Assembly: GCA_944385435.1 (NCBI GenBank)
Contig: CALWXG010000022.1
Span: 1-37,380, forward strand
DNA length: 37,380 nt
Direction: 5' to 3'
Source: an uncultured Oscillospiraceae bacterium
GTDB taxonomy: Bacteria > Bacillota > Clostridia > Oscillospirales > Oscillospiraceae
The notes under the pieces: generated by a model
Databases searched by the model: none
What the model was told of the DNA's origin: nothing
What the model saw: only the letters and a program-made list of their open reading frames with translations
Shown: piece after piece, positions 1-37,380 of the stretch
Layout: the number at the start of each line of letters is the position of its first letter
Numbering within the stretch: position 1 is the first letter of the stretch
Program-made: the position numbers and the translations under genes

Positions 1-1029
1 CAGCACCTGCGCCCCCGCACCAACCTGTTCTCCGCCGCCTTCCGGGTGCGCTCCGTGGCCGCCCACGCCATCCACACTTTCTTCCAGGACCGGGGCTTCG
101 TCTACGTCCACACCCCCATCATCACCGCCAGTGACTGCGAGGGCGCCGGCGAGATGTTCCAGGTGACCACCCTGGACGTGAACGATCCCCCCCGCCTGCC
201 CGACGGCAGCGTGGACTGGTCCAAGGACTTCTTCGGCAAACGGGCCAATCTCACCGTGTCCGGTCAGCTCAACGCGGAGAACTTCGCCATGGCCTTCGGC
301 AGCGTCTACACCTTCGGCCCCACCTTCCGGGCGGAGAACTCCAACACCCAGCGCCACGCCGCCGAGTTCTGGATGATCGAGCCGGAGATCGCCTTCGCCG
401 ACCTGAACGACGACATGGACCTGGCCGAGGCCATGATCAAGCACATCATCAACTATGTGATGGACCGTTGCCCCGATGAGATGGCCTTCTTCAACTCCTT
501 TGTGGACAAGGGGCTGGTGGAGCGGCTGCGCCACGTGGCGGACTCCGATTTCGGCCGGGTGAGCTATACCGAGGCCATCGAGCTGCTGAAACAGAACAAC
601 GACAAATTCGACTACAAGGTGGACTGGGGCTGTGATCTGCAGACTGAGCACGAGCGGTATCTCACCGAGCAGGTGTTCAAGAAGCCGGTGTTCGTCACCG
701 ACTATCCCAAGGATATCAAGGCCTTCTATATGCGTCTGAACGACGACGGCAAAACCGTGGCCGCCGCCGACTGCCTGGTGCCCGGCATCGGGGAGATCAT
801 CGGCGGGAGCCAGCGTGAGGAGCGGCTGGACGTGCTGGAGGTGCGCATGGCCGAGCTGGGCCTGGACCCCAAGGACTACTGGTGGTATCTGGACCTGCGG
901 CGCTACGGCTCCTGCCGCCACGCCGGCTTCGGCCTGGGCTTCGAGCGGATGGTGATGTACCTCACCGGCATCTCCAACATCCGGGACGTGGAGCTGCATC
1001 CCCGCACCGTGGGCAACGCGGACTTCTGA
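1..1029 (+). CDS. asnS: Asparagine--tRNA ligase, C-terminal part (5' end outside window)
   Basis: This enzyme charges tRNA-Asn with asparagine in the cytoplasm. The frame is open from base 1, where [17 protein letters not shown] is read before the first methionine-like codon at 46. The gene therefore starts upstream of the window and this is a partial CDS, not a 327-residue protein. The class II synthetase core is present. Motif 2 is [21 protein letters not shown]-like (about residues 95-115 of the visible part), and motif 3 is [16 protein letters not shown] near the C-terminus. The N-terminal OB-fold anticodon-binding domain is the missing part. The Asn (not Asp) assignment rests on the overall resemblance to AsnRS, including the [12 protein letters not shown] segment. 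The stop is followed within 15 bp by a terminator, so asnS ends its transcription unit. Confidence 0.95.
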
Positions 1030-1043
1030 TCCTGAACTTCAAA

Positions 1044-1095
1044 ACGGCACCCCCATGGCTGCTGCCTCGGGGGTGCCGTCGCTTTTGTGCCGTTT
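1044..1095 (+). terminator. Rho-independent terminator after asnS
   Basis: An 11-bp perfect stem (ACGGCACCCCC at 1044-1054 with GGGGGTGCCGT at 1069-1079) encloses a 14-base loop. It is followed by T-rich sequence (cgcttttgtgccgttttt). It lies between asnS and the convergent minus-strand gene ending at 1097. Confidence 0.75.
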
Positions 1096-1096
1096 T

Positions 1097-1492
1097 TCAA
1101 GGCACTTTTTTCCCTGGAAAACCATACACCGTACAGGGCCGCTTTCTCTTTCCGTCACAGCAGTGCATCCCTTGCTGTTTCGCCCAGGCAATGCAGCCGG
1201 TTGCCAGAGCCAGCGCCAATCCCCCCGCAACCAGTCCGAACCACATTTGTCTGCGGCTGTTTCGCACATAAACAGCAACCTTCTGCTGGGATAATACCGT
1301 CTGCATCTCCCGTGCCACCACTTCCGGTGCGCCCAGACGCTCCCGGAGTTCCTGACGGCTCAGGTACTTCACATCCGGCTGAGTTTCCTCCAGCTCATGC
1401 CTCCACCCCGAAATCAACCGTTCCCGGTCTGCTGAAGGTGCACACAGCAGCCGCTTCACCTCTCCCAAATATGCCTCAAACTCCTGTGTCAT
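1097..1492 (-). CDS. Small HAAS/DUF1700-like single-pass membrane protein
   Basis: This is a 131-residue protein of unknown biochemical role, resembling the HAAS/DUF1700-type proteins usually encoded next to PadR regulators. The N-terminal 70 residues form a charged helical domain (MTQEFEAYLGEVKRLL start, then SRQELRERLGAPEVVAREM). One hydrophobic segment follows (MWFGLVAGGLALALATGCIAWA), then a short basic tail with three further cysteines. The ATG at 1492 is preferred over a TTG at 1510 because an AAGGGGG ribosome binding site sits 8-10 bases upstream. The gene overlaps the 3' end of padR by 17 bp, so the two are translationally coupled. In known PadR/HAAS pairs the membrane protein takes part in envelope-stress-type sensing; that function is not proven here. 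Confidence 0.7.
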   Translation of the reverse strand: MTQEFEAYLGEVKRLLCAPSADRERLISGWRHELEETQPDVKYLSRQELRERLGAPEVVAREMQTVLSQQKVAVYVRNSRRQMWFGLVAGGLALALATGCIAWAKQQGMHCCDGKRKRPCTVYGFPGKKVP

Positions 1493-1835
1493 CCTCACAT
1501 CCCCCTTCAATCAGCCTGATAAACGCCCGGTGCATCTCGTAATAGACCTTGATACATTGATCCAGATATTTCTTGCCTTTTGGAGTGATGGCATAATAGC
1601 TGCGGGCCCGGTTCTGAACTACCTCGGTCCGCTCCACCCGGACATACCCCTGTTCTTCCAGACGATAGAGGATCGGGTAGAGCACCGTAATCGTGAATCT
1701 GCCACAGCTGCGCTTTTTCATTGCCTGTGAAATCTCATAGCCGTACATCACCCGCTCCCGCAGCAGGCTCAGCACCACAAGCGGACTGGTTGCCCGTTTG
1801 TAATAGGACTCAAAATCGTGGCCTGCATCTCCCAT
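1476..1835 (-). CDS. PadR family transcriptional regulator
   Basis: This is a 119-residue cytoplasmic DNA-binding repressor of the short PadR class. The winged-helix domain is clear: LSLLRERVMYGYEISQAMKK is the recognition region, then FTITVLYPILYRLEEQGYV, and a wing ending SYYAITPKGKKYL. A short C-terminal dimerisation helix follows. The ATG at 1835 is preceded by a GGGGGG-type ribosome binding site. It is the first gene of a two-gene operon with the overlapping HAAS-like membrane protein. A GTTCCT-N8-AGGAAC inverted repeat lies just upstream and could be its operator. No effector can be deduced. Confidence 0.9.
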   Translation of the reverse strand: MGDAGHDFESYYKRATSPLVVLSLLRERVMYGYEISQAMKKRSCGRFTITVLYPILYRLEEQGYVRVERTEVVQNRARSYYAITPKGKKYLDQCIKVYYEMHRAFIRLIEGGCEDDTGV

Positions 1836-1854
1836 TGGAACGCCCCCCTTTTAC

Positions 1855-1874
1855 GTTCCTTTTACCACAGGAAC
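1855..1874. promoter_or_regulatory. Inverted repeat, candidate PadR operator
   Basis: GTTCCT (1855-1860) and AGGAAC (1869-1874) form a perfect inverted repeat with an 8-bp spacer, 20 bp upstream of the padR start codon. The arm-N8-arm geometry matches the layout described for PadR sites (ATGTA-N8-TACAT), although the arm sequence differs. Autoregulation is an inference. Confidence 0.4.
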
Positions 1875-1896
1875 AAACAAAACGCAATATATAGCA

Positions 1897-1925
1897 TTGA
1901 CATTTATTTGCTTGTCCCGTATAAT
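1897..1925 (+). promoter_or_regulatory. Consensus sigma-A promoter of candidate sRNA
   Basis: TTGACA at 1897-1902 and TATAAT at 1920-1925 are separated by exactly 17 bp, a perfect consensus. No protein-coding gene follows; a strong terminator lies 115 bp downstream. Confidence 0.8.
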
Positions 1926-1931
1926 AGCGAC

Positions 1932-2081
1932 GAAGAGTCAGTCTGTCTGAACAGCTGCCGCATCTTCTTCCGTTTTCAGCGCAGTGTTTCCTCCGTTTCC
2001 TCTCCCTTATGGGATTAGGAATATTGATGGCTTCTGAACCAAGCCGGAACCGCCTGGGCATCAGGCGGTTCCGGCTTTTTT
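1932..2081 (+). ncRNA. Candidate small noncoding RNA (about 150 nt)
   Basis: A perfect consensus promoter (TTGACA-17-TATAAT, ending 1925) points into this stretch. It ends in a very strong intrinsic terminator: a 16-bp stem (2041-2056 with 2062-2077), a 5-base loop and a run of six T. The body contains no credible gene. Its central part is pyrimidine-rich, with repeated CTTCTTCC, TTTCCTCC and TTTCCTCTCCC tracts (about 1965-2007) that are complementary to Shine-Dalgarno sequences. Known Firmicutes trans-acting sRNAs use such C/U-rich loops to block translation, so that role is a reasonable inference. I do not recognise it as 6S, SRP, tmRNA or RNase P RNA. A short frame from 2009 would run through the terminator and is not convincing. 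Confidence 0.55.
2041..2081 (+). terminator. Strong rho-independent terminator
   Basis: AAGCCGGAACCGCCTG (2041-2056) pairs perfectly with CAGGCGGTTCCGGCTT (2062-2077) around loop GGCAT, followed by TTTTTT. It is the 3' end of the candidate sRNA. Confidence 0.9.
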
Positions 2082-2142
2082 GTCCGCCGCCCTGATGCCG
2101 CGGACACATGTAAAATTTTTTAGGATTTTTCATAAAATCCTC

Positions 2143-2171
2143 TGGACATTCCCCGCCAAATATAGTATGAT
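2143..2171 (+). promoter_or_regulatory. Promoter of second noncoding transcript
   Basis: TGGACA (2143-2148) and TATGAT (2166-2171) are separated by 17 bp. They lie upstream of a 330-bp segment with no open reading frame on the same strand and a terminator at its end. Confidence 0.65.
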
Positions 2172-2177
2172 ATAGCC

Positions 2178-2509
2178 AGAAAGGAAAAGGTGATTCCCAT
2201 GTACTAACCGGTACGGAGATCCAACTTTCCGCTGTTGGGAGCGCTCCATGAATTGAATCCTCAGCATGTTCCAAACACACTTATCCAAGTATCGAACACA
2301 TGACAGGGACCTGGCCCCAAGCATAAGCTGCAGGAAATCAGTTGTCGGAAGTCAAGGATGTTCAAACGTTTGAAGAAACTGTGAGTGAATCATTTCAGGC
2401 GATCTACAAAGCAACCTAAGAAGAAAGTGTAGGTATTGTCCATTGGAAACTCAGAACCAGCAGTAAGCCCCCAGCCGCGATGTAGGACGGCTGGGGGCTT
2501 GGTGTTTTT
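2178..2509 (+). ncRNA. Candidate large structured noncoding RNA (about 330 nt)
   Basis: This unit runs from a good promoter (TGGACA-17-TATGAT) to a strong terminator at 2465-2509. Plus-strand frames are closed; the first ATG reads ATG TAC TAA. Base composition is less GC-rich than the neighbours, and many local pairings are visible: GTAC/GTAC around 2200-2215, CCAAC/GTTGG nested in GGAG/CTCC (about 2216-2248), the 14-bp palindrome TTCAAACGTTTGAA at 2361-2374, and CTACA/TGTAG (about 2403-2433). It lacks the landmarks of tmRNA, RNase P RNA and SRP RNA. Stand-alone structured RNAs of this size in Clostridia include the raiA motif, which is the first model to test. I cannot confirm an assignment by eye. 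Confidence 0.55.
2465..2509 (+). terminator. Rho-independent terminator of second RNA
   Basis: AAGCCCCCAGCCG (2465-2477) pairs with CGGCTGGGGGCTT (2488-2500), followed by ggtgttttt. Confidence 0.8.
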
Positions 2510-2581
2510 ATCAGGGTTTCTCTCCGCCTGCGCGGGAAGCTGCGGGCTTCAGCCCCGGCAGCCCCCCGCGAAAGCAGATTG

Positions 2582-4630
2582 TCACCACTGTGTCAGTTCC
2601 AGATAGAGGTCCTTGTACTGCCTTGCCGAATTCCCCCAGGAGACGTCCTTTGCCATATCCCGCTGGACCACCTCATCCCAGTGATAGCGGTTGGTGAAAT
2701 AGGCGGTTTTCGCCCGGTTGATGGCATCCAGGAGCAGACCTGCGTCATAGCGGTCAAAGGTAAAGCCATTTCCGCCGCCGGTGAAATCGTTGTAGGGCTC
2801 CACCGTATCCTTCAGGCCCCCGGTCTCCCGGACAATGGGCAGGGTCCCGTAGTGCATGGCGTTGAGCTGGGTCAGGCCGCAGGGCTCGAAGCGGGAAGGC
2901 ACCAGCAGCGCGTCCGCACCGGCATAGATGCGGTGCGCCCGGGGCTCATCATACTGAATACAGGCGCTGAACGTGCCCCGATAGGCGCCCTCATAATAGC
3001 GGAACGCATCCTCGTACTGCTTGTCGCCGGTACCCAGGACGATCATCTGCGTATTGCCGTCCAGAATCTGGGGGACAATGGCATTGACCAGATCCAGGCC
3101 CTTCTGATTGGTGAGGCGGGAGATCAGGCCGATGACGAATTTGCCCGCATCCTGTTCCAGGCCCAGTTCGCTCTGCAGGGCCAGCTTGTTCTCCATCTTG
3201 TGGTCCAGCACGTTTCCAAGTCCATAGTGGACCGCCAGGGCGGGGTCTGTCTCCGGGTTCCACATATCGTAATCAATCCCGTTGACAATGCCCCGCAGCT
3301 TTCCGCTGTGGTAACGCAGGTGTTCCTCCAGCCCCTCACCGTACTCACTGGTCTGAATTTCCCAGGCGTAGGTTCCGCTGACGGTGGTGATGCGGTCGGC
3401 ATAGGCCAGACCGCCCTTGAGCATGTTGGCATCCAGCCAGTTCTGCTGCAGCGCCCCCATATTGAACACTTCATCCGGCAGCCCGGACCAGTACTGGATG
3501 GTGGGAATGTTGTAGACGCCCTGGAAGCGCAGGTTGTGAATGGTGAGAATGGAGCGGGCGTGGGCCACCGCGGAGTCCCGGAACAGAGTGCGCAGATAAA
3601 CCGGCACCAGAGCCGCCTGCCAGTCATGACAGTGGACAATGTCGGGAATCCAGTTCATATAGTTCAAAGCGGCCAGCGCAGCCTTGCTGAAGAAGCAGTA
3701 TCTCGGAATGTCATCCACCAGATTGATGTAGGGGTTGCCCATGGAGAAGAACTCCTGGTTGTCGATAAAATCGTACACCACGCCGTCGCAGATGTACTCC
3801 ATAATCCCCACATAATAGTTGCGTCCGGTCTTGCCCAGATCCATGTAAAACTCCCCGCGGTAGACCATCTTGTCCTGATACTCCTGGGGAATGCAGGCAT
3901 AGCGGGGCAGAATGACACGCACGTCGCAATTCAGCCGCACCAGTTCACGGGGCAGGGCGTACATCACGTCACCCAGCCCGCCTGTCTTGACAAAGGGATA
4001 ACACTCCGAACCGATAAACGCGATGCTCCTTCTGGGCAGATTGGACATCTCGTCAGCCTCCTTCACAACAGATGTAGTTTCCTGGGCAGCGGGGGCAGCT
4101 TCCTCCGCAACGGGAGCCTCCGCTGCGGGCTCTGTCGTTACCTCTGCAGGGGCAATCGCAGGTTCCGCCGCAGCCGGCTGCTCCTGATCCTGGGCAGGCT
4201 TGGCCTTTTTCCTGGCAGCACTGGTCCTCTTCGTCTTGGTTTTTTCCTTCTCCTGTGCGGGAACAGCTGCTTCCTGATCGGTTTTCTTCCTGGCTGTCCG
4301 CTTGGCGGCCGGTTTTGCCGTTTCTTCCGCAGCAGTCTCCGCCTGGGCGGCAGGCTCCGCTTTCTTGCTGGTGGTCTTTCTGGCAGTCTTTCTGCCGGCG
4401 GGCTTCCCCGTTTCCTCCGCAGGGACAGCCTCTGTCCCGGTGGAGGAACTCTTTTTCCTCGCCCTGGCCGGCTTCTTTTCTGCTGACTTCTCCGTTTGTT
4501 TCGCAGCAGTCGCTTCCTCTGCGGCGGGTACGGCAGTCACCGCGGTAGAAGTCTCCTGTTCCACAACCGGAGCCGCAGTCTCCTTGGCCGCTGCATTTTC
4601 CTTTGTGGGATCTGCTTTTTTCCGTGGCAT
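2582..4630 (-). CDS. glgA: Glycogen (starch) synthase with 194-residue Lys/Ala-rich N-terminal extension
   Basis: This GT5-family enzyme transfers glucose from ADP-glucose to growing alpha-1,4-glucan. The catalytic part begins at Met195 (SIAFIGSECYPFVKTGGLGDV, with the KTGGLGDV ADP-glucose-binding motif). It continues through the second Rossmann domain to PSRFEPCGLTQL and ETGGLKDTV and ends LTQW, a normal 488-residue GlgA. Residues 1-194 are low-complexity Lys/Ala/Glu/Thr with repeated RKTARKT, AAKRTARKK and TSAARKKAK blocks, like histone-H1 or AlgP-type tails. The ATG at 4630 has a GAAAGGAAGG site. Met195 (ATG at 4046-4048) has its own perfect AAGGAGG (4057-4063) at 8-base spacing, so a short form may also be made. 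No other glycogen genes are adjacent. A minus-strand promoter lies at 4782-4810. Confidence 0.92.
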   Translation of the reverse strand: MPRKKADPTKENAAAKETAAPVVEQETSTAVTAVPAAEEATAAKQTEKSAEKKPARARKKSSSTGTEAVPAEETGKPAGRKTARKTTSKKAEPAAQAETAAEETAKPAAKRTARKKTDQEAAVPAQEKEKTKTKRTSAARKKAKPAQDQEQPAAAEPAIAPAEVTTEPAAEAPVAEEAAPAAQETTSVVKEADEMSNLPRRSIAFIGSECYPFVKTGGLGDVMYALPRELVRLNCDVRVILPRYACIPQEYQDKMVYRGEFYMDLGKTGRNYYVGIMEYICDGVVYDFIDNQEFFSMGNPYINLVDDIPRYCFFSKAALAALNYMNWIPDIVHCHDWQAALVPVYLRTLFRDSAVAHARSILTIHNLRFQGVYNIPTIQYWSGLPDEVFNMGALQQNWLDANMLKGGLAYADRITTVSGTYAWEIQTSEYGEGLEEHLRYHSGKLRGIVNGIDYDMWNPETDPALAVHYGLGNVLDHKMENKLALQSELGLEQDAGKFVIGLISRLTNQKGLDLVNAIVPQILDGNTQMIVLGTGDKQYEDAFRYYEGAYRGTFSACIQYDEPRAHRIYAGADALLVPSRFEPCGLTQLNAMHYGTLPIVRETGGLKDTVEPYNDFTGGGNGFTFDRYDAGLLLDAINRAKTAYFTNRYHWDEVVQRDMAKDVSWGNSARQYKDLYLELTQW
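4057..4063 (-). promoter_or_regulatory. Internal Shine-Dalgarno within glgA
   Basis: AAGGAGG on the minus strand lies 8 bases before the in-frame ATG at 4048. That ATG begins the conserved GlgA domain (MSNLPRRSIAFIG). It is as strong as any start signal in the window and would yield a standard-length enzyme without the basic tail. Confidence 0.6.
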
Positions 4631-4781
4631 CGTGAACCTTCCTTTCTCCTACCTGTGTGTGGTCAGACCTCTCTCCCCCTTCCAGGCGGGGAAAGGGTTC
4701 AGATGCAAAGCGCCGGCGTCTCCCTCCCGGCCGGCTCCCCGCATCCGTCAAATCTGAGCTCACCTTCCGATTTCTGGCCCT

Positions 4782-4810
4782 ATTTTACCAGAAACATCCG
4801 CCGCCGTCCA
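4782..4810 (-). promoter_or_regulatory. Putative glgA promoter
   Basis: On the minus strand TGGACG (4805-4810) and TAAAAT (4782-4787) are spaced 17 bp. This lies in the 287-bp gap between glgA and the DUF1643 gene and implies a leader of about 145 nt. I see nothing else definite in the gap. Confidence 0.45.
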
Positions 4811-4917
4811 GTGGGGAGTTGTTTTTCTTCTCCAATTCTCTGCTCTTTTCCCCGGCTTTCCGGTGTTTTCCTGTCGGAAAACGTCGGTATCTCCACAGCC
4901 GGAGTCCCTTGCGGCCG

Positions 4918-5538
4918 TCAGCCCAGGTGATCCAGGTACTCCTCCACGGGAAATTCCTCCAGCACGCTGTCTTTGCGCAGGTACAGCGGGTGGTGGGGAT
5001 GCCCTTTTTTCGACCGTTTCCCCGCGCTGTACCACCGGGCGCCCCGGGTCCTGCCGATGTCAATCATATCCCGGACGCAGTCGGGCAGATAGGGACGTTT
5101 TTCAAGGATGGTTCCCCAGGCCGCCCAGACCGCGGGGCTGCCCGTCCGGTCCAAAGAGAGGGCGTAGTCAAAGGCCCGCATGTTTTCCCGGTGGAGGACG
5201 GGATTGCACTCCCGCTCCATGTTGTCCGGGTTGGTGGCCCGCTGGGCGTAGACATTGAACATAATGAAGCTGTCAAATCCGTTGTGCAGCGCCACCCGCT
5301 CCACTGATTTCAGGGTGTTGTCCAGATCGTCCGGGGCGGCGGTGGACGGATTGATGCCCACACAGATCAGGGGATTTTCCCCTCTCGTCCCCAGAATGTA
5401 CCGATACTGCCTGTACTCATTGGGGACATAGATCCATTTTGTCACATCATAGCGGTCATTGGGCTGTTCCGACTGCGCCAGCACCACCTCAAAGGGCGGC
5501 AGTTCCAGCTCGCTGGTAAGTACTTCCGGGATGTGCAT
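4918..5538 (-). CDS. DUF1643 domain-containing protein
   Basis: This is a 206-residue soluble protein of the DUF1643 family. The recognisable core is YILGTRGENPLICVGINPSTAAPDDLDNTL, followed by the ERVALHNGFDSFIMFNVYAQRATNP segment and a C-terminal GKRSKKGHPHHPLYLRKDS stretch. These are hallmarks of a family whose biochemical function is unknown; some members are found near phage or nucleotide-modification genes. The ATG at 5538 has AGAAGGAG 8 bases upstream; an upstream TTG at 5559 overlaps that site and is rejected. The gene is monocistronic and diverges from sfsA. No signal peptide or membrane segment is visible. Confidence 0.8.
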   Translation of the reverse strand: MHIPEVLTSELELPPFEVVLAQSEQPNDRYDVTKWIYVPNEYRQYRYILGTRGENPLICVGINPSTAAPDDLDNTLKSVERVALHNGFDSFIMFNVYAQRATNPDNMERECNPVLHRENMRAFDYALSLDRTGSPAVWAAWGTILEKRPYLPDCVRDMIDIGRTRGARWYSAGKRSKKGHPHHPLYLRKDSVLEEFPVEEYLDHLG

Positions 5539-5570
5539 AAGCCATACTCCTTCTGACAATATTCCACCTC

Positions 5571-5599
5571 ATTATGACAGATTCCCAGGCAAAAGGCAA
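5571..5599 (-). promoter_or_regulatory. Promoter of DUF1643 gene
   Basis: On the minus strand TTGCCT (5594-5599) and CATAAT (5571-5576) are spaced 17 bp, just upstream of the ribosome binding site of the gene starting at 5538. Confidence 0.5.
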
Positions 5600-5614
5600 A
5601 ATGTATTTTCCGTA

Positions 5615-5643
5615 TTGCCAAACCCCCTTCCACAGGGTATAGT
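5615..5643 (+). promoter_or_regulatory. Promoter of sfsA
   Basis: TTGCCA (5615-5620) and TATAGT (5638-5643) are spaced 17 bp, 37 bp before the sfsA start codon. Confidence 0.6.
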
Positions 5644-5679
5644 ACTGCCTGTAACACTGTCCTCAGGAGATGACCTGCC

Positions 5680-6378
5680 ATGACCTATCGCGCTGTCCGT
5701 CCCGCCCGCTTTCTCGCCCGGCCCAACCGCTTTCTCGCCCTGGTGGAGCTGGAGGGCAAAGAGGAGACGGTACACGTCAAGAATACCGGCCGGTGCCGGG
5801 AACTGCTCCTCCCGGACCGCACGGTCTATCTGGAAGAGAGCCGGAACCCCAACCGTAAAACCCGCTTTGATCTCATCGCGGTGGACAAAGACGGCCTGCT
5901 CATCAATATGGATGCCCAGGCTCCCAATCAGGTCTTTTCCGAATGGGCCCGCGCCGGCCATTTCCGGGAAGATCTCACCCTCCTGCGCCCGGAAACCACA
6001 TGGGGCAGCTCCCGCTTCGATTTCTACTGGGAGGACAGCCATGGGCGCAGAGGCTTTGTGGAGGTCAAGGGCTGCACACTGGAGGAACAGGGGCTGGCCA
6101 TGTTTCCCGATGCCCCCACCCTGCGGGGCGTCAGACATCTGCGGGAGCTGGCCAGGGCACAGCAGGAGGGATATCTCAACACGGTATGTATCGTACTGCA
6201 GATGAAGGGCTGTCATCTCTTCTGCCCCAACGAGCGCACGCACCCGGAATTTGGCCAGGCCCTCCGGGAGGCGGCACAGGCAGGCGTCCAGGTACTGGCG
6301 GTGGACTGCCGGGCCACGCCGGACCGGCTGGAAATTGACGAGCACGTTCCCGTGTCCCTGGTGATGCGGGAGCCGTAA
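5680..6378 (+). CDS. sfsA: DNA/RNA nuclease SfsA
   Basis: This is a 232-residue protein of the SfsA family, first named for sugar-fermentation stimulation in E. coli and related to nucleases. The N-terminal OB-like part (RFLARPNRFLALVELEGKEETVHVKNTGRCRELL) is followed by the PD-(D/E)XK-type nuclease core. Its key residues are in SSRFDFYW and FVEVKGCTLEE (the D...EVK catalytic pattern), then FPDAPTLRGVRHLRELA. Full family length. The ATG at 5680 has AGGAG about 10 bases upstream. It is a single-gene unit with its own promoter, ending in a bidirectional terminator. The physiological role in Firmicutes is not settled. Confidence 0.93.
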   Translation: MTYRAVRPARFLARPNRFLALVELEGKEETVHVKNTGRCRELLLPDRTVYLEESRNPNRKTRFDLIAVDKDGLLINMDAQAPNQVFSEWARAGHFREDLTLLRPETTWGSSRFDFYWEDSHGRRGFVEVKGCTLEEQGLAMFPDAPTLRGVRHLRELARAQQEGYLNTVCIVLQMKGCHLFCPNERTHPEFGQALREAAQAGVQVLAVDCRATPDRLEIDEHVPVSLVMREP

Positions 6379-6382
6379 TATC

Positions 6383-6412
6383 AAAAAGGGACCGCCGAAG
6401 CGGTCCCTTTTT
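6383..6412. terminator. Bidirectional terminator between sfsA and the DUF47 gene
   Basis: AAAAAGGGACCGC (6383-6395) pairs perfectly with GCGGTCCCTTTTT (6400-6412) around CGAA. The A-tract and T-tract make it usable in both directions, serving both convergent genes. Confidence 0.9.
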
Positions 6413-6414
6413 GG

Positions 6415-7035
6415 TCAGGTGTTTTTCATAATGATCCGTTCCATGACGTCGGCCACGTCCTCGCACCGGTCACAGCATTTCTCCAGCTGGTTGTAGAGGG
6501 TGGTCCAGGAGACCACAGTCACCGGGTCGGCCCCCTCGCTGTACAGACGGCGCATGGTTTCCGTGTACAGGCGGTCGCCCTCTTCCTCCATGTGATTAAC
6601 CTCGATGACCAGCTCCCGCAGCAACGCAGACTTGCGGAAATTGTGCATCTCCCCGGTCATCCGCTTCAGCGTGTCGCACAGCCGCTGGATCACATCGGCA
6701 AAGTCCATCACGTCAGGGCGCAGCTGGGTGATGTTGAACATATAGAGCCGCAGCAGCACATCCTCGATGTTGTCCGTCACATCATCAATGGTGCTGGCCA
6801 TCTCCATGATGTCCTCCCGCTCAATGGGGGGCAGGAATTCCTTGTGCAGGCAGGCCATCATCTCATGCTTCCGCTCGTCTGCAGAGTGCTCGATCCGGTG
6901 CATCTCCTCCATGCGCTGGGGAAGCTGCTCCGGATCATAGTGTTCAAAGCAGGTGCGCAGCAGGGCGGCCGCCTGACATCCAAACGCCACACCTTCGGTA
7001 AAGGACTCAAAATAGTTCATTCCCTTTTTGGCCAT
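6415..7035 (-). CDS. DUF47 (PhoU-like) phosphate transport accessory protein
   Basis: This is a 206-residue all-helical cytoplasmic protein of the DUF47 family, related to PhoU. It has repeated acidic, charged helices, with the two PhoU-like halves visible as HRIEHSADERKHEMM...EREDIMEMASTIDDVTDNIED and VNHMEEEGDRLYTETMRRLY...EKCCDRCEDVADVMERI. The E/D-rich helices resemble the metal-cluster-binding E(D)xxxD motifs of PhoU proteins. It lies 22 bp downstream of pit on the same strand. Members of this family are regularly paired with Pit and are thought to modulate it. GGAG lies upstream of the ATG at 7035. Regulation should follow the Pho-box-like repeats upstream of pit. Confidence 0.88.
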   Translation of the reverse strand: MAKKGMNYFESFTEGVAFGCQAAALLRTCFEHYDPEQLPQRMEEMHRIEHSADERKHEMMACLHKEFLPPIEREDIMEMASTIDDVTDNIEDVLLRLYMFNITQLRPDVMDFADVIQRLCDTLKRMTGEMHNFRKSALLRELVIEVNHMEEEGDRLYTETMRRLYSEGADPVTVVSWTTLYNQLEKCCDRCEDVADVMERIIMKNT

Positions 7036-7057
7036 GTTCGTATTCTCCTTCTCTTTC

Positions 7058-8113
7058 TCAGAATAGCCACATAAACAGCTTTGCCATCAAGAATCCGATG
7101 ATCCCGCAGCCCGGGAAGGTGAGCACCCAGGTCATCACCATCTCCCGCACCACACCCCAGTTGACGCTGGACAGCCGCCGGGCGGCGCCCACGCCCATGA
7201 TGGCGGTGGTCTTGGTGTGGGTGGTGGACACGGGAATGCCCCACACGGAGGAGAGCAGCAGGCAGCCTGCGCCGGCCAGGTCGGCGGCAAATCCCTGGTA
7301 CTTCTCCAGCTTCACCATGTCCATGCCTACCGCCTTGATGATCCGGTAGCCGCCGATGGAAGTGCCCAGCGCCATCACCGCGCTGCACAGGATCATCAGC
7401 CAGATGGGAATCTGGAAACTCTCCACCGTGCCCTGGCCGTTGGCCAGAAAGATACCCAGCATGAACACACCCATGAACTTCTGGCCGTCCTGGGCGCCGT
7501 GCATGAAGGCCATGGCCGCGCCGCCGGCGGCCTGGGCTCCCCGGAAAAAGCCCAGGGTCTTGCCCCGGTCCATATTCCGGCACACCAGCTCCACGGCCTT
7601 CACCGCGATCCAGCCAAAGGCAAAACCCAGCACCGTGGACAGCACCAGGCCGTAAATGACCTTGACCCATTCCCCGCCGTTGATGCCGGACAGGCCGCCG
7701 TGCAGGGCGATGGCCGCGCCGGACAGGCCGGCGATGAGGGCATGGCTCTCGCTGGTGGGAATACCGAACCACCAGGCCGCCACCGCCCAGGTTACAATGG
7801 CGAACAGAGCCGCGCACAGGGCCACCAGGGCCTCACTGCTGTTCCCCCCAAAGTCCACCATACTGTAAATGGTGGTGGCCACGCTGGCGTTGATGACCGT
7901 CATCACCAGCACACCCAGGAAGTTGAATACCGCAGCCATGAGGATCGCCGCCCGGGGCGACATGGATTGGGTTGAGACACAGGTTGCAATGGCGTTGGGG
8001 GCATCCGTCCAGCCGTTGACCAGAATGACACCCAGCGTCAGGATCACCGTGATCGCCAACACCGGGTTACTGAACAGCTGGGGCAGAAATTCCGCCAGGG
8101 TTATGGTGGTCAT
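7058..8113 (-). CDS. pit: Inorganic phosphate transporter, Pit family
   Basis: This is a 351-residue integral membrane phosphate permease (PiT/PF01384), normally a cation-coupled transporter of metal-phosphate or phosphate. Both signature halves are present: GWTDAPNAIATCVST near residue 35 and the inverted-repeat partner PVSTTHTKTTAIMGVGAARR near residue 295. PTSESHALIAGLSGAAIA lies in the middle. About ten hydrophobic segments can be seen. The ATG at 8113 has GAGGGAG upstream. It is the first gene of a pit-DUF47 operon. Upstream lie TTTACA repeats at 11-bp period and an extended TATAAT with a weak -35, which suggests activator-dependent, phosphate-starvation expression. Confidence 0.95.
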   Translation of the reverse strand: MTTITLAEFLPQLFSNPVLAITVILTLGVILVNGWTDAPNAIATCVSTQSMSPRAAILMAAVFNFLGVLVMTVINASVATTIYSMVDFGGNSSEALVALCAALFAIVTWAVAAWWFGIPTSESHALIAGLSGAAIALHGGLSGINGGEWVKVIYGLVLSTVLGFAFGWIAVKAVELVCRNMDRGKTLGFFRGAQAAGGAAMAFMHGAQDGQKFMGVFMLGIFLANGQGTVESFQIPIWLMILCSAVMALGTSIGGYRIIKAVGMDMVKLEKYQGFAADLAGAGCLLLSSVWGIPVSTTHTKTTAIMGVGAARRLSSVNWGVVREMVMTWVLTFPGCGIIGFLMAKLFMWLF

Positions 8114-8127
8114 GAATTCTCCCTCTC

Positions 8128-8229
8128 TTTACATTTTCTATATTTTATCTTTACTGCTACTTTACATTTATTATAAAACATCCCCGCTCGCATTTCTATA
8201 GCTTTCTCTTATTTTACACAACCTTTACA
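8128..8229. promoter_or_regulatory. Pho-box-like TTTACA repeats and pit promoter
   Basis: TTTACA-type hexamers occur at 8128, 8150 (TTTACT), 8161, 8213 and 8224. The pairs 8150/8161 and 8213/8224 are exactly 11 bp apart, and 8139 holds a degenerate TATATT in phase with 8128 and 8150. Direct hexamer repeats on one helical turn are how PhoP/PhoB sites are built (TTAACA-like in Bacillus). The minus strand has TATAAT at 8170-8175 with only a poor -35 (TAGAAA at 8193-8198), as expected for an activated promoter. PhoP control of pit is an inference. Confidence 0.55.
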
Positions 8230-8288
8230 TTTCTGTCTATCCCCCTGATAAAATTCTTTCTCCCGCTTCCCCTTGCTTCGATTGGGGA

Positions 8289-8318
8289 TTGACAAACACT
8301 GCCTCCATCCTGTATCAT
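8289..8318 (+). promoter_or_regulatory. Promoter of the FmdE/ABC operon
   Basis: TTGACA (8289-8294) and TATCAT (8313-8318) are separated by 18 bp. The start would be near 8325, giving a leader of about 160 nt before the first gene. Confidence 0.65.
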
Positions 8319-8324
8319 ACACGG

Positions 8325-8459
8325 TATCACAGTCGCAGGAAGCGGCATTCCGGAAATTGAAATTTCCGGGGACACAAGTCCTTGTTCTGATTTTATTGCA
8401 ACTGTAGCGCAGAAGGCTACCAACCGGTCAGCAGACCGATTGGCAGCCTTTTCTTTTTT
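8325..8459 (+). promoter_or_regulatory. Riboswitch-like leader with terminator/antiterminator, ligand unknown
   Basis: A compact three-way-junction fold is visible. P1 pairs 8329-8336 (ACAGTcGC) with 8398-8405 (GCaACTGT). P2 is CCGGAAAT/ATTTCCGG (8350-8357 with 8362-8369, loop TGAA). P3 is GGAC/GTCC (8370-8373 with 8378-8381). Downstream, GTAGC (8404-8408) can pair with GCTAC (8416-8420). That pairing would block the terminator stem at 8413-8450, and GTAGC overlaps the 3' strand of P1. Closing P1 would therefore free the terminator, the logic of an OFF riboswitch. I do not recognise a known class. The GCAACTGT segment recalls the cobalamin J6/3 sequence, but other B12 landmarks are absent. 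Confidence 0.5.
8413..8459 (+). terminator. Intrinsic terminator in the FmdE operon leader
   Basis: AAGGCTACCAACCGGTC (8413-8429) pairs with GACCGATTGGCAGCCTT (8434-8450), with two mismatches and loop AGCA, followed by ttttcttttttc. It ends only 24 bp before the first start codon of the operon, so it must act as a regulatory attenuator. Confidence 0.85.
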
Positions 8460-8483
8460 CGATTCCATTTTGAGGTGATAGCT

Positions 8484-9059
8484 ATGAAGGAAACTCTGTG
8501 GGAGCGCTGTGTGGCGTTCCACGGCCACTCCTGCCCCGGGCTGGCCATCGGGTTCCGGGCCGCTCTGGAGGGGATGTCCGCCCTGGGCCTCCCCCTCCAG
8601 CCGGTTCAGGACGAGGAGCTGGTGTGTGTCAGTGAAAACGACGCCTGCGGCGTGGATGCGGTCCAGGTGCTCACCGGGTGCACCCTGGGCAAGGGGAATC
8701 TTCTGCTGCGCCCCACGGGGAAAATGGCCTTTTCCTTTTTCCTGCGGGAGAGCGGCAGGAGCGTCCGCGTCCTGCTGCGGCCGATTCCCCGGGATGCCAT
8801 GACCCGGGAAGAGCGCCGCCTGTATCTGCTCCACGGTCCGCCGCAGGAACTGTTCGTATTCGGCAAACCCGCCTTTCCCCTTCCGGAACGGGCCAGGCTG
8901 TTTGAAAGCCGGGTCTGTGAGCTGTGCGGGGAGTCCGCACCTGAACATAACATGCGGCTACAGAACGGCAAGCTGGTCTGTCTGGACTGTTTTCAGGATT
9001 ACACCCGCGGCTGGTTCACTCCCGTCCGCCCCGCCACGAAAGGAGAACTCAGATCGTGA
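8484..9059 (+). CDS. FmdE family protein with C-terminal zinc ribbon
   Basis: This 191-residue protein resembles the E subunit of formylmethanofuran dehydrogenase (FmdE, PF02663). The N-terminal signature HGHSCPGLAIGFRAALEGM is followed by SENDACGVDAVQVLTGCTLGKGNL, the Cys-containing core motif of the family. A C-terminal treble-clef or zinc ribbon is formed by CELCG...CLDC. In non-methanogens the function is unproven; association with molybdenum/tungsten or other metal and cofactor handling has been suggested. The ATG at 8484 follows GAGGTGA. Its stop overlaps the GTG start of the lipoprotein gene (GTGA), and it heads a four-gene operon with an ABC importer, which suggests a role in handling the imported metal or cofactor. 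The leader has a riboswitch-like fold. Confidence 0.85.
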   Translation: MKETLWERCVAFHGHSCPGLAIGFRAALEGMSALGLPLQPVQDEELVCVSENDACGVDAVQVLTGCTLGKGNLLLRPTGKMAFSFFLRESGRSVRVLLRPIPRDAMTREERRLYLLHGPPQELFVFGKPAFPLPERARLFESRVCELCGESAPEHNMRLQNGKLVCLDCFQDYTRGWFTPVRPATKGELRS

Positions 9060-10207
9060 AACTGCGCACTGCCCCAACCCTGACCCACACCCTGCCCGCC
9101 CTGCTCCTCTCCGCCGCTCTCCTGCTGGGGCTGTCCGCCTGCGCCAGCGGTTCCGCCCAGATCCCGGAGGACCTCGCCCCCTCCCCGGAGGCGGCCACCC
9201 GCACCGTCACCGATGTGTGGGGCCGGGAGGTGGAAGTTCCACAGCAGGTGGATTCCATCGTCTGCCTGGGCTCCGGCGCTCCCCGCCTGGCCGCCTATCT
9301 GGATGTGATGGATCTGCTGGTGGGAACAGAGGAGCACGATGCGGGCGCCCCCACCGTCCTGCGGGACTATCTGCCCGTCTGGTCTGACACGCTGCGGCAG
9401 CTTCCGGTGGTGGGCGCCGGCGGCGGCAGCGGCGAAAACAACGCCTACCCGGAACCGCTCATTGCCGCGGCGCCGGACGTTATTCTGGCCGGATATTCTG
9501 CGGATGCCGCCCAGGAGCTCTCCGCTCAGACCGGTCTGCCTGTGGTGTGCGTGCGCTACATCAGCAACGGGCTGGCAGACGAGACCTTCTACTCCGCCAT
9601 GCGGGTCTTTGCGGAAGTCGTGGGGGCGCAGGAGCGGTGTGAGGCTGTGCTGTCCTATATCGACCAGTGCAAAGCGGATCTGGACGGCCGCACCGCAGGG
9701 ATTCCCGACGGAGAAAAACCCTCCGTCTATGCCGGCGCGGTCACCTTCAGCGGCCGTCACGGCTTCACCGGAACCTACGCCCACTTCGGTCCTTTTGACG
9801 CCGTCAACGCCCGCAACGTGGCCGATGAGGTGGAGGAGGAGGGATATTTTGAGACCGATCTGGAACAGATTCTCGTCTGGGACCCGGACGTCATCTTTCT
9901 GGACCCGGGCAATCTGGATCTGGTGGCGGAAGAGTACGCCTCCAATCCGGATTACTTCCGCTCCGTCCGGGCTGTTCAGGAGGGGCGGGTGTACACCATG
10001 CCCTCCTTCAACAACTGCGGAATGAACATCTCCTACGCCCTGCTCAACGCCTACTATGCGGGAACGGTCCTCTGCCCGGAGGCGTTTTCCGACCTCGACA
10101 TCCGGGAAAAAGGGTCGGAAATCCTCACCTTTTTGCTGGGAGAGGACACCTTTGACCTCATGGCCCAGGACGGGCTCTACTACGGCACCATAACACTGGA
10201 GGAATGA
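9056..10207 (+). CDS. ABC transporter substrate-binding lipoprotein (siderophore/B12/metal-chelate type)
   Basis: This is a 383-residue extracytoplasmic binding protein. A lipoprotein signal peptide is clear (hydrophobic core LLLSAALLLGLSAC, lipobox LSAC, lipidated Cys about residue 28). The mature part begins with the TVTDVWGREVEVPQQVDSIVCLG segment typical of type III (BtuF/FepB-like) binding proteins. It continues with a helical backbone between two Rossmann-like lobes (EPLIAAAPDVILAGYS; ILVWDPDVIFLDPGN). The GTG start at 9056 overlaps the fmdE-like stop, and the permease follows 4 bp downstream. The ligand cannot be told from sequence: haem, corrinoid, siderophore, or molybdate/tungstate through MolA-like members are all possible. 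The FmdE neighbour favours a metal or cofactor. Confidence 0.88.
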   Translation: MKLRTAPTLTHTLPALLLSAALLLGLSACASGSAQIPEDLAPSPEAATRTVTDVWGREVEVPQQVDSIVCLGSGAPRLAAYLDVMDLLVGTEEHDAGAPTVLRDYLPVWSDTLRQLPVVGAGGGSGENNAYPEPLIAAAPDVILAGYSADAAQELSAQTGLPVVCVRYISNGLADETFYSAMRVFAEVVGAQERCEAVLSYIDQCKADLDGRTAGIPDGEKPSVYAGAVTFSGRHGFTGTYAHFGPFDAVNARNVADEVEEEGYFETDLEQILVWDPDVIFLDPGNLDLVAEEYASNPDYFRSVRAVQEGRVYTMPSFNNCGMNISYALLNAYYAGTVLCPEAFSDLDIREKGSEILTFLLGEDTFDLMAQDGLYYGTITLEE

Positions 10208-10211
10208 TGTT

Positions 10212-11279
10212 GTGACCAAACCGGCTGTCTGCGCAGAATACCGGAACTACATCCGGAAAAAATGGCTGGCGCTGCTGGCTTTGGCTGTCTTTCTTCTGGT
10301 CAGCTGCGTCCTCTCCGCCTGCGCCGGTTCCTCCGGCCTCTCCCCCCGGGAAATCCTCCTCGCCCTGTTTGGGCTCGGCGGGGATACCAGCCGCACCATC
10401 GTCTGGAATGTGCGCATACCCCGCATCGCCACCGGCGCGGCGGTGGGGGCTGCCCTGGCCCTGGCAGGTTGTGTGATGCAGAACGTGCTGCGCAATCCGC
10501 TGGCCTCCGCCTCCACCCTGGGGGTGTCCCAGGGCGCGTCCTTCGGCGCAGCAGTGGCCATTGTCTATCTGGGAGGGGGAGTCTCCCTGGCCGGCTCCTC
10601 TGCCGGGTCCATCACCGTCACCAACCCCTATCTGGTCACTCTGTGCGCCTTTCTGGGCGGCATCGCCACCACGGCGATCATCCTGCTTCTCTCCCGGATG
10701 GCCGGGGCCTCCCCCTCCACGCTGATCCTGGCAGGCGTGGCCATCAGCTCCCTGTTCACCGGCGCCACCACCCTCATCCAGTATTTCTGCGATGATGTCA
10801 CGGTATCCACCATCGTCTACTGGACCTTCGGCAGCCTCGGCCGCACCAACGGGCGGGAAATTGCCCTCATTGCCCTGCTGTGTGCCGCCGCGTTTCTCTA
10901 TTTTTTCGCAAATCGCTGGAATTACAACGCGCTGGAGGGCGGCGCCTCCACCGCCACGAGCCTGGGAGTCTCCGTTCCGGTGCTGGTGCTGGTCAGCCTG
11001 TCGGTCTGCGCCCTCATCGCCTCCGTCAGCGTGGCCTTTGTGGGGTGCATCAACTTCATCGGCCTGCTGGCTCCCCACATCGCCCGCCGGGCTGTGGGCA
11101 GCGACCACCGGTTTCTGCTCCCGGCCGCCCCGCTGGTGGGAGCGTGCCTGATGCTGTGGGCGGACATGGTCTCCCGGACCATAGCCGCCCCCACCGTTCT
11201 GCCCATCGGCGCACTCACCTCTTTCCTGGGTGCACCGCTGTTTCTCTACCTCATTGTCAAGAGGAGGGCTGCACCATGA
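10212..11279 (+). CDS. FecCD family ABC transporter permease
   Basis: This 355-residue membrane subunit is of the BtuC/FhuB/FecCD type. It has about ten hydrophobic helices and the family motifs RIPRIATGAAVGAALALAGCVMQNVLRNPLASASTLGVSQGASFGAA and, near the C-terminus, GCINFIGLLAPHIARRAVGSDHRFLLP. The latter is the cytoplasmic coupling region that contacts the ATPase. The GTG at 10212 is used, 4 bp after the binding-protein stop. The stop codon overlaps the next ATG (ATGA), so translation is coupled along the operon. It forms the channel of the importer together with the neighbouring ATPase and lipoprotein. Confidence 0.93.
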   Translation: MTKPAVCAEYRNYIRKKWLALLALAVFLLVSCVLSACAGSSGLSPREILLALFGLGGDTSRTIVWNVRIPRIATGAAVGAALALAGCVMQNVLRNPLASASTLGVSQGASFGAAVAIVYLGGGVSLAGSSAGSITVTNPYLVTLCAFLGGIATTAIILLLSRMAGASPSTLILAGVAISSLFTGATTLIQYFCDDVTVSTIVYWTFGSLGRTNGREIALIALLCAAAFLYFFANRWNYNALEGGASTATSLGVSVPVLVLVSLSVCALIASVSVAFVGCINFIGLLAPHIARRAVGSDHRFLLPAAPLVGACLMLWADMVSRTIAAPTVLPIGALTSFLGAPLFLYLIVKRRAAP

Positions 11280-12025
11280 TTCAGGTCTCCGGTCTCTCCT
11301 TCTCCTACGGCAGCCGTCCGGTGCTTCACGACGTCAGCTTCTCCCTGTCCCCCGGCCAGCTGATGGGTGTGCTTGGCAACAACGGCGCAGGAAAATCCAC
11401 CCTGATCACCTGCCTGAACCGCATCCGGACGCCCTGCGCCGGCTCCGTCTCCATCGACGGCCAGAACGTGCTCTCCCTGTCCCGTCTGGAGGCTGCCCGG
11501 CAGATCTCCTATGTGGGCCAGTCCAGTGTCCCCAGCCAGATGACGGTGTTTGACTGCGTCCTGCTGGGCCGCAGGCCCTATCTGAAGTGGTCTGTCACCC
11601 AGGATGACCTGTCCCTTTGCCAGTCCGTCCTCCGCCAGACCGGTCTGGAACCGCTCCAGCTTCGCCCGCTGAACCAACTGTCCGGCGGAGAGCTGCAGAA
11701 GGCGATGCTGGCCCGGGCCCTGGTGCAGCAGCCGAAACTGCTGCTTCTGGACGAGCCCACCAGCAGTCTGGACCCCAGAAACCAGCATGAGGTCATGGAA
11801 CTGATCCGGCAGCTGGTCTCGCAGCGGAACATCGCCGGGCTCATCGTCATCCACGACCTCAATCTGGCCCTGCGCTACTGCAGCCACTTCCTGCTGCTGC
11901 GGGATGGCCGGGTTTACGCCTGCGGCGGGCCGGAAGTGCTGACCGGCGACGCCATCTTCCAGGTCTACGGCATACACGGGAAGGTTCTGACGGTGGACGG
12001 ACAGTCTGTCGCCCTGTTCGCCTGA
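11276..12025 (+). CDS. ABC transporter ATP-binding protein (FecE/BtuD type)
   Basis: This 249-residue cytoplasmic ATPase energises the FecCD-type importer. Walker A is GNNGAGKST (about residues 36-44). The Q-loop is near YVGQSS, and the signature is LSGGELQKAMLARAL. Walker B is LLLLDEPTSSLD and the switch histidine is in VIHDLNLALRYC. Length is normal for the family. The ATG at 11276 overlaps the permease stop. It ends the operon, and a strong stem with a T-rich tail follows at 12083-12130. All four operon genes are intact and tightly overlapped, so the transporter should be functional. Confidence 0.94.
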   Translation: MIQVSGLSFSYGSRPVLHDVSFSLSPGQLMGVLGNNGAGKSTLITCLNRIRTPCAGSVSIDGQNVLSLSRLEAARQISYVGQSSVPSQMTVFDCVLLGRRPYLKWSVTQDDLSLCQSVLRQTGLEPLQLRPLNQLSGGELQKAMLARALVQQPKLLLLDEPTSSLDPRNQHEVMELIRQLVSQRNIAGLIVIHDLNLALRYCSHFLLLRDGRVYACGGPEVLTGDAIFQVYGIHGKVLTVDGQSVALFA

Positions 12026-12082
12026 CGGCGCCTGGGCGCTCCCTGTTCCCACAGACCCGCCGCAGTGCCCCTGAAACATCAG

Positions 12083-12130
12083 CAAGCGCTCCGGAATGGA
12101 AACCGCATTCCGGAGCGCTTGTCTTCTTTC
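12083..12130. terminator. Terminator between ABC operon and DUF368 gene
   Basis: A 16-bp perfect stem (CAAGCGCTCCGGAATG at 12083-12098 with its complement at 12106-12121) is followed by tcttctttc. It sits between convergent genes. Confidence 0.8.
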
Positions 12131-12132
12131 GT

Positions 12133-12942
12133 TCAGGATTTTCTTGAGATGAACCAGATGACCAGGAATCCCGCCGCCAGGGTTACCAGGCAAAGCAGGA
12201 TCTCCGGCCAGCCGGGAATGCCGGGAAACAGCTCCGCCATGGAGCCCAGCATGAAGCCCAGCATGATGAGATAGGTGGGCTGGGGATGATCGGCCATCGC
12301 CCGCTCCAGCACCTTTGTGGTGGGCAGAATCCCGGCGACCAGGCCCACGCCCAGGGGAACCAAAAAGGGCATGTAAAGCGTGCTGATGGCGCGCATGGTC
12401 TCGTCGTACAGGCCCATCAGCAGCAGAAGATAGGACACGCTGATTCCCGGCAGCACCAGTGCCACCGCGGCAATGAATCCGGCCACAGCCAGCAGCAGGA
12501 AGCTGAGAATGCCGGCCTCCATCTCCGACTGGACTTTCCCCACGGGGATCAGCCCGATCAATACCACCACCGCGGCGCCGATCAGAATATACACCGGCTG
12601 CTTCCAGGAAAAGCGCTTCACTCCGGCTTCCCGGAACATCAGGGGAATCCCTCCCGCGATGGCGCCGAGGAAAAAATACCGCATGGGCATGGGATAGCGC
12701 TCGATCAGCATCAGCAGCGGCTTGGCAAACAGGAGCATGCCCAGCAGCCCGCCCGCCGCAAACAGGGCCAGAAAGATGAGGCTGGCCCGTTTATGTTTCA
12801 TAAAAGAACTCACCGAGGACACCAGCCTGTCGTACACGCCCAAAATAATGGCCATGGACCCGCCGCTGGCCCCGGGGACCAGCATGGTTCCTCCCACCAC
12901 CAGTCCCTTCAGCGCCGTGAGCAGTTTCTCTCTGTTTGTCAA
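12133..12942 (-). CDS. DUF368 family membrane protein (PopT-type undecaprenyl phosphate translocase)
   Basis: This is a polytopic membrane protein of about 269 residues. The DUF368 signature is TALKGLVVGGTMLVPGASGGSMAIILGVYDRL at the N-terminus, mirrored by AVALVLPGISVSYLLLLMGLYDETM in the second half. Such inverted repeats with PGxSG loops are typical of the family. DUF368 proteins have been shown to flip undecaprenyl phosphate back across the membrane for envelope synthesis (PopT); that function is inferred here by family. I place the start at a TTG (12942) with AAGGGG upstream. A GTG at 12966 is possible but has no ribosome binding site. Its promoter (13127-13156) is about 180 bp upstream, leaving a leader with a terminator-like stem. 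Confidence 0.85.
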   Translation of the reverse strand: MTNREKLLTALKGLVVGGTMLVPGASGGSMAIILGVYDRLVSSVSSFMKHKRASLIFLALFAAGGLLGMLLFAKPLLMLIERYPMPMRYFFLGAIAGGIPLMFREAGVKRFSWKQPVYILIGAAVVVLIGLIPVGKVQSEMEAGILSFLLLAVAGFIAAVALVLPGISVSYLLLLMGLYDETMRAISTLYMPFLVPLGVGLVAGILPTTKVLERAMADHPQPTYLIMLGFMLGSMAELFPGIPGWPEILLCLVTLAAGFLVIWFISRKS

Positions 12943-12980
12943 CTCTCTGACCCCTTTTTCCGTCACCGGCCAAAACAGAA

Positions 12981-13024
12981 GCAGGCACGCCTACAGCTCA
13001 AAACGAACTCAGGGTCATGCCTGC
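12981..13024 (-). promoter_or_regulatory. Terminator-like stem in leader of DUF368 gene
   Basis: On the minus strand GCAGGCA (13018-13024) pairs with TGCCTGC (12981-12987) and is followed by ttctgtttt. It lies between the promoter at 13127-13156 and the start codon, so it could act as an attenuator. The inner loop is long and partly structured. Confidence 0.3.
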
Positions 13025-13126
13025 ACACCGGAAGTTCCACATACAAAACACAATTTGAGTCGGTCCTCACGGCAACACGCCAGTGGCTTCTCATCCAGTT
13101 TCTTCGTTCGGATTCGTCCGCCGCTC

Positions 13127-13156
13127 AGTATACAGGATTTGGGTATCCACTGTCAA
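13127..13156 (-). promoter_or_regulatory. Promoter of DUF368 gene
   Basis: On the minus strand TTGACA (13151-13156) and TATACT (13127-13132) are separated by 18 bp, the only good promoter in the 280-bp gap. Confidence 0.65.
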
Positions 13157-13203
13157 GAGAACACCGCCATTCTTCAGCTTTTCTTAACATAATTCTCTCC
13201 CGC

Positions 13204-13233
13204 CAAAAGAAGAGAGCGGGCCTCAGCCCGCTC
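13204..13233 (-). terminator. Terminator overlapping the end of the oxidoreductase gene
   Basis: GAGCGGGC/GCCCGCTC (13214-13221 with 13226-13233) encloses a 4-base loop that contains the TGA stop of the gene. On the minus strand it is followed by tcttctttt. Confidence 0.75.
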
Positions 13234-13798
13234 CTGTGGAAGATTCTCTCGTGTTCAGCGCTGCGATGCCCGCTTCCAGCACCGCCTCCCGCCTGGCCGG
13301 GTCCAGGTCCAGCCCCTCCAGGACATAGGCCTCGCTGCGCTCAATTCCCAGCATGGCGGCCAGGGCTTTTACATAGGCAAATCCCAGGTTTTCCCCTGCA
13401 AAGCCGCCGCAGGTGGAAAAGTACAGCAGTTTTCCGGCCTTGCAGTGCCCCACGCAGCGGCCATCCTGCGTATAGCCGAACGTCAGCCCGCTCACCGAGA
13501 CGTGCTCCAGGTACACTTTCAGCAGAGAGGGGAAGGACAGGTCCCAGAAGGGAGCGGCGATGAGAATCTCATCCGCGTCCCGGAACTGGCGGGCCAGGCG
13601 GAACATCCCGTGGTCAAACGCCCTGCGGGCGCACAGCTGATCTCTCCGGGCCAGGGTCTCCCGGTTCAGCGGCTCCAGTCCCAGTTTCTCCAGCTCCACC
13701 AGTTCGGTTTCCGTCTGGGGCACTGTCTTCAGATAAGCCTGATAGTACCGGCGGGTGGCGGAGTCTTCTCCGCGGATACAGCAGTCAACAACGAGCAT
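13223..13798 (-). CDS. Flavodoxin-fold NAD(P)H-dependent oxidoreductase
   Basis: This 191-residue protein resembles the NAD(P)H dehydrogenase (quinone)/azoreductase family (PF02525). MLVVDCCIRGEDSATRRYYQAYL is the N-terminal strand and FMN-phosphate loop. ADEILIAAPFWDLSFPSLLKVYLEHV is the central strand with the family PxWNxxxP-like loop. LLYFSTCGG is the second flavin-contacting loop, where related enzymes read xxxxxxGG. The ATG at 13798 follows GAGAGGAAGG; an upstream GTG at 13867 would overlap the promoter. A TTGAAC-17-TATACT promoter lies just upstream. The gene is monocistronic. Its substrate (quinone, azo or nitro compound) is unknown. Confidence 0.85.
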   Translation of the reverse strand: MLVVDCCIRGEDSATRRYYQAYLKTVPQTETELVELEKLGLEPLNRETLARRDQLCARRAFDHGMFRLARQFRDADEILIAAPFWDLSFPSLLKVYLEHVSVSGLTFGYTQDGRCVGHCKAGKLLYFSTCGGFAGENLGFAYVKALAAMLGIERSEAYVLEGLDLDPARREAVLEAGIAALNTRESSTGAG

Positions 13799-13857
13799 AC
13801 GGGATCCTTCCTCTCTCCGGGGCGGTTGCGTCCCCGGGCGGTCTGTGCTACCAGGGA

Positions 13858-13886
13858 AGTATACCACAGTTTCCCCGCCGGTTCAA
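13858..13886 (-). promoter_or_regulatory. Promoter of flavodoxin-fold oxidoreductase gene
   Basis: On the minus strand TTGAAC (13881-13886) and TATACT (13858-13863) are separated by 17 bp, directly after the amidohydrolase stop. Confidence 0.6.
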
Positions 13887-13894
13887 CGGCTGTC

Positions 13895-14875
13895 TCAACC
13901 CTGTCCTGCATGTTCCCCCGCCTCGGGGAGCAGGGCGCAGGCATTCTCTCCGCAGATCTGCCCCATCAGAGGGCCCTCCGCCGCCTCCAGCTCCTGCTTT
14001 TTCCTCAGAACCACCGCCCCCGGGGTGTAGGGGTAGTCGCTGCCGTACACCAGCCGCTCCCGGGAGGCCACCAGCAGCAGCGACTTCAGCGCCGCCGGCT
14101 GGGCGTCCCCCGCAATGTCAAACCAGAGCCCGTCAAATTCCGCCCTGGCATCCACCGGCTCCATCCGGCCCGAGGCGGACAGCACCTGGGAGATCCCGAT
14201 GAACCGCTGGAGCATATAGGGCAGGAATGAGCCGCAGTGGGGTACCACAAACCGGATGCCGGGAAACCGGGTGATTGTCCGGTGGGCAATCAGATTCAGC
14301 ACCGCCCGGGTGGTGTCCGCCGGGTATTCAAACATCGGCGCAATCCCGCCGGTAATCACATTCACCGGCCGCTCCCGGGCTCTGGCCGGGTGAAGGATCA
14401 CCAGGGCCTTTCGCCGGTCCAGCTCCTCCATCAGTGCGTCCAGCGCGGGATCGCCCAGATAGACGCCCCCCATATTGGTGGCCACCTTCACACCTGCAGC
14501 GCCCAGCTCATCCATGGCCCGGGCCGTCTCCTCCAGCGCCCCGTCCACACAGGGCAGGGGCAGGCTGGCGGCAAACCGGAACCGCCCGGGATGCTCCCGG
14601 CACACCTGTGCCATGGCGTCATTCACCGCCCGGGCCGCGTCCTTCGCCTTTCCGTCATCCCCGCTGTACAGGTGGGGGCTGGAAATGGAGAGTACGCTCA
14701 GGTCAATGCCTGCCTGATCCATCCACGCCAGATGGTCCTCCCCGTTCCAGTCCGGCACGGGAAAGCCGTCCTCTTCCAGGGGATCGATCCCCAGCTTTGC
14801 CATCTCCCGCCGGAAGCTGTCCGGCACCGCGTGGGCGTGGAAATCCACCGTTCTGTTCTGCCTCTCGCCTGCCAT
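13895..14875 (-). CDS. Amidohydrolase family protein (PF04909, ACMSD-like)
   Basis: This is a 326-residue TIM-barrel metal-dependent hydrolase or decarboxylase. The first metal motif DFHAHAVP lies near the N-terminus. VKVATNMGGVYLGDPALDALMEEL and LVILHPARARERPV carry the strand-5 His region. VVPHCGSFLPYML is the strand-6 His, and LVYGSDYPYTPGA the strand-8 Asp. This is the amidohydrolase_2 pattern found in 2-amino-3-carboxymuconate semialdehyde and related decarboxylases; the substrate is not known. The start is the ATG at 14875 with a G-rich site before it. It lies 37 bp downstream of the DUF134-NifX-like gene and is probably co-transcribed from its promoter. Confidence 0.85.
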   Translation of the reverse strand: MAGERQNRTVDFHAHAVPDSFRREMAKLGIDPLEEDGFPVPDWNGEDHLAWMDQAGIDLSVLSISSPHLYSGDDGKAKDAARAVNDAMAQVCREHPGRFRFAASLPLPCVDGALEETARAMDELGAAGVKVATNMGGVYLGDPALDALMEELDRRKALVILHPARARERPVNVITGGIAPMFEYPADTTRAVLNLIAHRTITRFPGIRFVVPHCGSFLPYMLQRFIGISQVLSASGRMEPVDARAEFDGLWFDIAGDAQPAALKSLLLVASRERLVYGSDYPYTPGAVVLRKKQELEAAEGPLMGQICGENACALLPEAGEHAGQG

Positions 14876-14912
14876 GACGGTCCCCCCTGTCCGGTCACCG
14901 GCTGAGTTCCCC

Positions 14913-15713
14913 TCAGCCGCCGCAGCTGCCGCCATTGCCGGGACAGCCGTGCTTGTCCTCTCCGCAGCCTCCGGCGCCATGCCCGCAGCTATGGCCCTCC
15001 TCATGGTCGTGGTGATCACAGTGAACCTCGGGGTTGTAATCCAGGCTGCCCGCCAGCAGCGCGGCCACCGCCTCGTCCGCGCTGCCGCCCACACCGCCGT
15101 ACAGCCGGATACCCGCCTGAGCCAGGGCCACCTGGGCACCGCCGCCGATACCGCCGCAGATCAGGGTATCCACTCCATGGCTGACCAGGAAGCCCGCCAG
15201 CGCGCCGTGGCCGCTGCCTGTGGTGTCCACCACTTCCGAGCGCACAACCCGGCCGTCCTCCACCTCATAGAGCTTCATCTGCCGGGTATGTCCGAAATGC
15301 TGAAATACCATACCGTCTTCATAAGTCACTGCAAGTTTCATGCTGTCTTCTCCTTTCGTTTTCTCCGGCTGTGCCGGTACGGCCGACCACATGCACTGCC
15401 TGCCGCACTCCCGCATCGCTTTTCCTCCGCACACCCGGTAGTTTCCTCCCGCAATGTACAGCTGCTTACCGTTGACCAGACAGTCCGCGATTTTCTTCCG
15501 CGCCCTCTGGCAGATCTCCGTCACTGTGGTTCTGGAGATCCCCATCTGTCCGGCGCACTGTTCATGGGTCTTGCCCTCGTAGTCCACCAGACGGATCGCC
15601 TCGTACTCATCCACGCTCAGCAGGACAAGTTCCCCGTTCTCTCTTCCCCAGGGACCGAACCTGCAGTAATCAGGCTCGGCGCAGATCCGCCTGCACCGGC
15701 TCGGTCGCGCCAT
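14913..15713 (-). CDS. DUF134 / dinitrogenase iron-molybdenum cofactor domain fusion protein
   Basis: This is a 266-residue two-domain protein. Residues 1-105 are a DUF134 domain, a sigma-like helix-turn-helix (LLSVDEYEAIRLVDYEGKTHEQCAGQMGISRTTVTEICQRARKKIAD) with an N-terminal Cys-containing RPSRCRRICAEPDYCRF. Residues about 125-230 are a NifX/NafY-type domain (MKLAVTYEDGMVFQHFGHTRQMKLYEVEDG ... TLICGGIGGGAQVALAQAGIRLYGG). The last 35 residues are extremely His/Cys/Gly-rich (HCDHHDHEEGHSCGHG onward), a probable metal-binding tail. No nitrogenase genes are present, so a metal-responsive regulator or iron-sulfur/molybdenum carrier is more likely. A perfect CGACATATGTCG palindrome overlaps its predicted transcription start, suggesting autoregulation. 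Confidence 0.88.
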   Translation of the reverse strand: MARPSRCRRICAEPDYCRFGPWGRENGELVLLSVDEYEAIRLVDYEGKTHEQCAGQMGISRTTVTEICQRARKKIADCLVNGKQLYIAGGNYRVCGGKAMRECGRQCMWSAVPAQPEKTKGEDSMKLAVTYEDGMVFQHFGHTRQMKLYEVEDGRVVRSEVVDTTGSGHGALAGFLVSHGVDTLICGGIGGGAQVALAQAGIRLYGGVGGSADEAVAALLAGSLDYNPEVHCDHHDHEEGHSCGHGAGGCGEDKHGCPGNGGSCGG

Positions 15714-15738
15714 GGCCGCCCTCCTTTCCAGACGTTAT

Positions 15739-15784
15739 CGACATATGTCGTTTATATTATACTGCCGGCGGCTGGGAATTGCAA
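15739..15784 (-). promoter_or_regulatory. Promoter and palindromic operator of the DUF134 gene
   Basis: On the minus strand TTGCAA (15779-15784) and TATAAT (15756-15761) are separated by 17 bp. The perfect 12-bp palindrome CGACATATGTCG (15739-15750) starts 5 bp after the -10, across the predicted start point. This is a repressor position, and the helix-turn-helix domain encoded just downstream is the obvious candidate. Confidence 0.6.
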
Positions 15785-15847
15785 GTACCCGCCCCGATTT
15801 TCTGTCCTGCCAGACAGAATTTTTACTCTGACTTCCAGAATCTTCCC

Positions 15848-15876
15848 TTGACAAGCCCTGCCTGAAGGCCTATACT
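15848..15876 (+). promoter_or_regulatory. Promoter of the riboflavin operon
   Basis: TTGACA (15848-15853) and TATACT (15871-15876) are separated by 17 bp, about 18 bp before the start of the FMN aptamer. Confidence 0.8.
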
Positions 15877-15894
15877 CTGCTTGACAAGTGAACA

Positions 15895-16010
15895 GATCTT
15901 CAGGGCAGGGTGCGATTCCCTACCGGTGGTGACAGCCCACGAGCCGCAAGGCATGATTCGGTGAAACTCCGAAGCCGACAGTATGACAAGTCTGGATGAA
16001 AGAAGATCAT
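15895..16010 (+). promoter_or_regulatory. FMN riboswitch (RFN element)
   Basis: The conserved RFN core is read directly: ATCTTCAGGGCAGGGTG, then ATTCCCTACCGGTGGT, AGCCCACGAGC, TGATTCGGTGAAACTCCG, AAGCCGACAGT and AGTCTGGATGAAAGAAGAT. The closing P1 helix is AGATCTT/AGAAGAT. It binds FMN and turns down the ribD-ribE-ribBA-ribH operon that follows, here by transcription termination at one or both of the downstream stems. Confidence 0.97.
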
Positions 16011-16047
16011 TGGATGGAAAGCAAGTGTTTTTTGTCCCGGATAGCTG

Positions 16048-16088
16048 CTCTGGTATGTGTGAACGACACATTCCGGAGTTTTTCTTTT
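16048..16088 (+). terminator. First terminator of the FMN riboswitch expression platform
   Basis: CTCTGGtATGTGT (16048-16060) pairs with ACACATtCCGGAG (16066-16078) around GAACG, with one mismatch, followed by tttttctttt. Confidence 0.85.
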
Positions 16089-16116
16089 CTGTGGGTCTCA
16101 TCTTCCCGCCACCGTC

Positions 16117-16156
16117 AGTGCCCTGAACGATACCGTTCCGGGCACTTTTCTTTTTG
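16117..16156 (+). terminator. Second, tandem terminator before ribD
   Basis: AGTGCCCtGAACG (16117-16129) pairs with CGTTCcGGGCACT (16134-16146) around ATAC, with one mismatch, followed by tttctttttg. It ends 3 bp before the ribD Shine-Dalgarno sequence (16159-16164). Confidence 0.75.
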
Positions 16157-16170
16157 CGAGGAGGATGCGC

Positions 16171-17277
16171 ATGACAGACAACGATTACATGTCCCTGGCC
16201 CTGGACCTGGCCCGGCGGGGCATGGGATGGACCGCCCCCAATCCCATGGTGGGAGCCGTGATTGTGAAGGACGGCCAGATCCTGGGGCAGGGGTGGCATG
16301 AGCGCTGCGGGCAACCCCATGCGGAGCGCAACGCCCTGGCCTCCTGCCGCACCCCGCCCCAGGGCGCCACCCTGTATGTCACCCTGGAGCCCTGCTGCCA
16401 TTACGGGCGGCAGCCCCCCTGCACCGATGCCATCCTGGAGTCCGGAATCCGCCGGGTGGTGGTGGGCTCCCCCGATCCAAACCCGCTGGTGGCGGGCAAG
16501 GGCATCCGCATTCTCCGGGAGCACGGCATCCAGGTGACGGAAGGCGTACTGAGGGAGGAGTGCGACAGGCTCAACGAGGTGTTTCTCTATTACATCCAGA
16601 CCGGGCTGCCCTTCGTGGTGATGAAGTATGCCATGACCCTGGATGGAAAGATCGCCGCCTGGACCGGTCGCTCCCAATGGATCACCGGGGAGATTGCCCG
16701 GAACCACGTGCAGCTTCAGCGCCACCGGTACACCGGAATCATGGTGGGAGTGGGCACCGTTCTGGCGGACAATCCGCAGCTCACCTGCCGTCTGCCGGGA
16801 TACAAGAACCCGGTGCGCATCATCTGCGACTCCACCCTGCGCACCCCGCTCTCCGCCCGGGTTGTGACCACGGCCTCCCAGATCCTCACCATCTTCGCCG
16901 CCGGGCAGGACAGGCCTGAAAAGCGCCGGGCCCTGGAGGCTGCCGGCTGTCAGGTGCTGATCCTGGGCGACCGATCCGGACGCGTGGACCTGCCCCGGCT
17001 GATGAAGGTCCTGGGCGCACAGCAGATTGACAGCATCCTGTTAGAGGGGGGCGGCACTCTGAACTGGGCCGCCCTGCACAGTGGAATTGTCCGGAAGGTA
17101 CAGGCCTACATTGCCCCCAAACTGCTGGGCGGCTGGGAGGCCAAAACCCCGGTGGAGGGCCAGGGCGTCTCCGATCCCGCCGACGCGGTCCTCCTGGAGC
17201 ACAGCACTGTCACCCGGCTGGGAGAGGATATTCTGGTGGAAAGCGAGGTGGCTCAGCGTGTTCACCGGCCTTGTTGA
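16171..17277 (+). CDS. ribD: Bifunctional pyrimidine deaminase/reductase RibD
   Basis: This enzyme deaminates and then reduces the pyrimidine intermediate in riboflavin synthesis. The N-terminal zinc deaminase domain has PHAERNAL (HAE) near residue 48 and TLEPCCHYGRQPPCTDAI (PCxxxGxxPPC). The C-terminal reductase domain (PF01872) starts at PFVVMKYAMTLDGKIAAWTGRSQWIT and includes VGVGTVLADNPQLTCR and ILLEGGGTLNWAAL. 368 residues is a normal length. Two ATGs lie close together; 16171 is chosen because AGGAGG (16159-16164) abuts the ATG at 16165 but lies 6 bases from 16171. It is the first gene of the FMN-riboswitch operon, and its end overlaps the GTG start of ribE by 20 bp. Confidence 0.97.
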   Translation: MTDNDYMSLALDLARRGMGWTAPNPMVGAVIVKDGQILGQGWHERCGQPHAERNALASCRTPPQGATLYVTLEPCCHYGRQPPCTDAILESGIRRVVVGSPDPNPLVAGKGIRILREHGIQVTEGVLREECDRLNEVFLYYIQTGLPFVVMKYAMTLDGKIAAWTGRSQWITGEIARNHVQLQRHRYTGIMVGVGTVLADNPQLTCRLPGYKNPVRIICDSTLRTPLSARVVTTASQILTIFAAGQDRPEKRRALEAAGCQVLILGDRSGRVDLPRLMKVLGAQQIDSILLEGGGTLNWAALHSGIVRKVQAYIAPKLLGGWEAKTPVEGQGVSDPADAVLLEHSTVTRLGEDILVESEVAQRVHRPC

Positions 17278-17905
17278 GGAAATCGGCACCGTGGAGCGGA
17301 TTGTCCGGGGCAGGCACTCCGCCGTGCTCACCGTCCGGGCCTCCAAGGTCCTGGCCGGCTCGGAGATCGGAGACAGCATCGCCGTGAACGGCGTATGCCT
17401 GACGGTGGTGGATCTGGACGCCCAGCAGTTCTCCGCCGATGTGATGCACGAGACGCTGAACCGGTCCGCTCTGGCCGGCCTGAAACCGGGCAGCCGGGTG
17501 AATCTGGAGCGGGCCATGCCCGCAGACGGCCGGTTCGGCGGGCACATCGTGGCCGGCCACATTGACGGCGTGGGCACCATCACCGAGATTCGCAGGGATG
17601 ACACCGCCGTCTGGTACACCGTCCAGGCGCCCCCCGCTCTGCTCCGATATGTGGTGGAGAAGGGCTCCATCGCCCTGGACGGCATCAGCCTGACGGTGGC
17701 CGGGACCGGCCCCGGGTGGTTTTCCGTCTCCGTCATCCCCCACACGGCGGCCCAGACCGTCCTGGGTGAGCGCCGGAAGGGCGACGCGGTAAACCTGGAG
17801 ACCGATCTCATCGGAAAGTACGTGGAAAAACTGATGGCTCCCGCCGTTCCCACCGAAACGGCCGCCCCCATCACCAGAGAATTTTTAGCCCGATACGGGT
17901 TTTAG
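17258..17905 (+). CDS. ribE: Riboflavin synthase, alpha subunit
   Basis: This enzyme dismutates two 6,7-dimethyl-8-ribityllumazine molecules into riboflavin. It has 215 residues with the typical duplicated lumazine-binding barrels. The first starts FTGLVEEIGTVERI and holds SIAVNGVCLTVV. The second starts GGHIVAGHIDGVGTI and holds GSIALDGISLTVA. The start is the GTG at 17258 (reads MFTGLVEE), inside the end of ribD. A GAGGTGG site lies 6-7 bases upstream, so translation is coupled. The frame is open further upstream, but those residues match no family member. Confidence 0.95.
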   Translation: MFTGLVEEIGTVERIVRGRHSAVLTVRASKVLAGSEIGDSIAVNGVCLTVVDLDAQQFSADVMHETLNRSALAGLKPGSRVNLERAMPADGRFGGHIVAGHIDGVGTITEIRRDDTAVWYTVQAPPALLRYVVEKGSIALDGISLTVAGTGPGWFSVSVIPHTAAQTVLGERRKGDAVNLETDLIGKYVEKLMAPAVPTETAAPITREFLARYGF

Positions 17906-17917
17906 GAGGCACCTGCA

Positions 17918-19114
17918 ATGAAATTCAACACAGTAGACGAGGCCCTGGAAGCGCTGCGCCGGGGAGAACTGATTCTGGTGACAGACGACCCGGACCGGGA
18001 AAATGAGGGAGACCTGATCTGTGCGGCCCAGTTCGCCACCACCGCCAACGTCAACTTTATGGCCACCCACGGCAAGGGGCTGATTTGCATGCCCATGTCC
18101 GCGCAGTACGTGGAAAAGCTGCGCATTCCCCAGATGGTGCGGCAGAACACAGACAACCACGAAACCGCATTCACCGTGTCCATTGACCACGTGTCCACCA
18201 CCACGGGGATCTCCGCAGCGGAGCGTTCAGTGACGGCCCTGGCCTGTGTGGCGGACGATATCCGGCCGGAGGATTTCCGGCGCCCCGGCCACATGTTCCC
18301 GCTGCTGGCCCGGAAAAACGGCGTGCTGGAACGGGCCGGACACACAGAGGCCACGGTGGATCTGTGCCGCCTGGCCGGACTGAAGGCCTGCGGGCTGTGC
18401 TGCGAGGTAATGCGGGAGGACGGCACCATGATGCGCACGCCCGAGCTGATGGAGCTGGCCAGGACATGGGGCCTGGTCTTTATCACCATCCGGGATCTTC
18501 AGGAATACCGCAAGTGCCACGAAAAGCTGGTAGACCGGGTCGCCGTCACCAAGCTTCCCACCAAATTCGGCAACTTCACCGCCTACGGATATGTCAACCG
18601 CCTCAACGGCGAACACCACGTGGCGCTGGTGAAAGGGGAGATCGGCAACGGCCGGGACGTTCTGTGCCGGGTCCACTCGGAATGCCTCACCGGCGACACC
18701 TTCGGCTCCCTGCGCTGCGACTGCGGCCAGCAGCTGGCCGCCGCCATGACCCAGATCGAACAGGAGGGCCGGGGCATTCTGCTGTATATGCGCCAGGAGG
18801 GCCGGGGCATCGGCCTGATCAACAAGCTGAGGGCCTATGAGCTCCAGGACCAGGGCATGGACACCCTGGAGGCCAATCTGGCCCTGGGCTTCGCCGGAGA
18901 CCAGCGGGAGTACTACATCGGCTCCCAGATCCTGCGGGATCTGGGGGTGCGGAGCATGCGGCTGCTCACCAACAACCCGGACAAGGTCTACCAGCTGTCT
19001 GAGTTCGGCCTGGAGATCACCCGGCGGGTCCCCATCCAGATGGCAGCCACTCCCTATGATCTGTTTTATCTGAAGACAAAACAGGCCCGGATGGGCCACA
19101 TCCTGAATTACTGA
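17918..19114 (+). CDS. ribBA: Bifunctional DHBP synthase / GTP cyclohydrolase II RibBA
   Basis: This protein makes both precursors of riboflavin: 3,4-dihydroxy-2-butanone 4-phosphate from ribulose 5-phosphate, and the pyrimidine from GTP. The N-terminal RibB domain (residues 1-200) carries the acidic loop [16 protein letters not shown], with [14 protein letters not shown] further on. The C-terminal RibA domain carries [21 protein letters not shown], whose three cysteines bind zinc, and [22 protein letters not shown] with the catalytic residues. It ends with [11 protein letters not shown]. 398 residues is full length. AGGAGG precedes the ATG at 17918, 12 bp after ribE. Confidence 0.97.
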
Positions 19115-19131
19115 AGAAAGAAGGAGTTTCC

Positions 19132-19599
19132 ATGAAAACACTGGAAGGAAAGCTGGTATCCAGCGGAATCAAAGTCGCCATCGTCGCCTCCCGGTTCAAT
19201 GAGTTCATCACCTCCAAGCTGCTGGAGGGAGCCATGGACGGTCTGCTGCGCCACGACGTGCGGGAGGAGGATGTCCACGTGGCCTGGGTGCCCGGCGCCT
19301 TTGAGATCCCCCTCATCGCCTCCAAGCTGGCCAACAGCGGAAAATATGACGCCGTCATCTGCCTGGGCGCGGTCATCCGGGGCTCCACCAGCCACTACGA
19401 CTACGTCTGCAGCGAGGTCTCCAAGGGCATCGCCTCCGTCTCCCTGAGCAGCGGCATTCCGGTGCTCTTCGGCGTGCTCACCACGGAAAATATCCAGCAG
19501 GCCATTGAACGCGCCGGCACCAAGGCGGGCAACAAGGGCTATGACTGTGCCCTGAGCGCCATCGAGATGGTCAACCTGATCCGGGAGATCGAGAGCTGA
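19132..19599 (+). CDS. ribH: 6,7-dimethyl-8-ribityllumazine synthase
   Basis: This enzyme condenses the RibA/RibD pyrimidine with the RibB butanone phosphate to lumazine and usually forms icosahedral capsids. Full length (155 residues). [20 protein letters not shown] is the N-terminal substrate loop, [15 protein letters not shown] and [20 protein letters not shown] the active-site region with its histidine, and [20 protein letters not shown] the C-terminal motif. GAAGGAG precedes the ATG. It is the last gene of the rib operon and is followed by a strong terminator. Confidence 0.97.
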
Positions 19600-19671
19600 G
19601 CCTGCGCGCGCCTCCGCCCCAGACCCGGTTGCCCCGTTTTCCGCCCCGGCAACTGCGGTATGCCTTGCCGG

Positions 19672-19721
19672 AACACAGCAGCCCTGCCCGGGAACTCCCG
19701 GGCAGGGCTGCTGTGTTTTCT
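19672..19721. terminator. Terminator of the rib operon
   Basis: An uninterrupted 21-bp stem (AACACAGCAGCCCTGCCCGGG at 19672-19692 with its complement at 19697-19717) is followed by tttc. It lies between ribH and the convergent thiI. Confidence 0.9.
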
Positions 19722-19746
19722 GTTCCCTGCTGCCTTCGCTGCGCGC

Positions 19747-20919
19747 TCACAGCTCCAGCATGACCCGCTCAATGCCGGCCACCGCCTCGGCCACCAGGCC
19801 GTCCACATCCAGCGCCTGCTCCGCCTCCTCCAGATCCGCCAGCTGGGGCCGGGTCTTGGGGTGCTTGGGGGTGAAGACGGTGCAGCAGTCCTCATAGGGG
19901 AGGATGGAGGTCTCAAAGGTGCCGATCTTCCGGGAGATGCGCACAATCTCCTCCTTGTCCATCCCCACCACCGGGCGCAGCACCGGCAGGGTGCACACCG
20001 CGTTGGTGCAGGCCATGGCCTCCAGGGTCTGGCTGGCCACCTGGCCCACCGACTCCCCGGTGACCAGGGCCTGGATGCCGTTTTTCTCCGCCACGGCGCA
20101 GGCGATGCGCATCATGAAGCGCCGCATGAGGATGGTGAACAGTTCCTCCGGGCAGGAGCGGCGCAGCTCCTCCTGGATTCTGGTGAAGGGCACCACGTGG
20201 ACGCAGGTCTTGCCGATGTAGGGCACCAGCAGCCTGGCCAGGTCCAGCACCTTCTCCTTGGCCTCCGGGGAGGTGTAGGGGTAGGAGTAGAAGTGGATCA
20301 TGTCCACGATGACCCCCCGCTTGGCAATCATCCAGGAGGCCACCGGAGAGTCGATGCCCCCGGACAGCAGGCTGAGGGCCCGGCCCCCCATGCCCACAGG
20401 CAGGCCCCCCGCCCCCTCCTCCGGGTCGGCGTGGACGAAGGCCTCGTAGTCCCGCACCTCCACATGGACGGTGAGCTCCGGGCGGTGCACGTCCACCGTC
20501 AGATGGGGAAAGGCATCGTGGAGCTCGCCCCCCACGTACTGAGACAGCTGGATGGAGGTCATGGGGAAACTCTTGTCCGCCCGTTTGGACTCCACCTTGA
20601 AGGACTTGGCGGCACGCAGCTTGTCCCCCAGGTACTCCCTGGCGCAGGCCACAATGGCATCTTTGTCCTTGGGGCAGGCCCGGGCCCGGCTCAGCCCCAC
20701 CACGCCGAAGAGCTTCTCCATGGCCTGCCATGCCCCTTCCAGGTCGCAGTTCTCGTCCTGGGGCTCCACATAGGTGGTGGACTGGCGGGTGTACACCTTG
20801 AAGGAGCCGTACTTCTTCAGCCGGCGCTTGGCGTTGCCCATCATCTTCTCCTCAAAGCCCCGGCGGTTCAGACCCTTGAGCACCATTTCCCCCTGCTTGA
20901 GCAGTATCATTTCTCTCAC
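19747..20919 (-). CDS. thiI: tRNA 4-thiouridine synthase ThiI
   Basis: This enzyme adenylates U8 of tRNA for sulfur transfer to s4U and may also supply sulfur for thiazole synthesis. It has 390 residues: an N-terminal ferredoxin-like region (ILLKQGEMVLKGLNRRGFEEKM), the THUMP domain, and the PP-loop ATPase with LLSGGIDSPVASWMIAKRG and LVTGESVGQVASQTLEAM. PYEDCCTVFTPKHPKTRP contains the conserved late cysteine region. There is no C-terminal rhodanese domain, as in most Firmicutes. The start is a GTG at 20919 with GGAGGG 7 bases upstream; further upstream codons lie beyond a terminator-like hairpin. The usual cysteine desulfurase partner gene is not adjacent. Confidence 0.93.
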   Translation of the reverse strand: MREMILLKQGEMVLKGLNRRGFEEKMMGNAKRRLKKYGSFKVYTRQSTTYVEPQDENCDLEGAWQAMEKLFGVVGLSRARACPKDKDAIVACAREYLGDKLRAAKSFKVESKRADKSFPMTSIQLSQYVGGELHDAFPHLTVDVHRPELTVHVEVRDYEAFVHADPEEGAGGLPVGMGGRALSLLSGGIDSPVASWMIAKRGVIVDMIHFYSYPYTSPEAKEKVLDLARLLVPYIGKTCVHVVPFTRIQEELRRSCPEELFTILMRRFMMRIACAVAEKNGIQALVTGESVGQVASQTLEAMACTNAVCTLPVLRPVVGMDKEEIVRISRKIGTFETSILPYEDCCTVFTPKHPKTRPQLADLEEAEQALDVDGLVAEAVAGIERVMLEL

Positions 20920-20940
20920 AAACGTTCCCTCCGTTACTTC

Positions 20941-20967
20941 AAAAAAGCGCCCAGCCGGGCGCCTTTT
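20941..20967 (-). promoter_or_regulatory. Terminator-like hairpin in the thiI leader
   Basis: GCGCCC/GGGCGC (20947-20952 with 20957-20962) has, on the minus strand, a T6 tract right after it. It lies about 22 bp before the thiI GTG and downstream of the thiI promoter, so it can only act on thiI mRNA. This suggests attenuation. It could alternatively serve plus-strand transcripts reading in from the other side. Confidence 0.45.
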
Positions 20968-21001
20968 CTCTTTCCTGTATTCTGATCGCTCTGTTTCCTG
21001 T

Positions 21002-21030
21002 ATTTTAACCCGCTGGAGGGCCACTGTCAA
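21002..21030 (-). promoter_or_regulatory. Promoter of thiI
   Basis: On the minus strand TTGACA (21025-21030) and TAAAAT (21002-21007) are separated by 17 bp. The leader downstream contains two TTTCCTGTATT copies (plus-strand sense) 22 bp apart, and the hairpin at 20941-20967. Confidence 0.6.
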
Positions 21031-21082
21031 GATGAACAGGTCGGGGCGCTCCGTTTTGTTGAAAAATTTTATATCATATATC

Positions 21083-21111
21083 TTGCAAAATCTTTGCGGT
21101 GGGAGTATACT
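21083..21111 (+). promoter_or_regulatory. Promoter of ATPase/2-oxoacid oxidoreductase operon
   Basis: TTGCAA (21083-21088) and TATACT (21106-21111) are separated by 17 bp, 50 bp before the ATPase start codon. Confidence 0.65.
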
Positions 21112-21160
21112 GTGTTCAGACACGATCCGAAGCACCCGGAACAGGAGGGAAAGCCCAGCC

Positions 21161-21859
21161 ATGGAACGCATCTTCGCTCAACTGGAAGGCAAGAAAAATT
21201 TCATCTTCCTGGGGGAGGCCGGCAGCGGGAAAAGCGAGCTGGCCGTCAACTTCGCCCGGCAGCTGGCCCGGCGGGCAGACCGGGAGGTTCACTTCTTTGA
21301 CCTGGACATGACCAAGCCCCTCTTCCGCTCCCGGGACGCGGCCGCCGATCTGGAGCAGTCCGGCGTCATCGTCCACTTTCAGGAGCAGTTCATGGACGCC
21401 CCCACCCTGGTGGGCGGCGTGACCCCCACCCTGCGGGACCCCAATGTCCTGGCCGTGCTGGATGTGGGCGGGGACTACATCGGCGCCCGGTCCATCGGCG
21501 GCTTCGCCCCCATGCTCAACCGGGAGGACGCCGCAGTCTTCTACCTGATCAATCCCTACCGCCCCTGGAGCGACACCATCGAGCACATCGATGAGACGCT
21601 GGGAAAGATTCTGGGCGTCTCCCACGTGCAGCTCTCCCAGCTCACCCTGGTGAGCAACCCCAACAACGGCCTGGACACCACCCTTCCGGAGATTGTGGAC
21701 GGCCACCGCCGCACGGTGGAATTGGTGGGGGAGTACATTCCCGTGTCCTTCACCTGCGCCAGGGAGGAGCTGGCCCAGGCGGCCGCCGCCGCGCTGGACG
21801 TGCCGGTCTTCCCTCTGCGCCTGACCCTGACTTATCCCTGGCTGATCCGGGAGCGCTGA
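21161..21859 (+). CDS. Uncharacterised P-loop ATP-binding protein
   Basis: This 232-residue cytoplasmic protein is of unknown role. Walker A GEAGSGKSEL lies near residue 18, and FFDLDMTKPLFRSRDAA looks like the switch region of SIMIBI-type (MinD/CobQ-like) NTPases. AVLDVGGDYIGARSIGGF resembles a Walker B/DxxG motif, and LTLVSNPNNGLD is a candidate base-recognition stretch. The ATG at 21161 is preceded by AGGAGGG. It is followed 65 bp later by the oxidoreductase subunit genes with no terminator between, so it is probably co-transcribed. A role in assembly or cofactor loading of that iron-sulfur enzyme is possible but unproven. Confidence 0.75.
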   Translation: MERIFAQLEGKKNFIFLGEAGSGKSELAVNFARQLARRADREVHFFDLDMTKPLFRSRDAAADLEQSGVIVHFQEQFMDAPTLVGGVTPTLRDPNVLAVLDVGGDYIGARSIGGFAPMLNREDAAVFYLINPYRPWSDTIEHIDETLGKILGVSHVQLSQLTLVSNPNNGLDTTLPEIVDGHRRTVELVGEYIPVSFTCAREELAQAAAAALDVPVFPLRLTLTYPWLIRER

Positions 21860-21924
21860 TTTTTGTTGTCCCACCGAATGATTAGGTTCAAATATGGAAT
21901 ACCCGGAGAAAGGAGGGGGTCTCA

Positions 21925-22128
21925 ATGGCAATGATCAAAGTGATCGCGGAGCGGTGCAAGAGCTGCGGCTATTGCGTCAAGTTCTGCCCCAAGCAGGTGC
22001 TGGCTGTGGGAAAGAACGTCAACTCCAAGGGCTACGAGTACATCGAGCCGGTGAATCAGGAGGCGTGTATCGCCTGCTGCATGTGCGCGCGCATCTGTCC
22101 CGACGGCGCCATCGAAGTCTATAAGTAA
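21925..22128 (+). CDS. 2-oxoacid:ferredoxin oxidoreductase, 4Fe-4S ferredoxin (delta) subunit
   Basis: This 67-residue ferredoxin carries two CxxCxxCxxxC motifs (CKSCGYCVKFCP and CIACCMCARICP), binding two 4Fe-4S clusters. It passes electrons from the thiamine-diphosphate site of the complex to external ferredoxin. The second motif has an extra Cys (CIACCMC). AAAGGAGGG precedes the ATG. It is the first subunit gene of the delta-alpha-beta-gamma set, the order seen in clostridial kor/vor operons. Confidence 0.93.
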   Translation: MAMIKVIAERCKSCGYCVKFCPKQVLAVGKNVNSKGYEYIEPVNQEACIACCMCARICPDGAIEVYK

Positions 22129-22144
22129 AAGGAGAGAAACGAAC

Positions 22145-23224
22145 ATGGCAAGAGTACTGATGAAGGGCTGCGAGGCCATCGCCGAAGCAGCTGTCCGCGC
22201 CGGCTGTCGTTTCTTTGCCGGCTACCCCATCACCCCGCAGAATGAGATCCCCGAGTATTTCTCCCGCCGCATGCCCGAAGTGGGCGGCACCTTTGTCCAG
22301 GGCGAGAGCGAAGTGGCCTCCGTCAATATGGTGTACGGCGCCGCTTCTGCCGGCACCCGGAGCATGACCTCCTCCTCCAGCCCCGGCATCGCCCTGAAGA
22401 GCGAGGGCATCTCCTATGCCGCCGCCGCCCGCATTCCCATGGTGTACGCCAACATCTCCCGGGGCGGCCCGGGCGTGGGCGCCATCCAGCCCGCCCAGCA
22501 GGACTACTTCCAGGCCACCAAGGCCTCCGGCAACGGCGGTTTTGAGATGATGGTGCTGGCCCCCTCCACCGTGCAGGAGGCCGTGGACCTGACCTACAAG
22601 GCCTTCGACTACGCCGACCGGGACCACAACCCCGTGCTCATTCTGGCCGACGGCGTCATCGGCACCATGATGGAGCCGGTGGAGCTGCCCCCCATGAAGA
22701 GCGACGAGGAAGTGGCCGCCATCAAGGCCGCCAAGGCCAACTGGGCCTGCATCGGCCACAAGCTGGACTATGCCAACCGCTCCTGGATCCAGCCCGGCCA
22801 GTGGGACACCAAGAAAATGCAGGCGGAAAACGAAAAGGCCGCCGCCATGTACGCCTCCTGGGAGAAGGATATCCAGGTGGAGGAGTACCAGGTGGCCGAC
22901 GCTGAAGTGGTCATCGCCGCCTACGGCATTTCCGGCCGGATTGGCAAGTCCGTGGTGGATATCTGCCGCGCCGCCGGCAAGAAGGTGGGGCTGATCCGGC
23001 CCATCACCGTCCACCCCTTCCCCTACGCCGCTTTTGACCACATTGACTACAGCGTGTGCAAGGCCATTCTGGACGTGGAGATGTCCATCCCCGCCCAGCT
23101 GGTGCAGGATGTGCGGATGGGCGTCAAAGAACGCTGCCCCATCGAGACCTGCCTGTGCTCCGGCGGCAACATCATGAGCCGGGAGGCTGTCCTCAAGGCT
23201 GTGGACGCCATCCTGGCGAAGTAA
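22145..23224 (+). CDS. vorB: 2-oxoacid:ferredoxin oxidoreductase, alpha subunit (VorB/KorA type)
   Basis: This subunit takes part in oxidative decarboxylation of a 2-oxoacid to its acyl-CoA with reduction of ferredoxin. It has 359 residues. The N-terminal pyrimidine-binding domain has GCRFFAGYPITPQNEIPEYF and GESEVASVNMVYGAASAG, in which the Glu activates thiamine diphosphate, then MTSSSSPGIALKSEGISYA. ISRGGPGVGAIQPAQQDYFQATK follows, and a C-terminal transketolase-C-like domain (VVIAAYGISGRIGKSVVDICRAAGKKVGLIRPITVHPFP). The closest remembered family is 3-methyl-2-oxobutanoate (VorB) rather than pyruvate. 2-Oxoglutarate cannot be excluded. Confidence 0.88.
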   Translation: MARVLMKGCEAIAEAAVRAGCRFFAGYPITPQNEIPEYFSRRMPEVGGTFVQGESEVASVNMVYGAASAGTRSMTSSSSPGIALKSEGISYAAAARIPMVYANISRGGPGVGAIQPAQQDYFQATKASGNGGFEMMVLAPSTVQEAVDLTYKAFDYADRDHNPVLILADGVIGTMMEPVELPPMKSDEEVAAIKAAKANWACIGHKLDYANRSWIQPGQWDTKKMQAENEKAAAMYASWEKDIQVEEYQVADAEVVIAAYGISGRIGKSVVDICRAAGKKVGLIRPITVHPFPYAAFDHIDYSVCKAILDVEMSIPAQLVQDVRMGVKERCPIETCLCSGGNIMSREAVLKAVDAILAK

Positions 23225-23239
23225 GGGGGAACTTAAGAC

Positions 23240-23977
23240 ATGGAAAAGATTTATTCCCGGACAAAGACCATCCAGGAGGACAAGGTCTCCGGCTTTTGCC
23301 CCGGTTGCATGCACTCCACCGTGGTCAAGCTCATCGGCGAGGCGCTGGAGGAGATGAACCTGGTGGAGAAGGCCGTCATGGTTACCGGCATCGGCTGCTG
23401 CGGCCTGCACATGGATTACATCGCCTATGACACCATCACCGCCCCTCACGGCCGGGCCACCGCCGTGGCCACTGGCATGAAGCGCACCAGCCCCGACAGC
23501 CTGATCTTCACCTATCAGGGCGACGGCGACTTCGCCTCCATCGGCCTGGGTGAGTCCATCTCCGCTGCCAACCGCGGCGAGAACATCACCGTCATCTTCA
23601 TCAACAACGGCATTTACGGCATGACCGGCGGCCAGATGGCCCCCACCACCCTGCTGGGCATGAAAGCCTCCACTGCCCCCAAGGGCCGTATTGCCGAGGA
23701 GCACGGCTACCCCATGCACATGTGCGAGATCCTCAATCAGCTGACTGCCCCCGCCTATCTGGTGCGCACCAGCTGCAACACTCCGCAAAACGTGATCAAA
23801 ACCAAGAACGCCATCAAGAAGGCCTTCCAGAATCAGCTGGACGGCAAGGGCTTCTCCATGGTGGAGATCGTCACCAGCTGCCCCACCAACTGGGGTCTGG
23901 ACCCGCTGGCCGCCCTGGACTTCATCGAGCAGAAGATGCTGCCCGAGTTCCCTCTGGGCGTCATCCGGGACCGCTGA
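23240..23977 (+). CDS. 2-oxoacid:ferredoxin oxidoreductase, beta (TPP-binding) subunit
   Basis: This 245-residue subunit binds thiamine diphosphate and Mg2+. FCPGCMHSTVVKLIGEAL is the N-terminal family motif. GIGCCGLHMDY follows, then the TPP motif YQGDGDFASIGLGESISAANRGENITVIFINNGIYGMTGGQMAPTT (GDGD ... NN). It pairs with the alpha subunit encoded just upstream. The stop is separated by only 19 bp from the gamma gene, and AGGGGGAAC lies before its ATG. As with the alpha subunit, the VorA/KorB substrate is not certain. Confidence 0.9.
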   Translation: MEKIYSRTKTIQEDKVSGFCPGCMHSTVVKLIGEALEEMNLVEKAVMVTGIGCCGLHMDYIAYDTITAPHGRATAVATGMKRTSPDSLIFTYQGDGDFASIGLGESISAANRGENITVIFINNGIYGMTGGQMAPTTLLGMKASTAPKGRIAEEHGYPMHMCEILNQLTAPAYLVRTSCNTPQNVIKTKNAIKKAFQNQLDGKGFSMVEIVTSCPTNWGLDPLAALDFIEQKMLPEFPLGVIRDR

Positions 23978-23996
23978 GAAAGGAGGAGACAGAGGA

Positions 23997-24545
23997 ATGG
24001 AAACCAATCTGTGCGTAGCCGGCTTCGGCGGACAGGGCGTCATGACCCTGGGCAAATTCCTGGCGGATGCAACCTGCAACGCCACTGACAAGAACGTGAC
24101 CTTCTTCCCCTCCTACGGCGCAGAGCAGCGCGGCGGCACCGCCAACTGCTTTGTGGTCATCTCCGACGGGATGATCGGCGCTCCTTTGGGCGATGTGATG
24201 GATGACCTGATCGTCATGAACGGCCCCTCTCTGGCCAAGTTCCTGCCCACCCTGAAGCAGGGCGGCCGGCTGTTCATCAACAGCTCCATTGTGGACGAGA
24301 AAGAAGTGGACCGCCCCGACGTGAAGCTCATCAAGGCCCCCGTCACCGAGATGGCCCTGGAGATGGGCAACGCCAAGGTGCTCAACGTCATCATGCTGGG
24401 CGTGTACATCGGCTATACCGAAGTGGTCCCCGCTGAAGTGGTATGGCAGACCATTGAGCACAAGCTGGGCAGCAAGCCCAAGCTGCTCCCCCTGAACAAG
24501 CAGGCTTTTGAAAAGGGCCTGGAACTGGGCCGGAGCCAGAAATAA
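23997..24545 (+). CDS. 2-oxoacid:ferredoxin oxidoreductase, gamma subunit
   Basis: This 182-residue subunit (PF01558) carries part of the CoA-binding site. CVAGFGGQGVMTLGKFLADA is the family glycine-rich motif, and FFPSYGAEQRGGTANCFVVIS the second conserved block. GGRLFINSSIVDEKEV follows. GAAAGGAGGAG precedes the ATG. It ends the operon and is followed by a strong bidirectional terminator. With the delta, alpha and beta subunits it completes the four-subunit enzyme, so no part is missing. Confidence 0.92.
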   Translation: METNLCVAGFGGQGVMTLGKFLADATCNATDKNVTFFPSYGAEQRGGTANCFVVISDGMIGAPLGDVMDDLIVMNGPSLAKFLPTLKQGGRLFINSSIVDEKEVDRPDVKLIKAPVTEMALEMGNAKVLNVIMLGVYIGYTEVVPAEVVWQTIEHKLGSKPKLLPLNKQAFEKGLELGRSQK

Positions 24546-24557
24546 AAATCTACAAAC

Positions 24558-24598
24558 ACATTGGGGCAGCCAAGGCCGGGCTGCCCCAATGTTTCTCT
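24558..24598. terminator. Terminator between the oxidoreductase operon and cinA
   Basis: ACATTGGGGCAGCC (24558-24571) pairs perfectly with GGCTGCCCCAATGT (24579-24592), followed by ttctctt. It lies between convergent genes. Confidence 0.85.
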
Positions 24599-25864
24599 TC
24601 AGATCCTCTCGATCTCCAGACCCGCCAGCCAGCGGCGGATCATATCCAGGGCGTGGTTGGCCGCCATGATCCGCACCCGGTCCCGCCGGTCGCTGGCTCC
24701 GGCCAGGTTGAGCTTGCGCACCCAGCAGCCGTCCGGGGCAGCCAAGGCCACATATACCAGCCCCACCGGGTTGCCCCGCTCGTCGCGGTCCGGGCCGGCC
24801 ACGCCGGTGGCGGACACCGCCGCATCGCACCCCAGCACTCGCCGGGCCCCCTGGGCCATGGCCCGGGCCACCTCAGCACACACCGCCCCCTGCTCTTCCA
24901 GCAGCTGCCGGGACACCCCCAGCACATTGGTCTTTACCTCATTGGTATAGCTCACCACACCGCCCCGCAGCACTGCGGAAGATCCGGGCAGGTCGGTGAC
25001 GCGCTTGGCGATGAGCCCACCGGTACAGCTCTCGGCGGTACCCAAGGTCAGCCCCCTGGCCTTCATTCCCTCCAGCACCACCTTCTCCAGCGTGTCCTCC
25101 CCCGTGCCGTAGATCAGATCCCCCAGCAGGCCGCGCACCTCCCGCTCCACCGGGGCGATGAGGGCCTCCGCCGCAGCCTGGTCCGCCGCCTTGGCGGTGA
25201 TGCGCAGCTCCATCTCCCCCTCCTTGGCGTAGGGGGCCAGGGTGGGGTTGGTCAGCTCATTCATCCGGTCCCGCAGCAGACTCTCCACCTGGGACTCCCC
25301 CCAGCCGAAGATCCGCAGGGTATGGGAACAGATCACTCCTTCGCTCAGCTGGGACAGCCAGGGGGCCGCCGCTTCCTTGAACATGGGAATACACTCCCTG
25401 GGCGGACCGGGAAGCATCACCACAAAGTGGCGCCCGCTCTGGAACGCACAGCCCGGGGCAGTGCCCCAGCGGTTTTCCAGCACCGTGCACCCCTCCGGCA
25501 GCCAGGCCTGCTGGAGGTTGTTCTCCGTCATGGCCCGGCCGGAACAGGCAAAATAGCTGCGGATGGCGTCCGCGCACTCGGGATGGTAGACCATAGCCTT
25601 CCCAAAGGACTGGGCCACCACTTTTTTGGTCAGATCATCGCAGGTGGGCCCCAGGCCCCCGGTGGTGATGATCACGTCTGCCCGGCTCTTGGCCAGCTCC
25701 ACGCTTTGGCTCAGCCGCTCCGGATTGTCCCCCACCACGGAGTGATAATACACATTCAAGCCCAGGGCGGACAGTTCCCGGGCGAGCATCTGGGCATCGG
25801 AATTCACCGTGTTGCCCAGCAGCAGCTCCGTCCCCACCGCCAGCAGCTCCACAATATGACTCAC
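24599..25864 (-). CDS. cinA: CinA family nicotinamide-nucleotide amidase / competence-damage protein
   Basis: This 421-residue two-domain protein is known for NMN deamidation and/or ADP-ribose pyrophosphatase activity and is often linked to competence. The N-terminal MoCF-like domain has VGTELLLGNTVNSDAQ, VIITTGGLGPTCDDLT and MLPGPPRECIPMF. The C-terminal CinA amidase domain has LTLGTAESCTGGLIAKRVTDLPGSS (catalytic Ser/Thr region), VSYTNEVKTNVLGV and SATGVAGPD. The GTG at 25864 follows AAAGGAG at somewhat long spacing. The promoter is TTGACA-17-TACGAT (25890-25918). The gene stands alone; recA, its common neighbour, is not in view. Confidence 0.95.
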   Translation of the reverse strand: MSHIVELLAVGTELLLGNTVNSDAQMLARELSALGLNVYYHSVVGDNPERLSQSVELAKSRADVIITTGGLGPTCDDLTKKVVAQSFGKAMVYHPECADAIRSYFACSGRAMTENNLQQAWLPEGCTVLENRWGTAPGCAFQSGRHFVVMLPGPPRECIPMFKEAAAPWLSQLSEGVICSHTLRIFGWGESQVESLLRDRMNELTNPTLAPYAKEGEMELRITAKAADQAAAEALIAPVEREVRGLLGDLIYGTGEDTLEKVVLEGMKARGLTLGTAESCTGGLIAKRVTDLPGSSAVLRGGVVSYTNEVKTNVLGVSRQLLEEQGAVCAEVARAMAQGARRVLGCDAAVSATGVAGPDRDERGNPVGLVYVALAAPDGCWVRKLNLAGASDRRDRVRIMAANHALDMIRRWLAGLEIERI

Positions 25865-25889
25865 GGAAGATCATCTCCTTTTGCCTCTC

Positions 25890-25918
25890 ATCGTACGCCC
25901 CCCGGCAGGAGTTGTCAA
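25890..25918 (-). promoter_or_regulatory. Promoter of cinA
   Basis: On the minus strand TTGACA (25913-25918) and TACGAT (25890-25895) are separated by 17 bp, back to back with the aroF leader promoter. Confidence 0.6.
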
Positions 25919-25926
25919 GAAAACTC

Positions 25927-25955
25927 TTGCATTCTCCCCTGCCATGGGGTATACT
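25927..25955 (+). promoter_or_regulatory. Promoter of the aroF attenuator/aromatic operon
   Basis: TTGCAT (25927-25932) and TATACT (25950-25955) are separated by 17 bp, about 30 bp before the leader-peptide start codon. Confidence 0.7.
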
Positions 25956-25985
25956 GAAAGTAACCATCGAACGCGAGGTATTCTC

Positions 25986-26081
25986 ATGAATCTCTGCTGC
26001 GCCTACAGCTTTACTTTCTCCTTTGGCTGGACTCGATTTACCGGGTTCGGTTCTTTTGCCATGGAGAAACAGCGGGTGTGA
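25986..26081 (+). CDS. Phe-rich leader peptide of the aroF operon
   Basis: This is a 31-codon reading frame starting at ATG 25986 with GAGG 7-8 bases upstream and ending TGA at 26079-26081. It encodes six Phe, one Tyr and one Trp in 31 residues, concentrated in AYSFTFSFGWTRF and TGFGSF, where roughly every second or third residue is aromatic. It lies between a good promoter and a terminator upstream of DAHP synthase, just as PheL/TrpL-type leader peptides do. Its stop codon abuts the antiterminator strand (26083-26091), so ribosome position would choose the RNA fold. I know no named homologue. The peptide itself probably has no other function. Confidence 0.75.
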   Translation: MNLCCAYSFTFSFGWTRFTGFGSFAMEKQRV

Positions 26082-26082
26082 T

Positions 26083-26178
26083 ATGAGTTTCCGGCCCTCT
26101 TTGCGGGGCCGCGCCGATAGACCGATGTGTGCGAAGCTCATTGACGCAACCGCTGTCAATGGGCTTTCTTTATTTTTG
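26083..26178 (+). promoter_or_regulatory. Transcription attenuator of aroF (antiterminator/terminator)
   Basis: ATGAGTTTC (26083-26091) is complementary, with one G-U pair, to GAAGCTCAT (26133-26141). An inner hairpin CGGCCC/GGGCCG (26092-26097 with 26106-26111) brings the two together. The latter strand is also the 5' arm of a terminator: AAGCTCATTGAC (26134-26145) pairs with GTCAATGGGCTT (26155-26166), followed by tctttattttt. The two folds exclude each other. A ribosome stalled at the Phe codons leaves 26083-26091 free and allows read-through. One that reaches the stop codon covers it and the terminator forms. Confidence 0.7.
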
Positions 26179-26192
26179 TAAAGAAAGGGCGG

Positions 26193-27221
26193 ATGGAACA
26201 TATGGTTATCGTCATGAAGCCGGGTACCCGGCAGGAGGACATTCAGGCACTGGTCAGGCAGTTGGAGCGGGATCACGGCGTCAAGGTGGGCATCACCAAC
26301 GGCGTAGGCTGCTCTATCCTGGGTCTGGTGGGAGACACCACCCACATCGACATGGACAAGCTCTCCATGAATCACAATGTGGAGCGGGTCATGCGGGTCC
26401 AGGAGCCCTATAAAAAAGCCAACCGCAAATTCCACCCGGAGGACACCGTGGTGGATGTGGCCGGCGTACCCATCGGCGGCGGCGCCTTTACGGTGATTGC
26501 CGGCCCCTGCTCGGTGGAGAGCCGGGAGCAGATCATCCAGGTGGCTCAGGACGTGAAGGCCTCCGGCGCGGCCCTGATGCGGGGCGGCGCCTTCAAGCCC
26601 CGCACCTCTCCCTACTCCTTCCAGGGCATGGGCACCAGCGGGCTGGATCTGCTGCTGGAGGCCAAAGAGGCCACCGGGCTGCCCATTGTCACCGAACTGA
26701 TGAGTCCGAAATACTGCCAGCTGTTCGAGGAAAAGGTGGACCTGGTGCAGATCGGCGCCCGGAACATGCAGAATTTCGACCTGCTGAAAGAAGTGGGCAA
26801 GATGTCCAAGCCCATCCTGCTCAAGCGGGGTCTTGCCAACAGCTATGAGGAGTGGATCATGTCCGCGGAGTATATCATGGCCGCCGGCAATGAAAACGTG
26901 GTGCTGTGTGAGCGGGGCGTGCGCACCTTCGAGACCTACACCCGCAATACCCTGGACCTGTCCGCCATTCCCGCCATCCGCCGCATGAGCCACCTGCCCA
27001 TTGTGGTGGATCCCTCCCATGCGGCAGGCATGTACTGGATGGTGGAGCCTCTGGCCATGGCCGCCGCCGCAGTGGGCGCCGACGGGCTGATGGTGGAGGT
27101 TCACAACGACCCGCCCCACGCGAAATGCGACGGGCAGCAATCCCTCACCCCGGAAAAATTCCAGCACCTCATGGACAAACTGCGTCCTCTGGTCAGCCTG
27201 ATGGGCAAAACCCTGGCCTGA
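26193..27221 (+). CDS. aroF: 3-deoxy-7-phosphoheptulonate (DAHP) synthase, class I-beta with N-terminal regulatory domain
   Basis: This enzyme catalyses the first step of the shikimate pathway, phosphoenolpyruvate plus erythrose 4-phosphate to DAHP. Residues 1-75 form the ferredoxin-like regulatory domain typical of class I-beta enzymes (MVIVMKPGTRQEDIQALVRQLE). The barrel has VIAGPCSVESREQI, MRGGAFKPRTSPYSFQGMG, IQIGARNMQNFDLL-like VQIGARNMQNFDLL, KPILLKRGLANSYEEW and PIVVDPSHAAGMYWM, covering metal and substrate ligands. 342 residues is normal. The ATG at 26193 (MEHMVIV) has AAAGGG close by; a second in-frame ATG at 26202 is possible. Expression is probably attenuated by the leader at 25986-26178. 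It is the first gene of the aromatic operon. Confidence 0.95.
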   Translation: MEHMVIVMKPGTRQEDIQALVRQLERDHGVKVGITNGVGCSILGLVGDTTHIDMDKLSMNHNVERVMRVQEPYKKANRKFHPEDTVVDVAGVPIGGGAFTVIAGPCSVESREQIIQVAQDVKASGAALMRGGAFKPRTSPYSFQGMGTSGLDLLLEAKEATGLPIVTELMSPKYCQLFEEKVDLVQIGARNMQNFDLLKEVGKMSKPILLKRGLANSYEEWIMSAEYIMAAGNENVVLCERGVRTFETYTRNTLDLSAIPAIRRMSHLPIVVDPSHAAGMYWMVEPLAMAAAAVGADGLMVEVHNDPPHAKCDGQQSLTPEKFQHLMDKLRPLVSLMGKTLA

Positions 27222-27274
27222 GCGCAGCCGCATCCCTCTCCACGGTTTCCGCCAGTCAGAAAGGAGCGATTGAC

Positions 27275-27607
27275 ATGGCAATTCTGGAACGTACCCTTAC
27301 CGGAGATTTTGACCGCATCGTGACCCATCTTCACGACGGCGTCCTCAACGGCAGTGCCTCTGCCTCTTACGAGGAGGGCAGCGACTTCACCATGGGCTCT
27401 GCCCGTGTCGCCGTGCGCATGTACGAACGGTACAGCATGATGGGTGGAAACCGGGTTGCCATGTCCGTCACCGTGGTGGGGGACGGGCAGCGCGTCCATG
27501 TCACCGCCATCACCGCCGGAGGCAGCCAGGCCATGTTCTTCAAACTGAACACCTTCGGAGAGGAGTCCTTTCTGGACACTCTGGCCCAATCCCTGGATCA
27601 GCTCTGA
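27275..27607 (+). CDS. DUF6054-like small protein in the shikimate operon
   Basis: This 110-residue protein has no known function. It is probably a compact alpha/beta fold: an N-terminal helix (FDRIVTHLHDGVLNGS) followed by strands (SARVAVRMYERYSMMGGNRVAMSVTVVGDGQRVHVTAITAGG) and a C-terminal helix (EESFLDTLAQSLDQL). It resembles the DUF6054 proteins of Clostridia. AAAGGAG lies 8 bases before the ATG at 27275. It lies 53 bp after aroF and 41 bp before aroB on the same strand, so it is part of the operon. No signal peptide or cysteine motif is visible. Confidence 0.7.
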   Translation: MAILERTLTGDFDRIVTHLHDGVLNGSASASYEEGSDFTMGSARVAVRMYERYSMMGGNRVAMSVTVVGDGQRVHVTAITAGGSQAMFFKLNTFGEESFLDTLAQSLDQL

Positions 27608-27648
27608 TCCCCCAGACACACATTCTGAACCGGAACGAGGTTGTCCCC

Positions 27649-28710
27649 ATGAAAACACTCACCGTGGCCCTGCCGGGCCGGGACTATGAAATCTGTATCC
27701 AGCACGGCCTGCTCAACCAGGCCGGGACCGCCTGCAGGCAGGTCCTGCCCCATGCCACCCGCCTGTTTGTGGTCACGGACAGCACCGTCGCCCCCCTCTA
27801 CCAGGGCAAACTGGAGGACAGCCTGGCCGCAGCCGGGTTTCACACCGCCGTCCACGTGGTTCCCGCCGGCGAGGAGAGCAAGTGCGCTGCCCGGCTGGCC
27901 GAACTGTGGGAGGCCATGATGGCCGCCGGCCTCACCCGCTCTGACGCGGTGGTGGCCCTGGGCGGCGGCGTGGTGGGCGACCTGGCCGGCTTTGCCGCCG
28001 CCACCATCCTGCGGGGCGTGGACTTCATCCAGATTCCCACCACCCTGCTCTCCCAGGTGGACTCCTCCGTGGGGGGCAAGGTGGCCATTGACCTGGAGCA
28101 CGGCAAAAACCTGGCCGGCGCCTTCTGGCAGCCCCGTCTGGTGCTCATGGACCCGGAGGTGCTGGACACTCTCCCGGATCAGGTCTTTGCCGACGGCATG
28201 GCGGAGGTCATCAAATACGGCTGCATCGCCGACGGCGACTTTCTCCGTTTCCTGGAGCGGCACGCCAGCCGCGGGAAGATCATGGAGGAAATCGAGTCCG
28301 TTCTGTATACCTGCTGCGATATAAAACGCAATGTAGTGGAGGAAGATGAGCGGGACACGGGTGCCCGCATGATCCTCAACTTCGGCCACACCCTGGGCCA
28401 CGCCTATGAGCTGGCGGGACGGTACCGCCAGTGGACCCACGGTCAGGCGGTGGCCGCCGGCATGGTGCGGGAGGCGGAGCTGGGCGTCGGCCTGGGACTG
28501 ACCCCGCCCAGCCTGGCCGTGCGGATCGGGGAGCTGGTCCAGGCCTTCGGCCTGCCCCGGGCCATCTCCTGCTCCCCGGAGGAATACGCCGCCGCCATCG
28601 GCCTGGACAAGAAGGGCTCCGGGGACCGGATCACCCTGATCCTGCTGGACCGGCTGGGCCATGCCATGCTCTATCCGATGAAGAAGGACAAGCTTCTGGA
28701 TTTGCTGTAA
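27649..28710 (+). CDS. aroB: 3-dehydroquinate synthase
   Basis: This enzyme cyclises DAHP to 3-dehydroquinate, using NAD+ and a divalent metal. It has 353 residues. VVALGGGVVGDLAGFAAATILRG is the NAD-binding loop. PTTLLSQVDSSVGGKVAIDLEHGKN is the substrate/NAD region. ADGMAEVIKYGCI holds a metal-ligand Glu, and ILNFGHTLGHAYE the metal-binding His pair. GAGG precedes the ATG at 27649. It is the third gene of the aromatic operon. Confidence 0.96.
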   Translation: MKTLTVALPGRDYEICIQHGLLNQAGTACRQVLPHATRLFVVTDSTVAPLYQGKLEDSLAAAGFHTAVHVVPAGEESKCAARLAELWEAMMAAGLTRSDAVVALGGGVVGDLAGFAAATILRGVDFIQIPTTLLSQVDSSVGGKVAIDLEHGKNLAGAFWQPRLVLMDPEVLDTLPDQVFADGMAEVIKYGCIADGDFLRFLERHASRGKIMEEIESVLYTCCDIKRNVVEEDERDTGARMILNFGHTLGHAYELAGRYRQWTHGQAVAAGMVREAELGVGLGLTPPSLAVRIGELVQAFGLPRAISCSPEEYAAAIGLDKKGSGDRITLILLDRLGHAMLYPMKKDKLLDLL

Positions 28711-28737
28711 AACCGGTCCCCTTCCCTTTGAGTCGCC

Positions 28738-28761
28738 CTGTCCCGCCTGACGGCGGGACAG
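28738..28761 (+). other. Perfect hairpin in the aroB-aroA gap
   Basis: CTGTCCCGCC and GGCGGGACAG form a 10-bp perfect stem around TGAC. No T-run follows, so it is not a convincing terminator. It may shield or process the polycistronic mRNA. Confidence 0.4.
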
Positions 28762-28791
28762 TTCCACTGTAACACGAAACGAGGTTTTTGA

Positions 28792-30021
28792 ATGAACGTC
28801 ACCATTACCCCCACAAAGCTTCACGGCTCCGTCACGCCGCCCCCCTCCAAAAGCCAGACCCACCGTCTGCTCATCGCCGCAGCCCTGGCCCAGGGCGAGA
28901 GCGTCATCTCCAACGTGGCACTGTCCGAGGACATCAAGGCCACCATCCGCTGCCTGAAGGAACTGGGCGCCGAGCTTCATCTGGACGGCTCCACCCTGAC
29001 GGTGCAGGGCATCGGCGCCAACGCCATGTCTCCGCTGCAGAAACTGGCCCTGCCCCAGATGGACTGCGGGGAATCCGGCTCCACCCTGCGCTTCCTCATT
29101 CCCGTGGCTCTGGCCGTCCGGGGCGGAGGCATTTTCACCGGCCACGGCCGGCTGATGGAGCGCCCCCTCCAGCCCTATTTTGACCTGTTCGACGAGAAGG
29201 GAATCTCCTATGAGCTGAAGGACGGCGTGCTCACCGTCAGCGGGCAGCTCACCCCGGGGGAATACCGCCTGCCCGGGGATGTATCCAGCCAGTTCTTCAC
29301 CGGCCTGATGTTCGCCCTGCCTCTGCTGAAGGGGGATTCCCGCATCGTCCTCACCTCTCCCCTGGAGTCCGGGAACTACGTGGAGCTCACCCGGGACATC
29401 ATAAAAACCGCCGGGGTATCCATCCGGGGCGGGGATCTGCTGGGCGGCCAGACCTACCGGCCCATCCAGGAGACGGTGGAGACCGACTGGTCCCAGGCCG
29501 CCTTCTGGTACGCCGCCCACGCCCTGGGCAACGAGCTGATCGTGCTGGGGCTCAATCCCTTCTCTCTCCAGCCGGACGCCCAGGTCTCCACCATATACCT
29601 CCAGCTGTGCCAGTCCGACGATGAGGCGGATGTGGACGTGAGCCAATGCCCCGACCTGTTCCCCGCCCTGGCCCTCATGGCCGCCATGCGCCCCGGCAGC
29701 GCGGTGACCAACATCGGCGGCGCCGCCCGGCTGCGGCTGAAGGAATCTGACCGTATCTCCGCCGTGGTGGAGGTGCTCACCAAATTGGGCGTGCCCGTGC
29801 AGGAATTTGACGACGGCATCTCCGTTACCAACGTGTGGGGCTTTTCCGGCGGCGTGGAGATCGACTGCCACAACGACCACCGCATTGCCATGATGGCCGC
29901 CATCGCCGCCACCCGGTGCAGCGGCCCCATCACCCTGCTGGGCGCCCAGTGCGTCAACAAGTCCTATCCCGCCTTCTGGGCGGATTACGAGGCCCTGGGC
30001 GGGCAGATCGTCCGCTCCTGA
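28792..30021 (+). CDS. aroA: 3-phosphoshikimate 1-carboxyvinyltransferase (EPSP synthase)
   Basis: This enzyme transfers enolpyruvate from PEP to shikimate 3-phosphate. It has 409 residues. The N-terminal PPSKSQTHRLLIAAALA is the SKS(x)THR substrate motif. MDCGESGSTLRFLIPVAL carries the conserved GxSGT-like PEP-loop, here GESGSTLRF. LPGDVSSQFFTGLMFALPLL, RLRLKESDRISAV and CHNDHRIAMMAAIAA (DHRIAM) cover the remaining active-site signatures. It belongs to the shorter Firmicutes-type EPSP synthases. GAGG lies 7 bases before the ATG. It lies in the operon between aroB and aroC. Confidence 0.96.
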   Translation: MNVTITPTKLHGSVTPPPSKSQTHRLLIAAALAQGESVISNVALSEDIKATIRCLKELGAELHLDGSTLTVQGIGANAMSPLQKLALPQMDCGESGSTLRFLIPVALAVRGGGIFTGHGRLMERPLQPYFDLFDEKGISYELKDGVLTVSGQLTPGEYRLPGDVSSQFFTGLMFALPLLKGDSRIVLTSPLESGNYVELTRDIIKTAGVSIRGGDLLGGQTYRPIQETVETDWSQAAFWYAAHALGNELIVLGLNPFSLQPDAQVSTIYLQLCQSDDEADVDVSQCPDLFPALALMAAMRPGSAVTNIGGAARLRLKESDRISAVVEVLTKLGVPVQEFDDGISVTNVWGFSGGVEIDCHNDHRIAMMAAIAATRCSGPITLLGAQCVNKSYPAFWADYEALGGQIVRS

Positions 30022-30082
30022 GCCCGCTGTGGAACCGGAGCCGTCCCCCCGCCGGGGACTGCTCCCCGGAAGGAAGTGCCCT

Positions 30083-31129
30083 ATGAACTATACCATTTTT
30101 GGAGAGAGCCACGGGCCCGCCATCGGCGTCACCCTCACCGGGGTGCCGGCGGGCATCGTCCTGGATCTGGACGAAATTGACCGGGAGATGGCCCGGCGGG
30201 CCCCCGGTCAGAATGCCTGGTCCACCGCCCGGCGGGAATCGGACCGGCCGGAGATCCTCTCCGGTTTCTTTGACGGGAAGACCACCGGCTCCCCCCTGTG
30301 TGCGGTGATCTCCAACACCGACACCCGCTCCGGCGACTACAGCCGCACCAGGGATCTGGCCCGGCCCGGCCACGCCGACTACCCCGCTTTTGTGCGCTAC
30401 AGCGGCTGCAACGACTACCGGGGCGGCGGCCACTTCTCCGGCCGGCTCACCGCTCCCCTGGTGTTTGCCGGGGCCGTGGCCAAACAGATCCTGGCCCCGC
30501 GGGGCGTACACATCGGCGCCCACATCAGCGGCATTTACGGTATTTCCGACGACGTTCCGGAGGGTTGGGCGGATCTTTGTGCCGTGGCAAGCAAGGAGTT
30601 TCCCGTACTCAATGACGAGAAGGGCGCACAGATGAAAGACGCCATCGCCCAGGCCCGGGAGGAACAGGACAGCGTGGGCGGCAGCATTGAGTGCGCCGTC
30701 TTCGGGCTCCCCGCCGGTCTGGGCAGCCCGGATTTCGGGGAGAACGCCGAGGGCATCTTCTCCCAGTATCTCTTTGCCGTCCCGGCGGTGAAGGCGGTGG
30801 CCTTCGGCGCCGGCACCGCCTTCTCCCTCATGCGGGGCTCCGAGGCCAACGACCCGCTGTATCTGGACGACGACGGCAGCGTCAAGGCAGAGCAGAACTG
30901 CGCCGGCGGCATCAACGGCGGCATCACCAACGGCATGCCCCTGGTCTTTGAGGTGACCATGCGCCCCACCCCCTCCATCGCCCGGCCCCAGTTCACGGTG
31001 GACCTGGCCCGGATGGAAAACGCGGTGCTGGAGCTTCAGGGGCGCCACGACCCCTGCGTCGTGCCTCGGGCCGTCCCTGTCATCGAGGCCGCCGCGGCTT
31101 TGGCTGCCTGCCAACTCATGGGCATCTGA
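30083..31129 (+). CDS. aroC: Chorismate synthase
   Basis: This enzyme forms chorismate by anti-1,4-elimination from EPSP, needing reduced FMN. It has 348 residues. FGESHGPAIGVTLTGVPAG is the N-terminal signature. RRAPGQNAWSTARRESD is the substrate/flavin loop, and RPGHADYPAFVRYSGCNDYRGGGHFSGRLTAP the second family signature. EEQDSVGGSIECAVFGLPAGLGSP follows. It ends ALAACQLMGI. The ATG at 30083 has GGAAGG upstream; the frame is open further upstream without homology. The last 39 coding bases and what follows are repeated 209 bp downstream. The FMN need links it functionally to the rib operon in this window. Confidence 0.95.
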   Translation: MNYTIFGESHGPAIGVTLTGVPAGIVLDLDEIDREMARRAPGQNAWSTARRESDRPEILSGFFDGKTTGSPLCAVISNTDTRSGDYSRTRDLARPGHADYPAFVRYSGCNDYRGGGHFSGRLTAPLVFAGAVAKQILAPRGVHIGAHISGIYGISDDVPEGWADLCAVASKEFPVLNDEKGAQMKDAIAQAREEQDSVGGSIECAVFGLPAGLGSPDFGENAEGIFSQYLFAVPAVKAVAFGAGTAFSLMRGSEANDPLYLDDDGSVKAEQNCAGGINGGITNGMPLVFEVTMRPTPSIARPQFTVDLARMENAVLELQGRHDPCVVPRAVPVIEAAAALAACQLMGI

Positions 31130-31341
31130 ACTGTTCCACGGGTTTTGAATACTCTTCCCTTTGCGCGGCGGCCTCCTCCGCGCCGAATGGCGCGTCCAAG
31201 CGTTTTTGCGCAGCGCAAAAACCTTGCCGGAGGGCGAATTCATTTCGCCCGAGGATTCAAATCCCACGGGGTCCCCAAACACTCTGTTTTTGGGGATGCG
31301 CCGCGGCTTTGGCCGCCTGCCGGCTCATGGGCATCTGAACT
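31091..31341 (+). repeat. 42-bp direct repeat of the aroC 3' end flanking a structured element
   Basis: Bases 31091-31132 (end of aroC plus three bases) recur at 31300-31341 with 39 of 42 identities, offset 209 bp. The second copy still encodes AAALAACRLMGI and a stop if read in the aroC frame. This is the pattern left by duplication or by an insertion that carries a replacement gene end. Confidence 0.8.
31136..31269. repeat. Inverted-repeat-bounded structured element (MITE-like)
   Basis: CCACGGGTTTTGAATACTC (31136-31154) and GAGGATTCAAATCCCACGG (31251-31269) are imperfect terminal inverted repeats (15 of 19). Inside are two perfect stems: GTTTTTGCG/CGCAAAAAC (31202-31210 with 31214-31222) and GGGCGAA/TTCGCCC (31232-31238 with 31244-31250). 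The 5' part is GC-rich and self-complementary. There is no credible gene in it. Just outside, TCCCCAAA/TTTTGGGGA (31272-31297) forms another stem. Confidence 0.55.
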
Positions 31342-31398
31342 TTTTTATCTTTCCGGCGGCGGACTGCCGCCGGCTATGTTTCCAAGGAGCATCTGTGT

Positions 31399-31890
31399 AT
31401 GGACTACAAGACACTGCGCCAGACCGACGAGGATGTGATCTTTCTCCCCGGCGCCCGGGTCAGCGGCGACGTGAAGCTGGGGCGCGGCTGCTCGGTGTGG
31501 TACAACGCCGTCATCCGGGGGGATGAGGCCTCCATCACCGTGGGAGAGAACACCAACATCCAGGACAACTGCACCCTCCACACCAGCTACGGTCACCCCC
31601 TGCAGGTGGGCGCCGGCGTCACCGTAGGACACAACGCCGTGCTTCACGGCTGCACGGTGGGGGACAACTGCCTCATCGGCATGGGCTCTATTGTTCTGGA
31701 CGGGGCTGTGATCGGCAGCAACTGCATTGTGGGCGCGGGAGCACTGGTCACCCAGCGCACCGTCATCCCGGAGGGATCCATGGTACTGGGCGCCCCTGCC
31801 AAAGTGAAGCGGGCGCTCACACCGGAGGAAATCGACTCCATCCGGCACAGCGCCCAAACTTATGTCAAAAAGAAGGAGTACTACCGCTGA
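31399..31890 (+). CDS. Gamma-carbonic anhydrase family protein
   Basis: This 163-residue protein is a left-handed beta-helix trimer of the gamma-carbonic anhydrase/YrdA family. Hexapeptide repeats are visible throughout (VSGDVKLGRGCSVWYNAVIRGDEASITVGENTNIQDNCTLHT). The three zinc histidines are represented by LHTSYGHPL, VTVGHNAVLHG and neighbouring positions. Carbonic anhydrase activity is not proven for most family members. AAGGAG lies 9 bases before the ATG. The TGA overlaps the ATG of pheA (TGATG), so its translation is coupled to phenylalanine synthesis genes. The reason is unknown. Confidence 0.88.
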   Translation: MDYKTLRQTDEDVIFLPGARVSGDVKLGRGCSVWYNAVIRGDEASITVGENTNIQDNCTLHTSYGHPLQVGAGVTVGHNAVLHGCTVGDNCLIGMGSIVLDGAVIGSNCIVGAGALVTQRTVIPEGSMVLGAPAKVKRALTPEEIDSIRHSAQTYVKKKEYYR

Positions 31891-33044
31891 TGGATGAACT
31901 TCAGAATCTGCGCGGGCAGATCGACCAAATTGACCGCCAGCTGGTGGAGCTGTTCCGCCAGCGCATGGATATCACCCGCCGGGTGGGGCTGTACAAGGCC
32001 GCCCGCAACCTCCCCGTCCTGGACCAGGAGCGGGAGCGGCAGGTCCTGCTGAACAAGGGGGAACTGGCCGGCGAGGAACTGCGTCCGGCCGTCACCACCC
32101 TGTTCCAGACCATTATGGCCCTGTCCCGCCGTCAGCAGCGGGACATGCTGAAGGAGCGGTCCGACAACCCCGGTCTGCGCCGGTATCTGGACGCCCGCAG
32201 CCACATCCGTCCTCAGGTGGAGCACCCCCGTGTGGTCTACCAGGGCGTCCCCGGAGCCTACAGCGAACAGGCCTGTCTCAACTTTTTCGGCCCCCAGGTG
32301 GAGTCGGAGGGGCTGGAACAGTTTGAGGACGCCTTTCTGGCTCTGAAGGAGGGCCGGGCAGACTACGCCGTGCTGCCCATTGAGAACAGCTCCACCGGCG
32401 CCATCCGTCAGATCTACGATCTGCTCAGCCAATATGAGTACTTCATTGTGGGGGAGACCACCGTCCGGGTGGAGCACTGTCTCATGGCCCTGCCCGGGGC
32501 CACCCTGGACACCATCACCCACGTCTACTCCCACGAGCAGGGCCTGTTCCAGTGTGAGCAGTATCTGGCCGGACACCCGGACTGGCACGCAGTCCCCCAG
32601 GCGGACACCGCCGGTTCCGCCCAGATGGTGGCCGCCTCCGGCGACCGGTCCAAGGCTGCCATCTGCTCGGAGCGGGCCGCCCAGCTCTATGGCCTGCAGA
32701 TCCTGGCCCGGGGCATCAACCACAACAGCCAGAACACCACCCGCTTCGTGGTGGTCTCGCCCCAAATGGAACTGCGGGAGGGCGCAGACAAGATCAGCAC
32801 GGTCTTCATCCTGCCCCATGAGTCCGGCACCCTTCATGAGATTCTCACCATCTTTGCCATCCGCGGCCTGAACCTGGTGAAACTGGAGTCCCGGCCCATG
32901 CCGGAACGCAGCTGGGAGTACATGTTCTTCCTGGAGTTCAACGGCCATCTGGATCAGCAGGTCACCGCGGACGTGCTCCACGAGCTGGCCCAGACCACCG
33001 GGGACTTCCGGGTACTGGGCAATTTCCGCTCCAATCTGGACTGA
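31890..33044 (+). CDS. pheA: Bifunctional chorismate mutase / prephenate dehydratase
   Basis: This enzyme converts chorismate to prephenate and then to phenylpyruvate. It has 384 residues. Residues 1-85 are an AroQ chorismate mutase (LRGQIDQIDRQLVELFRQRMDITRRVGLYK). The dehydratase begins at VVYQGVPGAYSEQACLNFF and includes LPIENSSTGAIRQIYDLL and the catalytic Thr-Arg-Phe motif in NTTRFVVVS. An ACT domain (VFILPHESGTLHEIL; LNLVKLESRPMPERSWEYMFFLEF) senses phenylalanine for feedback inhibition; ESRP is its Phe-binding motif. It is the last biosynthetic gene of an operon whose leader is Phe-rich, which fits phenylalanine-specific attenuation. Confidence 0.96.
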   Translation: MDELQNLRGQIDQIDRQLVELFRQRMDITRRVGLYKAARNLPVLDQERERQVLLNKGELAGEELRPAVTTLFQTIMALSRRQQRDMLKERSDNPGLRRYLDARSHIRPQVEHPRVVYQGVPGAYSEQACLNFFGPQVESEGLEQFEDAFLALKEGRADYAVLPIENSSTGAIRQIYDLLSQYEYFIVGETTVRVEHCLMALPGATLDTITHVYSHEQGLFQCEQYLAGHPDWHAVPQADTAGSAQMVAASGDRSKAAICSERAAQLYGLQILARGINHNSQNTTRFVVVSPQMELREGADKISTVFILPHESGTLHEILTIFAIRGLNLVKLESRPMPERSWEYMFFLEFNGHLDQQVTADVLHELAQTTGDFRVLGNFRSNLD

Positions 33045-33057
33045 GAGGGACTGCCTC

Positions 33058-33702
33058 ATGTACATTTTTGACCTGGACGGCACTCTCACTGACTCCAACG
33101 GGTTGTGGGTGGATGTGGATCTGGAATTTCTCTCCCGCCGGGGGCTGGTGATGACCCGGGAATATGAGGACGTGGTGGGCCGCTCCATCTTTCCTGTGGC
33201 CGCCCAGTTCACCCGGGAGTACTACCATCTGGCCGACTCCCCGCAGTCCATCATGGCGGAATGGGAGTCCCTGGCCGCCCATCACTACCGGGATCTGGTC
33301 CCCCTGAAGGCGGGAGCCAAGGAATTTCTGGACCAGTGCCGCAGCCGGCACATCCCCATGGCTCTGTTCACCGCCTGTCGTCCCACCCTGTGCCGGCTGG
33401 TCCTGGACCGGTTCCGGCTCACCGGATATTTCTCCCACATCGTCTACGCTGAGGAGATCGGTGTGGACAAACACGACCCCCGATGCTTCGCCCGGCTGTC
33501 CCAGCTGCTGGACGTACCGCCCCGGGACTGCGTGCTCTTTGACGACAATCCCGCCAACTGCGCCACTGCCCGCTCCGCCGGCATGACTGCCGTGGGAGTC
33601 TATGACACCTTCTACGACCACCGGCAGGAGGAGCTGAAGGACTCCTGTGACCGCTATGTCCGCTCCCTGGAGGAGCTGATACAGCCATCCGCATCGGAAT
33701 AA
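33058..33702 (+). CDS. HAD superfamily hydrolase
   Basis: This 214-residue cytoplasmic phosphatase-type HAD protein has motif I FDLDGTLTDSNG at the very N-terminus. A helical cap follows (subfamily IA-like), then motif II ALFTAC and a Lys near VDKHDPRCF (motif III). Motif IV is CVLFDDNPANCATARSAGM. Phosphoglycolate-phosphatase-like enzymes share this layout; the substrate is unknown. AGGGA lies before the ATG, 13 bp after pheA. It ends the aromatic operon, followed by a strong terminator at 33713. Confidence 0.9.
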   Translation: MYIFDLDGTLTDSNGLWVDVDLEFLSRRGLVMTREYEDVVGRSIFPVAAQFTREYYHLADSPQSIMAEWESLAAHHYRDLVPLKAGAKEFLDQCRSRHIPMALFTACRPTLCRLVLDRFRLTGYFSHIVYAEEIGVDKHDPRCFARLSQLLDVPPRDCVLFDDNPANCATARSAGMTAVGVYDTFYDHRQEELKDSCDRYVRSLEELIQPSASE

Positions 33703-33712
33703 GCTGCTGAAA

Positions 33713-33768
33713 AGGCAGGAGCGTACGGGACATCGGCCCCGTACGCTCCTGCCTGATTTATGTTTCTT
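33713..33768 (+). terminator. Terminator of the aromatic operon
   Basis: AGGCAGGAGCGTACGGG (33713-33729) pairs perfectly with CCCGTACGCTCCTGCCT (33738-33754), a 17-bp stem, followed by gatttatgtttcttt. Confidence 0.85.
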
Positions 33769-33823
33769 TGGGGATGAAAGCGGCTCATTCCGCCAGAAGT
33801 TCCAGAATGGCAGGCGCAGCCGC

Positions 33824-34129
33824 TTACACGCGCCGGCCTTCAAATTCAAATTCGCCCATAGCGTTTTTGGAAACGCCGCGGATGGTGTCATCCGGCTGAA
33901 GTTCCCCGTTCATCTCAAACTCCAGATTGCCGATTGGAATCCGAATCTGGAAGTGGAAACTGAACTTGTTCCCATCCACTTTGCCGTCCTGTACTTCCGC
34001 CTTATTCCCGTTGCCTCCGTCGGTAATCACACCGGTGAGCGCATCGCCATCCACCGAATACTCGTGGATGGAGTTCTGATCTCCCATGTAGGTGTGCACC
34101 ACAATTTTCCACGCGCCTGACAAGCTCAT
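33824..34129 (-). CDS. Small beta-rich (lipocalin-like) protein of the methyltransferase operon
   Basis: This 101-residue protein has no assigned function. The alternating pattern (GAWKIVVHTYMGDQNSIHEYSVDGDALTGVITDGG, then KVDGNKFSFHFQIRIPIGNLEFEMNGELQPDDTIRGVSK, ending GEFEFEGRRV) suggests an all-beta barrel. The TW.. start, turns with DGD, and a terminal GxF.F.G.R strand are typical of small lipocalin-like proteins annotated as hypothetical. There is no signal peptide, so it is cytoplasmic. AAGGAGG lies 7 bases before the ATG at 34129. It is the last gene of the corrinoid/UroD operon and may bind a substrate or stabilise a partner; that is speculation. Confidence 0.65.
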   Translation of the reverse strand: MSLSGAWKIVVHTYMGDQNSIHEYSVDGDALTGVITDGGNGNKAEVQDGKVDGNKFSFHFQIRIPIGNLEFEMNGELQPDDTIRGVSKNAMGEFEFEGRRV

Positions 34130-34160
34130 AATTTTACCTCCTTGACACAATGAAACAGTC

Positions 34161-35117
34161 TCAATACTTCCCGTATTTGGTCCCTTCGTCCTCAATCAAG
34201 GCGTCTACGCCCTGCACGGTGGAAAACATCACCGCGGAACCGCACAGCAGGCCGCCATCCTTCCCCAACACATCGATGCAGCGGCGCACTTCCTTGCGGA
34301 TATCCTCCTCGGAGGCGTCCAGCCGGTCTGTCACCTGAGGATCCACGCCGCCGGCAAATACCAGCTTGTCTCCGTATTCCGCCTTGATCTTCGCCAGGTC
34401 ATTGACGGGTGAAACGGAGTGCCAGGACTCCACGCCGATCTCCACCAGATCTCCCACAATGGGCTCAATGTAGCCGCAGGAGTGGTGCATATAGTGCATG
34501 CCAAGATTGCGGCATGCCTCCGCCATGCGGCGCTCGGGCTCCTTGAAGATTTCCCGCCAGAGGTCGGGGGAGAGGAACAAGTTGTTTTGGTTCCCCCAGT
34601 CGTCATGCATCATCATGAAGTCTGCATCCATGTACTTTTTTACATAATACATCTCTTCAATCCGATAATCTGCATAGGCGTTGACAAAATCAATGTAATC
34701 TTCGGTATCATACAGGGCACACAGGCCGTTCTCAAAGCCCATGATGGCATTGATCTTCTCAAAGGCCCCCATATTGCACACGACATAGCCCATCGTGTTC
34801 TCTTTATCCGCCCACATGGCCTTGGTGCGGCCGCCGATCATTTCCCAGTTCAGGCTGCTCATTTTGGGAAAGGTAATGTAATCCTTCCACTCGGTAATAT
34901 CGTCGAACATGGAAAAGCCCGGCTTCACATGGGTCATAAACTGAGGGTTGTCCGGATCCAGCTCCCAGGGTACACCAAACCAGTCGTTCCCATCGGCAAA
35001 CAAGGGGCGGTCATTGATCTCCGGGGTAATCAGCATCTGGCTCGCCTTCGTCATCATGGGTACCCATCCGGGACGTTTGTGATCCCAAACAAGCTGCATA
35101 TTTTCTCGTTCCGTCAT
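34161..35117 (-). CDS. Uroporphyrinogen decarboxylase family protein (methyltransferase-like), copy 2
   Basis: This 318-residue TIM-barrel protein is of the UroD/MtaA/CmuA superfamily. It is not the haem-pathway HemE, since the N-terminal RPPVWxMRQAG motif is absent. HHSCGYIEPIV near residue 230 supplies the His-x-Cys pair, and GGLLCGSAV near the C-terminus another Cys, matching the zinc site of corrinoid-dependent methyltransferases. MMHDDWGNQNNLFLSPDLWREIF is a conserved UroD-family block. The ATG at 35117 follows AGGAGG; an upstream start at 35138 overlaps that site. With the other UroD gene and the corrinoid protein it probably moves a methyl group to or from cobalamin; the substrate is unknown. 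Confidence 0.82.
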   Translation of the reverse strand: MTERENMQLVWDHKRPGWVPMMTKASQMLITPEINDRPLFADGNDWFGVPWELDPDNPQFMTHVKPGFSMFDDITEWKDYITFPKMSSLNWEMIGGRTKAMWADKENTMGYVVCNMGAFEKINAIMGFENGLCALYDTEDYIDFVNAYADYRIEEMYYVKKYMDADFMMMHDDWGNQNNLFLSPDLWREIFKEPERRMAEACRNLGMHYMHHSCGYIEPIVGDLVEIGVESWHSVSPVNDLAKIKAEYGDKLVFAGGVDPQVTDRLDASEEDIRKEVRRCIDVLGKDGGLLCGSAVMFSTVQGVDALIEDEGTKYGKY

Positions 35118-35229
35118 ATGGTATTCCTCCTCACACACTAAAAATAGATTCCTGAACGTTGTGTGTCTTGTGCCTGAGCTCCCATCGGCAGACGGTATCG
35201 CTTCCTCCCTTCGAAGGAGCTCAGCCTGC

Positions 35230-36234
35230 TCAGGGTTGATAGAACTCCTCCACCGCAGCGAAAAAGGCGTCGAGATTCTCCCACGGTGTGGCAGGAGGGA
35301 TATCGCAGCCGGAAGAGATCAGAAAATTCGGATGCACAGAGCAGGTCTTCAGCAGATTCAGCGTCTCTTCCCGAACCCGTTCGGGAGTGCCGTTGCGCAG
35401 CGTGGACGCAGGATCCAGATTGCCCATGGTGAGTACATCCCCGGGCATTTTCTCCAGCATCTCCTTCATGGAAACCGCATTTCCGAAGTGGTACGCGGCC
35501 GCCCCAGTCTCCAGAATCTGAGGCACCATGCGGACAACGGAGGAACCGCAATTGTGATAGATCACAAGGAATGCATCATCCTGTACCGCATCCACCAGTT
35601 TCTTCACATAGGGAGAGGAGAACTCTTCACACAGATCCGGGGAGAGCAGCCCGGCAGCCGGCTCTGCCACCACAATGCCATGGGCGCCGATTTTCTTGTA
35701 TTCCAGGGCATAAGCGATCAGAAATTCCGTCGCCTTTTCCAGGGTGGTATGGACCATCTCCGGCTCTTCATAGCAGTTGATCATGATCTGCGTCATCTCC
35801 ATGAGGCGGCCAGCCAGAGAGTACGGGCCGATCATTCCGGCAAATACCGGGCGGTCGGTAATTTTAGCAAGCGCTTTTTCAATCGCCTTCACATAGATCC
35901 CGGTGCGCCCGGCTCCGAATTCCGGTGCCGGAAGCGTCTGGGCATCCTCCGGCGTGCTCACCACTGCTCCCACCACGGTGGGTACCTCATCCTCCGAAAT
36001 TCGGATCTCCGCTCCAAAGCACTCGGCTTCCACCGAGAGATCCATCATGGACACAGCGGCAGCAGTGGGGCACCGCTGGGCGATCCGATACATCCCCTCC
36101 GCCTGGGCATCACTGTCGTAAATCAATTCCTTCACTGTGATACCCATGAGCTGAATGGCGGGAAATGACAGAACCGGGAGCGCTCTGCGCTGTTTCTGCG
36201 TCATTAACTCCCTGAGCCAAGCGTTCATATCCAT
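35230..36234 (-). CDS. Uroporphyrinogen decarboxylase family protein (corrinoid methyltransferase-like), copy 1
   Basis: This 334-residue member of the UroD superfamily is closest in layout to MtaA/MtbA-type corrinoid methyltransferases. PVLSFPAIQLMGITVKELIYDSDAQAEGMYRIAQRCP is the N-terminal part. GPYSLAGRLMEMTQIMINCYEEPE and VVAEPAAGLLSPDLCEEFSSPYVKKL form the core. IYHNCGSSV gives His-x-Cys, and SSGCDIPPATPWENLDAFF the C-terminal zinc Cys. GGAGGG precedes the ATG at 36234. It is 18 bp downstream of the corrinoid-protein gene. A perfect 9-bp inverted repeat (35174-35182 with 35216-35224) sits in the gap before the next gene and could tune expression of the downstream half of the operon. Confidence 0.85.
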   Translation of the reverse strand: MDMNAWLRELMTQKQRRALPVLSFPAIQLMGITVKELIYDSDAQAEGMYRIAQRCPTAAAVSMMDLSVEAECFGAEIRISEDEVPTVVGAVVSTPEDAQTLPAPEFGAGRTGIYVKAIEKALAKITDRPVFAGMIGPYSLAGRLMEMTQIMINCYEEPEMVHTTLEKATEFLIAYALEYKKIGAHGIVVAEPAAGLLSPDLCEEFSSPYVKKLVDAVQDDAFLVIYHNCGSSVVRMVPQILETGAAAYHFGNAVSMKEMLEKMPGDVLTMGNLDPASTLRNGTPERVREETLNLLKTCSVHPNFLISSGCDIPPATPWENLDAFFAAVEEFYQP

Positions 36235-36252
36235 GGCCTTTCCCTCCGGTTG

Positions 36253-36888
36253 TCAGCCCTTCAGCAGCGCAACTGCCACCTCAGCGGCGGTGGCGGCGTC
36301 CGGCGTATAGGCATCCGCACCGATCTGCTGGCAGTAGGCCTGCGTCACAGGAGCTCCGCCGATCATAATCTTGACCTGATCCCGGATCCCGGCATCCTTG
36401 GCCGCTTTCACCACATCAGCCATCACGCCCATGGTGGTGGTAAGCAGCGCGGAGCAGCAGATGATCTGGCAGCCTTCCTTCTGCGCGGTCTCCACAAACC
36501 GCTCTGCTGTCACATCCACACCCAGATCGATCACCTCCAGCCCTTTGCTTTCCAGCATCATCCGCACCAGGTTCTTCCCGATGTCGTGGAGATCCCCCTT
36601 CACCGTGCCGATGCAGACCTTTCCGGTGGTCTTCGCGCCGTCCTCCGCCAGAATCGGCTTCAGCAGCGCCGCCCCCATATTCATGGCCCGGGCAGCGATC
36701 AGCACCTCAGGGACAAAAATCTCATTTGCCTTGAATTTGGCTCCGATCACATCCATTCCGCTGATCAGGCCTTCATTCAGAATCGTATCCGCCGGAATTC
36801 CCTCGTCGATGGCCTGCCGCACCAGTTCCTTGACCGCCTTGGCCTTTCCTTTCTGGAGATTTTCAGAAATTTGATCCAACAACTCCAT
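36253..36888 (-). CDS. Corrinoid (B12-binding) methyltransferase protein, MtbC/MttC-like
   Basis: This 211-residue methyl-carrier protein binds cobalamin between substrate methyltransferase and acceptor methyltransferase. The N-terminal B12-binding cap helices (residues 1-85: LQKGKAKAVKELVRQAIDEGIPADTILNEGLI) are followed by the Rossmann B12 domain. The base-off motif is VKGDLHDIGKNLVRMMLESKG (DxHxxG). SALLTTTM and IMIGGAPVTQAYCQQIGADAY (GG loop) follow. The ATG at 36888 has AAGGAGG 8 bases upstream. It is the first gene of the four-gene minus-strand operon, divergent from the PocR-domain regulator at 37063. Confidence 0.95.
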   Translation of the reverse strand: MELLDQISENLQKGKAKAVKELVRQAIDEGIPADTILNEGLISGMDVIGAKFKANEIFVPEVLIAARAMNMGAALLKPILAEDGAKTTGKVCIGTVKGDLHDIGKNLVRMMLESKGLEVIDLGVDVTAERFVETAQKEGCQIICCSALLTTTMGVMADVVKAAKDAGIRDQVKIMIGGAPVTQAYCQQIGADAYTPDAATAAEVAVALLKG

Positions 36889-37009
36889 CAAATTGTCCTC
36901 CTTATTTTTTGATGGTACACCCACCATTTTCTGATACTTACTATATGGAAAGTGTCTTCGGCGGTCTTGTAAAATCAGCAGGATTTTTGTAATATTTTAT
37001 GATTATTGC

Positions 37010-37037
37010 TTGACGCCCCGCTTGTTTTTGTTATGAT
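37010..37037 (+). promoter_or_regulatory. Promoter of the PocR-domain regulator
   Basis: TTGACG (37010-37015) and TATGAT (37032-37037) are separated by 16 bp, followed by a GGGAGG ribosome binding site. The divergent methyltransferase operon shows only a TATAGT (minus strand, 36940-36945) without a good -35, which suggests that it needs an activator. Confidence 0.6.
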
Positions 37038-37062
37038 AGACATAAAGGGAGGCAGAAGATCC

Positions 37063-37306
37063 ATGACTGAAAAGGGAACGTTTGACCTGAAGCTTGCCCA
37101 GACCTGCGCCAAAGCATTTGCGGTCTCCTGCGGCATTGGATGTGTGGTATCCGATGCTTCCGGGAATGTAAAGTACGAATACGGCTACGGCTGCTCCTCC
37201 TGTCAGCTCTGCCAGGCGGCAGGGCGTGGCGATCAGGAGTGCATTCAGGCTCACAATTACGGTATGGAGGAATCCGCCCGTTTCGGCGGAAAATACATCT
37301 ATTTCT
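37063..37306 (+). pseudogene. PocR-domain transcriptional regulator, N-terminal part, apparently interrupted
   Basis: The frame from ATG 37063 reads as a PocR sensory domain: LAQTCAKAFAVSCGIGCVVSDASGNV, then GCSSCQLCQAAGRGDQECIQAHNYGMEESARFGGKYIYF. It has the cysteine cluster and the His of the family. PocR domains usually sit in front of AraC-type or sensor-kinase modules that control corrinoid or propanediol genes, so this is the expected activator of the divergent operon. After Phe at 37305 family members continue with a Cys-Pro segment. Here the frame continues (no stop before the window end) into WLFVCDSGRKIAA, which does not look like the family. The break point 37306/37307 keeps the T that would start a TGY Cys codon. 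Confidence 0.6.
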
Positions 37307-37380
37307 GGCTCTTCGTGTGTGATAGTGGAAGGAAAATAGCCGCAACTCCAGTATTTATGCCGATTGCGGCCGTTTCAATT
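37307..37380. mobile_element. Possible insertion-sequence terminus (continues past window)
   Basis: The sequence starting GGCTCTTCGTGTGTGATAG abuts the point where the PocR reading frame loses similarity. It is followed by GCCGCAA/TTGCGGC inverted repeats (about 37345-37375). A GGxTCTT-type end is reminiscent of ISL3-family termini, but this is from memory and no transposase is in view. The window ends 74 bp in. Confidence 0.35.

Follow-up and report, generated by a model that had tools for sequence, protein, structure and literature searches.

A conserved leader peptide with mixed aromatic codons upstream of aroF in Oscillospiraceae, a probable ribosome-mediated transcription attenuator

Introduction

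In Escherichia coli, pheL and trpL are ribosome-mediated attenuators, and the DAHP synthase isozymes are under TyrR and TrpR control by different aromatic products, with one copy linked to tyrA. Attenuators have also been treated in Actinobacteria (PMC1262725), and classical attenuation by His leaders was proposed from comparative genomics in three lineages of Firmicutes (PMC9413887). According to a further report, the uORFC-13-1 motif, found upstream of aroF, contains an upstream open reading frame with a U run coding for Phe beside a terminator, and is reported there only in Acholeplasma and environmental sequences, with 24 representatives (PMC8632094).

Here we describe the region upstream of aroF, which encodes DAHP synthase, in a 37,380-nt stretch of DNA from an uncultured Oscillospiraceae bacterium (assembly GCA_944385435.1, contig CALWXG010000022.1), hereafter the window. 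This locus is similar to pheL and trpL in its short frame with codons for the end products, in an antiterminator and a terminator that share a strand, and in the position of the terminator before the first gene. It differs from them in its target, DAHP synthase together with the common aro pathway, in its mixed Phe, Trp and Tyr control codons, in an extra conserved hairpin inside the frame with a near-invariant loop, and in having no Rfam model at gathering score. The His leaders of Firmicutes differ from it in their His codons, their his operons and their lineages (PMC9413887). The uORFC-13-1 motif resembles it, as far as the two can be compared by description only, in the Phe-coding frame, the terminator and the aroF gene (PMC8632094). 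We did not find a description of the aroF leader in titles and the first part of abstracts in the open-access literature, an absence that weighs little since most subscription papers lie outside this scope. As far as the searched literature goes, the novelty lies in the family of leaders and its mixed aromatic code, in the Tyr leader paired with it and in the in-frame element.

Results and discussion

Elements of the window leader

The elements of the leader and the genes downstream of it are as follows.

25927-25955, plus strand: putative promoter TTGCAT-17-TATACT (TTGCAT 25927-25932, 17-nt spacer, TATACT 25950-25955)
25975-25978, plus strand: Shine-Dalgarno GAGG of the leader frame, invariant in 26/26 aligned same-genus leaders
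25986-26081, plus strand: leader peptide frame, 31 sense codons and TGA (ATG 25986, stop TGA 26079-26081)
26083-26091, plus strand: strand 2, the 5' strand of the antiterminator, ATGAGTTTC, anchored by its motif and with partial flanking covariation
26092-26111, plus strand: spacer hairpin, predicted in the window leader only
26133-26141, plus strand: strand 3, GAAGCTCAT, common to antiterminator and terminator
26133-26178, plus strand: intrinsic terminator, stem 26133-26167 (14 pairs) and T-rich tract, with compensatory changes
26193-27221, plus strand: aroF, DAHP synthase, the putatively regulated gene (NCBIfam PRK08673, TIGR01361)
27649-28710, plus strand: aroB (TIGR01357)
28792-30021, plus strand: aroA (TIGR01356, slightly below its cut-off)
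30029-31129, plus strand: aroC (TIGR00033)
31890-33044, plus strand: pheA, chorismate mutase/prephenate dehydratase (PRK11898 above cut-off, chorismate mutase models at the N-terminus)

The original prediction had placed the leader frame with its GAGG site, both alternative pairings and the terminator correctly. Two mutually exclusive helices can form in the window, either 26083-26091 with 26133-26141 or the terminator at 26133-26167. Two details were modified: strand 2, expected directly after the stop codon, is present and begins one base past the TGA, and the letters of the proposed promoter are there, but its -35 box is weak and a promoter scan of the plus strand did not flag the site. Judged by sequence only, the locus has a short translatable frame whose codons specify the regulated amino acids, as well as an intrinsic terminator between the leader and the first gene, and an antiterminator sharing a strand with this terminator is clear in the window. 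On these features the aroF leader would belong among the known leader-peptide attenuators.

When the 330 nt upstream of aroF were shuffled with preservation of dinucleotides, 4 of 2000 shuffles produced a frame that starts with ATG, has 10-50 codons, at least 8 of them aromatic, and comes with a purine-rich site. The fold z-score was -2.39 for 26076-26180 and -2.94 for 25966-26180; for 25966-26140, which is without the 3' arm of the terminator, it was an unremarkable -1.34. Conservation among relatives is a stronger argument that the leader is real than these chance and fold statistics.

Distribution of the leader among relatives

A DAHP synthase match was obtained in 52 of the 60 genomes searched. 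The same-genus set comprises 35 loci upstream of a close aroF ortholog, from L001 (the window) to L034 plus L036; L035 (a cut piece) and G004 and G014 (no full-length close ortholog) were left out. A leader profile search placed the leader before aroF in 27 of these 35 loci, the window included, and the frame is open with an ATG in all 27. As anticipated, alignment with relatives upstream of aroF revealed conservation of the frame and of its aromatic codons in these 27 loci. The original prediction had also named an observation that would speak against it, the retention of the terminator in homologs that lose the frame, and this was encountered in 3 of the 35 loci (L019, L022 and L024), which by their sequence count against a strict coupling of frame and terminator. 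Since 27 of the 35 loci keep both elements and five (L005-L009) lack both leader and terminator, we read the terminator-only loci as lineage-specific loss. In these three congeners, constitutive attenuation or another control of aroF may apply; a skipping-rope RNA match was noted at L024 2970-3065.

In the family, the leader profile matched 52 of 400 genomes in 19 of 106 genera, and a broader profile matched 59 of 400 genomes in 20 of 106 genera, its weakest matches being possibly due to chance. Forty-three of the 45 matches in other genera were fetched, and the leader lies before aroF in 41 of these 43, with its stop 87-172 nt upstream; as these loci were chosen because the profile matched, this proportion shows association with aroF, not prevalence. 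No aroF was seen at the two exceptions, L112 and L115. A core DNA pattern was found in 59 contigs of named genomes, 56 of which carry the leader peptide. In 54 of these 56 contigs the distance from the pattern start to the downstream aroF gene is 141-260 nt, and at L117 and L160 the match falls at the edge of the stretch. The record titles of the 56 name Oscillospiraceae, Flavonifractor, Pseudoflavonifractor, Intestinimonas or Enterenecus, or else Clostridiales, Eubacteriales or an uncultured bacterium. The other 3 of the 59 contigs come from unrelated bacteria and have no aroF. At the level of the order, 17 of 394 genomes matched the leader profile, 16 within the family and one, marginal, outside it. 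At the level of the class, 2 of 291 genomes matched, the own genome and a congener, and no match was obtained outside the family among these 291 genomes. A search for further copies in the own genome gave none beyond the window leader, with one insignificant match. Altogether, the leader is real and its mechanism is, by comparison of sequences, well supported, which indicates that many gut Oscillospiraceae, including Flavonifractor plautii, may gate the entry into aromatic synthesis by a ribosome-read leader.

Aromatic codons and the signal

The 122 pooled leaders reduce to 88 unique ones, many of which are closely related, so that the counts given for them are not independent; one of the 88 rows, L033, was set three codons early in the RNAalifold, single-helix, shuffled-linker, loop-complement and codon-table analyses. 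An aromatic residue is found at codon 9 in 68 leaders, at codon 11 in 59, at codon 13 in 80, at codon 15 in 87, at codon 18 in 87, at codon 23 in 75 and at codon 24 in 83. The positions of the aromatic codons are fixed while Phe, Tyr and Trp interchange among leaders. Codon 15 encodes Phe or Tyr instead of Trp in eight leaders (L028-L034, L082) and Cys in one (L025), which fits selection for aromatic codons and not for one residue. The window frame has six Phe, one Tyr and one Trp among its 31 codons, and the 27 leaders of its kind contain 130 Phe, 48 Tyr and 19 Trp in total. Phe had been proposed as the signal. Phe codons are indeed present in 88 of the 88 unique leaders, but Trp occurs in 79, Tyr in 72 and all three in 63, and the signal read by these codons is thus probably several aromatics rather than Phe alone.

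Terminator and antiterminator in relatives

A terminator satisfying strict rules was found in 81 of the 88 leaders, against 12% of shuffles. RNAalifold on the 88 leaders recovered this terminator together with a helix inside the frame, and compensatory changes are seen in the terminator stem, one pair being C-G in 48 leaders, A-T in 24 and G-C in 14. The antiterminator was not found by RNAalifold on a shortened alignment of the 88 leaders, in which the linker varies in length. Its strand was therefore anchored by its own motif, with the partner unseen; the anchor is present in 82 of the 88 leaders, 6-20 nt past codon 28. Pairing of the core is a direct consequence of the way the strand was anchored. 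With the first anchor, the flanking pair at -1 forms in 67 of 82 leaders (shuffle mean 48.4) and that at +6 in 52 of 82 (shuffle mean 39.1), values that none of 500 shuffles reached. With the last anchor, the pair at -1 forms in 63 of 82 (shuffle mean 57.6; reached by 27 of 500 shuffles), that at +6 in 38 of 82 (32.2; 42 of 500) and position +8 in 46 of 82 (35.8; 1 of 500). The remaining flanks gave no excess over shuffles with the first or the last anchor. Single antiterminator helices are short, and 20 of the 88 leaders beat 95% of their shuffles. Covariation had been expected across 26083-26091, 26133-26141 and 26155-26166; compensatory changes are present in the terminator, and in the antiterminator they are partial, confined to the sides of the core and dependent on the choice of anchor, so that this sequence support is weaker than that for the terminator.

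Folding with a masking ribosome

To mask the leader during folding, the general ribosome footprint was used, in which the 3' edge and the first base of the P site are about 15-16 nt apart. For each of seven aromatic stall positions in the window leader, the predicted upstream pairing was 0.98 and the predicted terminator 0.00-0.04. The terminator was predicted at 0.98 with the ribosome at the stop codon and at 0.78 without a ribosome. Stalling and completion had been proposed to decide between the two folds, and in the masked folding the window leader was predicted to switch in this way.

In the set of 88 leaders, the predicted upstream pairing is 0.82 when the ribosome stalls at codon 24 and drops to 0.48 when it is at the stop; it is 0.68 when ribosome-free, and with shuffled linkers it already reaches 0.59, as against 0.82 for the real leaders. 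The position of the stop varies from 0 to 54 nt past codon 28. In 59 leaders it lies 9-21 nt past this codon and a switch is predicted (0.82 to 0.38), and seven leaders with a later stop behave similarly (0.78 to 0.40). In 22 of the 88 leaders the stop lies 0-6 nt past codon 28 and no switch is predicted (0.83 to 0.79); a terminating ribosome would fall short of the antiterminator strand there. An ATG follows a few bases after the stop in early-stop leaders such as L084, L087 and L092, and restart may therefore play a part in them. At equilibrium and full length, stalling leaves the terminator with a value under 0.5 in only 5 to 14 of the 88 leaders, the window being one of the clear cases, and the mean terminator value in the stalled state is 0.82-0.92. 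Since the terminators of most relatives would win at equilibrium even when the ribosome is stalled, the switch in these relatives would need kinetics, that is, a decision made during transcription.

Proposed mechanism

Given these comparisons, we think it very likely that the aroF leader is a ribosome-mediated transcription attenuator of the trpL and pheL kind. A leader-peptide attenuator before aroF had been the central claim of the original prediction, and it is supported by the conserved frame and its aromatic positions, the compensatory changes in the terminator, some covariation at the sides of the antiterminator core and the masked folding of the window leader. In such an attenuator, the ribosome would translate the leader as RNA polymerase transcribes strands 2, 3 and 4. 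When the charging of aromatic tRNAs is low, the ribosome would stall within codons 9-24 and leave strand 2 (26083-26091) free to pair with strand 3 (26133-26141), so that no terminator would form and aroF-aroB-aroA-aroC...pheA would be transcribed. When charged aromatic tRNAs are plentiful, the ribosome would reach the stop at 26079-26081 and cover strand 2, strand 3 would pair with strand 4, and transcription would end near 26175. The control codons being mixed, with Phe in all leaders, Trp mostly at codon 15 and Tyr in many, a shortage of any aromatic may open the attenuator. The frame, the aromatic positions and the terminator are seen by comparison of sequences, and the antiterminator less firmly; translation, stalling, tRNA charging as the signal and a single transcript across the aro genes are what we infer from them. 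The leaders allow the inducing amino acids to be predicted operon by operon.

The in-frame element CGATTTA

Three further features lie inside the frame.

26025-26052, plus strand: in-frame hairpin, from codon 14 to the first base of codon 23 (RNAalifold, 88 leaders)
26034-26040, plus strand: CGATTTA, near-invariant, covering codons 17, 18 and the first base of 19 (88 leaders)
26032-26040, plus strand: candidate strand 1, CTCGATTTA, whose possible pairing to the antiterminator strand leaves one base bulged

The in-frame hairpin shows a few compensatory pairs, and two of its 11 pairs are broken in 32-35 of the 88 leaders. Transcriptional pausing has been treated elsewhere (PMC6336406). About 11 nt separate the 3' end of the hairpin from the downstream TG of codon 26, a dinucleotide present in 84 of 88 leaders, and a role as RNA polymerase pause hairpin is possible on the basis of a general spacing rule.

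Irrespective of codon boundaries, each base of CGATTTA is identical in 87 or 88 of the 88 leaders. All 88 have CGA as codon 17, and 87 begin codon 19 with A even though its residue may be Met, Thr, Ser, Asn, Ile or Ala. Among the Arg codons of 74 aroF genes from this set, CGA accounts for 2.2%, and none of ten invariant Arg columns in these genes is as uniform as codon 17. Candidate strand 1 offers a run of at least 6 pairs with the antiterminator strand in 69 of the 88 leaders, against 27% of base-shuffled regions, and no covariation test over the 88 leaders supported this pairing. Pairing of this kind may explain part of the constancy of CGATTTA. Kissing by the AUUUA loop was considered and rejected, since the rest of the leader seldom contains a complement of the loop (TAAATC in 4 of 88, TAAAT in 12 of 88).

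The protein is conserved here too, with R17 and G22 in all 27 same-genus leaders and R17 in 81 of 81 aligned family members. Such conservation of non-aromatic residues exceeds the need of a pure codon counter and is what an arrest peptide would lead one to expect. TnaC arrests the ribosome in response to tryptophan. By analogy, the core G-W-[TA]-R-F-x-G-x-G-[YF]-F would arrest on free aromatics, and an arrest near the stop would mask strand 2 and repress the operon. This reading gains, and the attenuator reading loses some ground, from the weaker antiterminator covariation with the last anchor. Conservation at the RNA level is however at least as strong as that of the peptide, as seen in CGA at codon 17 and in the constant A before a variable residue 19; moreover, Phe, Tyr and Trp interchange at codon 15 and the C-terminal end is variable, and we regard an arrest-peptide switch as distinctly improbable.

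The near-invariant loop and the rare CGA codon, together with the terminator that stands without a frame in three congeners, would also suit a frame that is incidental, with a conserved RNA element (in-frame hairpin, AUUUA loop and terminator) binding a protein or a ligand. This is highly improbable in our opinion, as the ATG frame is kept open throughout the same-genus leaders with its GAGG site, codons 9, 11, 13, 15 and 23 vary yet mostly stay aromatic, different aromatic leaders precede DAHP synthase elsewhere in the order, and the aroF leaders searched match no Rfam family at gathering score.

CGAUUUA and the core R-F-x-G-x-G-[YF]-F might form a programmed slow or arrest site that integrates the three aromatic pools, with a separate Tyr leader on DAHP synthase 2-tyrA splitting the pathway between two sensors read by ribosomes; we consider this speculative and rather unlikely. 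If it were true, the rare CGA codon, the hairpin loop and the nascent chain together would make the leader more than a codon counter. The leaders collected here offer comparative material for studying the near-invariant CGATTTA inside the frame.

A Tyr leader before the second DAHP synthase

In the own genome, just upstream of 40,112 on contig C7 (L037), and at L235, a Tyr-rich leader and a terminator are followed by a second DAHP synthase, DAHP synthase 2, and a tyrA-like gene. The Tyr-rich frame of the own genome has a strong Shine-Dalgarno site and a terminator, and the gene directly after DAHP synthase 2 matches prephenate dehydrogenase models, all below their cut-offs. Within the genus the Tyr leader frame was recovered in 26 of 27 loci, L214 being cut by the contig end, and a terminator follows in 26 of the 26 leaders. 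In 25 of the 27 loci the aromatic content is attained by no more than 5 of 100 shuffles, L220 being scored on another frame. The 26 Tyr leaders contain 131 Tyr, 9 Phe and 2 Trp in total. Adjacency of tyrA was seen in the genus at L037 and L040 and not at L039; among the 12 loci besides L235, four order relatives gave weaker matches and six none (L039 included), in a search where most loci offered only about 500 nt downstream.

The own genome probably controls DAHP synthase 2 and the tyrA-like gene by a separate Tyr leader, as read from the sequence. One genome would then divide control between a mixed Phe, Trp and Tyr leader for aroF...pheA and a Tyr leader for DAHP synthase 2-tyrA, the correspondence of encoded amino acid and end product resting on two operons of this genus. 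As with the E. coli isozymes, the DAHP synthase copies would be separately controlled; unlike them, both copies here have a leader frame and a terminator.

Other families of the order and T-boxes

The survey of other families of the order covered 17 loci from 15 genomes; in 10 of them, DAHP synthase is preceded by an aromatic-rich frame whose content no more than 5 of 100 shuffles attain, and 9 of these 10 have a strict terminator.

L041, L042, L043, L047, L049 and L227-L231: aromatic-rich leaders before DAHP synthase in other families

An aromatic-rich leader with a GTG start was observed at L048, outside this count of 10. Leader peptides at DAHP synthase look common across the order on this sequence survey. 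The suggestion that such a leader would be exceptional for Clostridia, where T-boxes or TRAP-like devices had been expected, is therefore weakened by these 10 loci; it keeps some ground in two order relatives that have a T-box upstream of DAHP synthase (L044 1598-1848 and L045 1180-1444).

These two T-boxes, with 14 T-box matches in the own genome, 6 of them above the cut-off, are the reason to consider a T-box or another known riboswitch before aroF. No Rfam match at gathering score was obtained in the aroF leaders of the window, L002-L034, L036 and six other loci of the family, nor did any Rfam leader family, those for Phe, Trp and His among them, reach it in the window, and we give this explanation a vanishingly small chance. 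The leader peptide itself has no significant Pfam, NCBIfam or Rfam match, its 27 members giving only insignificant ones in Pfam and NCBIfam. Of the frames behind nine T-boxes of the own genome, one had no match and eight were matched, to valS, acetolactate synthase, a tryptophan-transporter-like gene, leuA, a transporter, metQ, aspS and hisS. This genome does employ T-boxes, yet the search at aroF gave none. Elsewhere in the window, an FMN riboswitch lies at 15892-16011.
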